From NCBI GenBank assembly GCA_025963775.1, contig JAOQAD010000023.1, forward strand, positions 1-64,000: a DNA stretch of 64,000 bases, given 5' to 3'. This document shows, one piece after another, positions 1 through 64,000 of the stretch (its first letter is position 1; the number at the start of each line of letters is the position of its first letter). Source of the DNA: Bacteroidota bacterium. Lineage in GTDB: Bacteria > Bacteroidota > Bacteroidia > 2-12-FULL-35-15. The notes below the pieces were generated by a model. The model saw only the letters and a list, made by a program, of their open reading frames with translations. It did not search any database and was not told the origin of the DNA. A program made the translations under genes and the position numbers.

Positions 1-98
1 CAGGCGATCGATCATTTTTTATCATAAAAATCGTAACAGATCAGCGTACCATTAAACGCTACTTCCCGCTTACCTCAGTTTTACTTTCGCCTTCACAC

Positions 99-124
99 GT
101 TCTCGACTCCGCTCGAACTGACAA
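99..124. repeat. short dispersed intergenic element
   Basis: A motif that begins GTTCTCGA and ends CGAACTGACA, with little between. The same ends recur at 13168-13204 and 47319-47362, always between genes. This looks like a dispersed non-coding repeat family of this genome. No function can be read from it. Confidence 0.45.
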
Positions 125-175
125 CACACAGATTCGTAAATTCCTAAAAATTCGTAATCCGTACTTTCTATTTCG

Positions 176-183
176 TAAATTTG
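176..183 (+). promoter_or_regulatory. candidate -7 box of smpB
   Basis: TAAATTTG matches the Bacteroidota -7 consensus TAnnTTTG exactly and ends only 4 bases before the smpB ATG. Transcription would start at or next to the ATG, giving a leaderless or nearly leaderless mRNA. No convincing -33 TTG is visible at the usual distance. Confidence 0.4.
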
Positions 184-187
184 CAGC

Positions 188-640
188 ATGAGCACCGAGA
201 ACAGGATAGATATAAAGAACAGGAAAGCATCATTTGAATATGCCTTTCTCGATAAATTCCTTGCAGGCCTGCAGCTGACCGGAACAGAGATCAAATCCAT
301 ACGCGAGGGCAAAGCCAATATCAATGAAGGGTTTTGCGTATTCAACCGCGATGAGCTGTTCATCCGCAACATGCACATTGCCCATTATTTTGATGGCACT
401 TATAACAATGTGGAGGAAAAACGCGACCGTAAATTACTGCTGAACCGCAGCGAACTGAGCAAGCTTCAGAATAAATTAAAAGACCAGGGATTAACGATCA
501 TCCCGCTTCGCCTGTTCATCAATGAGAAAGGTTATGCCAAGCTGGAAATTGCACTGGCAAAAGGAAAGAAGCTGTTCGACAAGCGCGAGGACATCAAGAA
601 AAAAGACATCGACCGGGAGATGAGCAGGAGATTAAAATAA
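188..640 (+). CDS. smpB: SsrA-binding protein SmpB
   Basis: SmpB binds tmRNA (SsrA) and brings it to stalled ribosomes for trans-translation in the cytoplasm. The 150 residues match the usual family length. Visible family features are the N-terminal NRKASFEY, the LTGTEIKSIREGKANI segment, KLLLNRSEL, and the strongly basic C-terminus (ALAKGKKLFDKRE then KKKDIDREMSRRLK) that mimics a codon-anticodon stem in the decoding centre. The ATG at 188 starts at the conserved N-terminus and sits just after a TAnnTTTG box. No tmRNA gene is seen in this window. The next gene points the other way and converges on it. Confidence 0.97.
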   Translation: MSTENRIDIKNRKASFEYAFLDKFLAGLQLTGTEIKSIREGKANINEGFCVFNRDELFIRNMHIAHYFDGTYNNVEEKRDRKLLLNRSELSKLQNKLKDQGLTIIPLRLFINEKGYAKLEIALAKGKKLFDKREDIKKKDIDREMSRRLK

Positions 641-649
641 TTAGTGGTG

Positions 650-1735
650 TTAATCCTTTAAGGAGATCACAAACTCCGTCCCTTCGTTTACCTGACTGGT
701 AACGGAAATGCTTCCACCGAGGCTTGTTACATGGTTCTGCACAATATACAGCCCGATTCCTTTACTGTCGATGTGATTATGGAATTTCTGGTGCAGCCCG
801 AAGATCTTACCCTTTACCTTTTCCATATCGAAGCCCAGTCCGTTATCGGAAATGATGAGCCGGACAATGCCATCCGCCTTTTCAGAACGGAGGGAAATAA
901 CCGGGGAACGATCCGGCCTTGCATACTTGATCGCATTTGTGATCAGGTTAAGAAAGATACTTTCAAGGCATGCCCTGTTAAAATTCACTTTTTCAAGCTT
1001 TGAAAAATCAATATTGATCTCCGCTTTCGATGTTTTTATTAATGAGCTGACGGAGCTTAATACACCTTTTAGAACATCTTCCAGGCTCAATACTTCCATG
1101 TCTGCATTCAGCCTGTTTTGCCGGCTCAGCACATCTACATAGCCGTTCAGGGTGTTTCTTAATTTTTCTCCTGTAAATTTCAGCATCTCCAGGAATTTCA
1201 GCGTTTCAGCATCCTTGATCTTTGAGGTATCCATCAGCTCAAAAAGTGAAAGCATATTGTTTACAGGCGATCTGAGGTCATGCGAAGTGGTATAGGATAA
1301 TTGCGTAAGATCCTTGTTGATCTGCGTAAGGTTTGCAAGAAGCGCATTACGGTCCTCCTCCTGCTTTTTTTTATGCGTGATATTTTTTGCAATGGCGAAG
1401 ATCACTTCATCCTCCGGCACAGGAAAAGAGGTCCAGGAAAGCCATACGATCTCGCCGCTTTTTGTCATATACCTGTTCTCAAAATTATAAAGCGGTTTGT
1501 TCCTTGTAAGCTCCTTCCGGACTTTTGCAGTGGTATCCTTGTCTTCACTGTAAACAAAATCATTGATCGGCCTTGCATAAAGCTCCTCGCTCGTATAGCC
1601 CAGCAGGTTTGAAACGGCAGGATTGATCCTTTTGAAAAAACCGTCGTAGCCGGCTATACATAACAGGTCTGGCGACAGCTCATAAAAGAGCTCGAGTTTA
1701 TATGCCGTAACAGGTTTATCCATTAAATCATTCAT
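650..1735 (-). CDS. PAS-domain sensor histidine kinase
   Basis: A cytoplasmic two-component sensor kinase of 361 residues from the ATG at 1735; a longer reading from a TTG at 1762 is possible. Order: a PAS domain (about residues 15-125; LCIAGYDGFFKRINPAVSN, with NRYMTKSGEIVWLSW in its second half), a short coiled linker, a DHp domain with the H-box SHDLRSPVNN (phospho-acceptor His), then a HATPase_c domain with N-box NLITNAIKYA, G1 box DNGLGF and G2 box GIGLYIVQNH. There is no transmembrane segment, so the PAS domain probably senses a cytoplasmic signal. No response regulator lies nearby, so it is an orphan kinase. It follows the BatD-like gene by 27 bases on the same strand and may be co-transcribed with it. 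Confidence 0.9.
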   Translation of the reverse strand: MNDLMDKPVTAYKLELFYELSPDLLCIAGYDGFFKRINPAVSNLLGYTSEELYARPINDFVYSEDKDTTAKVRKELTRNKPLYNFENRYMTKSGEIVWLSWTSFPVPEDEVIFAIAKNITHKKKQEEDRNALLANLTQINKDLTQLSYTTSHDLRSPVNNMLSLFELMDTSKIKDAETLKFLEMLKFTGEKLRNTLNGYVDVLSRQNRLNADMEVLSLEDVLKGVLSSVSSLIKTSKAEINIDFSKLEKVNFNRACLESIFLNLITNAIKYARPDRSPVISLRSEKADGIVRLIISDNGLGFDMEKVKGKIFGLHQKFHNHIDSKGIGLYIVQNHVTSLGGSISVTSQVNEGTEFVISLKD

Positions 1736-1762
1736 TCTTTGAAATCTGTAGTAGAAACGCAA

Positions 1763-2389
1763 TCATTTCACCTTTATTTTACATTCCTTAATTATCATCT
1801 TGGCGGGAACCGATTCAAACCAGCTTCCATCTATTGTGTAATCTCCCTTTTCAAGAAATTCAATGTCATATTTTACGGTGTACGATTTATCTGAAACACC
1901 ATTCACCATGGTCATGCTTGAAGATAATCCGCCAGGAATGAATTTGTACTTTTCTGATTTCCTGAGCCTCATTTTCTGGATAGCTTCTACCGATCCTATT
2001 ATCTCAAGCTTTACGCTTTCGTTCTTTTTTATTTTATCCGGGATGATCAGGATAATTGCACCACTGATCTCATCCGGGTCGGTTACTGTTATTTCAAGAA
2101 TGTTTGATCTCAGCTCTTTGCCGTTATAGCTGATGCTGAACGGGCCGATAGTTTGCTTTCCAGCCTTCCCTGGGAAAACCTCGAAGCTGTATTTAAAATT
2201 ATTGTCCGTTTTAAATTCCAGGTCAGTGCTCTTAAGAAAGTCAAGTGTATCAATATCCTCAATTGTAAGGCTGAACCGTATTCTTTCTCCGACTGTTACT
2301 TTTTTATCTGCTGATGTAAGCACAAGCTTCTGGGCACAAAGAACATTCAGACTGAAGCAAAATACAAGAAGGCTTATAAAAAATTTCAT
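1763..2389 (-). CDS. short BatD-like (oxygen tolerance) exported protein
   Basis: A 208-residue exported protein with a Sec signal peptide (MKFFISLLVFCFSLNVLCAQ). The mature part begins with KLVLTSADKKVTVGERIRFSLTIE and continues with PFSISYNGKELRSNILEITV, the all-beta pattern of the first domain of BatD/BamD-oxygen-tolerance proteins. Full BatD proteins are much longer, have several such domains and a C-terminal membrane helix, and sit in a batABCDE cluster. None of that is present, so this is a stand-alone single- or double-domain relative. Role unknown. It lies just upstream of the PAS kinase on the same strand. Confidence 0.6.
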   Translation of the reverse strand: MKFFISLLVFCFSLNVLCAQKLVLTSADKKVTVGERIRFSLTIEDIDTLDFLKSTDLEFKTDNNFKYSFEVFPGKAGKQTIGPFSISYNGKELRSNILEITVTDPDEISGAIILIIPDKIKKNESVKLEIIGSVEAIQKMRLRKSEKYKFIPGGLSSSMTMVNGVSDKSYTVKYDIEFLEKGDYTIDGSWFESVPAKMIIKECKIKVK

Positions 2390-2411
2390 TTTGTTCTTAT
2401 TGATACGACAA

Positions 2412-2443
2412 CAAAAAAACGCTCCAGTTTCCTGCAGCGTTTT
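2412..2443 (-). terminator. rho-independent terminator after dapA
   Basis: Read on the minus strand: an 8-base stem (AAAACGCT/AGCGTTTT; 2416-2423 with 2436-2443), a 12-base loop and a run of T. It lies 16 bases past the dapA stop and separates dapA from the BatD-like gene. Confidence 0.7.
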
Positions 2444-2458
2444 CTTTCATTAAAAAAT

Positions 2459-3346
2459 TTATTTATACACTTCCATTAATTCAGTCAGCGCATTTTGTGT
2501 TGCCTTGTTCACTTTCACAAGCGGCAACCTCACATTCGAAGAGCAGATCTTCATCATCTCCAGCACTGTTTTAATCCCTGCAGGATTGCCATCCGCAAAC
2601 AGCTGCTCGATGATGTCAGTTAATTTATAATGTAATTTCTGTGCTTCCTTTACATTTCCGGCCATGATCTGGCGGGTCATTTCAGAAAAATCTTTCGGGA
2701 ATGCATTTGCCGCCACAGAGATCACACCTTCGCCGCCGCAGGCAATGATCGGCAGTGTGAGTGCATCATCGCCGGAGATCACAAGAAAATCCTTCGGCTT
2801 GTGCTTGATGATCTTCATGCACTGCTCCAGGCTTCCGGATGCTTCTTTGATCGCGATGATATTTTTGAATTCCTCTGCAAGCTTTAAAGTTGTGTCAGCG
2901 CTGATGTTCGAAGCCGTGCGGCCCGGTACATTGTACAATATGATCGGCAGCGGCGATGCTTCTGCCATTGCTTTGTAATGCTGGTAGATCCCGCGCTGGT
3001 TCGGTTTGTTGTAATAAGGGGAAACAGACAGCAGTGCATCGATGTGTGCAAAGCTTTCCTTCTTCAGTGCAGTAAGGATCTCCTGCGTATTGTTGCCGCC
3101 AAGGCCAAGTACGATCGGAACGCGTTTGTCAACCGTTTCGATCACATGCTCCACCACCGATTGTTTTTCCTCTTTCGAAAGCGTTACCGATTCGCCGGTG
3201 GTGCCCATCACCACTACATATTCCACTCCACCTTTGATGATGTAGTTCACGAGCTTTTCCAGCCCTTTGAAATCCACATTTCCATCTTTTGTAAATGGCG
3301 TTACGATTGCGACACCGGTACCTCTGAATTTACTGTTTTTGCTCAT
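2459..3346 (-). CDS. dapA: 4-hydroxy-tetrahydrodipicolinate synthase
   Basis: DapA condenses pyruvate with aspartate semialdehyde in the first committed step of lysine and diaminopimelate synthesis. The 295-residue TIM barrel shows the whole active site: MGTTGE (Thr49-Thr50), SVSPYYNKPN (Tyr111-Tyr112), LYNVPGRT (Tyr138, proton relay) and IAIKEASG (Lys167, Schiff base with pyruvate). Length and spacing match the family. It has its own terminator at 2412-2443 and a weak -7 box upstream, so it is probably a single-gene unit. Close relatives such as N-acetylneuraminate lyase are less likely given this motif set. Confidence 0.96.
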   Translation of the reverse strand: MSKNSKFRGTGVAIVTPFTKDGNVDFKGLEKLVNYIIKGGVEYVVVMGTTGESVTLSKEEKQSVVEHVIETVDKRVPIVLGLGGNNTQEILTALKKESFAHIDALLSVSPYYNKPNQRGIYQHYKAMAEASPLPIILYNVPGRTASNISADTTLKLAEEFKNIIAIKEASGSLEQCMKIIKHKPKDFLVISGDDALTLPIIACGGEGVISVAANAFPKDFSEMTRQIMAGNVKEAQKLHYKLTDIIEQLFADGNPAGIKTVLEMMKICSSNVRLPLVKVNKATQNALTELMEVYK

Positions 3347-3373
3347 GGCAGATCCTTTTCAATTTTTGAATCG

Positions 3374-3381
3374 TAAAGATA
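3374..3381 (-). promoter_or_regulatory. candidate -7 box of dapA
   Basis: On the minus strand TATCTTTA, one base off TAnnTTTG, lies 28 bases before the dapA start. No clear -33 element is seen. Confidence 0.3.
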
Positions 3382-3449
3382 AAGGGTTTTTTAAATGCGC
3401 GCTAAAAATAAGTTTCGATACTGAGAAATTTTCATGCACACGAATAATC

Positions 3450-3567
3450 CGTCATGCTACGCCTGTCGCCAACCTGACCAGGAATATGGAATCTCTGCAG
3501 GATGAGGAGAGGGGAATTCTGCACACCTGGAATTGCGTAGAGATGCCGTGTCGCAGCACGGCATGAC
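3450..3567. repeat. intergenic palindromic repeat remnant
   Basis: The segment opens with CGTCATGC and closes with GCATGAC, and its right part holds a strong inner hairpin (TGCCGTG tcgcag CACGGCA). No credible gene overlaps it. It resembles the palindromes at 35536-35585 and 10999-11062, so it is best read as a dispersed non-coding repeat. Confidence 0.5.
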
Positions 3568-3587
3568 AAAAACGGCAACCACGAAAC

Positions 3588-3617
3588 AAAAAGGCCCGGG
3601 AATAACCCCGGGCCTTT
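3588..3617 (-). terminator. rho-independent terminator of the large T9SS cargo gene
   Basis: On the minus strand an 11-base perfect GC-rich stem (AAAGGCCCGGG/CCCGGGCCTTT) with a short loop is followed by a T run. It begins 6 bases past the stop codon at 3623. Confidence 0.85.
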
Positions 3618-3622
3618 CATTA

Positions 3623-6600
3623 TCAATACCCATCCAGATCGATCGGGCGAAGCACGCCAAACCATTTCAGCGTCCGCTCCCCTATTCCTTCCGCTTTTAT
3701 ATGGATGATATACATGCCGCTTGCGATAGGGATCCTCTCCCCATTTTTTAAATCCCAGTCAAGGGAAGTTACATCGTTGTCCTTCTCGATCCTTCGTACC
3801 AGCGAGCCATTCAGCGTGTAGATGCTCACCGTGCATTTCACCGGCAGGTTGGTGATCTTCACAACATTGTCAAGCGCCGTTTTTTCATATTCTGAATATG
3901 CATAATACGGGTTGGGAACAATGTTGATCAGCTGCAAGCCCTCTTTCGCTGTTGCATTGTCATTCAACACCGTTTGCAGCCCGGATGTGTTGAACGTGTA
4001 CATCGGGTTATTATGATTTTCCTCTACCGCTGCTGTATCCGCTGAGGGGATCGTTGCACTTGTCGCCCATCTTGAGGAATACGCCTTTGCATAAGGCTTT
4101 GCCACGCGGATACGCACTCTTACATCCGTTTCACGAAGCGTGTGATTGTTGGCCAGCAAAGGAATGTTCACCCACATGGCACTTGTAAATACGGCATTCT
4201 TTTTCAGGTTATAAGCAGCGCCGGTACCCTGTTCAGAAGCTCTCAGCAATTTATAGATAGCAGCACCTTTGTCGTAGCGCGGAACATCCTTCAATTCGCC
4301 CGGCAGTAAAATATCGGTGCTTCCCCAGCGGATTTCACCATTGTGCCCGAACACGTAGATGTAATGCTTTCCTCCGTAAACAGGCGTACCGCTTGAAGTG
4401 TACATCGTGGATGTAGGGTCCCAGCGCATGTTCGCGCCATGTTCATCTGCAAACCAGGAATCCTCACCGAATGCCATGTTCAGGCGTTCTCCCGTTTCAA
4501 GGTTGATCGCGTATCCCGGGAACCAGCCCATGCCGGTAGGGAAATCGTTGTTGTCGGGGCCTGTGGTTTCGCTTCCTGTTTTATCAACGGATGCGTGCCT
4601 TCTCAGGCTGAGCTTGTTTGCGCCTCCTTCTGCAAGTGCTGGATTTTCATCCATTTCAAGCACAGGACAGCGTGTCCATTTGGTCATGTCATTCGTGATC
4701 ACAATATCCACGCTCGATAAAAATGCAAGGCTGTCCTGCAGGATGTTGATCCCGCTTCCGTTGGTGGCAGCAGGCCCGCAGGTGCTTAATCCACCGAAAT
4801 CGGAGTATGCACATAAGGCATAAGGTGCCCAGGTCCCGCCAAGGATCTTCTCAAACTTCGCCTGCGGATCGATGAACTGGATTGGTGTTCCGGGTTTCAG
4901 CCTGTCGTCGAACGCCGGGTTGGTTGTTGAATGTACATTTCCTGCACGGATCCAGTTGCCCGGCACTTCGCCTTCTTCATCGTGCAGCGCTGTAAGCCAC
5001 TGTTTGGTAGGATCGGCAAAGGTCATGGTCGCTTCCGTAAAGCCGCCTGTTTCGAGTGTTGATGTGCCCACGTTGTCCACCTGCCTGATGCTCAGCGAAA
5101 GCCCCCACTGCGGCAGCAGCTGCTCATTCATGATGGCAATGGAGCGTTCTGAATTCACGGTTTCTCCGGTAGTGTTGTTTTTGATCGTCCACACAGCGCT
5201 TGCCGAAGCAGAACTGAACCTGATCGTAAAATCCCCGACAGGCACATTCAGCGGATCCACCACTTTTACATTCACAGGCCCTCTTCCTGCCTGGTAGCGC
5301 GGATGCAGGATCCGGCTGTCTGTACCTGCAAGCAATTCATTTTCCGAAGCGGCAGTAAGGTCGAGCACAGTACCGCCATTGCCCTGCCCTTCTATCCTTG
5401 TGATCTCGGGCCCTGCGCCATAGCCGGCATTCTGCACCGTTCCCATTTCTTCAACGGATGGAATATGCGGAATGGCAGTATACACTTTTACATTTTTCCT
5501 TCCGGATAAATAAGGCGTGTTTGCCGTGTTGCTTATATAGGGGTCGCCTGCAAGCTCGCCGGGGTTGAACGCATAGGCGATCACCATGTAATAGTATTGC
5601 TTGTGGTTCACCAGTGCATTCACACCTGTTGCGAATTTATCCTTGTCGATGCTGAAGGAATGGATGATGCCCTTGTTGGCGCCGTTCACTTCTTCAACAG
5701 GAACCCATGAGCTCAGCAAGGGGTCATTTGTGTAGTTAATGATCTGCCCTGCGGAATTCTGAACATCGCATTGCATCACAAGGCGCACCTTATCCACATT
5801 GTGCAGGTCGTTCACGCTTACCGTAGGATCTTTCAACTGGAATACCTGGTAGCCTTCGAACCTGTAGAGCGTGTCGGAACCGGTAAGCACATACGGATCT
5901 TTTTCCTGGTAATTTTCCCCAATGTTGTTGGAAGTTGTTGTCTGCGCCAGTGAAAAGATGAGCTGGTTGTTCAGCTCCTGGATCGCAAGATCAGGTGCAG
6001 TTGGGCCATCAAGGATCTTGAAGCAGCTTTGGAATAAGGCTTGTGCTTTGGTATCCGCAGCTTTCAGCAATGCGAGCGAAGCAAGGTTCCCTCCTTGTGT
6101 TGCCCTTGCCCATACAACTCCTGTTGTTACATAATTCACGGATCCGGGCTTCAGTGTAAACGGGCCGGATGATTGCAGGAACCTCCTGTCGTTCGGCTGG
6201 TTGCCCACGCTTGCTTCATCCCAGGCAGGCTGTGGGCTTCCGGTTCCGTAGCCTGTCGGATCGGAATCGCCGGGGAACATGTAATCACAAACGGGGCCGC
6301 CGGAAAGGTGCCCTGTTCCTCCATAGGTGAACGGAGTTCCGTCTTTCCAGAAGCCGCTCAGGTAATTATAAAATTCGATCGCCGAGTTGGGGTCGCCCTG
6401 CCCGGATGGCGCACCATTGGTGTAATACACAAATTTGGACATGCCCAGGCGTTCGTTGTCCACAATGTTGTCATTATAACCAATGCCGTTCGCAGAGCTG
6501 TCTACAGGATCAGCAATAAAATTGGAATCCGCGATCGGCCCTTCAAAAAAATCGATGCCGATAGCAGGAGGATTTGCGCCATACGTGCTTTCACCGCCAA

Positions 6601-7534
6601 GCACGCCGTCATCCACAAGGTCGCCGTTGTAGCAATAGCCAAGCCCGCGCGTTACATCGCAGCCTACATAATCATCGCCGCCGCCGCCAAGGTCAGGATC
6701 GGCCCACACTCCAAAGTAAGTCTTTGTTACAGCAAAGGTCGATTTGTTAATGATCTTGTATTTGTAAAAGGTCATGTTATTGATCTCATCGTTGGTGTTA
6801 AAGGCAAATGCCTGCGCCTGGATCTCCAGGCCGATCGCTGCACCACCGCTTTCCGTATGTACATTCCCCATGTCGTTAAATACCCACCATAATGTTTTAT
6901 CGCCTTTCAGCTGCGCATTACAGGCCCTTGTCCCGGTCATGTCGTAATCGGGATATTCACCGGCAAGCGGGTCATAGGTATTACTTCCATTGGCATCGTA
7001 ATAAGGCGCCAATGGCTGTCCGCTTGAGCTTTCTGCCGGCCAGTTCAGGATGTTGGGAGTCGGAATGCCTGTTGCCTGGAAGGTTTCCACTTCCTGCCTG
7101 CTCACGGTAAAGATCTTATCCCACTGCAAACAGGTAGAGCTGCTCACGGAGCCGAAATTATCGAGCGGTCCCGGCCAGAAATCATTTCCGTGCTGGCGAT
7201 AGGTCATTGCGGCTACCTTCAGGTTGTTACCCGCATCAATACCGCCGATCCATAAGGAACCGGCAAACAATGAGGTAACGCCACCGCCTTTCGGGATTTC
7301 GTACTGGCCGTGCATCAGGTCCCACCACATGTCGCCGCCATTTAAAATGGTCGCACGAACATTGTTGATGTCGAGATCGGTTTGCGCCGTAGCAGGCGCA
7401 CAATCGCCCATTACAGACCTGGACGGTGATTGCCCGGATGAAGGTGAATGTCCTGGATTTCGGATTTTTTCTGCGCTGAGATTAACTGCAACTGCCATTG
7501 TTGCAACCAATGCAATGAACTTTTTTGATTTCAT
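3623..7534 (-). CDS. large secreted protein with T9SS C-terminal sorting domain
   Basis: A 1303-residue exported protein with a Sec signal peptide (residues 1-21, MKSKKFIALVATMAVAVNLS). The mature N-terminus carries ATILNGGDMWWDL and an aromatic, glycine-rich stretch with LFAGSLWIGGIDAGNNLK, which I recall from a family of large Bacteroidota T9SS cargo proteins of unknown function. The last 90 or so residues (NIVPNPYYAYSEYE, then VSIYTLNGSLVRRI and IPIASGMYIIHIKAEG) have the type A sorting-domain pattern, so it should cross the outer membrane through the type IX system. It has no recognisable catalytic motif. It is transcribed alone, with a strong terminator just after it. The role is most likely structural or adhesive, but that is inference. 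Confidence 0.85.
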   Translation of the reverse strand: MKSKKFIALVATMAVAVNLSAEKIRNPGHSPSSGQSPSRSVMGDCAPATAQTDLDINNVRATILNGGDMWWDLMHGQYEIPKGGGVTSLFAGSLWIGGIDAGNNLKVAAMTYRQHGNDFWPGPLDNFGSVSSSTCLQWDKIFTVSRQEVETFQATGIPTPNILNWPAESSSGQPLAPYYDANGSNTYDPLAGEYPDYDMTGTRACNAQLKGDKTLWWVFNDMGNVHTESGGAAIGLEIQAQAFAFNTNDEINNMTFYKYKIINKSTFAVTKTYFGVWADPDLGGGGDDYVGCDVTRGLGYCYNGDLVDDGVLGGESTYGANPPAIGIDFFEGPIADSNFIADPVDSSANGIGYNDNIVDNERLGMSKFVYYTNGAPSGQGDPNSAIEFYNYLSGFWKDGTPFTYGGTGHLSGGPVCDYMFPGDSDPTGYGTGSPQPAWDEASVGNQPNDRRFLQSSGPFTLKPGSVNYVTTGVVWARATQGGNLASLALLKAADTKAQALFQSCFKILDGPTAPDLAIQELNNQLIFSLAQTTTSNNIGENYQEKDPYVLTGSDTLYRFEGYQVFQLKDPTVSVNDLHNVDKVRLVMQCDVQNSAGQIINYTNDPLLSSWVPVEEVNGANKGIIHSFSIDKDKFATGVNALVNHKQYYYMVIAYAFNPGELAGDPYISNTANTPYLSGRKNVKVYTAIPHIPSVEEMGTVQNAGYGAGPEITRIEGQGNGGTVLDLTAASENELLAGTDSRILHPRYQAGRGPVNVKVVDPLNVPVGDFTIRFSSASASAVWTIKNNTTGETVNSERSIAIMNEQLLPQWGLSLSIRQVDNVGTSTLETGGFTEATMTFADPTKQWLTALHDEEGEVPGNWIRAGNVHSTTNPAFDDRLKPGTPIQFIDPQAKFEKILGGTWAPYALCAYSDFGGLSTCGPAATNGSGINILQDSLAFLSSVDIVITNDMTKWTRCPVLEMDENPALAEGGANKLSLRRHASVDKTGSETTGPDNNDFPTGMGWFPGYAINLETGERLNMAFGEDSWFADEHGANMRWDPTSTMYTSSGTPVYGGKHYIYVFGHNGEIRWGSTDILLPGELKDVPRYDKGAAIYKLLRASEQGTGAAYNLKKNAVFTSAMWVNIPLLANNHTLRETDVRVRIRVAKPYAKAYSSRWATSATIPSADTAAVEENHNNPMYTFNTSGLQTVLNDNATAKEGLQLINIVPNPYYAYSEYEKTALDNVVKITNLPVKCTVSIYTLNGSLVRRIEKDNDVTSLDWDLKNGERIPIASGMYIIHIKAEGIGERTLKWFGVLRPIDLDGY

Positions 7535-7881
7535 AACACTTGTTTTTAGGATAAAACAAATGGCATCGGGGAAATTGTTTAGGCAAGTATACGGTGGTTT
7601 TTAACGGGATGTTTGACAAAATGTTTCAATTCTATACGAGTCTGTTCACACACCTGCATTCTTCATTCTCCTACAAACCTTTATTTAAAGGGCATTCAGC
7701 TGTTACCGTTTTTTGTTATTCTATACAGGTCAGAGCCGCTGCAAAAAATTGCGGGAGGCAACCCATGGATTTAAAGAACAAAATTTTATTTATAAACGTT
7801 AAATACCGTTAAAACACGAGAACAACCGTTTATTTAAATATATTTTTAGCCCGGACTTTTATTCTTCTATCTTTATTCTGT
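7535..7881. other. divergent intergenic region
   Basis: A 347-base AT-rich spacer between two genes pointing away from each other, so it must hold both promoters. On the plus side TATCTTTA (7868-7875) ends 6 bases before the next ATG and would give an almost leaderless transcript. No matching box is clear for the minus-strand gene. I see no RNA gene or repeat here. Confidence 0.5.
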
Positions 7882-10347
7882 ATGAAAAAACATATCGCAT
7901 TTGTACTTTCTATTTTTCTGCTGCAGGGGCTCTCTGCACAAAATGATACCATCAGAAGAAAAGATTATGAGATCGTAAGGGCAACACGGACTCCTAAAAT
8001 AGATGGCGTACTGGATGATGAAGCATGGAAGAATGCAAATCCCGCTAATACTTTCCTGCAGAATTATCCGCATGAAAAAGCACCTGTTTCACAGCAAACA
8101 GAAACAAAGCTGGTATATGACAATACCGCAATTTACATTTCAGCCAAATTGTACGATACTGCTCCCGACAGCATCCGGCGCCAGCTGGGAAACCGGGATG
8201 ATAACCTGAATGCCGATATTTTCCGCATCGTTTTTGACACTTATAATACACAGCAGGATGCTTTTGATTTTTCGGTCACTGCTTCCGGCGTTCAGCTCGA
8301 TTCAAAATTTTCGGACGGACAATATAATGCCGTTTGGGAGAGCGCTGTAAAAATTGACAAGGACGGATGGAATGTTGAAATTAAGATCCCGTACTCTGCA
8401 TTACGGTTTCCTAATTCAGAAAAACAAATATGGGGCCTGCAGATCACGCGGAACATTGCGCGGAACAATGAATTCGACCAATGGGCTCTCACTCCGCGCG
8501 GAGCCGCAAATGGCTTGTTTTACTGGGGACTCATGAAAGGGTTGAATGACGTGAAGGAGCCGGTGAGGCTTTCCCTCACACCCTACATTACGGCTTACAC
8601 ATCGCATTACCCGACCAATGTGGAAGGCGAAAGCAATTATACCACAAACGTTACCGGCGGGCTCGACCTTAAATACGGGATCAATGAAAGCTTCACTGTG
8701 GATGTTACACTCCTTCCCGATTTCTCGCAGGTGCAAAGTGATAACGTGGTGAAAAATTTAAGTGCGTTTGAAGTTCAGTACAATGAGCAGCGGCCTTTCT
8801 TCCAGGAAGGAACGGACCTTTTTCAGAAGGGCAACCTCTTCTATTCAAGAAGGATCGGCAGGCAACCGGGCGGCTATTACGATGCCTATTATCAAACGAA
8901 CACTGATAATAAGGAAGTGATCATTAAAAATCCCGGCCAGGCAAAATTATTGAATGCAACCAAGCTTTCAGGCAGAACGACAAACGGCCTCGGCGTAGGT
9001 ATCCTGAACGCGGTACTGGACGACACATACGCGGTAGCACGCGACAGCATGGGCAACGAAAGAAAGATCCTTACGGAGCCTTTTTCAAATTACAACATCG
9101 TGGTATTCGACCAGCAGATGAAAAACAGCTCCAATGTATACCTCATCAATACAAATGTAAACAGGCAGCATGGCTATAATAATTCGAACGTAACAGGAAT
9201 AGGTACCTATCTTAACAATAAAAAAAACACATACAGCATTAACGGAAATGCAGCGTTTTCGAATATCCTCAGCCCTGATACAGTAAAAAACACCTATTCC
9301 GATCTCTATGGTTATTCCTACGATGTAGCATTCAATAAAGTAAGCGGGAATTTCCAGTTCAATATATACAGGGAAGGTGCTAATCCCACATTCCAGAAAA
9401 ATGATATGGGGTACAACCAGGTAGTGAATTATACCAACAACGGCTTTAACCTGAGCTTATACAAATTCAGCCCTTTCGGAAGGTTTTTAAACGGGAACAT
9501 CAATTTTCATCTCAACGAGGCAGAAAACTTCACGACACACCGGTTGAATGCTGTTGATATTGAACTGAATTCAAATGCAACACTCAAATCGTTCAACAAT
9601 ATTTATATTGGAGGAAACGCAACGGTAACAGAGCAGGTTGATTATTATGAACCGCGCACTCCCGGCAGGGTAATGATCCGGCCAAGGACGCTTACATTAT
9701 TCGGCGGCATTAATTCGGATACACGTAAAAAGCTAAGTGCCGGTTTAAATATCTATGCGGGATCCACGGAGATCATTACGCCTATCATCGGGCGCAATCC
9801 CTATTTTGGCGTTACACTTGCGCCTACTATGAGGTTCTCCGACAGGTTTACGCTGGGCATCGTTTCCGAATTCTCGAAAGATATGGGCGACCGCGGTTAT
9901 GTGAATACGGATGAATACGGGAATATTATTTTCGGTTTACGTTATTTAACCAATCTTACCAACACCATTGAAGCGCGCTACCTTTTCCGCAACAACCTGT
10001 CATTAGCGCTGAGGGCAAGGCATTACTGGGCAAGAGGTGATTACAGAAGCTTTTACAGCCTGACCGACGAAGGTCGCCTGATCGACAACATCAGCTATGA
10101 TCAGAACCATGATTTCAACTTCAATGCCTTTAACGTTGATATGGTATTCCAATGGCAGTTTGCACCGGGAAGCTCCATCAACCTTGTCTGGAAGAATTCA
10201 ATTTACAACGAAGGGCCGGAAGTGATCAACAGCTATTCACAGAACCTTGACAATACATTTGCTGCGAAACAGCTGAATACTGTTTCCCTCAAAATATTGT
10301 ATTATTTCGATTATCTTTACCTGAGAAAAAAAAGGACAGATAAATAA
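7882..10347 (+). CDS. DUF5916 outer-membrane protein with CBM9-like N-terminal domain
   Basis: An 821-residue exported protein. A signal peptide ([20 protein letters not shown]) is followed by a family 9-like carbohydrate-binding domain (about residues 35-220; [52 protein letters not shown]). The rest ([19 protein letters not shown], then long alternating beta strands ending in an aromatic C-terminus, [16 protein letters not shown]) is the DUF5916 region, which looks like an outer-membrane beta barrel. The family is common in Bacteroidota; its substrate is not established. The stop overlaps the start of the ATPase gene by one base (TAATG), so the two are translationally coupled. Confidence 0.87.
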
Positions 10348-10997
10348 TGATCAGGGCATCATCCATTCATAAATCATACGGAAGCTTACATGTATTAAAA
10401 GGCGTTTCCATACACATTAATAAAGGAGAAGTGATCTCCATCGTAGGCGCATCCGGCGCCGGCAAAACAACATTGCTTCACATCATGGGCACGCTCGACA
10501 GGGCCAATACCGGCACACTCGAGATCAATGGCGTTAACATTGCTTCGCTGAATGACAAGAAACTGGCGGAGTTCAGGAACAGGAACATCGGTTTTGTTTT
10601 CCAGTTTCATCATTTGCTGCCTGAATTTACAGCCCTGGAAAATGTATGCATCCCGGCATTCATTGCAGGCGTTTCAAGTTCGGAAGCGGAAAAAAAAGCC
10701 GCTGAGCTGTTAACATTCCTTGGATTGTCGCAACGTATGCAGCACAAACCGAATGAGCTTTCCGGCGGAGAGCAGCAGCGTGTTGCAGTAGCAAGGGCGC
10801 TGATCAATAATCCCGCAGTGATACTTGCGGATGAGCCTTCCGGCAACCTCGACTCTTCAACAGCAAAAGAGCTTCACCAGCTGTTTTTTACACTGCGTGA
10901 AAAATTCAACCAGACCTTTGTGATCGTTACACACAATGAAGAGCTTGCGGATATGGCTGACAGAAAATTAGTGATGAAGGACGGAAATATTGTTTAA
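10347..10997 (+). CDS. LolD-like ABC transporter ATP-binding protein
   Basis: A 216-residue cytoplasmic ATPase of the LolD/MacB/FtsE group. Walker [12 protein letters not shown] (about residues 33-43), signature [15 protein letters not shown], Walker [14 protein letters not shown] and the H-loop VTHN are all intact. The sequence and length fit the ATPase that powers lipoprotein release (LolCDE). No permease gene is adjacent, so the partner must be elsewhere, as is common for this gene in Bacteroidota. It is coupled to the DUF5916 gene by a one-base overlap. Confidence 0.9.
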
Positions 10998-10998
10998 G

Positions 10999-11062
10999 GT
11001 CATTGCGAGCGGTAGCGAAGCAATCTCAATTTATGGCCAGCTTCGCTATTGTTCGCAATGAC
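10999..11062. repeat. long palindromic element after the LolD-like gene
   Basis: The 10-base outer arms GTCATTGCGA/TCGCAATGAC are perfect, and the inner part (AGCGAAGC against GCTTCGCT) can pair too. It starts one base after the stop codon. It has no T run, so it is not a classic terminator, but it could protect the 3' end of the mRNA. The GTCATTGCGAGC...GAAGCAATC type is widespread as intergenic repeats in bacteria. Confidence 0.6.
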
Positions 11063-11097
11063 ACTCCCTATTAAAATGATTCTGAAAATCAAAAACG

Positions 11098-11484
11098 CTA
11101 TAATCCCTTCAGCAAAGCCTTCACCCTTCTCTCGATCTCATCCCTTACTTTATTGAATTCGGCAGGCTCCATGTTCTTCGGGTCATCCAGCTTCCAGTCA
11201 TCACGGTGCTCCGCGATCACAAACGGACATTCATCGCCGCAGCCCATTGTAATGGCATAATCATATTTTATAGCCGGGATCTCATCCAGCGATTTTGAAC
11301 TATGGCTGCTGAGATCGTAGCCCAGCTCTTTCATTGCCGCTATGGCTTTCGGGTTGATCTTCCCGGAAGGGCGTGATCCGGAGCTGTACACTTCCACTTT
11401 ATCTTTCCCATGAATTTTTGCAAAGGCTTCGGCCATCTGGCTCCGGTTTGAATTCTCCACACAAACAAAGAGGATCTTTTTCAT
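11098..11484 (-). CDS. arsC: arsenate reductase, thioredoxin-coupled type
   Basis: Reduces arsenate to arsenite in the cytoplasm. The 128 residues have the low-molecular-weight phosphatase fold: P-loop CVENSNRS with Cys8 and Arg14 (CX5R), the two extra redox cysteines Cys82 and Cys86 (TMGCGDECP) that mark the thioredoxin-dependent ArsC family, and the acid region WKLDDPKNM. It ends the operon arsR-DUF6428-aquaporin-arsC, and its ATG overlaps the aquaporin stop by 4 bases (ATGA). The second low-molecular-weight phosphatase of this window (20242-20706) lacks the extra cysteine pair. Confidence 0.93.
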   Translation of the reverse strand: MKKILFVCVENSNRSQMAEAFAKIHGKDKVEVYSSGSRPSGKINPKAIAAMKELGYDLSSHSSKSLDEIPAIKYDYAITMGCGDECPFVIAEHRDDWKLDDPKNMEPAEFNKVRDEIERRVKALLKGL

Positions 11485-12119
11485 GCTTCTTTTTTAAAGA
11501 GGTAATTAAATACAAATACTGCAGCCAATGCTCCGACAAAAGGGCCGGTAAGATAGATCCACAACAGCTCCGTGTTGCTGTTCATCACGGCAGGTGCAAA
11601 AGAGCGCACCGGATTCATAGAGCCGCCGCAGTATGGCCCGCCAACATAAATCCCGAGCGCTACATACGCACCAATGATCCATGCATCGTATTTTATTTTC
11701 ATGCGTGCGCAGATGAGGATCACCGTCATGAGAAAAAAAGTAAGCACGAATTCAAACGAAAAGGCCCAGTGAGCATCTATCGTTGGTAATGTTTCACCAA
11801 GCGAGCTGCTATCCGGAAAGATCCGCCTCAGCAGGAAGCTCGCAAGAAGCGCACCGGCAGCCTGTGCCAGCAGGTAAGGGATGATGTCCTTCCTGAAGAA
11901 TTTTCCTCCTGCAGCAAGTGAAAGCGTAACGGCGGGATTCATGTGAGCACCGCTCCATTTACCTAAAAAGATGATCATCAGTGATACGATCGATCCTGTG
12001 ACCAGGGAGATCCCGGCAAGCGTCACTTTTCCGTTCGTCACATGATCGAGGATCACAGAACCTGTACCGATGAACACAAGGAAGAAAGTGGAAATGAATT
12101 CAGCTATACTTTTTTTCAT
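11481..12119 (-). CDS. aquaporin (MIP family) of the arsenic operon
   Basis: A 212-residue six-helix channel. The first signature is SGAHMNPAVTL (Asn61-Pro62-Ala63); the second is GGSMNPVRSFAPA (Asn169-Pro170-Val171) with the filter Arg172 kept, so the second NPA is NPV. I chose the ATG at 12119 (MKKSIAEF) because an upstream ATG at 12161 would run into the DUF6428 gene. Placed between DUF6428 and arsC, it most likely lets arsenite leave the cell down its gradient, as described for AqpS of Sinorhizobium meliloti. No ArsB, Acr3 or other pump is in the operon. The substrate call is inferred from context. Confidence 0.9.
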   Translation of the reverse strand: MKKSIAEFISTFFLVFIGTGSVILDHVTNGKVTLAGISLVTGSIVSLMIIFLGKWSGAHMNPAVTLSLAAGGKFFRKDIIPYLLAQAAGALLASFLLRRIFPDSSSLGETLPTIDAHWAFSFEFVLTFFLMTVILICARMKIKYDAWIIGAYVALGIYVGGPYCGGSMNPVRSFAPAVMNSNTELLWIYLTGPFVGALAAVFVFNYLFKKEA

Positions 12120-12130
12120 TTGACTGTTTT

Positions 12131-12604
12131 TTAGCAGCATCCGGAACCAGGCGTGCAGCATGCGCTTGAAGCACTTCCCAATTCAACAAGGTTCAGCTTT
12201 TGTTTTTCTTTCGGAGCGCCGCAGCTGTCGCTTGCCAGGCAATTTGTGTTTTTCGGAATAAGTACGAAACCTTCATCTTTAACATCAACGCCATACCTTC
12301 CGATGGTATTCGTTTGATACTCCACTTCCACTTCATGATCGCCGATGCCCAGCGTTTTTTCAGAAAGTGAAATAATACCCAATAACTTTCCGGCAGTTAA
12401 GCGGTGATCAAGATCGTTCGCTTCCCAGAGCTGAAAGTTCACCACCTTCTCTTCGCGCACTGTTCCGCCGCAATCAATAAAATTCTTTGTTGTGAGGCCG
12501 ACTTCAGTAATATGGAAATGTACAGGAACAGGATTTCCGTCAGGCTGTGTGAAGCTTACTCCGCTGAGCGTGCCAAGCTTATTTTTAAAATCAGATAGTT
12601 TCAT
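12131..12604 (-). CDS. DUF6428 family protein with cysteine-rich tail
   Basis: A 157-residue cytoplasmic protein of the DUF6428 type, which I associate with arsenic gene clusters in Bacteroidota; its function is not described to my knowledge. The body is rich in beta strands (PVPVHFHITEVGLTTKNFID, VVNFQLWEAND). Cysteines stand at 45, 122, 128, 149, 150, 156 and 157. The last four form CC-x5-CC at the very C-terminus, a soft-metal or arsenite binding pattern. It follows arsR by 108 bases and precedes the aquaporin by 11. A role as arsenite chaperone or sensor is inference. Confidence 0.8.
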   Translation of the reverse strand: MKLSDFKNKLGTLSGVSFTQPDGNPVPVHFHITEVGLTTKNFIDCGGTVREEKVVNFQLWEANDLDHRLTAGKLLGIISLSEKTLGIGDHEVEVEYQTNTIGRYGVDVKDEGFVLIPKNTNCLASDSCGAPKEKQKLNLVELGSASSACCTPGSGCC

Positions 12605-12712
12605 ATTGATAAGGATTTAGGATTAGTAATTTCAGGTTTGGATTTATATATTTCAGAATCATAGAATTTGTATTCGGCCCGGCGAGGCCAAACATTTTCG
12701 TGCAATTATCTG

Positions 12713-13045
12713 TCAGCAACATTTTTTCATTGCTTCAAATTTCATATTGAACAGCTCCGAAAAGATCGCTTTCGCATTCTTCCAGTTTTCTTTGTGAATA
12801 CAATAACAAACTCTCGGACCGTCGATCTCGCCCTGGATCAAACCTGCGTTCTTTAATTCCTTGAGATGCTGTGAAACTGTTGATTGTGATAAAGGCAGAT
12901 GCTCCACGATATCGTTGCAGATGCAGGATTTTTGTTCGGACAGGAATTTCAGGATAGCTACGCGTGCCGGGTGTGATAAAGCTTTTGCCAGTTCGCTTGC
13001 TTTGATCTCCGATTTGCTGAACTCCTCTTTTTTTGAATAGGCCAT
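12713..13045 (-). CDS. arsR: ArsR family metalloregulator
   Basis: A 110-residue winged-helix repressor expected to leave DNA when arsenite binds. Start ATG at 13045 (MAYSKKEEF); an upstream reading from 13096 would cross the promoter. Features: helix [18 protein letters not shown], the metal-site segment KSCICNDI (Cys41, Cys43), recognition helix [19 protein letters not shown], and wing DGPRVCYCI (Cys80, Cys82). The chain ends in Cys109-Cys110. It heads the operon and probably controls itself through the dyad at 13059-13078. Confidence 0.93.
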
Positions 13046-13058
13046 TGTATTATATTTT

Positions 13059-13078
13059 ATATCGCAAATATACGATAT
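13059..13078 (-). promoter_or_regulatory. ArsR operator wrapped around the -7 box
   Basis: On the minus strand the site reads ATATCG, TATATTTG, CGATAT: perfect 6-base inverted arms with an exact Bacteroidota -7 box (TAnnTTTG) as the 8-base centre. It lies 13 bases before the arsR ATG. A dimer bound to the arms would cover the promoter. TTG-like -33 candidates (13088-13091 or 13094-13096) have spacings of 15 or 21, not the usual 19 or so. Confidence 0.7.
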
Positions 13079-13128
13079 TATAAAATGCAAAAACAAGTTT
13101 TTTTAAACTATTTTTAATCGTCGCTTGA

Positions 13129-13324
13129 GTTCGCTGAAGGAAGCGTATCGAAATGTAGCTCAGGCTTGTTCTCGATACGCTCGTACCTCGCACTCGAACT
13201 GACGCTAATATTGATGCCACTTCGAGTTCGACCGAAGGGAGAGTACCGGGAAGTGATTTGGAATATAAAACAACAAGCGCTGTTCCCGGCACACTTCCTG
13301 AAAAAGGAAGGCACTCGGACTGAC
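13129..13324. repeat. cluster of dispersed intergenic repeats
   Basis: The left part is an imperfect inverted repeat (13129-13204) with GCGTATCGA facing TCGATACGC and outer GAGTTCG/CGAACT; its right half is a copy of the GTTCTCGA...CGAACTGACG element. The right part has a smaller copy around CTTCCTGAAAAAGGAAG (13294-13310) ending in GGACTGACG. It lies between the arsR promoter and the thioesterase 3' end and has no coding signal. Confidence 0.5.
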
Positions 13325-13329
13325 GTGCT

Positions 13330-13734
13330 TTAAAAATAGTTCCTGATCCGCTCCATAAATGATTCGGGAGCGCGGCAGGGCTTGTTGGTTTCCATATTGA
13401 TAAACACAAGCGTTGTGCTGCCTGTATTCAGCAGTGCGTTCTTTTCGTTATAGATCTCGTAATCAAATGTGATCTTCAGGGTAGGCAGTTCTTTAATAAT
13501 GGTTTTGATGATCAGCAGGTCGTCATACAAAGCAGGCTTCATGTATTTAAGGCTGCAGGTATATACGGGAAGCATTACGCCATTGTCTTCCATCTCCTTA
13601 TAGCTTGTCCCGAGTGCACGCATGGCCTCCACCCTTCCTACTTCATAATAGTGTGTGTAATTACCATAATATACGTAACCCATCTTATCGGTTTCGGCAT
13701 ACCGCACACGCACAGTGGTCTCAGAAATATACAT
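13330..13734 (-). CDS. YbgC/FadM-like acyl-CoA thioesterase
   Basis: A 134-residue single hot-dog domain enzyme of the 4-hydroxybenzoyl-CoA thioesterase family. The active-site stretch RYAETDKMGYVYYGNYTHYY carries the catalytic Asp of the YbgC group, followed by EVGRVEAMRALG. It hydrolyses acyl-CoA thioesters in the cytoplasm; the acyl group cannot be read from sequence. No tol-pal genes lie next to it, unlike ybgC in Proteobacteria. Confidence 0.9.
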   Translation of the reverse strand: MYISETTVRVRYAETDKMGYVYYGNYTHYYEVGRVEAMRALGTSYKEMEDNGVMLPVYTCSLKYMKPALYDDLLIIKTIIKELPTLKITFDYEIYNEKNALLNTGSTTLVFINMETNKPCRAPESFMERIRNYF

Positions 13735-13886
13735 AGCTGTAATTGGATTTATTGCTCTGAAAATACATTTTTTTATGCATCCGGTGAGTAAAAAAAATAT
13801 TTTATTTTTCTCTTTTTTTGTTTCGGGATCTCACATTTATTTTCTATAATTGTGTGGCTCTAGGAAAGTAAATACCAATACCTTTA

Positions 13887-14651
13887 ATGAAACAACATCC
13901 CCTGCAATACTTCATTGTATTTATTGCCATTGCCACATTTCAAGCCTGCTCCGGACCACCAAGGATCAAATCCGTTGATACGGCTTCCATTGAGTTCAGC
14001 CCGCAGAACGCAGCGGTCGACTCTTCCGCTTACAAGCTCATTGCTCCTTATAAAAAGGAAATGGACGCGATCATGAATGAAGTGCTCGTGGTTTCCGACT
14101 CTGCGCTCACCAAGGAGCTTCCTGAAGGCTCGCTCGGAAATTTTGTTGCTGATGCCGTCCTGAAAAAAACAAATGATGTTTATCGCCCGGCTGATAATAA
14201 ACCGGCTGACGTTTGCTTGCTCAACAATGGCGGGCTTCGTGCACAATTGCCGAAAGGAAACATCACACGTGGAAATGCCTTTGAGCTGATGCCTTTCGAG
14301 AACAGCATCGTGATCCTTACAATTACCGGCGAGCGCCTGCAACAATTGTTTCAATTCCTCGTTGATAATAACGGCGCACCTTTCGCAGGTGCTGTTGTAA
14401 AGGCAAAAGGAAAGAAGATAACAACTCTGAAGGTTGGTGGCAATGATATCGACCCTGCAAAAAATTACAAGGTTGTGACTTCCGATTACCTCGCAGCGGG
14501 TGGCGACAAATATGATTTCTTTAAAAATCCGGTTACCATTGATACACTGAATTACAAGCTCCGCGATGCGATCATTGATTACATGAAGGAGGAGAATAAA
14601 AAAGGAAACACCATTAAAAGCAGAAAAGATGGACGAATTAAATATGAATAG
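13887..14651 (+). CDS. 5'-nucleotidase C-terminal domain lipoprotein
   Basis: A 254-residue lipoprotein made only of the substrate-binding half of a UshA-type 5'-nucleotidase. The signal peptide ends in a lipobox (TFQAC, Cys21). The domain shows SLGNFVADAVLKK, NNGGLRAQLPKGNIT (substrate loop), NAFELMPFENSIVILTITG and GGDKYDFF (stacking residues for the base). The metal-binding catalytic half is the next gene, overlapping this stop by 8 bases. In UshA both halves are one chain in the opposite order. The lipid anchor should place it on the periplasmic side of a membrane or on the surface. Confidence 0.9.
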   Translation: MKQHPLQYFIVFIAIATFQACSGPPRIKSVDTASIEFSPQNAAVDSSAYKLIAPYKKEMDAIMNEVLVVSDSALTKELPEGSLGNFVADAVLKKTNDVYRPADNKPADVCLLNNGGLRAQLPKGNITRGNAFELMPFENSIVILTITGERLQQLFQFLVDNNGAPFAGAVVKAKGKKITTLKVGGNDIDPAKNYKVVTSDYLAAGGDKYDFFKNPVTIDTLNYKLRDAIIDYMKEENKKGNTIKSRKDGRIKYE

Positions 14652-15582
14652 CAGGCGCGCATTCCTTAAAAAGACTGCATTTGCGGGTGCCGGCTTTTTC
14701 GCGTTCAGCGCCATACCGAACGAAGTGTTCGCAAAAACAGACCTGGTGAAGATCACTATTCTTCATACAAATGATGTGCATAGCCACATTGATCCTTTTC
14801 CTGGCAACGACCCTAAATTTGCAGGATTGGGCGGTGCAGTCAACCGCGCTGCACTCATCAGGAAGATCCGCGCAGAAGAAAAAAATGTGCTGTTGCTTGA
14901 TGTGGGAGACATCTTCCAGGGAACACCTTATTTCAATATGTATGGCGGTGAACTCGAATTCAAGCTCATGAGCATGATGCAGTACGATGCATCTACAATT
15001 GGCAATCATGATTTCGACAATGGCCTGGACGGACTCGTGAAACAGCTGCCACACGCGAGTTTCCCGTTCATCAATAATAATTATGATTTCTCCGATACGC
15101 CAATGGCTGGCAAGACCATACCTCATAAAATATTCATGAAGGATGGAATCAGGATCGGCGTGTTCGGGGTCGGGATTGCACTGGAAGGATTGGTTGAAAA
15201 AAGAATGTACGGCAACACAAGGTATCTCGATCCTGTTGCGAAAGCTGCGGAAGCATCACACTACCTGAAGATGGATGAGAAGTGCGACCTCGTGATTTGC
15301 CTGTCACACCTGGGCTATAGCTCGAAAGGAAAACAGATCAACGATGTTGAGCTTGCCAAACAGTCGAGAAACATTGATGTTATCCTTGGCGCACACACAC
15401 ATACGTTCCTCGATAAGCCATCGGAATACACCAACGGCGAAGGCAAAAAAATCCTTGTTGCACAGGTCGGTTGGGCAGGCATCAGGCTCGGCAGAATTGA
15501 CTATGTTTTTGAACGGAAATCAGGTAAAAAGGCCGCAGAAGGTCATAGTATAAAAATTTCCAAAAAGTCAATAGCTATTTGA
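14644..15582 (+). CDS. 5'-nucleotidase metallophosphatase half with Tat signal
   Basis: A 312-residue calcineurin-like phosphoesterase. I chose the ATG at 14644 because it begins a textbook Tat signal (NSRRAFLKK, then an AFAGAGFFAFS helix and EVFA cleavage site); an ATG at 14629 adds five residues. Metal-site motifs are complete: TNDVHSH, LLDVGDIFQGTP, IGNHDFDNG, CLSHLGYS and GAHTHTF. It lacks the C-terminal substrate domain, which is encoded just upstream. Together the two should release phosphate from exported nucleotides. The two partners carry different export signals, Sec lipoprotein and Tat. Confidence 0.9.
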   Translation: MNSRRAFLKKTAFAGAGFFAFSAIPNEVFAKTDLVKITILHTNDVHSHIDPFPGNDPKFAGLGGAVNRAALIRKIRAEEKNVLLLDVGDIFQGTPYFNMYGGELEFKLMSMMQYDASTIGNHDFDNGLDGLVKQLPHASFPFINNNYDFSDTPMAGKTIPHKIFMKDGIRIGVFGVGIALEGLVEKRMYGNTRYLDPVAKAAEASHYLKMDEKCDLVICLSHLGYSSKGKQINDVELAKQSRNIDVILGAHTHTFLDKPSEYTNGEGKKILVAQVGWAGIRLGRIDYVFERKSGKKAAEGHSIKISKKSIAI

Positions 15583-15614
15583 ATTTTTTTTAAACTTTTT
15601 TTCCATGATATTTA

Positions 15615-15644
15615 TTGCCACTAAAGTAAAGTTGTATATATTTA
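15615..15644 (+). promoter_or_regulatory. candidate dnaA promoter
   Basis: A -33 TTG (15615-15617) and a -7 TATATTTA (15637-15644, one base off TAnnTTTG) are separated by 19 bases, the usual Bacteroidota spacing. This predicts a 5' leader of about 65 bases. No DnaA boxes (TTATCCACA type) are seen between here and the gene. Confidence 0.5.
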
Positions 15645-15717
15645 CAGCAGAATAAGCCGAAACACTGCACATACAGAAAACCAAGCATAAGTTAAACAGT
15701 AAAATTTTTGAAAGCGA

Positions 15718-17148
15718 ATGGAGAAAGCATACGTAAAAGTCTGGGAGAGTTGTCTGGAGATAATAAAGGACAATGTTAGTTCACAAAGTTTCAAAACATG
15801 GTTCGAACCAATTAAGCCGGTTAAATTAAGCAGTAATGTTTTAACAATACAAGTTCCAAGTCAGTTTTTTTATGAATGGCTCGAAGAGCACTACATCACC
15901 TTACTCAAAAAAACCATCAAGAAAGAATTAGGAACAGAAGGAAGACTTGAATACAGCATCATTATGGAGAATTCCCATAATACTTCGAAACCTTACACTG
16001 TTAAAGTTCCCACTACAAGCAAGAAAGAATTAAAGAATCCTTCGGTATCAATGCCGATCGATCTTAATCAGAATACGATCCGCAATCCATTCATTATCCC
16101 GGGATTAAAAAAGGTAAATGTTGAATCACAGCTGAACCAGAATTACTCCTTCGAAAATTTAGTGGAAGGTGATTGCAACCGCCTTGCCCGCTCTGCTGGC
16201 TTTGCCGTTGCAAACAAACCGGGAGGAACTGCATTCAACCCGCTTCTCATTTACGGAGGTGTTGGCTTGGGAAAAACACATTTGGCTCACGCGATCGGTA
16301 TCCAGATCAAAAATGAATTTCCGAACAAAACAGTGCTGTATGTTTCATCTGAAAAATTCACACAGCAATACATCGATTCAGTAAGGAACAACAACCAGAA
16401 TGATTTCATTCACTTCTACCAGATGATCGATGTACTGATCATTGATGATGTTCAGTATTTTGCAGGAAAAGAAAAAACACAGGATGTATTCTTCCACATC
16501 TTCAATCACTTACACCAAACAGGTAAACAATTGGTTTTAACAGCCGATAAGCCTCCTGTTGAATTGCAGGGTTTTGAGCAGCGTTTATTATCACGCTTCA
16601 AATGGGGCCTTGCTGCAGACCTTCAAACTCCTGGACTGGAAACACGCATCGCCATCCTCGAGAAAAAAGTGTATGCCGATGGCATCGACCTGCCAAAGGA
16701 AGTGATCGAGTACCTTGCCTACAGCATTACAACCAATGTGCGTGAGCTCGAAGGCGCCCTGATCTCATTGCTGGCACAGTCATCAATGAATAAAAAAGCG
16801 ATCACGCTCGAATTAGCGAAACAAATGATCGATAAATTCGTAAAAAACACTGCACGCGAAGTTTCGATCGATTATATACAAAAAGTTGTTTGCGATTATT
16901 TCGATCTTCCGATCGAGCTTTTAAAATCAAAAACACGTAAACGTGAAGTTGTTCAGGCGCGCCAGATCGCAATGTATTTTGCGAAGAGCATGACAAAATC
17001 ATCATTGGCAACCATCGGCTTACACTGCGGCGGAAAAGATCACGCAACTGTTCTTCATGCATGCCGCACAGTAAACAACCTGATGGACACTGATAAACGT
17101 TTTAAAAACTATATCGATGAGCTTAACAAAAAAATCAGTATCCAATAA
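15718..17148 (+). CDS. dnaA: chromosomal replication initiator DnaA
   Basis: A 476-residue replication initiator. Domain I at the N-terminus (SFKTWFEPIKPVKL), a short linker, AAA+ domain III with Walker A GGVGLGKTHLAHAIG (about residue 180) and Walker B VLIIDDVQYFAGK (about residue 240), then domain IV with the DNA-binding signature CGGKDHATVLHAC (about residue 437). All parts are present and the length is normal. dnaN and the other usual origin neighbours are absent and no DnaA-box cluster is visible, so the origin may not be here. A strong terminator follows. Confidence 0.98.
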   Translation: MEKAYVKVWESCLEIIKDNVSSQSFKTWFEPIKPVKLSSNVLTIQVPSQFFYEWLEEHYITLLKKTIKKELGTEGRLEYSIIMENSHNTSKPYTVKVPTTSKKELKNPSVSMPIDLNQNTIRNPFIIPGLKKVNVESQLNQNYSFENLVEGDCNRLARSAGFAVANKPGGTAFNPLLIYGGVGLGKTHLAHAIGIQIKNEFPNKTVLYVSSEKFTQQYIDSVRNNNQNDFIHFYQMIDVLIIDDVQYFAGKEKTQDVFFHIFNHLHQTGKQLVLTADKPPVELQGFEQRLLSRFKWGLAADLQTPGLETRIAILEKKVYADGIDLPKEVIEYLAYSITTNVRELEGALISLLAQSSMNKKAITLELAKQMIDKFVKNTAREVSIDYIQKVVCDYFDLPIELLKSKTRKREVVQARQIAMYFAKSMTKSSLATIGLHCGGKDHATVLHACRTVNNLMDTDKRFKNYIDELNKKISIQ

Positions 17149-17179
17149 TACTAAAGATAAATCTCTCTGAATTAAGAAT

Positions 17180-17208
17180 AGGAACCAGGACACCCTGGTT
17201 CCTATTTT
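17180..17208 (+). terminator. rho-independent terminator of dnaA
   Basis: A perfect 10-base stem (AGGAACCAGG/CCTGGTTCCT), a 4-base loop and a T run, 31 bases past the dnaA stop. Confidence 0.9.
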
Positions 17209-17230
17209 TATATACACCGGTTTTGAAACT

Positions 17231-20200
17231 GTGAGAATACAAAAGCTGCTACACTTCCACTTCTTACTGATCGTATGCTGTACGATCTGCATCAACCTGC
17301 CTGCCCAGAATTTCAATTTCAAGAATTATTCGCTCGATGACGGATTATCACAATCCGAGATCAACTGCATTTACGAAGACAGCCGGGGATATCTCTGGAT
17401 GGGAACTTCAGGAGGAGGCCTCAACCGATTCGATGGCATTTCCTTTAAAGTGTACGAACAAAAGGACGGATTGTGCAGCCAGATCATCACCGCGATCACA
17501 GAAGATACAAAAGGCAATCTCTGGATCGGCGGACAGCAGGGATCGCTTTGCATCTTCAACGGAAAAACATTTTCAAAGGTGCTTAATGGCGATAAGGAAT
17601 TCGCATTGAAAGGCCGCATCGATTTCATTTCGGTGGATGATAACAACAATGTGATCATTGGCTCCGACAACGGCCTTTACATGTATAACGAAAAACATAT
17701 AGAGCAGCTCAGCATCACCGGAGACACTGTTAAGAATTACACGGTCAACTGCTTTAAGAAAGACAGCCGCAACATTACCTGGATCGGAACCTCGAAAGGA
17801 GTGCTTGTGTTGAAGAACCATTCCCTGCTCCACATTTCCGATCCCGGTTTCAACAGCTACATGAACATCACCTCCATCACCGAGGACATTTACGGAAACC
17901 TGTGGGTGGTAAAAGATCACAAGGAGTTTTACATCATAAAGATCGTTGGCCCTTCACATTACCAGGTAAAGATCCTGAAAGTAGATTCCATTCCGTCTCC
18001 CGCCAACATCGATATCTCGGCATTGCATTTCGATAAGCGCAACCAGCTCTGGATCGCGAGCGACAATAAAGGCATCGTTAAAGTGTCCGGTAACGGTTAC
18101 GCTCAATTCGACCAGCACAGCGGGCTTTCAGTAGAGAACATCAGGAACATCTTCGAAGATTCATCGGGCAACCTCTGGTTCGGTACAAGTGGTGGCGGGC
18201 TCATCCGCTTCAGCAACCAGGCATTTGCTTACTTCGATAACCTCGAAGGATTTAACTCGCCGGATATTTTCGCAATCAACGCAGACAAGGACAATACGAT
18301 CTGGATCGGCACACAGCTGCATGGCATTTACAAATTCGATGGCAAAAGCACAACAAAGGTCCCTGTATTCAATGATTCGGAGGTGCGCAGCATTTTCACC
18401 GACAGCAAAGGCATTACATGGTTCGGGAGCGCTGAGGGCATCCGTTTGTATGATGGAAAAACATTCAGGCCATTTGAGCCTGCTGCGGAGCTCAAAAACA
18501 TCCGTGGAATTTTTGAGGACAGCAAAGGCAACATGTGGATCGGCACCAAAGGAAACGGTGTTTACATTTATGAAGATAAGAAGCTGGAAAAACTGGCGGA
18601 CGCGCATGACAATGCCTATTCATTTGTGGAAGACACAAAAGGCAATGTGTGGATCGGGACAGGCGCCGGCATTTATGTTTACAGCAATAAGAAAAAGGTT
18701 AAGCATTATTCCATTGCAGATGGCATCTGCAATTCCTATGCAGGAAGCATGGTGAAAGACAAGTACGGCAACATCTGGGTAGGCACTGATAATTGCGTCG
18801 CGAAATTCGATGGAAACAAATTCACAAGCTATGGTGTTGAAGAAGGGCTCACCTCCGGGACAGTTTACCTCATCAATGCTGACAGCCTCGGGAATGTTTG
18901 GGTGGGCACCAATAAGGGCCTCGATAAAATTGTGCTGAACAGCAAAGGGGAGATTGAAAGCATCCACAATTACGGAAAAGCGGAAGGCTTCAAAGGAATA
19001 GAATGCAATTCAAGGTCGACCTGCACCGATAAAAATGGCAACCTCTGGTTCGGCACGATCAAGGGTGCGATCAAATTCAACCCGCATGAAGACATCAATG
19101 CGGCCAAAGAGCTCCCGATCACGCACATTACCAGCATCAAGCTTTTTTATGAAGATGTTGACTGGAGCAACTATTCCGATTCTGTGTCCACCTGGTTTGG
19201 TGTCCCCCAGAACGCACTGATCCCTTACGATAACGACCAGATCACTTTTGAATTTTCAGCAATCAGCAAAACTTTCCCGGAGAACCTGCGCTACAGCTTT
19301 ATGCTCGAAGGCTTTGACAAAGACTGGAGCCCTGCCGACGACAATCATTCTGCCTCCTACTCCAACCTGCAGCCGGGCACATATACATTCAAGGTAAAAT
19401 CACAAAACAAAAGCGGGAGCTGGAGCGAGAATATTGAAACGTTCACTTTCAGCATCAGGACGCCTTTCTGGAAATCGTGGTGGTTCATCCTGCTTGTGCT
19501 TGCAGGCATTTCCGGGCTGATCTATTTTTACAATATCTACAGGAAGAAGAAGCATGAGCTTCACAAAGAGCGGTTGGAGAAGATCATCCGTGAGCGTACT
19601 TCGGAGATCATTAAGCAGCGTGATGAAAAAGAAATCCTTTTAAAAGAAGTACATCACCGCGTAAAAAATAATTTACAGATCATCAACAGCCTGATCAATA
19701 TCCAGTCGGATTACGTGAGTGATGCCGTTTCACTCGAGCTGTTCAAAGAGATCAGGAACCGGATCCGCACCATTTCGCTGGTGCATGAAAAGCTGTACAA
19801 GTCGCAGGATTACGCCAACATCAATGTAAAGGAATACATCAACATGCTGGTGGAAAACCTGATCGACACCTATAGCTTTGATAAAAATATAGAGCTGAAG
19901 GTAAACCTGCAGGTGGAATATTTCAACCTGAACACCATCATTCCATTGGGATTATTATTGAATGAAGTTATTTCCAACTCTTTCAAATATGCTTTTAACG
20001 AAACCAACGACGGCATCATCGAGATCACACTCGAACGCTTCGGGCCGGATAATTTTGTGCTCATCATCGGCGACAATGGCAAGGGCTATGACAATGATCC
20101 TTTCCGCGGCGAAAGCATCACGCTGGGACTTGAGCTGGTGAGGATCCTTTCGGACCAGCTGAATGGAAAAGTGGAAAAACTGAAACAAAAAGGAACATAT

Positions 20201-20233
20201 TACAGGCTTGAATTTAAACCTTTGAAAGATTGA
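17231..20233 (+). CDS. two-propeller sensor histidine kinase (HisKA_2 type)
   Basis: A 1000-residue membrane sensor kinase starting at a GTG (17231). After the signal peptide (ending NLPAQ) come 14 Reg_prop blades with the repeating EDSxGNLWxGT pattern, enough for two 7-bladed periplasmic propellers. A Y_Y_Y domain follows (RYSFMLEGFDKDWS, SYSNLQPGTYTFKV), then one membrane helix (WWFILLVLAGISGLIYFY), a coiled coil and a kinase core of the HisKA_2 group: H-box KEVHHRVKNNLQ, N-box LLLNEVISNSFKYAF, IGDNGKGYD. There is no fused receiver or AraC domain, unlike many Bacteroides propeller sensors. The ligand is unknown. Confidence 0.93.
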   Translation: MRIQKLLHFHFLLIVCCTICINLPAQNFNFKNYSLDDGLSQSEINCIYEDSRGYLWMGTSGGGLNRFDGISFKVYEQKDGLCSQIITAITEDTKGNLWIGGQQGSLCIFNGKTFSKVLNGDKEFALKGRIDFISVDDNNNVIIGSDNGLYMYNEKHIEQLSITGDTVKNYTVNCFKKDSRNITWIGTSKGVLVLKNHSLLHISDPGFNSYMNITSITEDIYGNLWVVKDHKEFYIIKIVGPSHYQVKILKVDSIPSPANIDISALHFDKRNQLWIASDNKGIVKVSGNGYAQFDQHSGLSVENIRNIFEDSSGNLWFGTSGGGLIRFSNQAFAYFDNLEGFNSPDIFAINADKDNTIWIGTQLHGIYKFDGKSTTKVPVFNDSEVRSIFTDSKGITWFGSAEGIRLYDGKTFRPFEPAAELKNIRGIFEDSKGNMWIGTKGNGVYIYEDKKLEKLADAHDNAYSFVEDTKGNVWIGTGAGIYVYSNKKKVKHYSIADGICNSYAGSMVKDKYGNIWVGTDNCVAKFDGNKFTSYGVEEGLTSGTVYLINADSLGNVWVGTNKGLDKIVLNSKGEIESIHNYGKAEGFKGIECNSRSTCTDKNGNLWFGTIKGAIKFNPHEDINAAKELPITHITSIKLFYEDVDWSNYSDSVSTWFGVPQNALIPYDNDQITFEFSAISKTFPENLRYSFMLEGFDKDWSPADDNHSASYSNLQPGTYTFKVKSQNKSGSWSENIETFTFSIRTPFWKSWWFILLVLAGISGLIYFYNIYRKKKHELHKERLEKIIRERTSEIIKQRDEKEILLKEVHHRVKNNLQIINSLINIQSDYVSDAVSLELFKEIRNRIRTISLVHEKLYKSQDYANINVKEYINMLVENLIDTYSFDKNIELKVNLQVEYFNLNTIIPLGLLLNEVISNSFKYAFNETNDGIIEITLERFGPDNFVLIIGDNGKGYDNDPFRGESITLGLELVRILSDQLNGKVEKLKQKGTYYRLEFKPLKD

Positions 20234-20241
20234 ATTGATTT

Positions 20242-20706
20242 ATGACAAAAGTATTAATGGTTTGCCTCGGCAACATTTGCAGGTCCCCGCTTGCCGAAGG
20301 GATCTTAAGAGTAAAAGCGGAAAAAGCAGGACTTTATGTGGAGATCGACTCGGCAGGAACATCCAATTACCACCTTGGTGAGAACCCCGATAAGCGTACT
20401 GTGATCAATGCAGCCAGGCATGCTGTGGATGTTGCCAAACTAAAAGCACGCCAGTTCTCTGTGAGCGACTTTGATGAGTTCGACCACATCTTTGTGATGG
20501 ACCGCTCCAATTATGCAGATGTGCTTTCACTCGCAAGAAATGATGATGACAGGCATAAAGTGGAGATGATCCTGAACCGCGTGTATCCGGGATCCGATAT
20601 GTCGGTGCCCGATCCTTACTTCGGCGGCGAGCAGGGATTTGAAAATGTATTCATCCTGCTGGACAAGGCATGTGATGTGATCGTAAGCTCTCTTCTCAGA
20701 TCATGA
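20242..20706 (+). CDS. low-molecular-weight protein-tyrosine phosphatase
   Basis: A 154-residue cytoplasmic phosphatase. The P-loop is MVCLGNICRSPLAEG (Cys8, Arg14) and the general-acid loop is VPDPYFGGEQGF, which matches true tyrosine phosphatases rather than arsenate reductases. No exopolysaccharide tyrosine kinase lies nearby, so the target is unclear. It starts 8 bases after the propeller kinase and its stop overlaps the next start by 4 bases (ATGA), so these three genes probably form one operon. Confidence 0.93.
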   Translation: MTKVLMVCLGNICRSPLAEGILRVKAEKAGLYVEIDSAGTSNYHLGENPDKRTVINAARHAVDVAKLKARQFSVSDFDEFDHIFVMDRSNYADVLSLARNDDDRHKVEMILNRVYPGSDMSVPDPYFGGEQGFENVFILLDKACDVIVSSLLRS

Positions 20707-21413
20707 AGAACGGAATCCTTTACCTCATCCCCACTACGCTTGGCGATACCGCCGAAACAATGGACGTGCTTCCTGTAAAAGTGAACCAGGTGATCAACAC
20801 CATCGATGAATACATCGTTGAGAATGAAAAATCAGCACGGCACTACCTGAAGAAAATGGGCATTCAAAAGCCTTTGCAGGAGATCATCCTGCATCCGCTG
20901 AACCAGCATACCGAAGCAGGAGAAATTTCCGGCTACCTCAATTCCATCTCTGAAGGAAAAAACATCGGCATCATTTCAGAAGCGGGTTGCCCGGGTGTTG
21001 CCGATCCCGGCGCCGAAGTGGTGAAGCTTGCACATGAAAAGAACATCACTGTTGTTCCGCTTGTCGGCCCCTCTTCTATCCTGCTTTCGCTGATGGCATC
21101 GGGATTCAACGGACAGAATTTTGCATTCAACGGATACCTTCCGAAAGAACGCGGCGAAAGGATCAAAAAGATCAAAGAGCTGGAAAACCTTGCCATTAAA
21201 AGAAACCAGGCACAGCTCTTCATTGAAACGCCGTACCGCAACATGCACCTGCTCGAAGACCTTATTGCAAATTGCGACAAGCAAACCAGGCTCTGCATTG
21301 CCTGCGATGTTACCTTAGCTACAGAGCTCATCAAAACAAAAACGATCAGCGACTGGAAAAAACAATTGCCGGAGCTGAACAAACGTCCTACTATTTTCCT
21401 GATCGGCCGGTGA
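20703..21413 (+). CDS. RsmI-like SAM-dependent methyltransferase
   Basis: A 236-residue tetrapyrrole-methylase-fold enzyme. LYLIPTTLGD at the N-terminus, GIISEAGCPGVADPGAEVV, and PLVGPSSILLSLMASGFNGQ fit the RsmI group, which 2'-O-methylates C1402 of 16S rRNA. It is shorter than classic RsmI (about 280 residues) and lacks its C-terminal domain; this short form is common in Bacteroidota, so the exact substrate is less certain. Confidence 0.85.
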   Translation: MKNGILYLIPTTLGDTAETMDVLPVKVNQVINTIDEYIVENEKSARHYLKKMGIQKPLQEIILHPLNQHTEAGEISGYLNSISEGKNIGIISEAGCPGVADPGAEVVKLAHEKNITVVPLVGPSSILLSLMASGFNGQNFAFNGYLPKERGERIKKIKELENLAIKRNQAQLFIETPYRNMHLLEDLIANCDKQTRLCIACDVTLATELIKTKTISDWKKQLPELNKRPTIFLIGR

Positions 21414-21462
21414 TCTCCGGATCCTAATTTACATTGATATGCAATGTATAAATTAATAATTC

Positions 21463-21653
21463 GCTCCTCCGGAGCTCTTGTTTCATCGCGTTAATAATCT
21501 TGTCTATTAATAATATGCTCCTCCGGAGCATTATTTTTTGGTTGGAACAGGCCGCTCTTATGTGTTTAGCATTTCATCATTTTTTGCTAATACTCCGGAG
21601 GAGTATATTATTAATAACACTTCCGCACCCACATTTCAGCGCTCCGGAGGAGC
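21463..21653. repeat. nested inverted CTCCGGAG palindromes
   Basis: Four 13-base elements: GCTCCTCCGGAGC at 21463-21475 and 21517-21529, then inverted copies ACTCCGGAGGAGT at 21592-21604 and GCTCCGGAGGAGC at 21641-21653. Flanks are shared in a nested way: copies 1 and 4 both have TAATAATTC, copies 2 and 3 both have TTAATAATAT, so the block is a large imperfect inverted repeat. This accounts for most of the 339-base gap 21414-21752; no gene is seen. Confidence 0.75.
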
Positions 21654-21713
21654 GAATTATTACTTTCAAAACTCTACACCACAACTAAATCATACACATA
21701 CAACAAAATAATC

Positions 21714-21721
21714 TATATTTG
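21714..21721 (+). promoter_or_regulatory. candidate -7 box of the three-repeat protein gene
   Basis: TATATTTG is an exact TAnnTTTG match, 31 bases before the ATG at 21753. No TTG is seen at the -33 position. Confidence 0.4.
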
Positions 21722-21752
21722 ATCACTGGCACATCATCTTAAAAACTATAAC

Positions 21753-22319
21753 ATGAAATCACTCAAACTTGCATTACTTGTACTCCTGATCAGCACAAGC
21801 ATTTTGAAATCCCAGAACAACGTACGCATGACCTCCTATTTTGATGTAGGCGATAAAAAAAGCTATTATCTTGCCTGGGATATTAAAACAGGAAAATCCG
21901 TTCAGTATTATTGGGACGGTAACACAAGCAAATGGCTCTCCTTCGAGATCAACCTTCCTGCGCAGCCGGTACCGGGAGCAACGGGCAATATTATGTTTGA
22001 TGTATATTATGATCACACCGATGGCAAAGCCTATTACACAGCATGGGATACAAAAACAGGAAAATCCATCCAGTACTACTGGGACGGGAATGCCACGAAA
22101 TGGAGTCCCTTTGAGATCAACCTTCCGGCGAGCCCTTTGCCTGGCGCAACCGGCGAGATCATGATCAAAAGCTATTTTGATTCCAACGACAGCAAAGCGT
22201 ATTACATTGTGTACGATACCAATGGCGGAAAATCTATCCAGTATTACTGGAACGGCAGCAGCACCAAATGGGATGCATTCGAGATCAACCTCCCGGAGAA
22301 GCCTTTGATGGGAAAATAA
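21753..22319 (+). CDS. secreted protein with three internal repeats
   Basis: I do not recognise this 188-residue protein. A signal peptide (MKSLKLALLVLLISTSILKS) is followed by three repeats of about 56 residues. Each holds a YFD or YYD start, the core KAYYxxxDxxxGKSIQYYWDG and a tail KWxxFEINLPxxPLPGATG. The aromatic, alternating pattern suggests three blades or strands of a beta structure, perhaps for ligand binding. Divergence between repeats shows an old duplication kept under selection. It is flanked by palindromes on one side and a convergent glycosyltransferase on the other. Confidence 0.75.
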   Translation: MKSLKLALLVLLISTSILKSQNNVRMTSYFDVGDKKSYYLAWDIKTGKSVQYYWDGNTSKWLSFEINLPAQPVPGATGNIMFDVYYDHTDGKAYYTAWDTKTGKSIQYYWDGNATKWSPFEINLPASPLPGATGEIMIKSYFDSNDSKAYYIVYDTNGGKSIQYYWNGSSTKWDAFEINLPEKPLMGK

Positions 22320-22327
22320 AATGTAGC

Positions 22328-23278
22328 TTAAAGTTTTTTCTCGATCAGGTATTTGTTGCGATCGGAAGAATTACGGGAAACAAGCTCGCCTAAAAATCCT
22401 GCGAGGAAAAGCTGTGTGCCTATTACCATCGCTATCAGTGCCATGTAGAACAAAGGCTTATCCGTTACATCGCGTGTAGGGATATGAAAAGCCGATTTGT
22501 ACAGCTTCTCGCCTGTGAGCCAGAGCGTAAGCAAACCGCCCAGGAGGAAGCTGATCGTTCCATACAATCCGAAAAAGTGCATCGGGCGCTTTCCGAATTT
22601 CGACATGAAAGAGATCGACAGGAGATCAAGAAAGCCATTGATAAAGCGTTCCAGCCCGAACTTGGTAGTTCCGTATTTTCGCTCCCGGTGAGCAACCTCT
22701 TTCTCCTCGATCTTTGTGAAGCCTGCCCATTTGGCAATTACCGGGATGTAGCGGTGCATTTCCCCGTACACTTCAATGCTTTTTACAACATCTTTGCGAT
22801 AAGCTTTCAGTCCGCAGTTAAAATCATGCAGGTTATTAATGCCGCTCATTTTGCGGGTTGCCCAGTTGAATAATTTGGTGGGGATCGTTTTTGTAAGCGG
22901 ATCGTAGCGTTTCTTTTTCCAGCCCGAAACAAGGTCGTGGCCATCGGTAATGATCATTTTGTACAATCCGGGAATTTCATCGGGAGAATCCTGGAGATCG
23001 GCATCCATGGTGATGATCACATCGCCCTGCGTGGCTTCAAAGCCAACATTCAGCGCCGCTGACTTACCGTAATTCCTTCTGAATTTGATGCCGTGAACAT
23101 TCGGATTTTTCAGTGCAAGCGCTTCGATCACCTGCCAGGACCGGTCTTTGCTGCCATCGTCCACAAACAGGATCTCGTAACTGAATTGATTTTCCTCCAT
23201 CACTCTCACGATCCAGTCGTGCAGCTCCGGCAATGATTCATCTTCGTTAAAAAGCGGTATGACCACTGAAATATTCAT
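22328..23278 (-). CDS. family 2 glycosyltransferase, polyprenyl-phosphate type
   Basis: A 316-residue membrane-bound GT2 enzyme like DPM1, GtrB or ArnC. The N-terminal GT-A domain has VVIPLFNEDESLPEL, VDDGSKDRSW and the metal-binding MDADLQDSPDEIP. Two C-terminal membrane helices (FGLYGTISFLLGGLLTLWL and FYMALIAMVIGTQLFLAGFL) anchor it in the inner membrane. It probably moves a sugar from a nucleotide donor to undecaprenyl phosphate; the sugar is not clear. It converges on the three-repeat protein gene with 8 bases between. Confidence 0.93.
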   Translation of the reverse strand: MNISVVIPLFNEDESLPELHDWIVRVMEENQFSYEILFVDDGSKDRSWQVIEALALKNPNVHGIKFRRNYGKSAALNVGFEATQGDVIITMDADLQDSPDEIPGLYKMIITDGHDLVSGWKKKRYDPLTKTIPTKLFNWATRKMSGINNLHDFNCGLKAYRKDVVKSIEVYGEMHRYIPVIAKWAGFTKIEEKEVAHRERKYGTTKFGLERFINGFLDLLSISFMSKFGKRPMHFFGLYGTISFLLGGLLTLWLTGEKLYKSAFHIPTRDVTDKPLFYMALIAMVIGTQLFLAGFLGELVSRNSSDRNKYLIEKKL

Positions 23279-23510
23279 CAGGACAAATATATATACAAAC
23301 CAATTACGAATTACGAAATTCTCTGAATAAGGAATGAAAGCGGGCAGAATTAAGCAATTTTAACAAAGGAACGGATCAGTTCCTGATATGTCCGCCGAAA
23401 ATGCGGCCAACCCGAACTGGCATTTTACAGGGATTAAACTTGCTTCAAAAAAATCAGCCTGTAAATCTGAAAAAACCGGCAATTCAATTAGGAACTTCCC
23501 GGATTATTCC

Positions 23511-23518
23511 TACTTTTG
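23511..23518 (+). promoter_or_regulatory. -7 box of the SRP RNA
   Basis: TACTTTTG matches TAnnTTTG exactly and ends 4 bases before the first paired base of the SRP RNA (23523), which fits a start site at the RNA 5' end. Confidence 0.6.
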
Positions 23519-23522
23519 TGGC

Positions 23523-23619
23523 GGGGTAAGTCTTATACAACCAGCTCCCTTCAACCCTCCAGGTGCGGAAGCAAGCAAAGGTAACAGGTCGTAGCGGTGT
23601 GCTGTAAGTAGCTTACCCC
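23523..23619 (+). ncRNA. ffs: signal recognition particle RNA, small bacterial type
   Basis: About 97 nt. The ends GGGGTAAG (23523-23530) and CTTACCCC (23612-23619) pair perfectly. The tip holds the SRP motif GGTGCGGAAGCAAGCAAAGG with the GGAA tetraloop that binds Ffh. The body (CAACCAGCTCCCTTCAACC, then GGTCGTAGCGGTGTGCTGTA) resembles SRP RNAs of other Bacteroidota. An exact -7 box lies just upstream and T-rich sequence just downstream. It acts with Ffh and with FtsY (39006-39959) in membrane protein targeting. Confidence 0.93.
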
Positions 23620-23688
23620 TTCTTTTTTCCTTTTTACAGGGAGTTTTCCATACTTTTCCACATTCACTTTTTAATCGGCAGATCTTCC

Positions 23689-23696
23689 TAATTTTG
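23689..23696 (+). promoter_or_regulatory. candidate -7 box of fsa
   Basis: TAATTTTG, an exact TAnnTTTG match, lies 41 bases before the aldolase ATG. The -33 region is not clear. Confidence 0.4.
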
Positions 23697-23737
23697 CGGG
23701 AGCAATCAGCCATTAACCTAATCAACTCCTATTCATT

Positions 23738-24385
23738 ATGAAATTTTTTATCGATACCGCAAACCTTGAACAAATAAAAGAAGCACAGGACCTCGGCGTG
23801 CTGGATGGCGTTACCACCAATCCTTCCCTGATGGCGAAAGAAGGCATCAAAGGACAGGAGAACATCCTGAAGCACTATGTTGACATCTGCAACATTGTTA
23901 CCGGTGATGTGAGCGCGGAAGTGATCGCCACCGATTTTGACGGCATGGTAAAAGAAGGCGAAGCGCTTGCAAAGCTGCACAAACGCATCGTTGTGAAAAT
24001 TCCGATGATCAAGGACGGCATTAAGGCCATCAAATATTTTTCCTCAAAAGGCATCCGCACCAACTGCACGCTTGTATTTTCTGCAGGACAGGCATTGCTT
24101 GCTGCAAAAGCAGGAGCATCGTATGTTTCCCCCTTTATCGGCCGCCTCGATGATGTTTCCACAGATGGATTAAGGCTTATCGAAGACATCCGCCTGATCT
24201 ATGACAATTACGCTTACGAAACAGAGATCCTTGCTGCATCTGTGCGCCACCCGATGCACATCATCAATTGCGCGCAGATCGGTGCCGATGTGGTAACATG
24301 CCCGCTGAGCGCGATCACCGCATTGTTAAAGCATCCTTTAACCGACAGCGGACTGGCACAGTTCTTAGCTGACGCGAAAAAATAA
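23738..24385 (+). CDS. fsa: fructose-6-phosphate aldolase / transaldolase-like
   Basis: A 215-residue TIM-barrel enzyme of the small transaldolase group. Active-site residues: Asp6 (FFIDTANL), Asn28 (GVTTNPS) and the Schiff-base Lys87 (IVVKIPM), matching Asp6, Asn28 and Lys85 of E. coli FSA. Proteins of this length act either as fructose-6-phosphate aldolase or as true transaldolase; sequence alone does not settle which. It has its own promoter and terminator. Confidence 0.92.
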
Positions 24386-24391
24386 AACACG

Positions 24392-24418
24392 AAAGCCCCT
24401 CCAGCCGAGGGGCTTTTT
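24392..24418 (+). terminator. rho-independent terminator of fsa
   Basis: A perfect 9-base stem (AAAGCCCCT/AGGGGCTTT) with a 7-base loop and a T run, 7 bases past the stop. Confidence 0.9.
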
Positions 24419-24477
24419 AAATGCTGTTCATTTTATTTCTCAGCGCTCACAGGAATAAAATTTGTCCTTATAAAATC

Positions 24478-25098
24478 ATGCTGCTACGGATCAACCCAAC
24501 AAAGCCGAATTACGATGAGATCGCACAGGTGGTCACCTGCCTGCGTGATGGCGGCGTTGTGATTTACCCGACCGATACGGTTTACGGCATTGGCTGTGAC
24601 ATCACGCGGCAGCGGGCTGTTGAGCGCGTCTGCAAACTCAAAGGCATCCAGCCGGAAAAAGCGAACTTCTCTTTCATCTGCAGCGACCTGAGCCATCTTT
24701 CCGACTATACCAAACCAATCGATACCACCACTTTTAAGCTGATGAAGAAAGCGCTGCCCGGTCCTTTCACCTTTATCCTGGAAGCAAACAACAGCGTACC
24801 CAAACTGTTCCGGAGCAATAAAAAAACGGTCGGGATCCGTGTGCCTGATAACCAGATCTGCCTCGAAATGGTGAAGCAGCTCGGCAACCCGGTGATGAGC
24901 ACCTCTGTGCACGACGATGATGAGATCATTGAATACACCACCGACCCGGACCTGATCTATGAAAAATATAAAAACCTTGTAGATATAGTAATTGCAGGCG
25001 GTTTCGGGAACAACGAGCCTTCCACTGTTGTGGACTGCAGTTCCGGTAATTTTACGATCATCCGCCAGGGGTTGGGCGTTCTTGAAGAGTTTTTGTAA
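24478..25098 (+). CDS. Sua5/YciO/YrdC family protein
   Basis: A 206-residue protein from the ATG at 24478 ([14 protein letters not shown]); a reading from 24421 would begin right after the fsa terminator and adds a poor N-terminus. [40 protein letters not shown] and VGIRVPD form the ATP and threonine pocket of threonylcarbamoyl-AMP synthases. The LLRINP start and [12 protein letters not shown] fit the YciO branch better than the essential TsaC/Sua5 branch, so a role in tRNA t6A synthesis is likely but not certain. Confidence 0.88.
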
Positions 25099-25133
25099 TT
25101 TAGTGCTGCATCCTTTTCTTATCATTGCATAAA

Positions 25134-26093
25134 ATGATCGGCAGGCTTTTCTTCCTTCTCTTATTTCTCATTTCTATCAGCTGCCTTTCACAAAGGAGCA
25201 TCAACCGGTACAGGCATAAGGAACGCCAGGGCCTGTGGATTGTATACCAGGACAGCACCAATAAGCAGGTTGATAACATCGGGCGTTACAGAAGAGGTAT
25301 TCCGAAAGGAACATGGAAATATTATGACGCAGATGGAAAGCTGCTGAAAAAGGAAAGGTACCGATCCGGGAAAATATTCATCACCGAATACCATCCAAAC
25401 GGAATGATCAGGAAACAGGGCAAAGCAAAGACAGTAACCAGCGATAAACTGATCCATTACTTTTATTATGGCAATTGGTATGTGTACGATACTTCCGGCA
25501 CATTGATCAAAACGCAGCTGTACAGGGAAGGCAACAGGGTCGCGGAAACCAATTATAAAACAAGCTCGGAAAAGAGTATCAATGATTCGCTCGTGGAAGT
25601 GCTGAGGCAGATGAACACCAGCCTCCTCCTGTATGCCGATACCGTGCTGGTTGCCGAAGCAACTTATGGACGGGATTCGAAGGAGCGGCAGCGCAGCATT
25701 TCGCTCAGCAACCTGAATGCGCTCCGCATCCTGGACGACATGGAAAAGATCATTCAGAAATTCGGTTACCCGGGAAGATCGCTGGTTGGGAACGAGTATG
25801 CCATTGCGTTCTCCATCATCAGCTCTGCAACATTGAAGTACAAGGAAAAATATTACGATGTGATCGTTGCTGCTGCTGATAAAAAAGAGTTCGACTGGAC
25901 GGATGTCGCCTTCTTCGTGGATAAGGTGAAGGTGGCGAAAAAAGAAAAGCAGGTGTATGGCACGCAGTATAAGATCGAAGGAGACCGGCTGATGTATTAT
26001 CCCGTTGAAGACATTGCCGGACTGAATTCCAGGAGAAAGTCAGCAGGGCTGGAGGAAGTGGATGCGGAAGGCTGGACATTCCTTCACTATTAG
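25134..26093 (+). CDS. exported MORN-repeat (YwqK-like) protein
   Basis: A 319-residue exported protein from the ATG at 25134; a TTG at 25125 is possible but unlikely. The signal peptide is MIGRLFFLLLFLISISC, and the cysteine makes a weak lipobox. Residues about 20-140 hold MORN-type repeats (GRYRRGIPKGTWKYYDADGK, ERYRSGKIFITEYHPNGMIR, YGNWYVYDTSGTLIKTQLYR), as in YwqK-like proteins. The C-terminal half has no motif I recognise. It starts 35 bases after the Sua5-like gene and may share its transcript. Confidence 0.75.
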   Translation: MIGRLFFLLLFLISISCLSQRSINRYRHKERQGLWIVYQDSTNKQVDNIGRYRRGIPKGTWKYYDADGKLLKKERYRSGKIFITEYHPNGMIRKQGKAKTVTSDKLIHYFYYGNWYVYDTSGTLIKTQLYREGNRVAETNYKTSSEKSINDSLVEVLRQMNTSLLLYADTVLVAEATYGRDSKERQRSISLSNLNALRILDDMEKIIQKFGYPGRSLVGNEYAIAFSIISSATLKYKEKYYDVIVAAADKKEFDWTDVAFFVDKVKVAKKEKQVYGTQYKIEGDRLMYYPVEDIAGLNSRRKSAGLEEVDAEGWTFLHY

Positions 26094-26155
26094 CCAGTTA
26101 CGGGGCTGCAACCATTTCAAACCGGCAGGCGTCTTGTTATAGAATCCTAAAGCAC

Positions 26156-27868
26156 ATGAAAAAATTGTATCCCGCTTTCGCAGTTGCCTGCTCCCTGGCT
26201 TTTACATCAGTGAGGGCACAACCGGCAATCACTTCCTTTTCGCCTGCATCAGGGCCTGCAGGAACAAGCGTTACCATTCACGGAAGCAATTTCAACCCGG
26301 CAGCTTCGGGCAATGTTGTTTTCTTTGGTGCTACACAGGCTGCAGTTACGGCTGCCAGCGCAGATTCCCTTGTTGTAACAGTTCCTGTGGCAGCCAGCTA
26401 CCAGTATATTTCCGTTGCCGATACTAACTCAAACATGATCTCCTACTCGCTTCGCCCGTTCCTGTCAACCTTCTCCTGCGGCTTGCCTGTCAACACCAGC
26501 TCCTTCTCTATAAGCATCGATTCTACTGCCGATCCCGTAGCGGGAATGGCCGGCTCGGATATAACAACCGGTGACCTTGATGGGGATGGAAAAGCAGATC
26601 TCGTACTGATCAACTTTGACGACAACAGCATTTCCATTTTACAGAACACAAGTACACCGGGCAGTATTTCCTATGCAGCAAAAATTGATTTCAGGACAGG
26701 CACACATCCTATGAATATTGTCACCGGTGATTTTAACGCTGACGGAAAACCGGATCTGGCCGTATCGAACAGCTCTGACAATACTGTATCTATCTTTAAG
26801 AACACCAGCTCAGGCGGGATGATTTCCTTCGAGCCGAACAGGGATTTTTACATCGGTTTTTCTCCGTATTATCTCTCAGTGGCAGATCTGAATGCCGATG
26901 GGAAAGCTGAGATTGCCACGATAGACGTATGCAATTCCACTATTACCATACTGAAGAATGCAGGTATTGGCGACAGCATTCATTTTACTGCACCTCTTAC
27001 CTTTTCTTTGGGATTTTATCCGCAGCACCTTTCTATCGGCGACCTTAACGGGGATTCAAAGCCCGACCTGGCAGTTACAGGCAGCGCTCCATTTGGCACA
27101 TACACCTTGTTCACCTGCAAAAACACAAGCACAGGCGGGACTTTGAACTTTGAACCCGGTGTTGGTTATTCAGTAGGTTCCAGCACAAGAAATGCAGCGA
27201 TCGGTGATTTGAACGGCGACGGAAAAATGGACCTTGCAGTAGCTGTTCAGGGAAGCAATGTAGTTGCTGTGCTTAAGAACACAAGTACTTCGGGCGCTAT
27301 TACTTTTGACATGCCCTCTAATTATCCCGGGGGCTACCTCTGCATCTCTGTGGCGATAGATGATATGAACGGTGATGGAAAAGCCGACCTTGTTTCAATC
27401 GGCTACCCAAACATTATTTCAGTGATCAGGAATGCTTCCACGCCTTCGGTTGTTTCCTTTTATCCGAAAGTAAGCTTCTATGGCGCTAATGATCTCAATG
27501 GGCTTTCCATTGCAGACCTCGATGGAGATGGAAAACCGGATATCAGCACTGTGAGCGGCTCATCGAACACGCTTACTATTCTCAGGAACAAACTATGCGA
27601 AGCAACAGGATTATCTGAAGCAACACTTTCGGGAGATGTCCGCATTTATCCGAACCCATTCGATTCAAAAACAACCTTGTATTTCGGAAAAGCGATCAAA
27701 AACGGTACTGTGAAAATTTCGGATATAACAGGTAAAACAGTAAGAACCGCCAGCTTTTCAGGTGATCAGCTGACGGTTCAAAAAGAAGAAATGCAGGCGG
27801 GTGTTTATTTTATTGAAGTCAGCTCGGGAAACGAAGTGATCTCCAACCAGAAAATAGTGTTGCAGTAA
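26156..27868 (+). CDS. FG-GAP/VCBS repeat T9SS cargo with IPT domain
   Basis: A 570-residue exported surface protein. After the signal peptide (ending SVRAQ) comes an IPT/TIG domain (about residues 23-100; ITSFSPASGPAGTSVTIHG). Seven FG-GAP repeats follow, each with a calcium-binding DxDxDG loop such as GDLDGDGKADL, GDFNADGKPDL, GDLNGDGKMDL and ADLDGDGKPDI; they should fold as an integrin-like propeller. The end (IYPNPFDSKTTLYFG, ISDITGKTVRTASF, AGVYFIEVSSG) is a type A T9SS sorting domain. Probably adhesive or carbohydrate binding; no catalytic site is seen. Confidence 0.93.
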   Translation: MKKLYPAFAVACSLAFTSVRAQPAITSFSPASGPAGTSVTIHGSNFNPAASGNVVFFGATQAAVTAASADSLVVTVPVAASYQYISVADTNSNMISYSLRPFLSTFSCGLPVNTSSFSISIDSTADPVAGMAGSDITTGDLDGDGKADLVLINFDDNSISILQNTSTPGSISYAAKIDFRTGTHPMNIVTGDFNADGKPDLAVSNSSDNTVSIFKNTSSGGMISFEPNRDFYIGFSPYYLSVADLNADGKAEIATIDVCNSTITILKNAGIGDSIHFTAPLTFSLGFYPQHLSIGDLNGDSKPDLAVTGSAPFGTYTLFTCKNTSTGGTLNFEPGVGYSVGSSTRNAAIGDLNGDGKMDLAVAVQGSNVVAVLKNTSTSGAITFDMPSNYPGGYLCISVAIDDMNGDGKADLVSIGYPNIISVIRNASTPSVVSFYPKVSFYGANDLNGLSIADLDGDGKPDISTVSGSSNTLTILRNKLCEATGLSEATLSGDVRIYPNPFDSKTTLYFGKAIKNGTVKISDITGKTVRTASFSGDQLTVQKEEMQAGVYFIEVSSGNEVISNQKIVLQ

Positions 27869-27876
27869 ATCCGGCG

Positions 27877-28305
27877 CTATTCAGTTGCTTCCATCGGGTA
27901 ATCCTTCTGTACCCAGTCTTCCTTTATGCCTGTGGGAATATCAAGGATCTTTGCTTTTTTAAAGCCCTGCTCCACCAGGTATTTATGTGCCGGGCGAATG
28001 TTCAGGCAGTTGGAAGAAGTGCAGCAGCCGCAATACACCACCACTTCGCGGTCCTTTGAAATTTTGGAAACTTCGTAACGGAATTTTTTAAAACCTTCAT
28101 CAGTGCTCACAGGGCCGGCCTTGATGGCGGTTTTGATCTGGTCGACCGTACCCACATTATAAACCACGGGCTTTACAGCTTTGGGATCATTCAGTTTTGC
28201 AGCAAGCTCTTTCGGGTCCATCAGGTTTTCTTTTTTGATCGCTTCCTGCTGGATAAAAGCGAAGAATAAAAAAGCTACAGGGATAAGGAGAATAATTTTT
28301 TTCAT
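27877..28305 (-). CDS. exported rhodanese-like protein with cysteine cluster
   Basis: A 142-residue exported protein from the ATG at 28305 (MKKIILLIPVAFLFFAF signal). Its single domain follows the rhodanese plan: VVYNVGT at the start, REVVVYCGCCTSSNCLNIRPA at the active site, LVEQGFKKAKILDIPTGIKEDW at the end. The active loop has Cys92, Cys94, Cys95 and Cys100, where rhodaneses normally have one. This could mean sulfur transfer, a disulfide exchange role or metal binding in the periplasm. It converges with the FG-GAP gene. Confidence 0.75.
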   Translation of the reverse strand: MKKIILLIPVAFLFFAFIQQEAIKKENLMDPKELAAKLNDPKAVKPVVYNVGTVDQIKTAIKAGPVSTDEGFKKFRYEVSKISKDREVVVYCGCCTSSNCLNIRPAHKYLVEQGFKKAKILDIPTGIKEDWVQKDYPMEATE

Positions 28306-28386
28306 AGGAATATTTTTTCGCGGAAGCAGCAATTTTTATACCGAAAGTATGAGTAACTTTATTGAGCTTAAAAAGCAGCACAGCCT

Positions 28387-29778
28387 ATGAAATTTCTTTA
28401 CAGCCTTCTCCTTGTCCTTTTCGCTGTAAGCGGCATGAATGCGCAGGACCAGGAAAAGGGAAATTACCTGGATGATTTTAACATTATCGTCGGAAGCCTT
28501 CTCGAGCTTCATCCAAAACTGTACACCAATATCACGAAAGATGAATTTGATACGGATGTGGCCAACATCAGCCAGCGCCTGCTTGTCAACTCTTCCCGTC
28601 CCAAAGCTATTTACATGATCCAAGAGCTGTTCTACAAGTTAGGGAACAGCCATGCCGGAAATATTTCTGTATTTGAAGACCTCGGCATTACCAAAGCGCT
28701 TCCATTCAGCGTGTACATTATTGGCCATGATCTGTACATCCGGAATTATCCGCGGGATACCACGCTGAACGGGCTTAAGATCAATGCGATCGGGAACACA
28801 AGTGCTGCAAAGCTGATCGACAGCCTGAAGATCTTTTTTCCTACCGATGGAAACATTCCTGTGATCAGCTACAACCTTCAGCCTTTGTTCAATAACCTGT
28901 ACGGATTTTTCTGCAGCGAGAGGGATACCTTTCAACTCGATACAGAAAAAGGCCCGATGAAATTTGCTGCTGCACTGAGGGGAGATAAGATCTTCGAAGA
29001 AGTGATCCTGAAAAAATCCGAAGTGTATTTCGGTACCGACCGTTTTCTTAAAAAAGAGATCAGGCCCGGTTACGGCTATTTTCGCTTTATCGGATTTATT
29101 CCCAGTTACAAGGGCTTTGAGATCGAGAAGGAATATTATTCGTTCATAAAGGAAGCGAATGCAAAACAGCTCAAAGCCATTGTGATCGACCTGCGCAGCA
29201 ACAACGGCGGCGATCCTTATTTAATGGGAAGAATGACAGCCATGCTCTCGGATCATCCCTTCAGATTATTTGAGAGGATCTATATCACTGAAACAGGTGT
29301 TCCGTTTTACATGCGGTACATGGACAATCATTACACTTACCGTGTCCGTCATTTAAAGTCAAACGAGATGGGCGACCTGCGCGAAGTGGTAAGGCTTGAA
29401 AAAGGATTGAAGGTCATTCAGCCTTCACCGGAACGTTTTAAAGGAAAGATCTATATCATTACAGGGTCGATCACGCAATCATCGTCCACCATGATGTGCA
29501 AGTACCTGCAGGGACAGTCGAATGTGACCTTTGTTGGATCGGAGCCTATCGGATCCATCAATTATTTCTGGGCGAGCTCGCATTGCCAGATCACACTGCC
29601 GGAATTAAAAACAAAATTCTCATTCGGCATGGAGCTGCTGGAACTGAAAAAATTCAGCAGCAATAAGGAATTGCCAACCGGGCTTATTCCTGATCATGAG
29701 ATCAATTATACAATTGAAGAGCGGCTCGCAAAGAAAGACAAGGAAATGGAATTCATCATCAGTGAGCTCAGGCAATAA
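28387..29778 (+). CDS. S41-family (tail-specific) peptidase, exported
   Basis: A 463-residue exported protein with signal MKFLYSLLLVLFAVSGMNAQ. The C-terminal part has the S41 protease core: KAIVIDLRSNNGGDPYLMGR (substrate strand) and ITGSITQSSSTMMCKYLQG (nucleophile Ser region), then FVGSEPIGS. The N-terminal 200 residues are the helical plus beta part typical of these periplasmic proteases; a PDZ domain is weak or missing. A candidate -7 box TAACTTTA lies at 28354-28361. Its stop abuts the stop of the convergent PorE-like gene. Confidence 0.85.
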   Translation: MKFLYSLLLVLFAVSGMNAQDQEKGNYLDDFNIIVGSLLELHPKLYTNITKDEFDTDVANISQRLLVNSSRPKAIYMIQELFYKLGNSHAGNISVFEDLGITKALPFSVYIIGHDLYIRNYPRDTTLNGLKINAIGNTSAAKLIDSLKIFFPTDGNIPVISYNLQPLFNNLYGFFCSERDTFQLDTEKGPMKFAAALRGDKIFEEVILKKSEVYFGTDRFLKKEIRPGYGYFRFIGFIPSYKGFEIEKEYYSFIKEANAKQLKAIVIDLRSNNGGDPYLMGRMTAMLSDHPFRLFERIYITETGVPFYMRYMDNHYTYRVRHLKSNEMGDLREVVRLEKGLKVIQPSPERFKGKIYIITGSITQSSSTMMCKYLQGQSNVTFVGSEPIGSINYFWASSHCQITLPELKTKFSFGMELLELKKFSSNKELPTGLIPDHEINYTIEERLAKKDKEMEFIISELRQ

Positions 29779-31728
29779 TTATTTCGAGATCACTTTAAAT
29801 TCCGTGCGCCTGTTCATAGCACGGTTTTCATCCGAATCATTTTTCACCTTTGGCCTGGTGTCTCCGTAGCCTTTGTAGCTAAGGCGTTTCGGATCGATGC
29901 CATGGGCAACCAGGTAATCATAAACAGTTTTTGCACGGTTCTGTGAAAGTGTCATGTTCGATTTTTTATCGCCTACATTATCCGTATGCCCGCTTAATTC
30001 ACCACGGATGGCCTTGTTCACATTCAGGAACTTCACAAGAATGTCGAGCTCTGCATTTGATTCAGGCTTAAGATTGAATTTTGCCGTTTCAAAGAATACA
30101 TTCTTCAGTTCAATGATGCCTGTATCGATGGGCTGCATCGGTACATCCATGATGAATGGCTTCGTTTTATCTGCCAGCTCCTTCAATGCAAAATTTTCCG
30201 AATAAAATAAATAGCCCGGCTGGGAAACATTCAATAAATAATCTTTATCCACCGGTAACGTCACGAGGAACTCACCATTCCCGCTGTTTGCATCCGATTC
30301 GATCACAGGCTTACCTGTCGCGAGGTCGATCAGCACAAAGTGAGCGCCGAGCGGTGCACGCGATTTTACATCGTACACCTTTCCTTTTACATAGGTCACG
30401 AGATCAGGACGCGCTTCCTTGTACAGCTCAAATTTATACATGTCCAGCCCGCCCAGTCCGCCATCGCGGTTCGACGCGAAATAGGCGATCTCACCGGAAG
30501 CGCCCACCAGTAAGCTGTTCTCATCACCATAGGTATTGATCGGGTAACCGAGATTAACAGGCTCTCCCCAAACACCTTTATCATCTTTACGCACTACATA
30601 AATATCAAAGCCACCCATCCCGATCCTTCCGTTGGAGCTGAAATACAAAGTGCGCCCGTCAGGATGTATGAACACCGATTGCTCATCGCCTTTTGAATTC
30701 ACCTTCTTTCCGAGATTTACCGGGTGTTTCCAGCTTCCATCCGCATCCAGCTCCGATACATAAATATCGTGCTCACCCATTCCGCCGGGACGGTTGCTCA
30801 CAAAGTAGAGGCTCTTTCCATCTGCAGAGAAGGAAGGCTGTGTTTCGCGGTATTGTGTGTTTACAGAGTTACCAAGGTTATACGGCTTCGACCAGGCATC
30901 CCCTACTTTCTCCGCATAAAAAATATCACATCCACCCAGGCCTTTTCTTCCCGGGCCAAAGCTCCCGGTCTGGTCCTGGCAAACGGTGAAGAACAACACC
31001 TGTCCGTCAACCGACAAACTTGGCGCGCCTTCATTTCCCTGTGTGTTGATCCCTGTTCCCGGGATCAGCATTGCTTTCTGCCACACGCCGGCAACCTTTT
31101 TGCTGACCATGAAATCTTCCTGCGTAGGAGCACGCTCTGTCCTGTTGTTGCGCGTGAACAGGAAGGTCTGGTCATCGGCTGTGATCGCCGGGAAATACTC
31201 ATCAAGGTTGGAATTGATGCCTTCACCGAGATTGACCGGTTTGAAGGGCTTCGGATTTTTTGTGGCATCGATCGCAAAATCGCAATTCTCTAAATTGCGT
31301 TCTGCACTTTCTTTTGAATCGGGATTGATGTGGGGATTTTTCAGGAAGCGCTCAAAATCGCTTTTCGCATTTTTATAATCACCCACTTTCATTTCCAGGC
31401 AGGCAATGTTGTAAAAATTACTGCTGCTGAATCCGGGACTGATGGTGATCGCCTTTTCATATTCTTTGATCGCTGCATTGTTATTTCCTTTGACCTGGTA
31501 CAGCTCAGCCATCAGCAAATGCGGTTCGATGAAATTGCTGTCTTTTTCAATCGCTTTAGTAAGCGTTGCCATGCATTCATCATCCTTCTGCTGGTTGTAC
31601 AGCTTCATGGCCTGCTCAAAAAGGGCAACAGCTTTTTTATTTTTGGAAGTGTATTCGCCGGGAGGCAATTGTGCTTTGCAGGAAAACAAAGCGAATACCA
31701 GGATGATAAAAGTTAATGTGTTTTTCAT
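29779..31728 (-). CDS. PorE-like lipoprotein: TPR, PD40 propeller, CRD, OmpA
   Basis: A 649-residue lipoprotein (lipobox ALFSC, Cys17). Order: TPR repeats (about residues 30-150; ALFEQAMKLYNQQKDDECM, AAIKEYEKAITISPG), a PD40/WD40-like propeller (FPAITADDQTFLFTR, QPSFSADGKSLYFVSNRPG, DGRTLYFSSNG, EIAYFASNRDGGLGGLDMY), a carboxypeptidase-regulatory-like domain (YVKGKVYDVKSRAPLGAH), and an OmpA domain that binds peptidoglycan (LSGHTDNVGD, NRAMNRRTEF). This is the layout of PorE, a T9SS component. Bacteroidota have several such paralogs, so the exact identity is open. Its start overlaps the stop of the upstream transposase gene by 4 bases. Confidence 0.9.
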   Translation of the reverse strand: MKNTLTFIILVFALFSCKAQLPPGEYTSKNKKAVALFEQAMKLYNQQKDDECMATLTKAIEKDSNFIEPHLLMAELYQVKGNNNAAIKEYEKAITISPGFSSSNFYNIACLEMKVGDYKNAKSDFERFLKNPHINPDSKESAERNLENCDFAIDATKNPKPFKPVNLGEGINSNLDEYFPAITADDQTFLFTRNNRTERAPTQEDFMVSKKVAGVWQKAMLIPGTGINTQGNEGAPSLSVDGQVLFFTVCQDQTGSFGPGRKGLGGCDIFYAEKVGDAWSKPYNLGNSVNTQYRETQPSFSADGKSLYFVSNRPGGMGEHDIYVSELDADGSWKHPVNLGKKVNSKGDEQSVFIHPDGRTLYFSSNGRIGMGGFDIYVVRKDDKGVWGEPVNLGYPINTYGDENSLLVGASGEIAYFASNRDGGLGGLDMYKFELYKEARPDLVTYVKGKVYDVKSRAPLGAHFVLIDLATGKPVIESDANSGNGEFLVTLPVDKDYLLNVSQPGYLFYSENFALKELADKTKPFIMDVPMQPIDTGIIELKNVFFETAKFNLKPESNAELDILVKFLNVNKAIRGELSGHTDNVGDKKSNMTLSQNRAKTVYDYLVAHGIDPKRLSYKGYGDTRPKVKNDSDENRAMNRRTEFKVISK

Positions 31729-32162
31729 TGTTGTAGTGTGTTTTCAAATTTAAGGGTTTTCATCAGATCACCGTACTCTTCCTTAAATGTTTTCTTTTTA
31801 TGATGTTCTTCCTGGTTAGCGATGTAATTTCTGACCTTTTCAACAAGTGATTCACTCACCGATAAAGCGATATATTCTTCCTGCCATTCAAATTTAAATG
31901 GAACAAGCTTTTGTTTATTCACCCAAAATGACGACTCTCCTTTTAACAGCATAATAATTTTTGCAGCTGACTGATCCACTCCTAAGGAAATCAATAAGTG
32001 TATGTGATCTTCCACACAGTTCATACAATCAATATAAATTCCTTTTGCAAGGCTGTTTTCTTTGATGTGATTCAGTAAAATTGGCTTTAGATCCTTTGTA
32101 ATGATCCGATTCCTGTTTTTAGTGGACCAGATCACATGTAACATGATTCTTGCGTAAGGCAT
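31725..32162 (-). CDS. IS200-like / REP-associated tyrosine transposase (RAYT)
   Basis: A 145-residue HUH endonuclease of the Y1 transposase family. The metal motif is EDHIHLL (His53, His55) and the likely nucleophile is Tyr113 (RNYIANQEEHH). The gene is full length and intact. No TnpB partner or left and right IS ends are evident; instead an ordered array of palindromes starts 10 bases upstream of the ATG (32172-32570), the setting of RAYT genes and their REP elements. The stop overlaps the PorE-like ATG by 4 bases, an odd link between a mobile-element gene and an envelope gene. Confidence 0.9.
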   Translation of the reverse strand: MPYARIMLHVIWSTKNRNRIITKDLKPILLNHIKENSLAKGIYIDCMNCVEDHIHLLISLGVDQSAAKIIMLLKGESSFWVNKQKLVPFKFEWQEEYIALSVSESLVEKVRNYIANQEEHHKKKTFKEEYGDLMKTLKFENTLQQ

Positions 32163-32171
32163 AGTGGTTTT

Positions 32172-32570
32172 TAGGCTAAAGCCTATTTCAAATTTTGTTT
32201 ATTAATTGATTAACTCCTTTGACTGATATTCAATTATTAATTTTGGGGTTGGGCTAAAGCCCAGTTGGCCTGGGTTTCCTTATCCACGACCTGAAGATCG
32301 TGGCAACTAATATAAATAGTTAAAACTTATTCTGTTGGGAAAGCCCAATTTGAGTTTGATTCTCTTTATCCATGACCTGAAGGTTGTGGCAATTAATATA
32401 TAGTTAAAATTATAATGTTGGGCTAAAGCCCAATTGGGTTTGATTCTCTTTATCCACGACCTGAAGGTCGTGGCAACTAACAGCGGCTTATAGTTTTTTT
32501 CAGGTTATTGCAATAGCCACGGGCTTCAGCCCGTGGATCCCGAGTGCAGCCACTCATGGGCTTTAGCCCA
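32172..32570. repeat. ordered palindrome (REP/BIME-like) array
   Basis: Two hairpin types alternate. Type A is TTGGGCTAAAGCCCAA; type B is CCACGACCTGAAGGTCGTGG. A copies: 32172-32185 (degenerate), 32249-32263, 32335-32348 (CTA lost), 32418-32433 and inverted 32557-32570. B copies: 32284-32303, 32370-32389, 32454-32473 and inverted variant 32517-32536 (CCACGGGCTTCAGCCCGTGG). Three A-B units repeat with a period of 83-86 bases and are closed by an inverted B-A unit. It fills the 426-base gap between the transposase and queE; no gene is seen in it. Confidence 0.9.
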
Positions 32571-32588
32571 ATACCACAAATCATTCCA

Positions 32589-33227
32589 TTACGGAATATT
32601 CATGTATTTATGTGTTTGAAGGGAAACATTCCACTTCGGGTGCGCCATCACATAATCAACGATGAGAGGCATCATTTCCTTTGCCTTGCTCCACTCCGGC
32701 TGCAGGAACAGTTTGCAATCCGGGCCAACCAGCGCCGCATGCTTCTCTGCCCATTCAAAATCATTTTTGTTATGCACAATGATCTTCAGCTCGCTTGCAA
32801 GCGGATAATTTTCCGGCATGGGCGGGCTTGTTTTCTTCGGCGACAGGCACACCCAGTCCCACTTGCCTGTTAACTTATAGGCACCGGATGTTTCTATGAA
32901 CGTTTGAATGCCTTTTGCTTTCAGCTGCTGCGTGATGTACTCCATATTGTACATGCTGGGCTCTCCTCCTGTCACAACCACAGCCTTTCCGGGAAAACGC
33001 GCTGCATTTTCAATGATCAGGTCGGTATTTGTTAAAGGGTGCAGCGATGCATCCCAGCTTTCCTTCACATCGCACCAATGGCAGCCTACATCGCAGCCGC
33101 CAACGCGGATGAAATAGGCGGGCTTGCCCGAATGAAAGCCTTCACCCTGGATGGTATAAAACTCTTCCATCAGCGGCAGCTCCATTCCGAGCTCTAATAA
33201 CGTTTTATTTTTTTCTCCTGTTTCCAA
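32589..33227 (-). CDS. queE: 7-carboxy-7-deazaguanine synthase
   Basis: QueE is a radical SAM enzyme that makes 7-carboxy-7-deazaguanine in the queuosine pathway. The 4Fe-4S motif is GGCDVGCHWCDVKESW (Cys45, Cys49, Cys52, CX3CX2C), preceded by LPLMEEFYTIQGEGFHSGKPA. VVTGGEPSMYNM and IETSGAYKLTG form the SAM and substrate pocket. The start is probably the TTG at 33227, since the LLELGMELPLMEEF stretch looks like part of the family; the first ATG (33185) is an alternative. It starts 5 bases after the bshC stop. Confidence 0.93.
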   Translation of the reverse strand: METGEKNKTLLELGMELPLMEEFYTIQGEGFHSGKPAYFIRVGGCDVGCHWCDVKESWDASLHPLTNTDLIIENAARFPGKAVVVTGGEPSMYNMEYITQQLKAKGIQTFIETSGAYKLTGKWDWVCLSPKKTSPPMPENYPLASELKIIVHNKNDFEWAEKHAALVGPDCKLFLQPEWSKAKEMMPLIVDYVMAHPKWNVSLQTHKYMNIP

Positions 33228-33232
33228 ATCTC

Positions 33233-34795
33233 TTAATTCATTTCTATGATCAGCATTTCGTATTCAAAAGCTTTAAAAGTAGCCTTCAGTGAAGGGATCA
33301 TATCTTTTCCGTATTTTAAATAATAAGGCGCAAAATTATCATAACGCTCCTGGAGGTTTCCTTCCGGAAATAATTTCTCCTTTAGTTTCCTCAGCTGGTT
33401 GATGCTTGTTTCCTGCTTTTGCTTTTCAGAGCGCAGCAGCCTGCTTTCAATATTTTTTAATCCATTGACCGTTTTCTGCAACTCTGCTTCCACTGTACCT
33501 TTCAGGCTTGGATCGACAAGTGCCGCTTTTTCGGAGATGCCTGCATACAGCACTGCGATCTTCTCTTCCTGCTCCTTTAAAGAGATTCCGCTTCCGGCAG
33601 CCTTGCTGATAAATTCTCTGATCAGCATTTCGGTATCCTTAAAAAGGCCGTTCACCGAAAGGTTGAATTTTTGCAATTGCTGGTTTGTTTTTTCATCGGT
33701 AAGCAATGCAAAATTACGCGGAATGAGCACAGGGAATGTGATCCCGTGATGATCGAACATCGCTTTGTACTCGAACCAATATGCCAGCTCTCCAGGTCCG
33801 CCAACATAGGCAATGTTCGGAAGGATACGCTGCTGGTATAAAGGACGCAATACAACGTTCGGACTGTACTCTTCCGGATTCAGATCCAGCACTTCGGCAG
33901 AAGCCTGCCCGATCCGCACACGGTCGTTATCCAGCTTAAACACATTGATCTCTCTCGGGTTCACCTGTGCTTTATAACCGGCTTCCTCCAGCTCTGCAAT
34001 TGTTTTATTGACGATCTTATAATTCGTTTGATTGGAAATATCGTCCTTTATGATATCGATAAACTCCTTCTTAAGGCGCGCATCATCCGGATCGATGATC
34101 ACCAGTCCGTATGCGCCAAAAAGCGCATGGACAAGATAACGCGTTGCATCAGCAAGGTTCGGATGCTTTAAATACGCATTCTCAAAAAGTGCGATCAGCT
34201 CCTGTGCAGTTGCCGAATCGCCAAGGACGGTGCTCAGCTCTTCAAGCATTTTATTTAATGAAGATGTAGACAGCCTTCCTACAGCACCTTCTGCTTCCGG
34301 GTTTTCCCAGGAAAGTGTTTTTCCGAACAAATGGATGGAGCGGATCTCCTCGAAATCGTGATCTTCGGAAGCCATCCAGTACACCGGTACAAAATTATTA
34401 CCGGGGTATTTCGATTTTAATTCTTCTGAAAGATTGATGGTAGTGATGATCTTATAAATAAAATACATCGGGCCGGTGAACAGGCAAAGCTGGTGGCCGG
34501 TGCAAACGGTAAAGGTGTTGTCGTCTGACAATAACTCAATATTGGAATTTGTTGCCTGGAAATCAGCAAGCGGTGCTTTGATGCGTGAATTGTACTGGTC
34601 AAGAATAACCTCCCGGAGCAAAGCGCGGTTAAGAGGCTTTGAAGAACGGTTGGCCATCGCCTCTTTGAAAGAACCTGCGAGTGGCAAGTAAGAATAAAAC
34701 TTCTTTAACTTCTCCTCTGCCCCAATGTAATCAAGGAGCAACTGTGGAAAATGCCCTGTATCGGAAAGAGGTATGTTGGTCTTTTTGTATGGCAT
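33233..34795 (-). CDS. bshC: bacillithiol synthesis cysteine-adding enzyme BshC
   Basis: BshC adds cysteine to glucosaminyl malate in the last step of bacillithiol synthesis. The 520 residues fit the family. Visible blocks are TVCTGHQLCLFTGPMYFIYK, VPVYWMASEDHDFEEI (nucleotide-binding core), ANIAYVGGPGELAYWFEYK modified as LPNIAYVGGPGELAYW, and a long C-terminal coiled coil (about residues 375-470). bshA and bshB are not in the window. It lies 5 bases before queE on the same strand, and the two are probably one transcript. Confidence 0.95.
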   Translation of the reverse strand: MPYKKTNIPLSDTGHFPQLLLDYIGAEEKLKKFYSYLPLAGSFKEAMANRSSKPLNRALLREVILDQYNSRIKAPLADFQATNSNIELLSDDNTFTVCTGHQLCLFTGPMYFIYKIITTINLSEELKSKYPGNNFVPVYWMASEDHDFEEIRSIHLFGKTLSWENPEAEGAVGRLSTSSLNKMLEELSTVLGDSATAQELIALFENAYLKHPNLADATRYLVHALFGAYGLVIIDPDDARLKKEFIDIIKDDISNQTNYKIVNKTIAELEEAGYKAQVNPREINVFKLDNDRVRIGQASAEVLDLNPEEYSPNVVLRPLYQQRILPNIAYVGGPGELAYWFEYKAMFDHHGITFPVLIPRNFALLTDEKTNQQLQKFNLSVNGLFKDTEMLIREFISKAAGSGISLKEQEEKIAVLYAGISEKAALVDPSLKGTVEAELQKTVNGLKNIESRLLRSEKQKQETSINQLRKLKEKLFPEGNLQERYDNFAPYYLKYGKDMIPSLKATFKAFEYEMLIIEMN

Positions 34796-34861
34796 AAATA
34801 TTATGTAAAGATAACAATTTTGAAGGCATTTTGTTTATGATACAGTATGAATGCAATTAAT

Positions 34862-34869
34862 TAACTTTG
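34862..34869 (+). promoter_or_regulatory. candidate -7 box of the Nudix gene
   Basis: TAACTTTG, an exact TAnnTTTG match, 18 bases before the ATG at 34888. No TTG is seen at the usual -33 spacing. Confidence 0.4.
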
Positions 34870-34887
34870 AGAAAAACGAATTGAACT

Positions 34888-35451
34888 ATGAGCGATGAAC
34901 TGCATGAAAATCCATGGACGACCTTGACCTCCGACCACATTTATGATTCGCCATGGGTAAGCCTTACAAAGCATGATGTGCTGAACCCGAATGGCAATCC
35001 CGGCACCTATTCTGTTGTACATTTTAAGAACATTGCCATTGGCATCCTTCCGCTTGACAAGGACAATAACACCTATATCGTCGGACAATACCGCTACCCG
35101 ATCAGCCAGTATTCATGGGAGATCCCGGAAGGCGGCGGCAAGCTTGATGTTCCCCCGCTCGATTCGGCAGTACGGGAATTGCACGAAGAAACAGGCATTA
35201 CAGCGGGCAAATGGACAAAAATCCAGGAGATGCACCTGAGCAATTCGGCAAGTGATGAGTTCTGTATCCTTTACCTGGCGCAGGACCTGAGCTTTGGTGA
35301 ATCGGAGCCGGAAGATGATGAAAAGCTGGAAGTGCGAAAGCTGCACTTTGATGAATTGTATAAAATGGTGGAGAGCGGTGAAGTGACGGATAGCTTAACG
35401 GTGGCGGCTGTGCTGAAGGTAAAGCTGATGATGATTGAAGGGAAGTTGTGA
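34888..35451 (+). CDS. Nudix hydrolase, ADP-ribose pyrophosphatase-like
   Basis: A 187-residue cytoplasmic Nudix enzyme, probably acting on ADP-ribose or a similar nucleotide sugar. The Nudix box is GKLDVPPLDSAVRELHEETG: the catalytic REUHEET part is intact, but the first Glu of GX5E is replaced by Pro. That Glu is mainly structural, so activity is still likely. PEGGG before the box and LYLAQDLSFGESEPEDDE after it fit the ADP-ribose group (the acidic stretch being the specificity loop). Confidence 0.9.
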   Translation: MSDELHENPWTTLTSDHIYDSPWVSLTKHDVLNPNGNPGTYSVVHFKNIAIGILPLDKDNNTYIVGQYRYPISQYSWEIPEGGGKLDVPPLDSAVRELHEETGITAGKWTKIQEMHLSNSASDEFCILYLAQDLSFGESEPEDDEKLEVRKLHFDELYKMVESGEVTDSLTVAAVLKVKLMMIEGKL

Positions 35452-35535
35452 TCGTACCCGTTTGTATTCATGCCATTCCAACATGGCAGCTCTATTATCA
35501 CAGGCTGAAGTCTGCACGCCGCAAAACTGCGTAAA

Positions 35536-35585
35536 GATTCCGTGTCCCCGGATCTGGTCCGGGGCAGGCGTGGCACGGAATGACG
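35536..35585. repeat. intergenic double hairpin
   Basis: Outer arms ATTCCGTG (35537-35544) and CACGGAAT (35574-35581) enclose a second hairpin CCCCGGA tctgg TCCGGGG (35546-35564). It lies between the convergent Nudix and rimO genes. It resembles the palindromes near 3450 and 11000. Confidence 0.6.
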
Positions 35586-35616
35586 ATAATTACGGTCCGG
35601 GATGGCGAGTATTCAC

Positions 35617-36942
35617 TTAATTAACAGGGCCGGGAACTACTTCACCGTACAGATCATAATCTTCTGCGGAAGTGATCTTCACATTCGCAAAATCACCCAC
35701 ACGCACAAAATCCTTATCGGCTTTTACCAACACTTCATTGTCCACTTCCGGTGAATCGAACTCGGTGCGGCCAACAAAATAATCTCCTTCTTTTTTATCG
35801 AACAGCACTTTAAATGTTTTGCCGACCTTCTTCTGGTTGAGGTCGAATGAGATTCCCTGCTGAAGCTCCATTACAGCCTCTGTGCGGGCCTGCTTCACTT
35901 TCGCAGGGACATCGTCCTTCAGGCTGTAGGCATGCGTATTTTCTTCGTGTGAATAGGCAAAAATGCCGAGGCGCTCGAAGCGCGTCTGCTCCACCCATTC
36001 CAGCATTTCTTCGTGATCCTGCTTTGTTTCGCCCGGGTAACCTGCTATCAGCGTAGTGCGGATGGCAATGCCGGGAACTTTATCACGGATCTGGTTCACA
36101 AGATCGATCGTTTTTTGCTTGGTGGTGCCGCGTCGCATACTTTTCAGCATGTTGTCGGTAATGTGCTGCAAAGGCATGTCAAGATATTTGCAGATGTTCT
36201 TACGCTCGTTCATCACGTCCAGCACATCCATCGGGAAACCGGCAGGGAATGCGTAATGCAGGCGGATCCATTCAATGCCTTCCACATCGGAAAGATTCCT
36301 CAGCAGCTCTGCGAGGTTCCGTTTTTTATAAAGGTCGAGCCCATAATAGGTTAGATCCTGCGCGATCAGCATCAGCTCTTTCGTTCCGTTCTTTGCAAGG
36401 TGCTTCGCCTCTTTTACAAGGTCTTCAATGGACTTGGAGATGTGGTTCCCGCGCATCAATGGGATGGCGCAGAATGAGCAGGGCCGGTCACAGCCTTCCG
36501 CGATCTTGAAATAAGAATAATGATGCGGCGTGGTCAGCAAACGCTCACCTACCAGCTCATGCTTGTAATCAGCTTTTAATGTCTTTAATAAACGCGGAAG
36601 CTCACGTGTTCCGAAATAGCCATCCACGTTCGGGATCTCTCTTTCCAGCTCGGGCTTGTAGCGCTCACTGAGGCAGCCGGTAACATACACTTTATCAACG
36701 AGGCCGGCAGTTTTTGCATCGGCGTAACGGATAATGGTATCAATGCTTTCCTGCTTTGCATTGTCAATAAACCCACAGGTGTTAATGATCACAATGCTTG
36801 CATCCTCATCCGTACTCTCATGCTCCACCAGGAAATTATTCGCTTTCAGCTGTCCCATCAGCACTTCACTGTCCACAATATTTTTGGAACAACCAAGGGT
36901 CACTACATTTACTTTGTTCTTCTTTAAGGTTTTTGTCTTCAT
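35617..36942 (-). CDS. rimO: ribosomal protein S12 methylthiotransferase
   Basis: RimO adds a methylthio group to an aspartate of ribosomal protein uS12. The 441 residues show the three expected domains: N-terminal UPF0004 (VVTLGCSKNIVDSEVLMGQL, INTCGFI, VTGCLSERYK, giving its own Fe-S cluster), radical SAM (IAEGCDRPCSFCAIPLMRG, CX3CX2C), and a C-terminal TRAM domain (VGKTFKVLFDKKEGDYFVGR). GCSKN rather than the GCQMN of MiaB marks it as RimO. In many Bacteroidota it follows ftsY; here a kinase gene lies between them. Confidence 0.96.
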   Translation of the reverse strand: MKTKTLKKNKVNVVTLGCSKNIVDSEVLMGQLKANNFLVEHESTDEDASIVIINTCGFIDNAKQESIDTIIRYADAKTAGLVDKVYVTGCLSERYKPELEREIPNVDGYFGTRELPRLLKTLKADYKHELVGERLLTTPHHYSYFKIAEGCDRPCSFCAIPLMRGNHISKSIEDLVKEAKHLAKNGTKELMLIAQDLTYYGLDLYKKRNLAELLRNLSDVEGIEWIRLHYAFPAGFPMDVLDVMNERKNICKYLDMPLQHITDNMLKSMRRGTTKQKTIDLVNQIRDKVPGIAIRTTLIAGYPGETKQDHEEMLEWVEQTRFERLGIFAYSHEENTHAYSLKDDVPAKVKQARTEAVMELQQGISFDLNQKKVGKTFKVLFDKKEGDYFVGRTEFDSPEVDNEVLVKADKDFVRVGDFANVKITSAEDYDLYGEVVPGPVN

Positions 36943-37002
36943 TTTTTAATTATCCTGCTTGTATCAAATGCCCGTAACAGGCTATAAAACAAGATTTTAT
37001 TC

Positions 37003-37010
37003 TATATTTG
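37003..37010 (+). promoter_or_regulatory. candidate -7 box of the TPR kinase
   Basis: TATATTTG, an exact TAnnTTTG match, 38 bases before the ATG at 37049. Confidence 0.4.
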
Positions 37011-37048
37011 TTTCTTTTGCAAAGGTAACGAAATAAGGCGAAACTATT

Positions 37049-39016
37049 ATGAGAACGGCTAAAACAATCATTTTATTTCTTTTACTGAACAGCTTGTTAT
37101 TATCCTCGAAGGCGCAGCAATCGCTTGCTGACAGCCTGATCAATTATGTGAACACAAAAAAACCGGTTGATTCTGTAAAGATCAAAGCATACGGTGATAT
37201 CAGCTGGGAGCTGATGGGCGTTGACATTAACCGCTCACTCGACTATGCAAAGAAAGAGCTGTCGCTTTCAAAATCAACAAGGCGCGTTGCAGATGAAGCA
37301 CAGTCCGAAAGCGACCTCGGGAACGTGTACAACCGCAGGGGGCAGTACGATTCGGCGCTCAGCCATTATTTCAACGGGCTGGAGCTGCGGAAAAAGCTGA
37401 AACAGGAAGAGAAGATGGCGGGCATTTACAACAACATCGCCACTGTGTACATGCGCGAGAACAGGTTCAGGGAAGCGCTGGACATTAATTTCAAATCGCT
37501 GAAGATCTTTGAAGATGCGAAGGATACTGCCAAACAGGCCAATGTACTGAGCAATATCGGGAACATTTATTATGAGCTGGAGCAGGCCAAACCCGCAGAG
37601 CAATTCCTGAGAAGGGGCGCACAGCTGGCAAACGCCGTTCACAAGCCGGTGATCATGGCTAACATCCTTGTGAACCTCGGCAGCCTGAAATTCGACAAGC
37701 TCGACCTTGATTCTGCATTGTACTATTTTACAGCGGCCGGAAAAATAATGGAAGAGAACAACCTGCCTTATAACCTGGCTGCGGTTTATAACAACATCGG
37801 GAAGATCTACCACGAGAAAAAAGAATATGCAAAAGCAGCAGCTCACTACCAGAAAGCGCTGAAGAACCGTGAAGAGCTGAACGACAAATTCGGCATCGGC
37901 CTTTCGAACATGAACCTGGGCGAGCTGTACATGGCTACGAATGAACTTGATAAGAGCATTGTGTATCTTGAAAAAGCGATCGAAACGTTTACAGGTGTTG
38001 GCTCGTTCATCAACATAAAACAATCGTACGGGCTGCTGGCGCAAGCCTACCAGGCGAAACAGGATTACAAAACCGCCATCACATATTTCCAGCTGTATGC
38101 GCAGTACAAGGATTCGGTGTATACAAAGGACAATGCCGATAAGCTGGCGGAAATGCAAACGCGGTTCGAAACAGAAAAGAAGGACCTTGAAATAGCAAAG
38201 CAGAATGATGAGATAAAGATCACCAAAGCGGAAGTGGAACGAAAGAATATCATTACCATCATGCTGGTGATCTCGATCATTCTTGTGCTTGTATTCTCCT
38301 ATCTTCTTTACAACCGCTACAAGCTGAAGCAGGAAGCGCTGATGAATGCAGAAATGCTCCGTCAGCAGGAGCTCCGCGCCAAGTCCATCATTGAAGCCGA
38401 AGAAAAGGAACGCATGCGTATTGCACGCGACCTGCACGATGGCGTTGGACAAACGCTTTCGGCTGCCAGGCTGAACCTAAGCAACCTCGAGAGCAAGCTG
38501 CACCTGGCAGAAATTGAAACACAATCGGCATTAAAAAATGCGATCGACCTGGTGGATGATTCGGTGAAGGAAGTGCGTGCCGTTTCTCACAGCATGATGC
38601 CGAATGCCCTGCTGAAATCGGGACTGGTGGCAGCTGTACGTGAATTCATACAAAAGCTTTCCACTGCCGGACAATTGAAGATCGACCTCGAGATCACAGG
38701 ATTGAATGAGCGCCTGGAGCAATCTACTGAAACTGTTCTGTTCAGGGTGATGCAGGAGATCGTCAGCAACATCATCAAACATGCACAGGCCAACCAGGTG
38801 ACGATCCAGATCATCAAGCATGAGGATGAGCTCACGGTCATGATCGAGGATAACGGGATCGGCTTTGATACTGCCAAACTGAATGAGTTCAGCGGGATCG
38901 GGCTGAAGAACATTGTTTCCCGCGTTGAATTCCTGAAAGGGAAAGTTGATTTTGATTCGGTTGCCGGTAAAGGAACAACCGTTACCATTGAGGTGCCGGT
39001 GGCTGTTACTGCTTGA
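37049..39016 (+). CDS. TPR-domain sensor histidine kinase (NarX/LiaS type)
   Basis: A 655-residue sensor kinase. The signal peptide ends LLLSSKAQ. About eight TPR repeats fill residues 60-360 in the periplasm (GNVYNRRGQYDSALSHYFNG, NIGNIYYELEQAKPAEQFL, NNIGKIYHEKKEYAKAAAHY). A coiled coil, one membrane helix (about residues 396-418, IITIMLVISIILVLVFSYLL) and a HisKA_3 domain follow, with EEKERMRIARDLHDGVGQTL as H-box, then HATPase (VMQEIVSNIIKHAQA, IEDNGIGFD, GIGLKNIVSRVEFL). Such kinases normally pair with a LuxR-type regulator, which is not adjacent. Its 3' end overlaps the convergent ftsY by 11 bases. Confidence 0.93.
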   Translation: MRTAKTIILFLLLNSLLLSSKAQQSLADSLINYVNTKKPVDSVKIKAYGDISWELMGVDINRSLDYAKKELSLSKSTRRVADEAQSESDLGNVYNRRGQYDSALSHYFNGLELRKKLKQEEKMAGIYNNIATVYMRENRFREALDINFKSLKIFEDAKDTAKQANVLSNIGNIYYELEQAKPAEQFLRRGAQLANAVHKPVIMANILVNLGSLKFDKLDLDSALYYFTAAGKIMEENNLPYNLAAVYNNIGKIYHEKKEYAKAAAHYQKALKNREELNDKFGIGLSNMNLGELYMATNELDKSIVYLEKAIETFTGVGSFINIKQSYGLLAQAYQAKQDYKTAITYFQLYAQYKDSVYTKDNADKLAEMQTRFETEKKDLEIAKQNDEIKITKAEVERKNIITIMLVISIILVLVFSYLLYNRYKLKQEALMNAEMLRQQELRAKSIIEAEEKERMRIARDLHDGVGQTLSAARLNLSNLESKLHLAEIETQSALKNAIDLVDDSVKEVRAVSHSMMPNALLKSGLVAAVREFIQKLSTAGQLKIDLEITGLNERLEQSTETVLFRVMQEIVSNIIKHAQANQVTIQIIKHEDELTVMIEDNGIGFDTAKLNEFSGIGLKNIVSRVEFLKGKVDFDSVAGKGTTVTIEVPVAVTA

Positions 39017-39959
39017 ACAGGCTGTCCACAAACTCGTGCTTGTTGAACACCTGCAGGTCTTCCATCTGCTCGCCAACGCCAATGTATTTCACCGGGATTT
39101 TGAATGAATCGGAGATGCCGATCGCAACGCCGCCTTTGGCAGTGCCATCAAGCTTTGTAAGCGCCAGTGCATTCACATCCGTAGCAGCGGTAAACTGTTT
39201 GCATTGTTCGATCGCGTTCTGCCCTGTGGATGCATCCAGCACCAGTAATATTTCATGGGGAGCATCGGGAATAATCTTGCGCATCACGTTCTTGATCTTT
39301 GTAAGCTCGGCCATCAGGTTCACCTTGTTGTGAAGGCGCCCTGCCGTATCGATGATCACAACATCAGCGCCTTTCGCCACAGCGGAGCTTAACGTATCAA
39401 AGGCAACAGAAGCCGGATCGGCGTTCATGCCCTGGGAAACAACCGGCACGCCGGTACGCTCGCCCCATACTTTGATCTGGTCGACAGCTGCAGCACGGAA
39501 TGTATCTGCTGCGCCGATGATCACGCTCTTTCCTGTTTTTTTGAATTGATGGGCCAGCTTGCCGATGGTGGTTGTTTTTCCGACACCGTTCACTCCCACT
39601 ACCATGATCACATAAGGTTTTTTGCCGGAAGGAATTGAAAAATCAGCTTTGTCTTCCATACCATTGGAAACAAGCAGCTCGGCAATTTCGAGGCGAAGGA
39701 TCTCATTTAATCTGGAGGTTTCAACGGAGCGTTCTTTTGCAACGCGCTTTTTGATGCGCTCAATGATGCGGAGTGAAGTATCCACGCCTACATCGGAAGT
39801 GAGCAGGATCTCTTCCAGGTTTTCCAGCACTTCATCATCCACCGTAGCCTTGCCCATGATGGCGCTGGCCAGTTTGCTGAAGAAGCTTTGCTTGGTAACA
39901 AAAAGCCCTTTGTTTAAACTTTCTTTTTTTTCCTTGCTGAAGAAACTGAAAATGCCCAT
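39006..39959 (-). CDS. ftsY: signal recognition particle receptor FtsY
   Basis: FtsY is the membrane-bound SRP receptor GTPase. The 317 residues hold the helical N domain and the G domain: GVNGVGKTTTIGKLAHQ (G1), DTFRAAAVDQIKVWGERTG (insertion box), DTAGRLHNK (G3), TKLDGTAKGG (G4). The acidic A domain of E. coli FtsY is missing, as usual in Bacteroidota. It is downstream of rpmG and DUF4295 on the same strand, 133 bases after DUF4295. Its RNA partner is at 23523-23619. Confidence 0.96.
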   Translation of the reverse strand: MGIFSFFSKEKKESLNKGLFVTKQSFFSKLASAIMGKATVDDEVLENLEEILLTSDVGVDTSLRIIERIKKRVAKERSVETSRLNEILRLEIAELLVSNGMEDKADFSIPSGKKPYVIMVVGVNGVGKTTTIGKLAHQFKKTGKSVIIGAADTFRAAAVDQIKVWGERTGVPVVSQGMNADPASVAFDTLSSAVAKGADVVIIDTAGRLHNKVNLMAELTKIKNVMRKIIPDAPHEILLVLDASTGQNAIEQCKQFTAATDVNALALTKLDGTAKGGVAIGISDSFKIPVKYIGVGEQMEDLQVFNKHEFVDSLFKQ

Positions 39960-40092
39960 AAGGGAATTGAAGATTGGTGGAAATTTATTGAAAGACCGGA
40001 AATTGAAGAATTCCCAATCCGGGACAAGCTTTGCTGAAATAATAAAAGCCCCTTTTGTTGAGGAGCCTTTAGAATGGAATGTTAGCCTGAAA

Positions 40093-40245
40093 TTATTTAG
40101 CTAAAAAATCTTTGATGTGATCGTTGTGAACGATCTCTTCTTTAAATGTGTAAGCACCTGTTTTAGGCGATTTTACCATTTTAATAACTTTGGTAAAGTC
40201 TTTTCCTTTACCTGATTTCAGCGTTGCAACTACTTTCTTTGCCAT
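40093..40245 (-). CDS. DUF4295 small protein
   Basis: A 50-residue basic protein (MAKKVVATLKSGKGKDFTKV start, DHIKDFLAK end) that I read directly from the sequence. It matches the DUF4295 family, found in Bacteroidota between rpmG and ftsY and thought to be ribosome-associated from its context; its function is not described to my knowledge. It lies 57 bases after rpmG on the same strand and is surely in the same operon. Confidence 0.92.
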   Translation of the reverse strand: MAKKVVATLKSGKGKDFTKVIKMVKSPKTGAYTFKEEIVHNDHIKDFLAK

Positions 40246-40302
40246 TGTATATAAGTTTTAAAGTCAGATTAAAAGCCCTGAAACAGGCTTAAATGCGACA
40301 AA

Positions 40303-40485
40303 TTATTTAATTTCTTTGTGAACTGTTACTTTTTTCAGGATAGGGTTGTATTTTTTCAACTCTAAACGCTCAGTAGTGTTCTTTTTGTTCTTGGTAGTGA
40401 TGTAACGGGATGTTCCCGGCTTACCGCTGTCTTTATGTTCGGTGCACTCCATGATTACCTGAATTCTGTTGCCTTTTGTTGCCAT
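40303..40485 (-). CDS. rpmG: 50S ribosomal protein bL33
   Basis: A 60-residue large-subunit protein. The family pattern is clear: [21 protein letters not shown], then [20 protein letters not shown] and [16 protein letters not shown]. The CxxC zinc pair of some L33 forms is absent (one Cys only), so this is the zinc-independent type. It starts the rpmG-DUF4295-ftsY operon and has an exact -7 box upstream. Confidence 0.97.
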
Positions 40486-40514
40486 CGTTGTTTTCTTTTT
40501 ACTAAATTGGGATG

Positions 40515-40522
40515 CAAATGTA
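40515..40522 (-). promoter_or_regulatory. candidate -7 box of the rpmG-DUF4295-ftsY operon
   Basis: On the minus strand TACATTTG, an exact TAnnTTTG match, 29 bases before the rpmG ATG. This suggests the operon is transcribed separately from rpmB. Confidence 0.45.
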
Positions 40523-40597
40523 ATAATTAAAAATTGATCTGCACAATATTTTAAGAATATTATTCATGAAAATTCGCCTGCCGGACTGGCTCATGGC

Positions 40598-41992
40598 TTA
40601 TTTTATCTTGTTAAAGAGGCTTTCCTCCTTCATCAGCGCTTCAATTTCCTCCGCCTTTTTAGGCAGTTTTCCCGAGAGCACATCCGGTTCCCCGGTGGTG
40701 ATCAGCACATCGTCCTCTATGCGGATGCCGATGTTCCACCATTTCGGATCGCAGGGAGAACCGGCAGGAATATAGATCCCGGGCTCAACCGTGATGACCT
40801 GGCCGGGACTGAGCTTCCCGTAATTTCCGGCATCGTGTACATCCAGGCCTAAATAATGGGATGTTCCATGGAAGAAATACTTCATAAAATCGTTGGCCTC
40901 CTTGATGATCCCGAGCTCCAGCAGGCGTTTCTGCACCACGGCCACGGCAGCTTTGTGCGTGGCCCTGAACTCCGCTCCTGCCCTGCAGGCCCTGATCCCG
41001 GCTTCCTGCGCCTCCAGTACAATGTTATAGATCGCTTTCTCCTCAGCTGAAAACACACCATCCACGGGCAATGTGCGGGTCACATCGGCCGTATAGCCAT
41101 GGTATTCAGCTCCCGCATCGATCACCATAAGGTCGCCCCCATCCAGCATTTTGCGGTTGGTCTCGTAATGCAGGATGCAGGAGTTTTCGCCACCGCCAAC
41201 AATCGAAGGATAGCCGACGTATTCGGAGCCTTCTTTCCGGAACATGTATTCCACCACGGCCTGTGCCTGGTATTCCTTCATTCCCGGGACCAGCGAGCGC
41301 ATCACTTCCATGTGCGCCATGCAGGTCATATCAATGGCCTTACGCATCAGCACAAGCTCTTCGGGCTGCTTAATTTCCCGCAGGCTGGCCATCAATCCAT
41401 AAAGGTTAAAGCCATCAAGATTCCTGCGCTTGTAGTTTGTTTTTTCCTGGAAATGACTGATGAGGCTCGCGAGGTCGCCTTTCTCATCCTTGTCGTCGTG
41501 TGCATCATCAAACAGCTCGAGGTGGTATACCTTGTAGAATTTGGAAAAATCGATCTTAAAATCAGCGAATTCATCATTCAGCAGCACATGGCTGAAGCCG
41601 AGCTGCTTCTTCACTCCCTCTTTTCCCATTATTTTACCGGTCCAGGCTTCCTGCATGGGATTACGGTCCTGCACAAAGATCAGCTCATTGGTGGTGATGC
41701 TGTCATAAAATGTTTGCGGCTCCTTAAAAATGATCAGCACGGAATTGGGTTCATTCAATCCGCTGAGGTAATAAAAATTGGGATCCTGGTGATAAATAAA
41801 TTTTGTGTCATTTGCCCTTGTGCGTTCCGGGTTGGAAAAGAATACCGCACAGGCGCTGTCGGGAAGGCCTTTACGGATGGCTTCCCGCCTGCCCTGGTGA
41901 AATTCTTTTGTAAGAAGGTCGGTATCGTAGCTTTGGGATACAGCAATACTTACAGGGAAAAGAAAGAGAAGACAGAGGATTTTAGGGATCAT
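40598..41992 (-). CDS. exported Xaa-Pro aminopeptidase (aminopeptidase P)
   Basis: A 464-residue metallopeptidase that removes an N-terminal residue next to proline. A signal peptide (MIPKILCLLFLFPVSIAVSQ) points to the periplasm, unlike cytoplasmic PepP of E. coli. The creatinase-like N domain is followed by the pita-bread domain with all metal ligands: VIDAGAEYHGYTADVTRTLP (two Asp), HGTSHYLGLDVHD (His), VEPGIYIP (Glu) and GIRIEDDVLIT (Glu). It lies between rpmB and rpmG, which are often neighbours in related genomes. Confidence 0.93.
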   Translation of the reverse strand: MIPKILCLLFLFPVSIAVSQSYDTDLLTKEFHQGRREAIRKGLPDSACAVFFSNPERTRANDTKFIYHQDPNFYYLSGLNEPNSVLIIFKEPQTFYDSITTNELIFVQDRNPMQEAWTGKIMGKEGVKKQLGFSHVLLNDEFADFKIDFSKFYKVYHLELFDDAHDDKDEKGDLASLISHFQEKTNYKRRNLDGFNLYGLMASLREIKQPEELVLMRKAIDMTCMAHMEVMRSLVPGMKEYQAQAVVEYMFRKEGSEYVGYPSIVGGGENSCILHYETNRKMLDGGDLMVIDAGAEYHGYTADVTRTLPVDGVFSAEEKAIYNIVLEAQEAGIRACRAGAEFRATHKAAVAVVQKRLLELGIIKEANDFMKYFFHGTSHYLGLDVHDAGNYGKLSPGQVITVEPGIYIPAGSPCDPKWWNIGIRIEDDVLITTGEPDVLSGKLPKKAEEIEALMKEESLFNKIK

Positions 41993-42175
41993 TTCTTATT
42001 TCATTTTTTAGCTCCGGTAACCGGGAGAAGATGCTTCGGCTGCGCTCTGCATGGCAAACAATGAAATGCAGAAGCTTCACATGAACATGAGAATTCACAT
42101 TAAAAGATCCTGCTTTTCAGCGGGATAAATGAAAAAAGCTTTTATGAAAACAAAAACTAAGTTTCATTAAAAACA

Positions 42176-42207
42176 GAAAACGTCACCACGAATGTAGCAA
42201 CGTTTTC
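42176..42207 (-). terminator. likely terminator of rpmB
   Basis: An 8-base stem (GAAAACGT/ACGTTTTC) with a 16-base loop, followed on the minus strand by TGTTTTTAA. It lies 24 bases past the rpmB stop. The rest of the 239-base gap 41993-42231 shows nothing else. Confidence 0.5.
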
Positions 42208-42231
42208 CAATAAAAGTATGTTAATGAAAAA

Positions 42232-42474
42232 TTATTTCTTTTTCAAAAAGCCTTGTGCTCTTGCTTCTTTAACAACAGCAGAGATCCCATTCTTGTTGAT
42301 GGTTTTCAGCGCTGAAGTAGAGATCTTGAGGGTGATCCACTTGTCTTCTTCCGGTAAGAAGAATTTTTTAACCTGCAGGTTCACATTGAACTTACGTTTG
42401 GTTTTTGCATTGGAGTGAGATACTTTGTTACCCACAATTGCTTTCTTTCCTGTGATTTCGCAAACTCTTGACAT
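42232..42474 (-). CDS. rpmB: 50S ribosomal protein bL28
   Basis: An 80-residue large-subunit protein. MSRVCEITGKKAIVGNKVSH, SNAKTKRKFNVNLQVKKFF and the end segment KWITLKISTSALKTINKNGI match bL28. The usual paired zinc cysteines are not present. It is single, with a terminator after it, and is separated from rpmG by the aminopeptidase gene. Confidence 0.97.
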   Translation of the reverse strand: MSRVCEITGKKAIVGNKVSHSNAKTKRKFNVNLQVKKFFLPEEDKWITLKISTSALKTINKNGISAVVKEARAQGFLKKK

Positions 42475-42606
42475 TGTATTTTGTATTAAATTGGTCTTTT
42501 AAAAATTTCGGACTGCAAATAACGTAATTTTTATTCAATTGACCAAATACTCATGTAGAAATTCCAAAATAAATCCCAAAGAAAATTCCAAAATCGCTAA
42601 AAGGCT

Positions 42607-44088
42607 TTAGAACTGAAGGTAAATCGGCATTACCTGGTCGGCCTGCTTCACCTGGATAATGATCCAGATAAACACCAAAATAACGGCTATCCGCCCCGCC
42701 AGCGTGATCTTTGTGAGCACCAGCTCCGAAAAGCGCTGGTAGGATCCGGGGATAAAATGAATGACGTATCCCAATAGCATTACGGCAAACACAAGCCCGT
42801 AAGCTTCCAGCATCGGCCGCCATGCCGCCCCGTTGAAATTAGTAAAGATCTGGCTGATGATCACCCCGGCATCGTGAAAAGAGGATGCTTTGAAGAAGAT
42901 CCAGCAGAAACAGACGAAATGAAAGGTGATGATCACTCCTATTATTTTTAGAATTTTAGAATTCCGAATTTTAGAATTCCCAAAAAGAGTGATCCGCACC
43001 TTATCAATCGCCAGCGCTACGCCGTGCATTCCGCCCCAGACAATAAAATTGAAAGAAGCGCCATGCCAGAGCCCGCCGATCAGCATCGTCAGCATGAGAT
43101 TGAAATATTGCCGGAATTTCCCTACCCTGTTGCCGCCCAGCGAAATGTATAAATAATCCTTGAGCCAGGACGACAGCGACATATGCCAGCGCCGCCAGAA
43201 CTCGGTGATGCTGCTCGACTGGTAGGGCGAATCGAAATTCTCATTAATAGTGAAGCCCATCCATCTTGCCATCCCGATCGCCATGTCGGAATACCCTGAA
43301 AAATCGCAGTAGATCACCATCGCGTAGCCGTACACTCCCAATAAGCACTCGATCCCCGAATGCCGGGAAGGGTCATCGAAAATATACTGCACATAATTCA
43401 CATAAATAAAATCGGAGATCACCACTTTCTTGAAAAGTCCGCCCAGGATCAAATACAGGCCTCCTGCAATATCATGCTCGGTGACAAAAATGTCTTTCCG
43501 GATCTGCGGGATAAAATCGGAAGCCCTTACGATCGGGCCCATAACAAGCTTCGGAAAAAAAGTAAGAAAGAAGCAGTAATCCAGGAAACTGGTCACGGGC
43601 TTGAATTTGCCGCGGTACACATCAATGGTGTAGCTAAGGTTCTCAAAGGTGTAAAAGGAGATCCCGATCGGCAGGATCAGCTTCAATGGCTGGATATGCC
43701 CGAGCTGCAGGTCGTTGATGATCTCGATGAAGAAATTGGTGTATTTAAAATAGAACAGCAGGCTCAGGTTGATCAGGATGCTGATCACGAGGATGATCTT
43801 CTTGTTCGACTTTCCCTTCACCCGGTACATAAGGTTCGACAGGTTGAAATCCACCACAGCAGAAAGCAGGATGAATAAAAAATAAAACCCGCAGGCCTTG
43901 TAAAAGAAGAACAATGAAAACAGCGTAAAATATATAACCCTTGAAAGCTTACGCTTGTAAAGGAATTGGTAGCCCAGCAAAAACACGAGAAAGAAAAACA
44001 GGAAAAACCCGCTGTTGAACAAAAGCGGATCTTTTGAATTATAGGCCAGCTGGCCGAGGAGTTTTTGTATGTCGATGTCGTTGAACAT
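42607..44088 (-). CDS. MBOAT family membrane O-acyltransferase (AlgI/DltB-like)
   Basis: A 493-residue inner-membrane protein with about ten hydrophobic helices. The MBOAT core is FWRRWHMSLSSWLKDYLYIS (about residue 300) and LIGGLWHGASFNFIVWGG, whose His (about residue 342) is the catalytic residue. Such proteins move acyl groups across the membrane onto an exported polymer, with an SGNH partner finishing the transfer. Two SGNH genes lie just upstream on the same strand, beyond the inserted DUF559 cassette. The polymer could be peptidoglycan, an exopolysaccharide or another glycan; sequence does not tell. Confidence 0.93.
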   Translation of the reverse strand: MFNDIDIQKLLGQLAYNSKDPLLFNSGFFLFFFLVFLLGYQFLYKRKLSRVIYFTLFSLFFFYKACGFYFLFILLSAVVDFNLSNLMYRVKGKSNKKIILVISILINLSLLFYFKYTNFFIEIINDLQLGHIQPLKLILPIGISFYTFENLSYTIDVYRGKFKPVTSFLDYCFFLTFFPKLVMGPIVRASDFIPQIRKDIFVTEHDIAGGLYLILGGLFKKVVISDFIYVNYVQYIFDDPSRHSGIECLLGVYGYAMVIYCDFSGYSDMAIGMARWMGFTINENFDSPYQSSSITEFWRRWHMSLSSWLKDYLYISLGGNRVGKFRQYFNLMLTMLIGGLWHGASFNFIVWGGMHGVALAIDKVRITLFGNSKIRNSKILKIIGVIITFHFVCFCWIFFKASSFHDAGVIISQIFTNFNGAAWRPMLEAYGLVFAVMLLGYVIHFIPGSYQRFSELVLTKITLAGRIAVILVFIWIIIQVKQADQVMPIYLQF

Positions 44089-44098
44089 GCAGTATCAC

Positions 44099-44554
44099 GC
44101 TCCCCTCCTTTTTAAGGAGGGGCTGGGATGGTTAGACTAAAATCTTTTATTGATGCAATTTTGCTTTATCTCCTCAAGAACAAATTCTGTTTTTTCAAAA
44201 ACTTCTTTATTCTCAAAACGCAAGACCTTTATACCTAAACTATTAATATATTCCGTTCTTTTAATATCACGTTCTTCATTCACAGGATTAAAATGAATTT
44301 GTCCATCCAGTTCTATTGCAAGCAAAAATTGTGGACAATAAAAATCAACTATATAATTCCCTAAGCTGTGCTGCCGCCTGAATTTAAGTCCGTTTAGCTT
44401 TCCATTCTGGATTAACTTCCAAAGCTTCGCTTCTGCAGGAGTAAGATTATTTCTTAAAGATCTTCTCCTTTCTTTCAAATAAACACGGTTGTTAATTTTA
44501 TCCATAATATTTCTAAATGAACCACCCCTAGCCCTCCTTGCAAAGGAGGGGAGC
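44099..44554. mobile_element. DUF559 cassette bounded by 35-bp inverted repeats
   Basis: The left end (44099-44133) begins GCTCCCCTCCTTT, and the right end (44520-44554, read in reverse) begins the same; over 35 bases 29 are identical, and both finish at TGGTT. Each end is itself a hairpin (CCCTCCTT/AAGGAGGG). Between them lies one gene, a DUF559 protein, and nothing else. The unit sits in the short gap between an SGNH gene (44595) and the MBOAT gene (44088) that should be one operon. No target-site duplication is obvious. Mobility is inferred from structure. Confidence 0.65.
44137..44505 (-). CDS. DUF559 endonuclease-like protein
   Basis: A 122-residue protein of the DUF559 family, related to very-short-patch-repair endonucleases. 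RSLRNNLTPAEAKLWKLIQ and GLKFRRQHSLGNYIVDFYCP lead to the nuclease core YIVDFYCPQFLLAIELDGQ (Asp, Glu-x-Asp), then KRTEYINSLGIKVLRFEN. The fold is PD-(D/E)XK-like and the active-site acidic residues are kept. The gene is the only one between the 35-bp inverted repeats. Whether the protein nicks DNA at those ends is unknown. Confidence 0.92.
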   Translation of the reverse strand: MDKINNRVYLKERRRSLRNNLTPAEAKLWKLIQNGKLNGLKFRRQHSLGNYIVDFYCPQFLLAIELDGQIHFNPVNEERDIKRTEYINSLGIKVLRFENKEVFEKTEFVLEEIKQNCINKRF

Positions 44555-44594
44555 AGATTCTGCTAACATTTAAAATTTCTGTAACTCATTATTC

Positions 44595-45860
44595 CTACTT
44601 CTTCCCCTTATACCTCTCGTACCCTTTCAAAAATGCCTGGTACAGCAGGTCACCCTGGATCTGGTAGCCTTTGCCGCTGAAATGCACCCGGTCCTTGGCC
44701 GATAATTTTGCCGTGTACCATTTTGCCATCGAGCCGTAACCGCCCATCACTTCATACAGATCCCAATAGGCCAGATTATGATCGAGGGAATACTTGATGA
44801 TCGCCTCCCGGGCCAGCTTCATATCAGGATTTTTCACCCTGCCTTTCCTGCTCTTCCTGAATGAATCGCCGGGAGTCGTGAGTAAGATGGCAGTGTTGGG
44901 GTTGGCATTCTTAATGTTCGTGATGAGCGTATCGATGTTGCGGTAGAACAGATCTTTATCGAATCCTGCGGAGAATGCTTCATTCGTGCCCATGGAGATG
45001 ATCACGAGATCGGCATTGAGATACGAGAACTGCTGCAGGAAATATTTCGACATGTTGTAATGCCTGTATTCTGCCCCATTCACACCGATCATATCGTACA
45101 GCACACCGGCGGAATCATTTTCGAGCATCATCCCGTAAATGCGCGTGGAATGCTGCATGGCAGTATCGGCAGCCTTGTTGCGCAGGTAGATCTGGCGCAT
45201 GGGCTTGCTGAATTTTAATTCGGAAACAAAAGGGTTTGCCGATTTATCGATCGGGCGGATGATGCCGATCTCGCAGTTAAGGTCATCGCACACCGTGAGC
45301 TCGTAATTGGAAGGGCCTTTTTCATGGAACAGGGTGAACTTCGTAAAGCTGTATCCTAGCTTCGGCTGGTCTTTCACCATGATGCTGATCTCCGCCACCG
45401 AATCTTTTGTTTCCACGGTAAATCCTGCAATACCGATCGGCAAAGGCTTATCATAGAACACATTCCGCTTGGCATCCCAAACCACATTGGTAACTGTTTT
45501 ATAGCTGGTGGGCTCATTGCTTTTTGCAACGCGGTAAGGGAAGATCAATCCACGGCCTGCATTCCCGAATTTCAGCTGCATTTCCTGGCGCACGCTGCCG
45601 GAAAGGATATCTGCCTGGATGTGTGAATCGCCAATGTGCACAATGTTCACACGGCCCTGCTTTGTGGTTTCGAGCTGGTATAATTTCTCATACACAAAAG
45701 CGAGCGAGCTGCTGTCGTTCTCAATTTTATTGAGATCGGTACGGATGAACTTGTACGGCTTGTAAGAAGTACTGTCAACCGTTTGAGCCTCTGAATAAAA
45801 AGCAACACACACAACAACAACCGAAAGAACACACTGCTTCCAGTAAGAAGCAGAAGCCAT
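44595..45860 (-). CDS. SGNH/GDSL hydrolase-like exported protein B
   Basis: A 421-residue exported protein from the ATG at 45860; a longer reading (45902) would overlap the previous gene. A signal helix (VLSVVVVCVAFYSEAQ) precedes a SGNH domain with an insertion: block I IVHIGDSHIQAD (nucleophile Ser), block III LVIISMGTNEAF, block V DRVHFSGKGY (Asp and His). It pairs with the other SGNH gene 16 bases upstream. Such proteins in MBOAT clusters act as the periplasmic acyl transferase or esterase. Confidence 0.88.
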   Translation of the reverse strand: MASASYWKQCVLSVVVVCVAFYSEAQTVDSTSYKPYKFIRTDLNKIENDSSSLAFVYEKLYQLETTKQGRVNIVHIGDSHIQADILSGSVRQEMQLKFGNAGRGLIFPYRVAKSNEPTSYKTVTNVVWDAKRNVFYDKPLPIGIAGFTVETKDSVAEISIMVKDQPKLGYSFTKFTLFHEKGPSNYELTVCDDLNCEIGIIRPIDKSANPFVSELKFSKPMRQIYLRNKAADTAMQHSTRIYGMMLENDSAGVLYDMIGVNGAEYRHYNMSKYFLQQFSYLNADLVIISMGTNEAFSAGFDKDLFYRNIDTLITNIKNANPNTAILLTTPGDSFRKSRKGRVKNPDMKLAREAIIKYSLDHNLAYWDLYEVMGGYGSMAKWYTAKLSAKDRVHFSGKGYQIQGDLLYQAFLKGYERYKGKK

Positions 45861-45876
45861 ACGCAACGAATATTTT

Positions 45877-47268
45877 TTAATTAAGCTTTTTGTTATAATC
45901 ACCGTATTCGCTCATTAATTTAGTGTACAATAATTTTCCAACCTTGTGCGCGCCCCTGAAATTGAAATGCGTGTAATCCTTGTTTGCGAGCACCGTATCA
46001 CCCTCTACCCACTTCACCATCGAACCTTCTCCGCCCATAGCATCGTAAAGGCTCCAGTAGGCGCAGCCGGTTTGCTCTGCCATTCGTTTCTGAACATTCA
46101 CCAACAATGGAACGCTCGGATCGGTTTGATAAATGCCATCCTTGCGATAGCCTTTATCGCCTACGCTGATCAGTAAAATACTTGCATTGGGAAAGCTGGC
46201 CCTGATGTGTTTGATCACATTCAGCATGCCGCGCTCGTACCAGGAAAAATCGGTAACGCCCGGACTCACTGCGTTGAGGCCGTATTCCAGCACCACGAGA
46301 TCATAATCAAGGTATTGATCGGTGCCGGAATAAATGCTCTGCGGGACTTTCACAAGCGGAAAACCGGAATTACCGCGGAAAGAAAAATTGTCGACAAAGG
46401 CACCACTGTCGCTTTCCATGCTCAGCCCGAAAATATCCATGGAAGTTGTGCATTGAAATTTCGCGCTTAATGACTGTACTCCTTTTCCGTTATCGATCAG
46501 CACTTCGTTCACCGGCTCTTTTCCATCGAGCTTATAGCTATTATTATTAACAGTCACCGAATTTGTTCCTTCGCTTTTTCCGTAAAGGATCCTGGTTTTA
46601 TAAAAGCGGTCGAGGTGTTTTTGCTTTACGGCAATGTATTTCACCCAGCTTTCGTTCGCGGTGTTGCTTGTATCCGCCTTACCTGAAACCTGCGGCACAA
46701 AGCTGTAGCCGGAGATGCCGAGCACATGGTTCGCGGGCATATTATCGAGGAGTGTATGGGTTGTCCAGCCGCCGAACTGGTGCATGATGCTGGTCCTGAA
46801 GCCTGCCACAATGGAAGTGACCGGCACGAAACCAACCCCGGCCCCGCCGAATGCATCCTGCATTTCATTGCGAAGGTCCTGCGTAATAAGGTCGCCCTCG
46901 ATCATCGAATCGCCGAAATAGGCAATGCGAACCTTTTTCTTTTTTTTGATCTCATTGAGTGCGCCAAAGAAATGTGCAAGTGCCGAGGTACTGTCGTCCG
47001 GAAAATCGATGATGTTTGCAGGGTCGGCTGTGCGCACAGCAACCGCAGTGCTGTCTTTCGCAACCACGGAATCATTTACCACCACAACGGACAAAGGAAA
47101 AAATTTAGCTTTTCCTTTCAGGAGAACATCCCCGAGCGGGTCTACTTTTTTTGTCTTATGCCCGAAGAGATTGAATTCGGTGCTGAATTGTGAAAGAACA
47201 AGCAATACAATGGTAACTGCAAGTACCATTATAAAAGGTTGGGAGTGCCTGTTTTTATTGTCGTTCAT
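45877..47268 (-). CDS. SGNH/GDSL hydrolase-like membrane-anchored protein A
   Basis: A 463-residue protein from the ATG at 47268; an upstream reading to 47352 has a poor N-terminus and runs into a repeat. An N-terminal membrane helix (PFIMVLAVTIVLLVLSQF) anchors it facing the periplasm. SGNH blocks: RIAYFGDSMIEGD, LVVLEYGLNAVSPG (Asn) and DYTHFNFRGAH (Asp-x-x-His). It is the first gene of the likely O-acylation operon A, B, (DUF559 cassette), MBOAT. It resembles the AlgJ/AlgX and DltD type of helpers in arrangement, not clearly in sequence. Confidence 0.87.
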   Translation of the reverse strand: MNDNKNRHSQPFIMVLAVTIVLLVLSQFSTEFNLFGHKTKKVDPLGDVLLKGKAKFFPLSVVVVNDSVVAKDSTAVAVRTADPANIIDFPDDSTSALAHFFGALNEIKKKKKVRIAYFGDSMIEGDLITQDLRNEMQDAFGGAGVGFVPVTSIVAGFRTSIMHQFGGWTTHTLLDNMPANHVLGISGYSFVPQVSGKADTSNTANESWVKYIAVKQKHLDRFYKTRILYGKSEGTNSVTVNNNSYKLDGKEPVNEVLIDNGKGVQSLSAKFQCTTSMDIFGLSMESDSGAFVDNFSFRGNSGFPLVKVPQSIYSGTDQYLDYDLVVLEYGLNAVSPGVTDFSWYERGMLNVIKHIRASFPNASILLISVGDKGYRKDGIYQTDPSVPLLVNVQKRMAEQTGCAYWSLYDAMGGEGSMVKWVEGDTVLANKDYTHFNFRGAHKVGKLLYTKLMSEYGDYNKKLN

Positions 47269-47318
47269 AGGTTGGAAAAGCGCTGCAAAGATAGCATTTT
47301 GTTTACCGCAATCAAGCC

Positions 47319-47362
47319 GTTCTCGATACACCCTTCCGAAAAGGAAGGGCAACGAACTGACA
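47319..47362. repeat. dispersed intergenic element with inner hairpin
   Basis: Starts GTTCTCGATAC and ends CGAACTGACA like the copies at 99-124 and 13168-13204, with an inner hairpin CCCTTCC gaaaa GGAAGGG (47331-47349). Confidence 0.55.
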
Positions 47363-47363
47363 T

Positions 47364-47396
47364 TAAAAAAAACGTCCCCCGGTATGGAGGACGTTT
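47364..47396 (-). terminator. terminator of the FKBP operon
   Basis: On the minus strand an 8-base stem (AAACGTCC/GGACGTTT) with a loop of about 11 and a run of T. It lies 22 bases past the stop of the last FKBP gene. Confidence 0.8.
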
Positions 47397-47418
47397 CTCT
47401 GTTCTTTCTATTTATTCT

Positions 47419-48621
47419 TTAGTGTTTCATGGGTGCTCCGTCTTTCACATCCACGAGCTCCACATCAAATGTAAGGTCTGCTTTTGCAGGGATCATCGGC
47501 GGACGGCCGGCTTCACCATACGCAAGCAGGTAAGGGATCACGAGCCTGAGCTTGTCACCCACATTCATGAGCGCAATGCCTTCTTCCCAGCCCTGGATCA
47601 CATAGGCCTGGCCCAGCGGGAACTCCAACGGCTCACCACGCTCAACGGAAGAGTCGAACATTGTTCCATCGGCAAGATAACCTGAATAGTGCACCTTTAC
47701 TGTTTTACCGGCTTCCGCTTTCACGGTGCTTCCGCTTCTTTTCACTTCGTAATAGGTAATTCCGGAAGCGGTTTTCTTCGCTTCCAGCCCTTTGATATCA
47801 TACGCTACCGGCGGGATCACCTTTTGCACATCCATCATCTCCACATCGAAAATAATGTCTGCGTTCGGTGGGATCGGGCCGCTGCCTTTTTCACCGAAAG
47901 CGAGTTTTGAAGGAATAATGATCCTTGCTTTTTCGCCTTTGTGCATCAGGGCAAGCCCTTCTTCCAGCCCGGCGAACAATTGGCCTTTACCGATATTCGC
48001 TTTCAGAGGCTGACCTCTTTCAATGGAAGAATCGAACATTTTTCCATCGATAAGGAATGCGCTGTAATTCGCCACCACCTTGGTGCCGCTTACTGCCTGC
48101 TCTCCCGATTTGTTTGCTTTTACAACAATGTACTGCAGGCCGCTTGCCGTTTTCACAGTGTCTTTTCCCTTAACATCAAAAGGCCTTGCACCTTCTATCA
48201 CTTCGATCAGCTCCACATCAAAGATCAGTGTTGAGTTTGCCGGGATCTTGCCCATTGCGCGCTCGCCGTAACCCAGCTCGGGGCCGAACTTAATGGTGGC
48301 TTTATCGCCTTCCTCGAGCAGCTGGAATGCTTCATCCCAGCCTTTGATCACCTGGCCTGCGCCTACTTTGAACTCGAAGGGCTGTCCTCTCTGGACAGAG
48401 CTGTCGAATATGGTATCGTTCAACAATTTGCCGGTGTAATGTACTTTTACCTTGTCGCCGGCCTGGGCTTTTTTGCCATTTCCTTTTGAGGTAATGGTAT
48501 ATTCTAATCCTGAGGCTGTTTTCACTGTTTTAGGCTTTTTAACTTTTACACTTTTCACTTTTTCCTGGGCGATCGATCCGAAGGCCAGTAGTAATAGAAG
48601 TGCGGTTAATGTTCTTTTCAT
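47419..48621 (-). CDS. exported FKBP-type prolyl isomerase with three FKBP domains
   Basis: A 400-residue exported protein (signal MKRTLTALLLLLAFGSIAQ) with three complete FKBP domains at about residues 33-140, 155-265 and 283-393. Each has the core pattern HYTGKLLNDTIFDSSVQRGQ, VIKGWDEAFQLLEEGDKATI and GYGERAMGKIPANSTLIFDV or a close match. It should catalyse cis-trans proline isomerisation or act as a chaperone in the periplasm. It is the last of four FKBP genes in a row, 8 bases after the one before. Confidence 0.93.
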   Translation of the reverse strand: MKRTLTALLLLLAFGSIAQEKVKSVKVKKPKTVKTASGLEYTITSKGNGKKAQAGDKVKVHYTGKLLNDTIFDSSVQRGQPFEFKVGAGQVIKGWDEAFQLLEEGDKATIKFGPELGYGERAMGKIPANSTLIFDVELIEVIEGARPFDVKGKDTVKTASGLQYIVVKANKSGEQAVSGTKVVANYSAFLIDGKMFDSSIERGQPLKANIGKGQLFAGLEEGLALMHKGEKARIIIPSKLAFGEKGSGPIPPNADIIFDVEMMDVQKVIPPVAYDIKGLEAKKTASGITYYEVKRSGSTVKAEAGKTVKVHYSGYLADGTMFDSSVERGEPLEFPLGQAYVIQGWEEGIALMNVGDKLRLVIPYLLAYGEAGRPPMIPAKADLTFDVELVDVKDGAPMKH

Positions 48622-48629
48622 TTTTAATT

Positions 48630-49580
48630 CTATTTAGATGGTACAATGCTTAGGACCTCTACCTCGAACACCATCGGGGAGAACGGTGGGATCGGCCCGC
48701 CGCCTCTTTCACCATATGCAAGCGATGAAGGCAGAATAATAGTTGCTTTGCTGCCTGCGCCCATCATTTTCAATGCTTCACTCATTCCCGGTACCAATAA
48801 TCCACCGATTGTGAATTCAACAGGCTTGTATGGATTTCTTTCATCGTAGATGTTTGCTTTTTTTGCTTCTGCTTCGCTGTTGGTATCAAAAACAGTTCCA
48901 TCCAGCAAACGGCCTGTATAATTTGCCATTACCTTTTGCCCATCTGCAGGGTGCGGGCCTTTGCCTTTTGTTTTTTCAATGAAGTAAAGCCCGCTTTCAG
49001 TCGGCTTCACAGTCACCTTGTTATCCTCGAGGTATTTTGCAAGCACTTTTCCTTCTTCGTTCTTGCGTGTTTCCATCATGATCTGCTGCTCTTCCATCTG
49101 CTTCTGGCGCTCTTTCTCCACCACTTCTTTCGTAGTGATCTTCTGCAGCTTCACTTCATAGGTAAGCAGTGAGCCTTTTTTCAGGAAAGGAGGTGTTTCC
49201 TTGCCTTTATACATTGAATCGATGCTTACCATAAAGCTGGCGCTGTCGCCAACGGCCATGGTGGAAAGTGCTTCTTCAAAGCTGCCGCCGAATTCCGATT
49301 TCATAAGCGGGAACTCAACATAAGGTGCTCCCTGGCGGTTCACCTTCGGGTCTTTTGAATCAAACAGGATGGAATCCTTATCCGTTTTCACGGCAAGCAT
49401 TACCTGCATCACATCTCCTTCTTTCGGGATCACGCCTTTTTCGTCGTGCGTGTAGAATTTAGAGTATAAACCGCTTTCGGATTTATCATACCCCGGGTGA
49501 TCAGATTTTTCACATGCTGTGAAGGCAACTACAGTTCCTACGGCAGCAAGTGCAAGTGTTTTAGAAAATGAATTTGTCAT
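48630..49580 (-). CDS. FKBP-type prolyl isomerase lipoprotein, two modules
   Basis: A 316-residue lipoprotein (VVAFTACEK lipobox, Cys23). An N-terminal FKBP-like module is degenerate (GSFEEALSTMAVGDSASFMV kept, active-site aromatics mostly gone). A long charged helix follows (about residues 150-190, KERQKQMEEQQIMMETR), then a canonical FKBP domain (NYTGRLLDGTVFDTN, VPGMSEALKMMGAGSKATI, LAYGERGGGPIPPFSPMVFE). The layout resembles FkpA and Mip, where a helix links a dimer module to the isomerase. Third gene of the FKBP operon. Confidence 0.92.
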   Translation of the reverse strand: MTNSFSKTLALAAVGTVVAFTACEKSDHPGYDKSESGLYSKFYTHDEKGVIPKEGDVMQVMLAVKTDKDSILFDSKDPKVNRQGAPYVEFPLMKSEFGGSFEEALSTMAVGDSASFMVSIDSMYKGKETPPFLKKGSLLTYEVKLQKITTKEVVEKERQKQMEEQQIMMETRKNEEGKVLAKYLEDNKVTVKPTESGLYFIEKTKGKGPHPADGQKVMANYTGRLLDGTVFDTNSEAEAKKANIYDERNPYKPVEFTIGGLLVPGMSEALKMMGAGSKATIILPSSLAYGERGGGPIPPFSPMVFEVEVLSIVPSK

Positions 49581-49589
49581 GTTTGATTT

Positions 49590-50477
49590 TTATTTTTTAT
49601 TGATACTTAAGAGTTCTATTTCATAGATAACTGTGCTGTAAGGAGGGACAATTCCCGTGGAAGAACCAGCTTCTCCAAAAGCGAGCTGCGAAGGTATAAT
49701 AAATTTTGCTTTAGCGCCTTCGTTCAATAAACTTATTCCCAATTCAATTCCTTTGAGCACCTGCCCCTGCTCCCCGAGCCTGAATTCAAGCGGCTGCCCG
49801 CGGTCGTAGGTAGATTCGAACGGACGGCCATCGAGGAAGCTGCCTTTGTAATTCACTTTTACAAGGTCGCCGGCTTCGGCATTATTACCGGCGCCCTGGG
49901 CCAGCGGCATGTAATACATCCCGGCTGAGAAAAAAGAAAAATGTGTCTGGCTGGTATCGAGAAAGGTCTGCAGTTTGCGCTGCTCTTCTATGTCGCGGTC
50001 GGCAACAAGGTCCTGGTATTCTTTTACCGCTCCTGCATACTCCTGCCGGTTCATGATGCGGTTAAGCTTCACTTCCATTTTCACCACGTCGCCATGCTTC
50101 AGGAAGATGGGCAATTCTGCACGGAAAAAGCTTTTGAACAGCTCTGCGGCATCCACAATAAAGGAAACACTGTCACCTTCGTTCATGGAAGTAAGGCCTT
50201 CCTCAAAGCTGCCTTTAAAGGAGGAATGATTGAATGGGAGAATGACCATCCCGGTTTCGTTGCTGGAATAAGAATCGAGAAAGGTGGAATCCTTTGCAGT
50301 TTTATAAGTGATCCTGAGCTGGAGGTAATCGCCGATCGAGGGCTTTTTTCTGCCATCCCCGATCACGCGCAATTTGTAAAATAAGCCGGTATCTGTTTCC
50401 GTGTAGCCTTTGTAAACGGGATCGGTGCAGGAACAAACAAACACTGCAATCATTATATATAATACACTTATTTTCAA
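49590..50477 (-). CDS. FKBP-type prolyl isomerase lipoprotein, two modules
   Basis: A 295-residue lipoprotein (lipobox VCSCTDP) that begins at a TTG; the first ATG (50453) would leave too short a signal. Same plan as the next gene: degenerate FKBP-like module (GSFEEGLTSMNEGDSVSFI), charged helix (EYAGAVKEYQDLVADRDIEE), and a canonical FKBP domain (NYKGSFLDGRPFESTYDRGQ, LKGIELGISLLNEGAKAKF, LAFGEAGSSTGIVPPYSTVI). The similarity suggests a tandem duplication. Second gene of the FKBP operon, with 4 bases between it and the first. Confidence 0.92.
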   Translation of the reverse strand: MKISVLYIMIAVFVCSCTDPVYKGYTETDTGLFYKLRVIGDGRKKPSIGDYLQLRITYKTAKDSTFLDSYSSNETGMVILPFNHSSFKGSFEEGLTSMNEGDSVSFIVDAAELFKSFFRAELPIFLKHGDVVKMEVKLNRIMNRQEYAGAVKEYQDLVADRDIEEQRKLQTFLDTSQTHFSFFSAGMYYMPLAQGAGNNAEAGDLVKVNYKGSFLDGRPFESTYDRGQPLEFRLGEQGQVLKGIELGISLLNEGAKAKFIIPSQLAFGEAGSSTGIVPPYSTVIYEIELLSINKK

Positions 50478-50481
50478 TTAT

Positions 50482-51009
50482 TTATCGTATTGAAATAAGT
50501 TTAATTTCATAGATCACCGAAGCCTTTGCAGGGATCTTGTTTCCATCCCCAAGGAAGCCGTGTGCAAGGTGGGAAGGAAGAATAAATGTAGCCTCATCAC
50601 CTGTATGCAGGTACCGGATCCCTTCATGCAGGCCCGATTCAATATTATCCTTTCCCACCACAAATTCCTTCGGGCCGTCTTTTTCAGAAGAATAGCACAA
50701 GGTGCCATCCAGCAGGCTGATCTTATAATCCACTTTCACCAGCTGCTCCTGCTGCGGGGTTTCCTTGCCTTCTCCTTTTTTGGTGATCATGTAGCGCAGG
50801 CCGGTGCCGGTGGTGTTCATTTTCCAGTTGTGATGCGCCACGTACTGGTCGATCTCGTCGCTTTCCTGCTTCACATACATCCTGTTGGCCTCGATCAGGC
50901 TGCTGTCGAGGTTCTTTACCTGCGAAGGGTGCGAATTCTGCTTGTTGCCATTGCCGCAGGACTGCACGATCCCCAATGCTGTGAGCACTATTATACAGGT
51001 CTTGATCAT
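50482..51009 (-). CDS. FKBP-type prolyl isomerase lipoprotein, GldI-like
   Basis: A 175-residue lipoprotein with a signal ending in IVQSCGNG. I chose the ATG at 51009, 7 bases after the DHH gene; an ATG at 51030 overlaps that gene. One FKBP domain (VDYKISLLDGTLCYSSEKDG, IESGLHEGIRYLHTGDEATF, HGFLGDGNKIPAKASVIYEI). I recall the gliding lipoprotein GldI of Flavobacterium johnsoniae as this type of protein; size, lipid anchor and context make a GldI-like role plausible but unproven. First gene of the FKBP series. Confidence 0.88.
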   Translation of the reverse strand: MIKTCIIVLTALGIVQSCGNGNKQNSHPSQVKNLDSSLIEANRMYVKQESDEIDQYVAHHNWKMNTTGTGLRYMITKKGEGKETPQQEQLVKVDYKISLLDGTLCYSSEKDGPKEFVVGKDNIESGLHEGIRYLHTGDEATFILPSHLAHGFLGDGNKIPAKASVIYEIKLISIR

Positions 51010-51016
51010 ATGGAGC

Positions 51017-52036
51017 TTATTTTTTAGCATGGAGTTGCTTTTCGTACTGAGGAAGCAGGGATACAAATTTATCGATCGTTTTTGGAAGCGACAATTCACT
51101 CATTCCGCCGGCTGCATTTGCATGTCCGCCTCCGCTGAAATGTGCCCTTGCAAACTTGTTCACATCAAAGCTGCCTTTTGAGCGGAAAGAAGTTTTGATG
51201 ATGCCGTCACGCTCCACTAGAAATGCCGCAAAGCGGATCCCGGCAATGGACAATGCATAATTCACTACGCCTTCCGTATCGCCTTTTTTATAGTCGAAAC
51301 GCTTCAATTCTTCAGCGCTCAGTGAAAAGAAGGCGGTTCTGTATTCCGGCAATACCCTTAGTTTTTCGTTGAGGCAAAAGCCAAGCAGCTTTAATTTGCT
51401 TTCGGTATTGTCATCGTAAATGCGGTTGTGGATGGCTGCATTTTCAGCTCCTGCTTTGATCAGGTCGGAAAGGATCAAATGTGTTTTTGCTGTGGTGGAC
51501 GGAAAGCGGAATGAACCTGTATCGGTCATGATGCCCGTGTAGAGGCAGTTCGCAATGTCCTTATCCAGCAGCTTTTTATCGCCCATGAGGCTGATGAAAT
51601 CGTAAATGAGCTCGCAGGTAGAGCATGCTGCCACGCTGTGAAGCATGTAATCAGCAAAGTCTTCCGGCTGCAGGTGATGGTCAATGATGAACTTGATGGC
51701 AGAAGATGCCGACACCTCATCACCGAGCTTGTCGATCCGCTTCAGGGAATTAAAATCCAGGCAGAAAATGAGATCAGCCTTTGCCACCAGCTTTTTTGCC
51801 GCGCTGCCCTTTTTCTGAAAATCGAGGATCTTCTTCTCACCTTTCATCCAGTCGAGGAAGGAAGGATAATCATTGGGCGTGATCACGGTTACGTTGTGAT
51901 CTTTCTTTACCAGGTAATTGTACAGCCCGAGGGAAGAGCCGATGGCATCGCCGTCGGGCGACCAGTGGGTTACGATCACACTATTCTTCGGCTTGCTTAA
52001 CAGGGCCTTTACTTTTTTTACCTCGGTCGGATTCAT
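51017..52036 (-). CDS. DHH-family phosphoesterase, NrnA-like
   Basis: A 339-residue cytoplasmic enzyme that degrades short oligoribonucleotides and probably pAp. DHH domain: IVTHWSPDGDAIGSSLGL (metal site), IFCLDFNSLKRI, FIIDHHLQPEDFAD (the DHH motif) and YTGIMTDTGSFRFPST. DHHA1 domain: FSGGGHANAAGG near the C-terminus. It is the first gene of the minus-strand operon that continues into the four FKBP genes. The functional link may only be gene order. Confidence 0.94.
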   Translation of the reverse strand: MNPTEVKKVKALLSKPKNSVIVTHWSPDGDAIGSSLGLYNYLVKKDHNVTVITPNDYPSFLDWMKGEKKILDFQKKGSAAKKLVAKADLIFCLDFNSLKRIDKLGDEVSASSAIKFIIDHHLQPEDFADYMLHSVAACSTCELIYDFISLMGDKKLLDKDIANCLYTGIMTDTGSFRFPSTTAKTHLILSDLIKAGAENAAIHNRIYDDNTESKLKLLGFCLNEKLRVLPEYRTAFFSLSAEELKRFDYKKGDTEGVVNYALSIAGIRFAAFLVERDGIIKTSFRSKGSFDVNKFARAHFSGGGHANAAGGMSELSLPKTIDKFVSLLPQYEKQLHAKK

Positions 52037-52219
52037 TGATTTTTTTTAGAAAGGCGAATTTACAAATATTTCCGCTACCCGGGAATTGATATTGTTAAGG
52101 TATGCAAAAGAGGAGAAAGCATCCATCAAAAATATTTAGCATTATTCTCACACAGCAAAGCCTATTTTTTTCTAATTTCGCAGCCGATTTCAACGAATCT
52201 TAAATCAAAAAAACAAAGA

Positions 52220-52639
52220 ATGACAACAAACAGAACATTTACAATGATCAAACCGGATGCAGTGGCAAACGGTTCTATCGGTGGAATTTTAAAAATGATC
52301 AACGAAGCAGGATTCCGTATCGTTGCAATGAAATACACAAAGCTTTCGGCTGATGCTGCAGGCAAATTCTATGAAATTCACAAAGAGCGCCCGTTCTACG
52401 GCGAGCTGGTTGATTATATGTCCTCAGGCCCTATCGTTGCTGCGATCCTTGAAAAAGAGAATGCAGTGGCTGATTTCAGGAAGCTGATCGGTGCAACTGA
52501 TCCAACAAAAGCTGAAGAAGGAACTATCCGCAAGATCTACGCTAAATCCATCGCAGCAAATGCTGTTCACGGATCAGACAGCGATGAGAATGCACAGATC
52601 GAAGGAGATTTTTATTTCTCCTGGCTCGAGCGTTTCTAA
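52220..52639 (+). CDS. ndk: nucleoside-diphosphate kinase
   Basis: Ndk balances nucleoside triphosphates by phosphate transfer through a histidine. The 139 residues match the family: [20 protein letters not shown] at the start, [39 protein letters not shown], and the active-site [14 protein letters not shown] with the phospho-His. It points away from the DHH gene. A near-consensus -7 box TAATTTCG lies at 52173-52180 and a terminator follows. Confidence 0.98.
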
Positions 52640-52653
52640 GGCTCCATCTATTG

Positions 52654-52690
52654 AAAGATCCTTCTCCAAAGCGGGGAAGGATCTTTTTTT
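52654..52690 (+). terminator. rho-independent terminator of ndk
   Basis: A 14-base stem with one mismatch (AAAGATCCTTCTCC/GGGGAAGGATCTTT) and a T run, 14 bases past the stop. Confidence 0.9.
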
Positions 52691-52827
52691 ATCCTCTCCC
52701 GGGGAATCAATTCCTCATCCCTGCTTTAACAGCATCAGCTGAAAAGCCCTGTTAACATTGATTTTTATCATTTTCACAACAGGGAACAAAATTTTATTTA
52801 CGTTTTGAAACTAAAAAACCAAAACGT

Positions 52828-52998
52828 ATGAAAAAGCAATATCTTTTATTATCAGCGCTTGGACTGCTTGCAACCAGCTTTTCGGGCTGTGAAGTGGTTG
52901 GCGGAATTTTTAAAGCCGGCATGGTGTGGGGAATCATCCTTGTACTGCTGGTTGTATTCGGACTGATCTACCTCTTTACCCGCGGAGGAAGAAAATAG
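52828..52998 (+). CDS. 56-residue membrane lipoprotein
   Basis: A 56-residue protein I read directly (MKKQYLLLSALGLLATSFSG start). The signal peptide ends in SGC (Cys21), then EVVGGIFKAGMVWG and one membrane helix (IILVLLVVFGLIYLF) with a basic end (TRGGRK). Tiny proteins with the CEVVGxIFKAG motif are common in Bacteroidota; I recall some being labelled phosphatidate cytidylyltransferase, which this size cannot support. Function unknown. It starts 14 bases before the end of the gap to the AI-2E-type gene and is probably co-transcribed with it. Confidence 0.85.
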   Translation: MKKQYLLLSALGLLATSFSGCEVVGGIFKAGMVWGIILVLLVVFGLIYLFTRGGRK

Positions 52999-53012
52999 TT
53001 TAAACCCAACTT

Positions 53013-54182
53013 ATGTTACTTACAGATAAACAGGCAACAAAATTACCTGCCTATATTGCATTTTCGCAGGTTACAATAGGCATACTGGCATTTTTTTACC
53101 TCATCTTCATCGGCCAGGATATCCTGATACCGCTTGTTTTTGCGCTGATCATCTCTATTCTCCTCAACCCGGTCGTAAATTTTTTAACCCGGAAAGGGCT
53201 GAACAGGGTGATCGCCATTCTCTTCAGCATTACGCTGCTCATCGTGGTGGTAGGCGGGATCCTTTATTTTATCGGTTCCCAGCTTACGCTTTTCAGTGAT
53301 GCCTTTCCGCAGCTGAAGGAAAAATTCAATGCACTAACGAGCGATGCGCTGAACTGGTGCTCGCAAACGTTCAAGATCAACAGGTGGAAACTGAATACCT
53401 GGATCACCGATAAAAAAGGTGAGACCATGAACAATGCGGGAAGCATGATCGGCGGGGCACTTACGACCATCAGTGGATTTTTCATCCTCGTGTTCCTGAT
53501 CCCGGTTTACATTTTCATGTTCCTTTTTTACAAGCCCCTGCTGCTTGATTTTGTGTCGCAGATCTTTAAAAAGGACAAGCACGGGGCAGTTGCAGAAGTA
53601 CTGGCAAACACCAAATCGCTGATCCAAAGCTACCTCGTGGGCCTCCTGATCGAGATGCTGATCGTTGCCACGATGAACTCCACGGCTTTGCTGATCATCG
53701 GCGTGGATTACGCCATTCTTTTCGGAATTATCGGCGCTATTTTAAATCTTATTCCGTACATCGGCGGCGTAATCGCAATTGCTTTGCCAATGGCCATGGC
53801 CTTTATCACGCAAACGCCGATGAAAGCGCTGTTTGTGCTGCTGGCCTATTGCGTGGTGCAGCTGATCGATAACAATTTCCTGATCCCGAAGATCGTAGCA
53901 TCGAAAGTAAAAGTGAATGCGCTGATTTCGATCGTGGTGGTGCTGATCGGCGGGGCTTTGTGGGGAGTTGCAGGCATGTTCCTGTCCATTCCGCTTACGG
54001 CGATCTGCAAGGTGGTGTTCGACAAGATCCAGCCATTGAAGCCGATCGGCTTTCTCATTGGCGATACCATGCCGCCTATCGGGCAGGACCTGCTGAAAGT
54101 GTACAGGGTGAAGCCTGTAGTGGATGAAAAAAAAGCAGCGGAGGAAGATCCTAAAAAACAAAAAAAAAATATTAAGAAATGA
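53013..54182 (+). CDS. AI-2E family transporter (PerM-like)
   Basis: A 389-residue inner-membrane protein with seven to eight helices. The typical blocks are DILIPLVFALIISILLNPVV near the start, LLIGVDYAILFGIIGAILNLI then PYIGGVIAIALPMAMAFI, and NNFLIPKIVASKVKVNALIS with VGALWG changed to IGGALWGVAGMFLSIPLTAI. The family includes TqsA (AI-2 export) and PerM permeases; substrate is not decidable here. The C-terminal tail is lysine-rich. Its stop overlaps the next start by 4 bases (ATGA). Confidence 0.93.
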   Translation: MLLTDKQATKLPAYIAFSQVTIGILAFFYLIFIGQDILIPLVFALIISILLNPVVNFLTRKGLNRVIAILFSITLLIVVVGGILYFIGSQLTLFSDAFPQLKEKFNALTSDALNWCSQTFKINRWKLNTWITDKKGETMNNAGSMIGGALTTISGFFILVFLIPVYIFMFLFYKPLLLDFVSQIFKKDKHGAVAEVLANTKSLIQSYLVGLLIEMLIVATMNSTALLIIGVDYAILFGIIGAILNLIPYIGGVIAIALPMAMAFITQTPMKALFVLLAYCVVQLIDNNFLIPKIVASKVKVNALISIVVVLIGGALWGVAGMFLSIPLTAICKVVFDKIQPLKPIGFLIGDTMPPIGQDLLKVYRVKPVVDEKKAAEEDPKKQKKNIKK

Positions 54183-54403
54183 TACTTCAGCTGAACCCGA
54201 GCATCATGGTCGAAACCCCGCTGGGAACGGGCCATGCTATTTTTATCATTGATTACGGCATTCACCAGAATACCTGCTGGATCGTTGCGCTGCAAAAGGA
54301 TGGCGTGATCAAGCATTTCGACTGCAATGATATCATCCTTTCCACCAATTATACTTACGGACTGAATCTCACAAAGAACAGCAACCATCCGCCTGAAAAA
54401 TAA
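54179..54403 (+). CDS. conserved 74-residue protein of unknown function
   Basis: A small soluble protein with no signal peptide. The sequence (NPSIMVETPLGTGHAIFIID, YGIHQNTCWIVALQKDGVIK, HFDCNDIILSTNYTYGLN) looks like a compact beta barrel. I recall similar short proteins from Bacteroidota and phages but no function. It is coupled to the AI-2E-type permease by the ATGA overlap. Its stop abuts the stop of the convergent DUF2779 gene. Confidence 0.75.
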   Translation: MILQLNPSIMVETPLGTGHAIFIIDYGIHQNTCWIVALQKDGVIKHFDCNDIILSTNYTYGLNLTKNSNHPPEK

Positions 54404-55888
54404 TTATTCTCCTTTGCTGGCCTCCAGCACCTCAAACACCTTTACCATGGCCAGCGTATCCATCTTACAGTATTCAAGCAGCTGTTCGCGCACTTCAAGG
54501 ATCTTAAACATGTCCGTTTCCCGCTGCAGCTTTTCAAAAGCGATCATGGCGATGCTTCCGCTGGAGATCTTCAGGCTGGCATAGCTCAGCTCAGGCACAA
54601 TGGCTGGCAGCAGGTTCTTGATCGAAAAGGAATTTTTCATGGCGGGATGATAAAAGCTTTTTTCCTGGAAAGGCTGCATCAGGTCGACAATCCTGCTTAA
54701 GCGATTATCAATTGCTTCGCTGAATTCCGGGAAATCCTTTTTCAATCCGTTCAGTACATTCCTTTCCATTAAGGCATCGAATACGAGAATGGTTCCCTGT
54801 CCTTCGGTATGCTTCAGCAGACTTTCAATAAAAGTTTTCCGCGGATCAAAGCCCTGCTCGGCAAGGAACTCGATGTGCTTTGCCTCTTCCCTTTCATGTG
54901 TCTTGTAATGCAATGAAAACTGGAAGGGCAGGTGCTGGTAGGGTTTGGTGCCATTGTAGACCGGGATTGCAGGCATGAAGGTCTCAAAGTCCATGAAATA
55001 CACAGGGTACGAGATCTTACCGAGGAACAGCTTCAGCGCTTCCTTATCGATCAGCGGCTCGCCTGTTTTAACGGCATTGATATGAATATTGGCATTTTTT
55101 CCAAGCAGGTTCTCTTCCGGAATTTCCGGGATGGTTTTAAAGCCTGCATCATAAAGCGCGAACTGGTCCGCTTTGGAAATTCCTGTGATCTCGAAGACAG
55201 AATTAGGGGGAACATTCTTCCAGCAGGTGCTCATAAAATCGCAATTGTAGGGACTGAAGCAATGCTCGCCGATCCTCATTTCCGGCATTTTCGGGTCGGC
55301 AGCCACCAGCTTCGATTGTGCGATCTTTTCCGAGATCATCGCCTGGTTGGAAAGGGCTTCTTTTTTAACAGAACGGAAAGTAAACAAACCATGCGGATCC
55401 ACATCACCTTTCCTTACGTATTGATTATTGATAGTGATCAGTGAAATATCCTCAAGGGGCAAGCCGGAATTGGTGATCACCCAATACTGTAGGGAAGCAT
55501 CAAGGAGATAGGTCTGCGAGATCTTCGTGGAGCTTTTCACTTCGTAGGCATACCAGCTTCCTTCTTTTTTAACAAGGATATCGAGGATGGCAAGCACCTG
55601 TTCGAACTGGAAGGCTGCTTCGTAGATCACCTCTGCACCGGAACTGATCAGCTCATGCGTGCGTTCAACCGCAGCCGGATTATCGGAGCGCCGCGCCGGT
55701 GTGGCATCTGTCCCGCCCGGGAACAGCTGCTGCGCAAACACCCCGACATTGCTTCCGCGGTTAAAGATCGATTGCTGCTCGGCAGAAGGCGCATCCCGCA
55801 GCTGGATAAAATTCTTATACAGGTACAGGGATTTGGCGCACTGCAGCCCGCGCAGAAAGGTAGATTTACTCAGGATATGCTTTTCCAA
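54404..55888 (-). CDS. DUF2779 protein: Fe-S PD-(D/E)XK nuclease plus DEDD exonuclease
   Basis: About 494 residues from the TTG at 55888. A TTG at 55912 gives a longer reading but lies inside the promoter -7 box (55910-55917). The N-terminal half resembles Cas4/RecB-type nucleases: Cys17 (GLQCAKSLYL), Asp103 (AILDILVKK), Glu116 and Lys118 (AYEVKSS), then Cys210, Cys216 and Cys222 (EHCFSPYNCDFMSTCW), the one-plus-three cysteine layout of an Fe-S cluster. The C-terminal half has an RNase H-like exonuclease pattern (YFMDFETFMP with Asp300 and Glu302; LVFDALMERNVL; LEYCKMDTLAMVKVF). DUF2779 has no established function that I know of. Confidence 0.85.
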   Translation of the reverse strand: MEKHILSKSTFLRGLQCAKSLYLYKNFIQLRDAPSAEQQSIFNRGSNVGVFAQQLFPGGTDATPARRSDNPAAVERTHELISSGAEVIYEAAFQFEQVLAILDILVKKEGSWYAYEVKSSTKISQTYLLDASLQYWVITNSGLPLEDISLITINNQYVRKGDVDPHGLFTFRSVKKEALSNQAMISEKIAQSKLVAADPKMPEMRIGEHCFSPYNCDFMSTCWKNVPPNSVFEITGISKADQFALYDAGFKTIPEIPEENLLGKNANIHINAVKTGEPLIDKEALKLFLGKISYPVYFMDFETFMPAIPVYNGTKPYQHLPFQFSLHYKTHEREEAKHIEFLAEQGFDPRKTFIESLLKHTEGQGTILVFDALMERNVLNGLKKDFPEFSEAIDNRLSRIVDLMQPFQEKSFYHPAMKNSFSIKNLLPAIVPELSYASLKISSGSIAMIAFEKLQRETDMFKILEVREQLLEYCKMDTLAMVKVFEVLEASKGE

Positions 55889-55909
55889 AACCGTTGTGTG
55901 ATTAGGTTG

Positions 55910-55917
55910 CAAAATTA
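55910..55917 (-). promoter_or_regulatory. -7 box of the DUF2779 gene
   Basis: On the minus strand TAATTTTG, an exact TAnnTTTG match, 21 bases before the TTG at 55888. It contains the other in-frame TTG, so that codon cannot begin the protein if this promoter is used. Confidence 0.45.
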
Positions 55918-56111
55918 AGAATTTAACAGGGCGGCCGTTGTTAATAATTTTAATCCTTCAAAAAATACTATTTATCCGGAAAAAACAAAGACAAAGCGAC
56001 AAAAAACCTGATTAGCCGCTTTTACAGGCAACTGTTCTTTCACAATTACAACCATTTCTTCGTTTCTTACGTCTTTATTCGATACTATTGTATAACCAAG
56101 CATTCCCCCTA

Positions 56112-56474
56112 ATGAAAAAATTTACGGTAAGCACAGGAGTTTTTATAACACTGTTATCCTTTTCAGGATTCTCATCCTTTGCTCAAACACCTGCACCTTC
56201 TGCTCCATCATCGATTCCGGCAGTCGCAAAACATGCAGATGCGAACAGGTTTGAATACATTATTTCAGGCTTAAGCACTGCAACAGAAGCAACTGACCTT
56301 GTTACACTTTTCAAAGGCCGCCCCGGCATTATTGATGCGGTGACCGATCTCAGTAATCATACAGTCACGGTTTACGCACCGGCAAACATGCCGGAAACAG
56401 ACATCCGGGAGATCCTGAAATTTGCAGGAAAGACCATTATCCGTGATCCGAAAGAGATCACAAAGTTTTACTAA
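56112..56474 (+). CDS. small exported protein with ferredoxin-like (HMA-like) domain
   Basis: A 120-residue exported protein from the ATG at 56112 (MKKFTVSTGVFITLLSFSGF signal). The last 80 residues (FEYIISGLSTATEATDLVTL, FKGRPGIIDAVTDLSNHTVTV, PETDIREILKFAGKTI) follow the strand-helix-strand order of heavy-metal-associated domains, but there is no CxxC. So it probably does not bind metal and may be a protein-interaction domain. It ends 19 bases before the giant surface protein, so the two are likely co-transcribed. Confidence 0.7.
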   Translation: MKKFTVSTGVFITLLSFSGFSSFAQTPAPSAPSSIPAVAKHADANRFEYIISGLSTATEATDLVTLFKGRPGIIDAVTDLSNHTVTVYAPANMPETDIREILKFAGKTIIRDPKEITKFY

Positions 56475-56493
56475 TCGATATTCCCCCTACTCT

Positions 56494-59400
56494 ATGAAGA
56501 ATCGTTCATTTACCAGGATATTATTCCTGTTCATTACCGTTTTCCTTTGTTTTACGCGATCGCAGGCACAAGTCACCATTGTCAATTATGATTTTAATTC
56601 AGGTGCGAGCTATGCGGCAATGAGCCCGGCTCTTGCTTCCGGGGTTACCTGCTCGGTATCATCCACAGAGGCTTTTGCAACACTTGGCGGAACAGCTTCC
56701 GGCGGAGCAGCATTCACTGCAAACGCCACAGCAGGCAATGCTATTGATATGGCTAATTCTTCCGGAACGAACACAAGGTACTGGACATTTTCACTGGGCG
56801 GGGCCAGCTTAAGCACCTATACAACCTTCAAGGTTTATTTCCAGGCACAGCGCTCAAATACCGGGGCACAGACAATAACTGTTCAGTACAGCCTGAATGG
56901 CGGGGCCTATACTGCGTTTGCATCCAACACCATGAGCCCGGGAAACGCAAGCTACGTGGAGGCGACCTTTACGCTGCCAGCTGCCGTGAACAACCCCACA
57001 ACGCTCGACCTCCGGCTTTTTGCAAGCGCAGCCAGCGGAACAGGAACACTCAGGATCGATAACTTTGAGGTGCAGGCAGTTTCAGCACCCTGCACGGGCA
57101 CTCCTACAGCCGGAACTGCTGCAGCATCCGTTACTTCTGCCACCTGCTCAACAAACAGTAGTTTAAGCCTTAGCGGCTATACCACACTTACAGGCATTAC
57201 CTTTCAATGGCAGTCGTCGCCCGACGGCAGCACCTGGACCAATATCGGGGGCGCTACTGCTTCCACATACAGTGCTACGGGAATTACCGCAACCACTTAT
57301 TACAGGTGCGTGGTTACCTGCAGCGGCAGCGGGCTCTCCGCCAATTCAACTTCCGTTACCGTTACGATAAATGTACCTGTAGGCGGAACAGCCGCAGCTT
57401 CAGCTTCTCCTATCTGTATTGGCGGCTCCAGCACCATCTCCTTATCCGGTGCAAGCACCAGCGGCATTACGTATCAATGGCAATCATCGCCGGATAACAG
57501 TACCTGGACAAACATAGGAGGCGCAACAGCATCCACTTATGTGGCGAGCCCTGTCACAAACACTTACTATCGCTGTACACTAACCTGCTCTGCCCCGGCA
57601 AGCACGGTGGTTAATTCTACCAGCGCACTGGTAACTGTGAGCGCAGCCCCGGGATATACAACTCTTCCATACAGCCAGAGCTTTGAAGGTCCATGGCTCA
57701 GCTCCTGCGGTACAAGGGATATTCCGGATGCTTTCTGGAATAACAGTCCGAATACCGGCAACAACTCCTGGCGAAGGAATGATGACGGTGTTGCTGCTGC
57801 TTCCTGGTCAAGCAGCAACGGGATCTATTCACCCGTGAGCACACTCGGATCTTATTCCGCGCGCTTTCACAGCTACGATGCAGCTTCTGGCTTGCAGGGC
57901 AATTTCAACCTGTATGTAGACTGCAGTCCGGCCGGCACCAAATTGCTTACCTTCGACTATATCAGCACTTCCGGAACGGATGGAATGGTTGTGCTGCAGT
58001 CGACCGACGGGGGAAGCACATTTCCAACAACGCTGGCCACTTATACAACGGCCGGATCATGGACCAATGAATCCATCAATATCACATCCACATCTGCCAC
58101 AACAGTGATCCGTTTCAGGGCTACTTCCGATTTCGGGACAACGGATATAGGAATGGATAACCTGAACATTTTACTGCCATGCACAGGAGCACCTACGGCA
58201 GGTACGGCAAACGCTTCACCAAACACAACCTCCTGCTCTTCGCTTACAAGCACGCTGACAGTTTCCGGCTACACCGCAGCAGCAGGGATCACTTTCCAAT
58301 GGCAATCGTCGCCGGATAACTCCACCTGGACAAACATTGCAGGTGCCACGTCCGCTTCATATACGGCAACTGTAAGCAGCACCACTTATTTCAGGTGTGT
58401 TGTGACCTGCAGCAATTCAGGGCTTACTGCCAATTCGGCGAGCACACTGGTAACTTCAACGGCGGTCATTCCTTCCAACGATGACTGTACCAATGCCACT
58501 ACGCTTATTTCAGGTGCTACATGTAATCCCACTGCCGGTACCATTGCCTGTGCCTCTGCTTCTGCCCAGGCAAATGCATGCTCCGGAACTCCCGACGATG
58601 ATGTATGGTATAAATTCGTGGCAGTATCCACTACGCAGTTCATCACCATTTCAAATGTTTTGGGTTCCACAACCGACCTTTACCACTCAGTGTACAGCGG
58701 AACCTGTGCTGCTCCCGGAACAGCACTTGTGTGCAGCGACCCGAACAGCAGCACGGTTACAGGCCTTACTGTGGGTAATACATATTATATCAGGGTATTC
58801 AGCTGGGCCTCTACCGGCGGCCAGACTTCCACATTTGATATTTGCGTAACCGGCTGTACCGGCACGCCTGCAAATGATAATTGTACAGCGGCTACCACGC
58901 TGGTGGCAGGAAGCACCTGCAGTTCCACTGCAGGAACCATTGCCTGCGCAACTGCCTCCACCCAGGCAAACGGATGCTCCGGAACCGCCGATGACGATGT
59001 ATGGTACAAGTTCGTTGCAACAGCCACCACGCATTACGTTAACCTTACAGGTGTTTCAGGAACCACCACCGACCTTTATCACTCTGTGTATGGAGGAACC
59101 TGCGCTTCTCCTGGAACAGCACTTGTATGCAGCGATCCGGACAACAGCACGGTTACCGGCCTTACCATCGGTAACACCTATTACATCCGGGTATTCACCT
59201 ACACTTCAACCGCCAACCAGAACACGAGCTTTAACATTTGTGTTACAGGATGTTCAGGAGTTCCGGCCAACGATGACTGTACAAATGCCACTACACTTAC
59301 TTCTGCGCTTACCTGCAGCACAACGCCAGGCACGATCGGCTGCTCCACTGCTTCCCCGCAGCCAAACACCTGCGGAAGCGGAACGGCTGATGATGATGTG

Positions 59401-62400
59401 TGGTACAAATTCGTTGCTACGGCAACCTCCCATACCATCACCATTTCAAATGTGGTAGGTACCACAACCGACATTTATCATTCTGTGTATGGCGGTACCT
59501 GTGCATCGCCGGGCACAGAGCTGTTGTGCAGCGATCCGAATACAAGCACCGTTACAGGGCTTACTATTGGAAACACATACTATATCAGGGTATTCAGCTG
59601 GACATCGACCACAGGGCAGTTTGCAACCTACGACATCTGCGTTACAGGATGTACGAGTACGCCGGCTAATGACAACTGTTCCGGCGCAACAGCCCTGACT
59701 ATTAACCCGTATGGCTCCTGCGCCGCAACATCCGGCGGAAACCTGCAATGTGCCACACCTTCGGGCACTGCCATCGGAACCTGCGCAGGGGCACCTGATG
59801 ACGACATCTGGTATTCCTTCACAGCGACAAGCACAGCACAGCTTATTACACTTACTGCTGCCTCCGGATTTGATGCTTACATGCAGCTTTATTCCGGAAG
59901 CTGCGGAAGCCTTAATCCGTTCCAATGTTCCGATCCGAACAGCTTTACCGCTTCGGGACTTACCGTGGGCCAAACCTACTTTTTACGTGTGTATTCGTAT
60001 GGAACAGGTGCTCCCTCTAACGGTAATGTAACTGTGTGCATCAGTAATCCCCCTTCCTGTCCGGCCAACCTTGGCTCAGGAAATGTTTCCATCGCATCTC
60101 TTCCATACAGTGTTACAGGGCAAAGTACATGCGGCGCCGGGGATGAGATTACCACCACTAATGCAGTTACCTGCGGAAGTGTTTATTATTTCTCCGACGA
60201 GGACAAAGTGTATACATTTACCCCCGTTACATCAGGATCGATTACGATCACGATCAACTCCACACAATCCTGGACAGGAGCCACACTGTATGACGGATGT
60301 CCTTTCAGCGCAAACTGTGTGGGATTTGTACAAAGCTCTGCCAGCGGCTCAAAAAATTTCTGTACCAGCGTGGCAGCAGGAACCACCTATTACCTCGTGA
60401 TCGATTCGGACGGAACAACAGGCGGATGCATCTCTTCTTTCAGCCTTGATATTACGGCGCCATCCGGGACCAGCTCCAATGACCTTCCCTGCAGCGCCAC
60501 TCCTTTAACCCTTGGAACAGCGGTAACGGGAGACAATACCTGCGCATCAGGATCGGGTGAACCGGCTGTACCGGCCTGCTGGACCTCCGGAAGCACCAAT
60601 ACCGTATGGTTCTCATTTACTGGTCCGGCCTCCGGAACAGCGTATGTTCAAACCACTGCAGCTACCATTACTTCTACCCAGATAGCGATCTATTCCGGGA
60701 CCTGCGGGCCGGGACTGACCATGCTTGCCTGCAACCAGGCACCTCCTACGGGCTGTACAGGAACAGCAAGCTCGGGATCGCTGATCAATGCAAGCGGACT
60801 TACGCCGGGAGCGACCTATTATGTGCGTGTTGACGGACGACTGGATAACAAAGGAACATTCTCCATACTGGTAGACAACGGATCATCCAGCACCACAGCG
60901 CCTGTTCCGGGACAGGATTGCCAGACACCGCTTGTGGTCTGCAGCTCCGTAATGTCGATCGGGAACCCGGGGTATTCAAATACCGGGAACGTGTGTGACT
61001 TTACAGGATCGGGCAACTGTACCAGCGGAGAGCTGAACTCGGTTTGGTACCAGGTAAGCATCGGCGGAACAGGTAATTTCAACTTTACGCTGATGCCGAA
61101 CGATGGAAGCAACAGCTCGAACGGAGCCGAGACTGACTATGACTTCTTATTGTGGAAAGTATCGGGCTCGGGAACAACCACCAGCTGCGCTACCATCTCC
61201 TCCTCCAGCGGAACAGCATTGCTTGCGTGTAACTTCTCTGCCGATGGCGTTACGGGCATTGCTCCCGGCGGAAATGCACCGGCACCGATCAACTCGTACT
61301 TTAATGGTGCTTTTGAACCTACTGTTTCTGTAACTGCCGGCGATATACTTTACCTCGTGATCCAGAACTATTCAGGAAGTACACAGGGATTCACGCTCGA
61401 CATGACCTCTTCGGGGGCGGGCGTTGTGAATTATACAGCTCCTTCAACCGTGTACTGGACAGGCGGATCGAATACCGTATGGTCGAATACGACCAACTGG
61501 GGCAGCTGCTCAACCTATCCTGTATGCGGGGTAAATGCTGTGATCACGGCCGCTTCTGCAACCCAGCCGATCATTACCGGAACTGAGTATGTGAAAGACC
61601 TTACGATCAATCCAGGTGCAACACTTACACTGAGTGCCGGTGCGATACTTCACGTATGCGGCAACTTTACCAATAACGGGAGCTTTGTGGCATCACCTAC
61701 CTCCACTGTGATCTTTGACAATGCAGCTGTAGCGCAATCCATTTCCGGAAACTTTACAGGAACCAATAAATTCGGGCATTTAACGACCACCAAAACAGGC
61801 GGTTCTGTAACAGCGAACAACGATATCGACATTGCGGGTAATTTCAGCACCTCCAATTCAACAAGTGTTTTCAACACCAACACTTTTTATATCAAGGTGG
61901 GCGGTAATTTTGTGAATGCCGCAGGGAACACCACTTACACAAACACAGGAACGATCGGTGTGCTTGAATTCAATGGCAGCGCTGCACAAACCTACAACCA
62001 GGGCTCTTCACAGCTCGACCTGAATGGCGTGGTGATGAACCATACCGGCACAGGCGTAACACTGCAGACCGACATGAACATTAAAGCCACAACGGGAACC
62101 CTTACGCTAACACTTGGGAAGATCATTACAACAGGAACTTACAAAGTGGTGGTGGGCAATTCAACACCAGCTTCTGTTTCTGCAGGAAATACCAGCAGCT
62201 ATGTGTATGGCTTCCTGAGAAGGTACATCAATAACTCCACCGGCTCATTCGATTTTCCTGTAGGAACGGCAACAGCTTACCAGCGTGCGAATGTTAATTT
62301 CACGGCCGCACCGGTCATCACCTACCTCACCGCCGATTTTCAAACCTATGCTACAGTCCCGGGCCCGCTCGGCTCCAGCGAATGCGCTGCAACGTATGAC

Positions 62401-63228
62401 ATGAACGCACTTGATAACGGCTTCTGGAACATTGATGCGAATACTGCGAACAACAATACCGGCACCTATAACATGACGCTTTACAATACGGCATATACAA
62501 ATGCGGCCACCGGCTGGACAGTAATGGCGCGCCATAACGGAAGCGCTACCTGGGACATTGTGAATGGCGACGGCTCTTACGGGACCTGTGTTACCAGCCC
62601 TGTCACCGCTGTTGTACGCAACAACATGAAAGGCTTCTCCCGCTTTGGTACTGCACAGTCAAGCATCCCGCTGCCTATAGAGCTGCTTTCCTTCAGCGGT
62701 AAAAATGAAGGCACAAAGAATAAGCTGGAGTGGGTAACCGCATCGGAAATGAACAACGATTACTTCTCGCTGGAGCATTCACCGGACGGGAACTCCTTTG
62801 AAACCTTCCTTACAAAAGAAGGCGCAGGCAACAGCTCCGTAAGGATCAACTACGATGCCTGGGATTATTCGCCGTACAACGGAACGACCTATTACAGGCT
62901 GAAGCAAACGGATTATAACGGGAAGTACAGCTATTCTTCCATCATTTCGATCGAGAACAGGCTGGATGAGGTGGCTGTAAGCAATGTACACCCGAACCCG
63001 ACCACCGATGACCTTAACTTTGATTTTTACTCGCCAGTGAAAGGTACTGTGAGGACCATGATCATGGATTATACGGGCAGGATCGTTATTGACAAGGTAC
63101 AGAACATCGAGGAAGGAAAATCGGGCCTTAACACACAAATGGGCAATCTTGCAAAAGGCGTGTATGTTTTAAAAGTTGAATTCAGCGAAGGCGGATTCAA
63201 ATCGATCACGAAAGTGGTGAAATACTAA
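56494..63228 (+). CDS. giant T9SS surface protein with Ig-like and PPC-type repeats
   Basis: A 2244-residue exported protein from the ATG at 56494 (signal ILFLFITVFLCFTRSQAQ). After an N-terminal beta domain come Ig-like repeats (ITFQWQSSPDGSTWTNIGGA recurs three times with small changes), a MAM-like or jelly-roll domain (YTTLPYSQSFEGPWLSSCG), and at least four near-identical repeats of about 132 residues with DDDVWYKFVA, TTDLYHSVY and GNTYYIRVF, similar to pre-peptidase C-terminal (PPC) domains. More diverged domains follow, then WTGGSNTVWSNTTNWGSCS and a type A sorting domain (NVHPNPTTDDLNFDF, MDYTGRIVIDKV, LAKGVYVLKVEFSEG). It is probably an adhesin; no catalytic site is seen. Confidence 0.92.
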   Translation: MKNRSFTRILFLFITVFLCFTRSQAQVTIVNYDFNSGASYAAMSPALASGVTCSVSSTEAFATLGGTASGGAAFTANATAGNAIDMANSSGTNTRYWTFSLGGASLSTYTTFKVYFQAQRSNTGAQTITVQYSLNGGAYTAFASNTMSPGNASYVEATFTLPAAVNNPTTLDLRLFASAASGTGTLRIDNFEVQAVSAPCTGTPTAGTAAASVTSATCSTNSSLSLSGYTTLTGITFQWQSSPDGSTWTNIGGATASTYSATGITATTYYRCVVTCSGSGLSANSTSVTVTINVPVGGTAAASASPICIGGSSTISLSGASTSGITYQWQSSPDNSTWTNIGGATASTYVASPVTNTYYRCTLTCSAPASTVVNSTSALVTVSAAPGYTTLPYSQSFEGPWLSSCGTRDIPDAFWNNSPNTGNNSWRRNDDGVAAASWSSSNGIYSPVSTLGSYSARFHSYDAASGLQGNFNLYVDCSPAGTKLLTFDYISTSGTDGMVVLQSTDGGSTFPTTLATYTTAGSWTNESINITSTSATTVIRFRATSDFGTTDIGMDNLNILLPCTGAPTAGTANASPNTTSCSSLTSTLTVSGYTAAAGITFQWQSSPDNSTWTNIAGATSASYTATVSSTTYFRCVVTCSNSGLTANSASTLVTSTAVIPSNDDCTNATTLISGATCNPTAGTIACASASAQANACSGTPDDDVWYKFVAVSTTQFITISNVLGSTTDLYHSVYSGTCAAPGTALVCSDPNSSTVTGLTVGNTYYIRVFSWASTGGQTSTFDICVTGCTGTPANDNCTAATTLVAGSTCSSTAGTIACATASTQANGCSGTADDDVWYKFVATATTHYVNLTGVSGTTTDLYHSVYGGTCASPGTALVCSDPDNSTVTGLTIGNTYYIRVFTYTSTANQNTSFNICVTGCSGVPANDDCTNATTLTSALTCSTTPGTIGCSTASPQPNTCGSGTADDDVWYKFVATATSHTITISNVVGTTTDIYHSVYGGTCASPGTELLCSDPNTSTVTGLTIGNTYYIRVFSWTSTTGQFATYDICVTGCTSTPANDNCSGATALTINPYGSCAATSGGNLQCATPSGTAIGTCAGAPDDDIWYSFTATSTAQLITLTAASGFDAYMQLYSGSCGSLNPFQCSDPNSFTASGLTVGQTYFLRVYSYGTGAPSNGNVTVCISNPPSCPANLGSGNVSIASLPYSVTGQSTCGAGDEITTTNAVTCGSVYYFSDEDKVYTFTPVTSGSITITINSTQSWTGATLYDGCPFSANCVGFVQSSASGSKNFCTSVAAGTTYYLVIDSDGTTGGCISSFSLDITAPSGTSSNDLPCSATPLTLGTAVTGDNTCASGSGEPAVPACWTSGSTNTVWFSFTGPASGTAYVQTTAATITSTQIAIYSGTCGPGLTMLACNQAPPTGCTGTASSGSLINASGLTPGATYYVRVDGRLDNKGTFSILVDNGSSSTTAPVPGQDCQTPLVVCSSVMSIGNPGYSNTGNVCDFTGSGNCTSGELNSVWYQVSIGGTGNFNFTLMPNDGSNSSNGAETDYDFLLWKVSGSGTTTSCATISSSSGTALLACNFSADGVTGIAPGGNAPAPINSYFNGAFEPTVSVTAGDILYLVIQNYSGSTQGFTLDMTSSGAGVVNYTAPSTVYWTGGSNTVWSNTTNWGSCSTYPVCGVNAVITAASATQPIITGTEYVKDLTINPGATLTLSAGAILHVCGNFTNNGSFVASPTSTVIFDNAAVAQSISGNFTGTNKFGHLTTTKTGGSVTANNDIDIAGNFSTSNSTSVFNTNTFYIKVGGNFVNAAGNTTYTNTGTIGVLEFNGSAAQTYNQGSSQLDLNGVVMNHTGTGVTLQTDMNIKATTGTLTLTLGKIITTGTYKVVVGNSTPASVSAGNTSSYVYGFLRRYINNSTGSFDFPVGTATAYQRANVNFTAAPVITYLTADFQTYATVPGPLGSSECAATYDMNALDNGFWNIDANTANNNTGTYNMTLYNTAYTNAATGWTVMARHNGSATWDIVNGDGSYGTCVTSPVTAVVRNNMKGFSRFGTAQSSIPLPIELLSFSGKNEGTKNKLEWVTASEMNNDYFSLEHSPDGNSFETFLTKEGAGNSSVRINYDAWDYSPYNGTTYYRLKQTDYNGKYSYSSIISIENRLDEVAVSNVHPNPTTDDLNFDFYSPVKGTVRTMIMDYTGRIVIDKVQNIEEGKSGLNTQMGNLAKGVYVLKVEFSEGGFKSITKVVKY
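58465..60050 (+). repeat. tandem repeats of about 396 bases inside the giant gene
   Basis: Four in-frame units begin near 58470, 58867, 59264 and 59660 (protein starts PSNDDCTNATTL, PANDNCTAATTL, PANDDCTNATTL, PANDNCSGATAL). Units 1-3 are very similar; the fourth is more diverged. A region like this can change copy number by recombination and can be mis-assembled from short reads. Confidence 0.85.
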
Positions 63229-63244
63229 TTACTGATCTTTAGCG

Positions 63245-63280
63245 GGGGCTTCACGGAAATGTGAAGCCCCTTGCTTTTTA
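63245..63280 (+). terminator. terminator of the giant surface protein gene
   Basis: A perfect 10-base stem (GGGGCTTCAC/GTGAAGCCCC), a 6-base loop and a T-rich tail, 17 bases past the stop. Confidence 0.9.
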
Positions 63281-63377
63281 AGCGGCTCTGAAAACTAAGT
63301 TTATGCCTTCTTTTGAATGGATCATTTTGAAAATAAATCTTTACATTCGTAACGTTTTTATAAAACATGCCTGAAAA

Positions 63378-64000
63378 ATGCTGATCAAAAGGTGCCTTGT
63401 TTTTTTAGTTTGTATCTCCGCAGGGATCTCCTGCTTCGGGCAATTCAATGCAAGCGCGGGTAACGACAAAGTGATCTGTCCCGGGTTCGGCGTTGTTGTA
63501 GGAGGCTCTCCCACGGCATCCGGCGGACTTGCGCCTTACACCTATTCCTGGCAGCCTACGACAGGACTGAGCGCAAGCAATACGGCAAACCCGACAGCCA
63601 CTCCAACAGCCGACATCAGCTATACAGTTACCGTTACGGATGATACAGGCGCAGTAAGAACGGATGTTGCGATCGTGTACATCAATCCAATTACGTATGT
63701 AACCGCCGGAAGGGATACAAGCATCTGTGTAAACAGCTCTGCATCCATCGGCTCGGGCGCAAATAATTATCCCGGCATTACCTATTCCTGGTCACCGGGA
63801 AGCACACTGGACGATTCCACCAGCGGAGCACCGGTTTCATCACCTGGCTTATCAAGTGTTACGTATACATTAACGGCAACCACGGCAGGCTGTCCGCCGA
63901 AAACCGACCGGGTCACCGTTACCGTTATTCCCACTCCTCCTATCAATGCAGGCCCGGATACCACCATCCAGGAAGGGGCTGTTGCCATCCTCCACGGCTC
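63378..64000 (+). CDS. partial secreted repeat protein (PKD/SprB-like), runs off the window
   Basis: An open frame from the ATG at 63378 to the window end with no stop; 207 codons are visible. The signal peptide is MLIKRCLVFLVCISAGISCF. The rest is PKD- or SprB-like repeats: NASAGNDKVICPGFGVVVGG, YTYSWQPTTGLSASNTANPT, then AGRDTSICVNSSASIGSG and YSWSPGSTLDDSTSG, then INAGPDTTIQEGAVAILHG. Each has the xAGxDxxIC start and YxWxP middle common in very long Bacteroidota surface proteins. The C-terminus, and so the export route, is not visible. Confidence 0.85.
   Translation, partial: MLIKRCLVFLVCISAGISCFGQFNASAGNDKVICPGFGVVVGGSPTASGGLAPYTYSWQPTTGLSASNTANPTATPTADISYTVTVTDDTGAVRTDVAIVYINPITYVTAGRDTSICVNSSASIGSGANNYPGITYSWSPGSTLDDSTSGAPVSSPGLSSVTYTLTATTAGCPPKTDRVTVTVIPTPPINAGPDTTIQEGAVAILHG

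Follow-up and report, generated by a model that had tools for sequence, protein, structure and literature searches.

The locus described here raised the question of whether the gene for a single-strand transposase in a Bacteroidota bacterium is functionally tied to the hairpins that crowd its upstream side and, if so, to which known system the pair belongs. The gene was found in a window of 64,000 nucleotides (the whole stretch of DNA that was analysed), where the open reading frame at 31725–32162 on the reverse strand encodes a Y1/HUH single-strand transposase-like protein of 145 aa, recognised by its motifs, Pfam, NCBIfam and an AlphaFold model. The Y1_Tnp domain (Pfam PF01797) was detected with an E value of 2.3e-24. 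The preliminary description of this DNA had claimed an intact HUH/Y1 protein with His53, His55 and Tyr113, and these three residues were indeed invariant in an alignment of 23 proteins. The AlphaFold model (pLDDT 87.8) found its best PDB matches in the TnpA proteins of ISDra2 and IS608, and the REP-bound RAYT structure 4er8 was a poorer match (E 2.6e-5). The protein scored 60.3 bits with the NCBIfam IS200/IS605 model, above the cut-off of 55, and 24 bits with the RAYT model, far below the cut-off of 80. The label of RAYT given to it earlier had to be abandoned, because its tyrosine motif reads YIANQEEHH where RAYTs (TnpA-REP class 2) have Y---NP, and because the foot of the associated hairpins is RTTG or ATAG rather than GT[AG]G. 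The motifs DHIH (in EDHIH), WQ (in FEWQ) and YIANQEEHH make up the complete set of TnpA-Y1 subclass 1.2, namely DH[IV]H, WQ and Y---Q--HH (Quentin et al. 2018, PMC6006769), and the tyrosine motif was present in a close form in 97 of 100 homologues sampled from the best-matching loci. Judged by these motifs, the protein is a TnpA-Y1 of subclass 1.2 and no RAYT in the strict sense. Subclass 1.2 is characterised in that paper by a median length of 148 aa, occurrence in Bacteroidetes and Cyanobacteria and a low copy number; its table enters "no" for REPs, which is a published observation and not a definition, and its automatic REP search required GTAG or GTGG.

In the window, the transposase gene stands between queE and an ompA-like gene, the latter matched in 33 of 36 genomes of the genus. 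Twenty loci were fetched for comparison, one of which was the window itself; another (L302) was uninformative since queE lay outside its fetched stretch. In all 18 informative relatives queE stood just upstream of the ompA-like gene, with neither a transposase gene nor an A-B hairpin array between them. The gene together with its array was thus delimited as an insertion at 31728–32572 by comparison with related genomes that do not have it, the edge on the ompA side being approximate. On the other side, the window and the nearest relative (G028) part at ∼32572/32573, beside the outermost hairpin A. The stop codon of the transposase and the start codon of the downstream OmpA-like gene overlap in ATGA (31725–31728, reverse strand), as seen from the sequence and the loci of relatives.

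Upstream of the gene, the array was found to consist of a single hairpin A0, three A-B units in the same orientation and one inverted unit. The preliminary description had let the array begin at the hairpin nearest to the start codon; this hairpin was present (32172–32185; sequence, repeats and folding), but it is a fifth A, which adjoins the start codon and has no B partner. The three direct units and the inverted closing unit were all there as previously described. On the forward strand, unit 1 comprises hairpin A at 32249–32263 and hairpin B, with one mismatch, at 32284–32303, and unit 3 comprises hairpin A at 32418–32432 and an intact hairpin B at 32454–32473, all four supported by repeats, the unit pattern and folding. 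Between them lies unit 2, with a hairpin A lacking CTA at 32335–32348 (sequence and folding) and a hairpin B with two mismatched pairs at 32370–32389 (sequence, repeats and folding). The closing unit is on the reverse strand, its foot ATAG and hairpin B at 32513–32536 (sequence, Rfam and folding) and its hairpin A at 32557–32571 (inverted repeat, empty-site comparison and folding). Tandem Repeats Finder reported 2.7 copies of period 84 with 82% matches at 32248–32480, the spacing of the direct repeats being 86 and 84, and a strict unit pattern had two matches in the window and none in each of 100 shuffles. The three direct units may be tandem copies of one unit that arose beside the gene.

When folded as single-stranded DNA, the intact B hairpins reached −8.7 and −10.1 kcal/mol (z of about −5); for the A hairpins that are intact within units, the values were −4.4 to −5.4 kcal/mol (z of about −2 to −2.7). 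The loss of CTA from the middle A had been noted correctly, but this copy still folds (−4.0 kcal/mol, with a stem of 5 bp). Of the two hairpins of this unit, B with its two mismatched pairs is the more damaged (−2.9 kcal/mol, z −0.9). Both hairpins are intact only in unit 3 and in the inverted unit. Furthermore, the A'-B' unit that many relatives carry 3' of the gene is missing on the OmpA-like side in the window. Because this unit is missing and two of the four B hairpins are damaged, the copy in the window may be dying. An Rfam search of the array gave no family above threshold; the Acido-Lenti-1 family (RF01687) matched below threshold at 32507–32536, on the reverse complement of the inverted B.

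To see the array in the context of its family, loci of homologous genes were collected, 30 being the best of one search and 80 the best of 542 confirmed stretches; after removal of 6 identical proteins and 4 proteins shorter than 120 aa, 100 of the 110 loci were kept. Within 160 bp of the gene, hairpin A (GGCTNNAGCC) was found upstream in 75 of these 100 sampled best loci and downstream in 66 of 98; it was present on at least one side in 94, on both sides in 47 and on neither in 6. As a control, random windows of 160 bp were drawn from these loci, and 26 of 2000 (1.3%) contained it. The figure of 94 of 100 sampled best loci contrasts with the table entry of no REP for subclass 1.2 (PMC6006769), and no description of REPs for this subclass was found in the openly licensed PMC literature.

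Complete units were parsed in 81 of the 100 sampled best loci, giving 110 after one of 111 (upstream at L112) had been removed as a parser error. Each is laid out as a foot (RTTG or ATAG), stem-loop B, ∼22 nt and stem-loop A (GGCTTTAGCC), so that the ordered combination of A and B pointed out in the window proved to be kept in fixed order across this transposase family. The sequence of A was GGCTTTAGCC in 106 of the 111 units as first parsed, and the gap between B and A was 18–28 nt in 107 of 110. The foot was ATTG in 51 units, GTTG in 17 and ATAG in 12 (together 80 of 110), and the GT[AG]G foot of class 2 REPs was not the foot of these units. The B stem is 8 bp long and occurred in 51 different versions, with pairs changed on both sides in a compensated manner; its loop is usually CTTTAG or CTTCAG, and the TTYA form stood in one polarity in 106 of 110 units. 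The units flank the gene in inverted orientation and point inward from both sides, as B-A-gene-A'-B'. In 37 of 57 upstream units, 9–22 nt separated the end of A from the start codon, and the stop codon lay inside A' (GGC TAA AGCC) in 23 of 53 downstream units.

The variable B stems were found to follow the gene beside them. At 29 loci, B and B' of the same locus agreed in 6.90 of 8 stem positions, compared with 5.22 between loci, and a permutation test of the agreement within loci gave 0 of 20,000. The same held away from the gene. In five genomes, for which the fetched places were compared, the dispersed units were in every case closer to the B of the resident gene than to the B of other genomes: 7.00 versus 5.54 of 8 positions in the genome of the window itself (G000), 6.10 versus 4.62 in G005, 7.77 versus 5.43 in G015, 6.65 versus 4.82 in G022 and 7.08 versus 2.75 in G046. 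The class 2 trait of hairpins that are dispersed and cognate to a gene was thus found in the A-B units as well.

The preliminary description had proposed counting the units across the genome and comparing strains with and without the transposase. In the genome of the window (a bin of 3.33 Mb in 44 contigs, 65% complete), six more A-B units were found at five other places. The strict pattern matched in 39 of 148 relatives. Where a close homologue was present (E ≤1e-30, a threshold picked after it had been seen which loci carry hairpin A), 25 of 33 genomes had at least one unit and 21 at least two, with 199 units in total. Genomes with only more distant Y1 genes had at least one unit in 11 of 56 cases and at least two in 5 (39 units), and those without a match at 1e-10 had at least one in 3 of 59 and at least two in none (3 units). 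Genomes with at least two units were therefore much commoner among relatives with a close homologue (21 of 33) than among the others (5 of 115; Fisher p 9e-13). The hairpins are accordingly neither confined to this locus nor as frequent in relatives without the gene, since the units recur in the genome and are commoner with a close homologue. The counts made with the strict pattern are lower bounds, because it demands a CAA end and misses families with a TAA foot; G002 gave no strict match although its own gene locus has units. Some single matches lie in coding sequence and look like chance. Units without a close homologue were found in G133 (19), G026 (5), G021 (4), G120 (3) and G010 (2), so in these five genomes either the gene has been lost or something else moves the units. 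In G133 the 19 units have no obvious resident enzyme, since the two homologous genes fetched have other hairpins alongside. Counting the bare 10-mer GGCTTTAGCC in place of units was tried and rejected: G147, which has no homologue at 1e-10, contained 61 copies (control, 3), partly inside a different repeat (L227–L233), and at the seven places read no B was found beside it; in G013, four of ten places read were chance matches without B.

These results support the REP/RAYT-like association of gene and hairpins that had been proposed, and we consider it likely that the locus represents an HUH/Y1 single-strand transposase of subclass 1.2 and the composite, REP-like two-hairpin units that belong to it. 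The A-B system seems to be a so far overlooked branch of a familiar type of selfish DNA. With the class 2 systems of E. coli, Pseudomonas and Stenotrophomonas it shares a Y1 gene in low copy number and, on its flanks, hairpins that carry a tetranucleotide foot on the 5' side, and with their REPs, BIMEs and REPINs the dispersal of hairpins, often as inverted pairs, and a hairpin family of its own for each gene. It differs from them in the tyrosine motif (Y---Q instead of Y---NP), in the foot (RTTG/ATAG instead of GT[AG]G) and in that the unit joins two unlike hairpins in fixed order. Two palindromes in one array do have a precedent, since BIMEs of E. coli combine y REPs with those of type z1 or z2, as stated in PMC8266576. 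Many candidate palindromes have been listed in Flavobacterium genomes by RepRanger (PMC12306157), whose relevant passages give no tie to a transposase (further literature: PMC8049555, PMC2817692 and PMC2864571). By this reading, the transposase would be the one enzyme for both A and B, would bind them on single-stranded DNA, would cleave near the outer ends of the units and would have spread them; the foot could serve as a guide, by analogy with IS608 and REPs, for which (for REPs partly) such a role is described in PMC8266576. A bolder version, which we regard as possible yet doubtful, is that subclass 1.2 is a second, independent REP-making line. Its natural substrate would be two different hairpins in a set order, each serving one subunit of the TnpA dimer, and its miniature elements would go into the loops of other palindromic elements and so build nested palindromes. 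The likely reading places in a functional context a subclass of HUH proteins that had been listed without REPs, and carries REP-like biology into Bacteroidota and Ignavibacteria, where the foot differs and the unit is composite; the compensated B stems with their own proteins form a natural series for mapping hairpin recognition. If the pair were one substrate, it would show a way in which two different ligands can be supplied to one Y1 dimer.

The alternative that survives best, although we hold it to be unlikely, is that the locus is an ordinary IS200/IS605 insertion sequence in decay, with local duplication of the hairpins at its ends. The NCBIfam assignment, the nearest solved structures (ISDra2 and IS608 TnpA) and the insertion of the gene at a site empty in relatives all agree with it. 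Subterminal hairpins and the single-strand Y1 chemistry to be expected are features shared with these elements. However, IS200/IS605 elements have one hairpin per end, whereas two kinds of hairpin in inverted pairs stand on both sides of homologous genes; what is dispersed and amplified is the hairpin units, not the gene; and in the window the gene has queE and the ompA-like gene beside it, not tnpB. Nor is the gene multicopy here, because the other two of the three Y1 genes found in this 65% complete genome are divergent, being only 35% and 32% identical to it.

In the preferred reading of a transposase with its own units, some of the units have most likely spread as miniature elements. Most copies read in G015, G046 and G133 had the form B-A-(∼10–20 nt)-A'-B', and the form A'-B'...B-A was observed in G021, G022 and at one place of the window's own genome. 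At G016:C4, B-A is followed by a fusion of transposase residues 1–25 with the C-terminal end and then by A'-B'; the N-terminal part was matched by tblastn with E 4e-12 and the C-terminal part weakly, with E 0.1. As far as can be read from its sequence, this copy is an internal deletion product with the units as ends, and since its B-A and A'-B' enclose the two ends of the gene, the flanking units appear to behave as element ends. Many copies occupy the middle of unrelated inverted-repeat elements (L194–L213 in G015, L234–L246 in G046 and L252 in G133), and one of those in G015 (L213) looks nested twice. In G046 the outer repeat was found in several states, enclosing the core, a solo B or other centres, or nearly empty. 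These states suggest that insertion took place in the middle of a palindrome; the core looks the newcomer, because the outer repeat also occurs without it and with a solo B. In G005 (L134–L148) and G013 (L164–L173), A'-B-A hairpins were observed inside short terminal inverted repeats, with apparent target duplications, judged by eye only, of 7–9 bp and 5 bp, respectively. Several of the G005 copies lie at contig ends, which suggests recent multiplication there.

Y1 enzymes are not expected to make target duplications. One could suppose that DDE-type miniature elements carry the hairpins as cargo, the transposase being a mere neighbour or another passenger, and cores inside various terminal inverted repeats (in G005, G013, G015, G021, G022, G046 and one copy of G133), some with apparent duplications of 5–9 bp by eye, point in that direction. 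We think this improbable, as the gene itself has hairpin A beside it in 94 of the 100 sampled best loci, inspection of the 87 gene loci with 300 bp on each side revealed no conspicuous terminal inverted repeats outside A and B, and the outer repeat of G046 exists without the core and with a solo B. Least probable is that the hairpins act as RNA, whether to terminate transcription, to stabilise mRNA or to switch translation of the transposase, which would suit the placement of A before the start codon and over the stop codon and the hairpin control of IS200 transposase expression mentioned in PMC3733652, but leaves unexplained the dispersal at unrelated sites, the match of B to the resident gene and the conserved foot. 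Alongside the preferred role as transposase substrates, an RNA role may be an additional effect, in that the A close to the start codon may dampen the translation of the transposase mRNA as well.

The other two Y1 genes of the genome carry the Y---Q--HH motif (read from DNA), scored above the NCBIfam IS200/IS605 cut-off and below that for RAYT, and sit among hairpins of their own, GCCCCTCCGGGGC with GGCCTCTCTGAGGCC in one case and GCTCCGGAGGAGC in the other. A pattern covering GCCCCTCCGGGGC and GCTCCGGAGGAGC matched at 51 places in the genome, and the reversed control at none. More than one hairpin type per gene was again found at L001 and in G013 (L174). Since the other two Y1 genes have their own hairpins, REP-like hairpins may be general in subclass 1.2. 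The window itself contains, at 21463–21653, an array of GCTCCTCCGGAGC and GCTCCGGAGGAGC hairpins, the family that flanks the Y1 gene at G000:C36. At L174 (G013:C124), a subclass 1.2-like gene adjoins a long array alternating three hairpin types.

Acido-Lenti-1 resembles the inverted B in its 8-bp stem, 4-nt loop and 3' CUA, but it is described as a candidate RNA. It was matched above threshold once each in G146 and G048, and the matches read were other hairpin families and not A-B units. The match in G146 (L304, at G146:C74) lies in an alternating array of two hairpins and adjoins what by eye reads as the start of another Y1 gene; because of this setting, the Acido-Lenti-1 "RNA" may be a transposase-associated DNA hairpin.

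Follow-up and report, generated by a model that had tools for sequence, protein, structure and literature searches.

The short segment between an SGNH/GDSL hydrolase gene and an MBOAT acyltransferase gene in the analysed window (64,000 nucleotides, positions 1 to 64,000 of contig JAOQAD010000023.1 from a Bacteroidota bacterium) probably belongs to a widespread family of tiny mobile elements. In this family, a DUF559 nuclease gene lies between inverted REP-like repeats, in a manner resembling REP/RAYT systems. The mobile reading is favoured because units that are present in some genomes and absent from others, a scar, an internal deletion, differing ends and at least eight unrelated host proteins are hard to explain without insertion.

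The whole unit spans 44089–44563, counting the outer parts in which the inverted repeat is weaker; these limits were obtained by local alignment of both flanks, along which the similarity of the arms continues outward to about 44089 and 44563. The left edge adjoins the MBOAT start codon (44088). A profile search placed the host genes at 42607–44088 (MBOAT, minus strand) and 44595–45902 (SGNH, minus strand), and the unit does lie between them. The arms themselves, located by repeat search and folding, are 35 nt each (44099–44133 and 44520–44554), separated by 386 nt and complementary at 29 of 35 positions (83%), in agreement with the sequence-only reading. Their inverted-repeat score is 43; the maximum in 50 mononucleotide shuffles was 24. 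Each end carries its own hairpin, as had been claimed, the right one being the weaker. At the left end, with the hairpin outside and the tail inside, DNA folding gives CCCCTCCTT-TTT-AAGGAGGGG (44102–44122; −9.4 kcal/mol, equalled by 2 of 200 shuffles), and the adjoining spacer and tail (44123–44133, minus strand), assigned from the sequence and the mirror-image rule described below, read AACCATCCCAG ahead of the C-rich arm. At the right end, the tail AACCACCCC and the 3-nt spacer TAG (44520–44531, plus strand) lie inside, and the hairpin CCCTCCTT-GCA-AAGGAGGG (44532–44550; −7.9 kcal/mol as DNA, equalled by 13 of 200 shuffles) lies outside. Read on the sequence, the orientation is tail-in. The hairpin pattern with up to three mismatches occurs three times in the window against 0.19 expected, and the exact hairpin is restricted to the window element within a 3.33 Mb genome whose assembly (44 contigs, estimated completeness 65%) lends weak support to absences.

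The sole gene between the arms (44137–44505, minus strand) encodes a 122-residue DUF559 protein. Its match to PF04480 (E = 1.7e-34; 118.4 bits, gathering cut-off 20.6) and lack of an internal stop bear out the earlier description of a single intact gene; one other match, to the MTES_1575 family, is weak and again to a nuclease. A profile search of the enclosed gene detected no HUH/Y1 tyrosine transposase. The family-invariant residues T22, E25, D54, E65, D67 and H71 are intact. The predicted structure (pLDDT 87) is matched best by 3hrl, itself a DUF559 protein (Z 14.7), followed by the homing endonuclease I-Bth0305I (PDB entry 3r3p; Z 11.9, r.m.s.d. 2.5 over 94 residues, Foldseek E 1.6e-4) and Vsr (Z 10.1), and the window protein is accordingly modelled with a Vsr-like catalytic fold. 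The E. coli family member YcjD has been assigned to the PD-(D/E)XK superfamily, near Vsr (PMC1189080). A role in an anti-phage system was considered and rejected, the PADLOC matches being weak only (the highest-scoring, to a methyl-directed restriction enzyme, reached 29.7 bits). A homologous unit, in the related genome G016, encodes a DUF559 protein with 74% amino-acid and 70% nucleotide identity to that of the window (dN 0.20, dS saturated). Amino-acid identity exceeded nucleotide identity in all four DUF559 pairs compared, with codon-based dS saturated in three of the four; the copies evolve under constraint.

SGNH and MBOAT had been supposed to be normally contiguous, and the relatives bear this out. 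The SGNH protein was detected in 30 of the 41 genomes searched, and MBOAT follows it directly in most of the relatives in which both were found. In 18 relatives with the two genes as neighbours the junction is empty; the gap measures 12–93 bp in 17 genomes, and in G009, which has the most similar SGNH, the empty junction consists of 240 bp of simple sequence. In the remaining genomes SGNH and MBOAT were not placed side by side. G016 carries its homologous DUF559 gene after SGNH together with a near-identical hairpin, and MBOAT is absent from the stretch fetched after SGNH in that genome. Retention of DUF559 at this place in all strains, which would have spoken against an inserted unit, was not observed: there are 18 empty junctions and one homologous unit. 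The proposal of a minimal insertion unit is supported by these empty junctions, by the structural relatives of the nuclease and by recurrence across phyla with inverted hairpin ends. The size of the family, its in-frame insertion in essential genes, the mirror-image tail and the parallel with REP/RAYT had no part in the sequence-only reading.

The source genome contains five DUF559 genes, four of which are flanked by inverted hairpin repeats; the divergent fifth lacks them. The four flanked copies, on contigs C33 (the window), C36, C9 and C27, have the stems CCCCTCCTT, CCCCTCTCC, CCCCCTTT and CCCCTCT, respectively, and thus distinct repeat sequences on a common plan of a C-rich hairpin with a stem-mirroring tail. 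Most DUF559 loci read in relatives likewise have inverted hairpin ends. Among 79 loci from named genomes of many phyla (including Bacteroidota, Patescibacteria, Cyanobacteria, Verrucomicrobiota, Chloroflexota, Nitrospirota, Proteobacteria and Planctomycetota), 41 reach an inverted-repeat score of at least 30, compared with 1.0% of 1339 shifted windows from the same loci. This score is reached by 117 of all 184 sampled DUF559 loci, and at least one tailed hairpin lies within 200 bp of 158 of 186 DUF559 genes. Some DUF559 proteins may have other work, because about half of the cross-phyla loci have no strong flanking repeat pair at this threshold and 28 of the 186 genes have no tailed hairpin; one such protein, VsrA of Caulobacter, is linked to cytosine methylation (PMC12907096). 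Two loci, L091 (Parabacteroides) and L139 (Clostridia), have DUF559 within long inverted repeats of another class with the motifs GGGACCG and GGTGGAG.

Read on the C-rich strand, the repeat consists of a tail, a 3-nt spacer, a stem arm, a short loop and the second stem arm. The tail mirrors the first stem arm. Strict matching across 112 distinct arms gives 0.777, against 0.655 after reassignment of tails among the arms (z 14.8), and a direct, non-mirror reading of the same arms gives 0.674 versus 0.642. The best spacer is 3 nt at 174 of 256 ends, and thymines of the arm are often replaced by adenines in the tail. Around DUF559 genes the tails read CACCCC or CTCACCCC, not GTAG. Mirror symmetry of a pyrimidine tract, as seen in tail plus stem, is what an intramolecular triplex would require. 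Pairs with tails outside and pairs with tails inside both occur among the 74 units with consistent ends: embedded units comprise 35 tail-out and four tail-in, and free units ten tail-out and 25 tail-in. A strict terminal-inverted-repeat reading was dropped, since both orientations exist. Classical transposon ends, by contrast, are constant in orientation. Classical insertion sequences and MITEs are defined by constant terminal inverted repeats and a target-site duplication; the ends of DUF559 units vary in sequence and orientation, and the relatives compared are too diverged for a duplication to be defined. Related nucleases are accompanied by related repeats (nearest-neighbour similarity 0.616, null 0.537, maximum of 2000 null values 0.578), which at the level of sequence similarity demonstrates co-variation of nuclease and repeat.

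Many copies lie within the reading frames of other proteins. At 75 of 184 scored loci, the open frame that contains DUF559 extends for 100 residues or more on either side of it; the hosts fall into 19 clusters, not all of them well defined. Hosts confirmed by Pfam are MetH (at two positions), IleRS, LeuRS, AcsA, RecG, HsdR, HsdM and methylmalonyl-CoA mutase. The translated hairpins form linkers, for example LTPSPSPKERG and PLSFGEGPGVR. An intein or intron around DUF559 was rejected: Pfam detected no Hint or other intein domain in nine embedded proteins, and no intron family reached the Rfam gathering threshold in nine loci including that of the window. A 158-row tree has only about ten switches from embedded to free copies and, for the 19 clusters, about 26 changes of host gene; with so few switches, many insertions may be old. 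Some individual loci are of separate interest. The metH gene of the source genome (L001, C36:70359–73670) carries a DUF559 unit in frame together with a third hairpin that stands alone roughly 100 bp from it, likewise in frame (LTPGPSPKERG), and a Flavobacterium MAG contig (L128) has a single MetH frame with two DUF559 insertions at two positions. Embedded DUF559 proteins (L022, L001, L010, L207 and others) show by eye an N-terminal Y-x-T-A-x-x-x-x-Y/W-like motif that is seemingly absent from free ones. At L207, a Flavo-1 RNA (RF01705; 786–875) lies upstream of the DUF559-carrying LeuRS gene.

The best evidence for gain and loss of units comes from one position in MetH, site A, for which many states were found; metH is single-copy in every insert-carrying genome examined. 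Among species of one genus, some have no insert. G013 has a single in-frame hairpin, which is shorter or degenerate in G004 and G040. In G010 a tail-only scar is present in a MetH that is 96% identical to that of the source genome over the query, and G009 has an internal deletion with both hairpins kept in frame. Full units occur in two subtypes (G000, G016 and G005; G027, G006 and G025), and the full unit of G022 has decayed repeats. These aligned states support gain and loss, although the events themselves are read from present-day sequences. By eye, the lone hairpin in G013 corresponds to the subtype 2 right arm, and in G016 the subtype 2 repeat tail CTGGAGAGGGGTGTG directly follows a subtype 1 unit; one unit may enter or replace another.

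Most repeats are not accompanied by a gene. The commonest hairpin type has 13 copies in the source genome and up to 79 in relatives, and the reversed pattern is almost absent from both. All 13 hairpins listed for the source genome are more than 1 kb from any DUF559 gene, and in hairpin-rich genomes solo repeats far outnumber gene-bearing ones. The suspicion that repeats might occur mostly without the gene and the gene mostly without repeats, which was raised as an argument against a joint unit, was therefore half right: repeats are mostly gene-less, and the gene is mostly repeat-flanked (158 of 186). The same holds for RAYT genes and REPs, whose repeats also occur mostly without the gene. Across 295 Bacteroidota genomes, a tailed hairpin was found in 59 of 125 with DUF559 and in 12 of 170 without (odds ratio 11.8, P = 1.2e-15), and the link is present both in genomes with and in genomes without Y1 transposases. 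In a permutation stratified by family the P values were 0.001 for DUF559 and 0.26 for Y1. After subtraction of two hairpins per DUF559 gene, P was 0.16 for any excess and 0.005 for hairpin-rich genomes (at least five). The genome-level association is thus partly made by the elements' own ends, and our case does not rest on it. Outside the phylum, Methylomonas WSC-7 has 33 copies of a related hairpin.

In E. coli K-12, the DUF559 gene is ycjD (L278, 2408–2761), and tailed hairpins of the DUF559 type are found at its stop codon and about 150 bp beyond. The ycjD hairpin is present in 5375 of 5426 E. coli genomes, and the median number of sites in each is 17. The ycjD-associated repeat may be the boxC of older literature.

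The nearest known system is REP/RAYT, or the REPtron, in which the transposase TnpA-REP is associated with GTAG-tagged repeats (PMC2817692, PMC3733652). Both have small palindromes with an unpaired tag, inverted on both sides of a nuclease gene, and many solo copies, some of them in frame within genes. They differ in the enzyme, RAYT being a HUH tyrosine transposase and DUF559 of the PD-(D/E)XK type, and in the tag, which is GTAG there and a C-rich stem-mirroring tail here; RAYT repeats in the same phylum are also of other sequence. I-Bth0305I is similar in having the closest solved fold outside DUF559 and in inserting at a fixed position in conserved genes, but the DUF559 unit is bounded by hairpin repeats and has no detected intein or intron around the nuclease. 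Rickettsia palindromic elements and CGTC REPs likewise occur as in-frame palindromes in functional genes (PMC3733652), and the latter have no known transposase and apparently lack a dedicated one (PMC3733652); both are of other sequence and are described as gene-less. A link to CGTC REPs was rejected: the CGTC core was not found at DUF559 ends, where just two isolated 9-mers were seen. Vsr and VsrA share the fold (Vsr, Z 10.1) or the DUF559 domain (VsrA; PMC12907096), but the window unit is bounded by repeats and its neighbours are SGNH and MBOAT, with no cytosine methyltransferase. A search of the literature, from which subscription journals were mostly excluded so that earlier notice is possible, returned nothing linking DUF559 to repeats.

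The main rival to a DUF559-mobilized element is that the repeats spread in some other way and DUF559 homes into them. The nuclease would cut solo repeats or empty sites, and repair would copy the cassette by gene conversion through repeat homology, so that DUF559 would not be the mobilizer. We regard this as rather unlikely, though several observations suit it: the closest solved fold outside DUF559 is that of a homing endonuclease; solo repeats greatly exceed gene-bearing ones, down to the 0 of 13 source-genome hairpins near a DUF559 gene; the orientation of repeat pairs is variable; and at MetH the G013 hairpin matches the right arm of subtype 2 and the subtype 1 unit of G016 is followed by a subtype 2 tail. 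A late passenger, however, would require neither that hairpins track DUF559 across genomes nor that nuclease and repeat co-vary, and no other repeat-spreading enzyme was found, RAYT being excluded as far as tested.

RAYT was considered as the driver in its own right, the hairpins being ordinary REPs mobilized by the Y1 enzyme and the DUF559 genes hitchhiking between two of them. RAYT is frequent among these genomes, being present in 210 of 296, and mobility has been described for REPs and inverted REP dimers (PMC3116915, PMC3733652). In the same phylum sample, this hairpin was found within 4.4 kb of RAYT at 0 of 20 loci, none of the 20 had RAYT with CACCCC-tailed flanking hairpins, and RAYT genes of this sample (L232–L235 and L244) have flanking repeats of other sequence, several of them GTAG-type; L244 is the sampled RAYT locus of the source genome itself, and its repeats are other than the DUF559 type. 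Y1_Tnp also had no effect on hairpin presence across the 295 Bacteroidota once DUF559 was controlled for (P = 0.37 and 0.33). The hairpins accompany DUF559 rather than RAYT; RAYT was rejected as the driver as far as tested, and we hold this explanation to be very improbable. Somewhat less remote, but still improbable, is that DUF559 serves the host as a VSP-like or structure-specific repair nuclease with the hairpins as its regulatory or working sites, and that the scatter of immobile units results from ancient inheritance and loss. VsrA of Caulobacter, a DUF559 protein, belongs to a pathway tied to cytosine methylation (PMC12907096), the embedded copies are constrained, and E. coli keeps ycjD with its downstream, dispersed hairpin. 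Against this stand presence and absence at both SGNH–MBOAT and MetH within one genus, the scar and the internal deletion, as well as the four units of the source genome, each with its own ends, and at least eight unrelated host proteins.

If the units are mobilized by DUF559, as we prefer, the nuclease would recognize the folded repeat, that is hairpin plus tail, in an extruded or single-stranded state. It would then nick or cut at the repeat border or at the target, and the break would be filled, through repair or replication, with a copy of the unit or of a single repeat. DUF559, as a homing-endonuclease-like enzyme, would have the role for its repeats that RAYT (TnpA-REP) has for GTAG-tagged REPs. 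Insertions would persist where they do little harm, either in intergenic gaps such as that of the window or, in frame, at loops of essential proteins that tolerate them, the arms then being translated as linkers. More tentatively, we can envisage a trans-phylum class of selfish elements alongside REP/RAYT. Its Vsr-like PD-(D/E)XK nuclease would mobilize hairpins whose tails mirror the stem, so that the ends could fold as a Hoogsteen triplex, and the elements would enter essential genes in frame, the nuclease being produced as one domain of its host protein, with YcjD and its dispersed hairpins as a domesticated or resident member; this broader picture may well prove too wide. Bacterial genomes commonly contain scattered palindromic repeats for which no transposase is known, and DUF559 is a candidate enzyme for the spread of one large class of them. 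The in-frame copies would represent a naturally occurring mobile nuclease housed in essential proteins, around which neither intein nor intron was found, and E. coli K-12, with ycjD and its downstream repeat, is an organism in which the question can be tested.

Elsewhere in the window, at 47419–50477, three adjacent minus-strand open reading frames resemble, by eye, FKBP-type peptidyl-prolyl isomerases.
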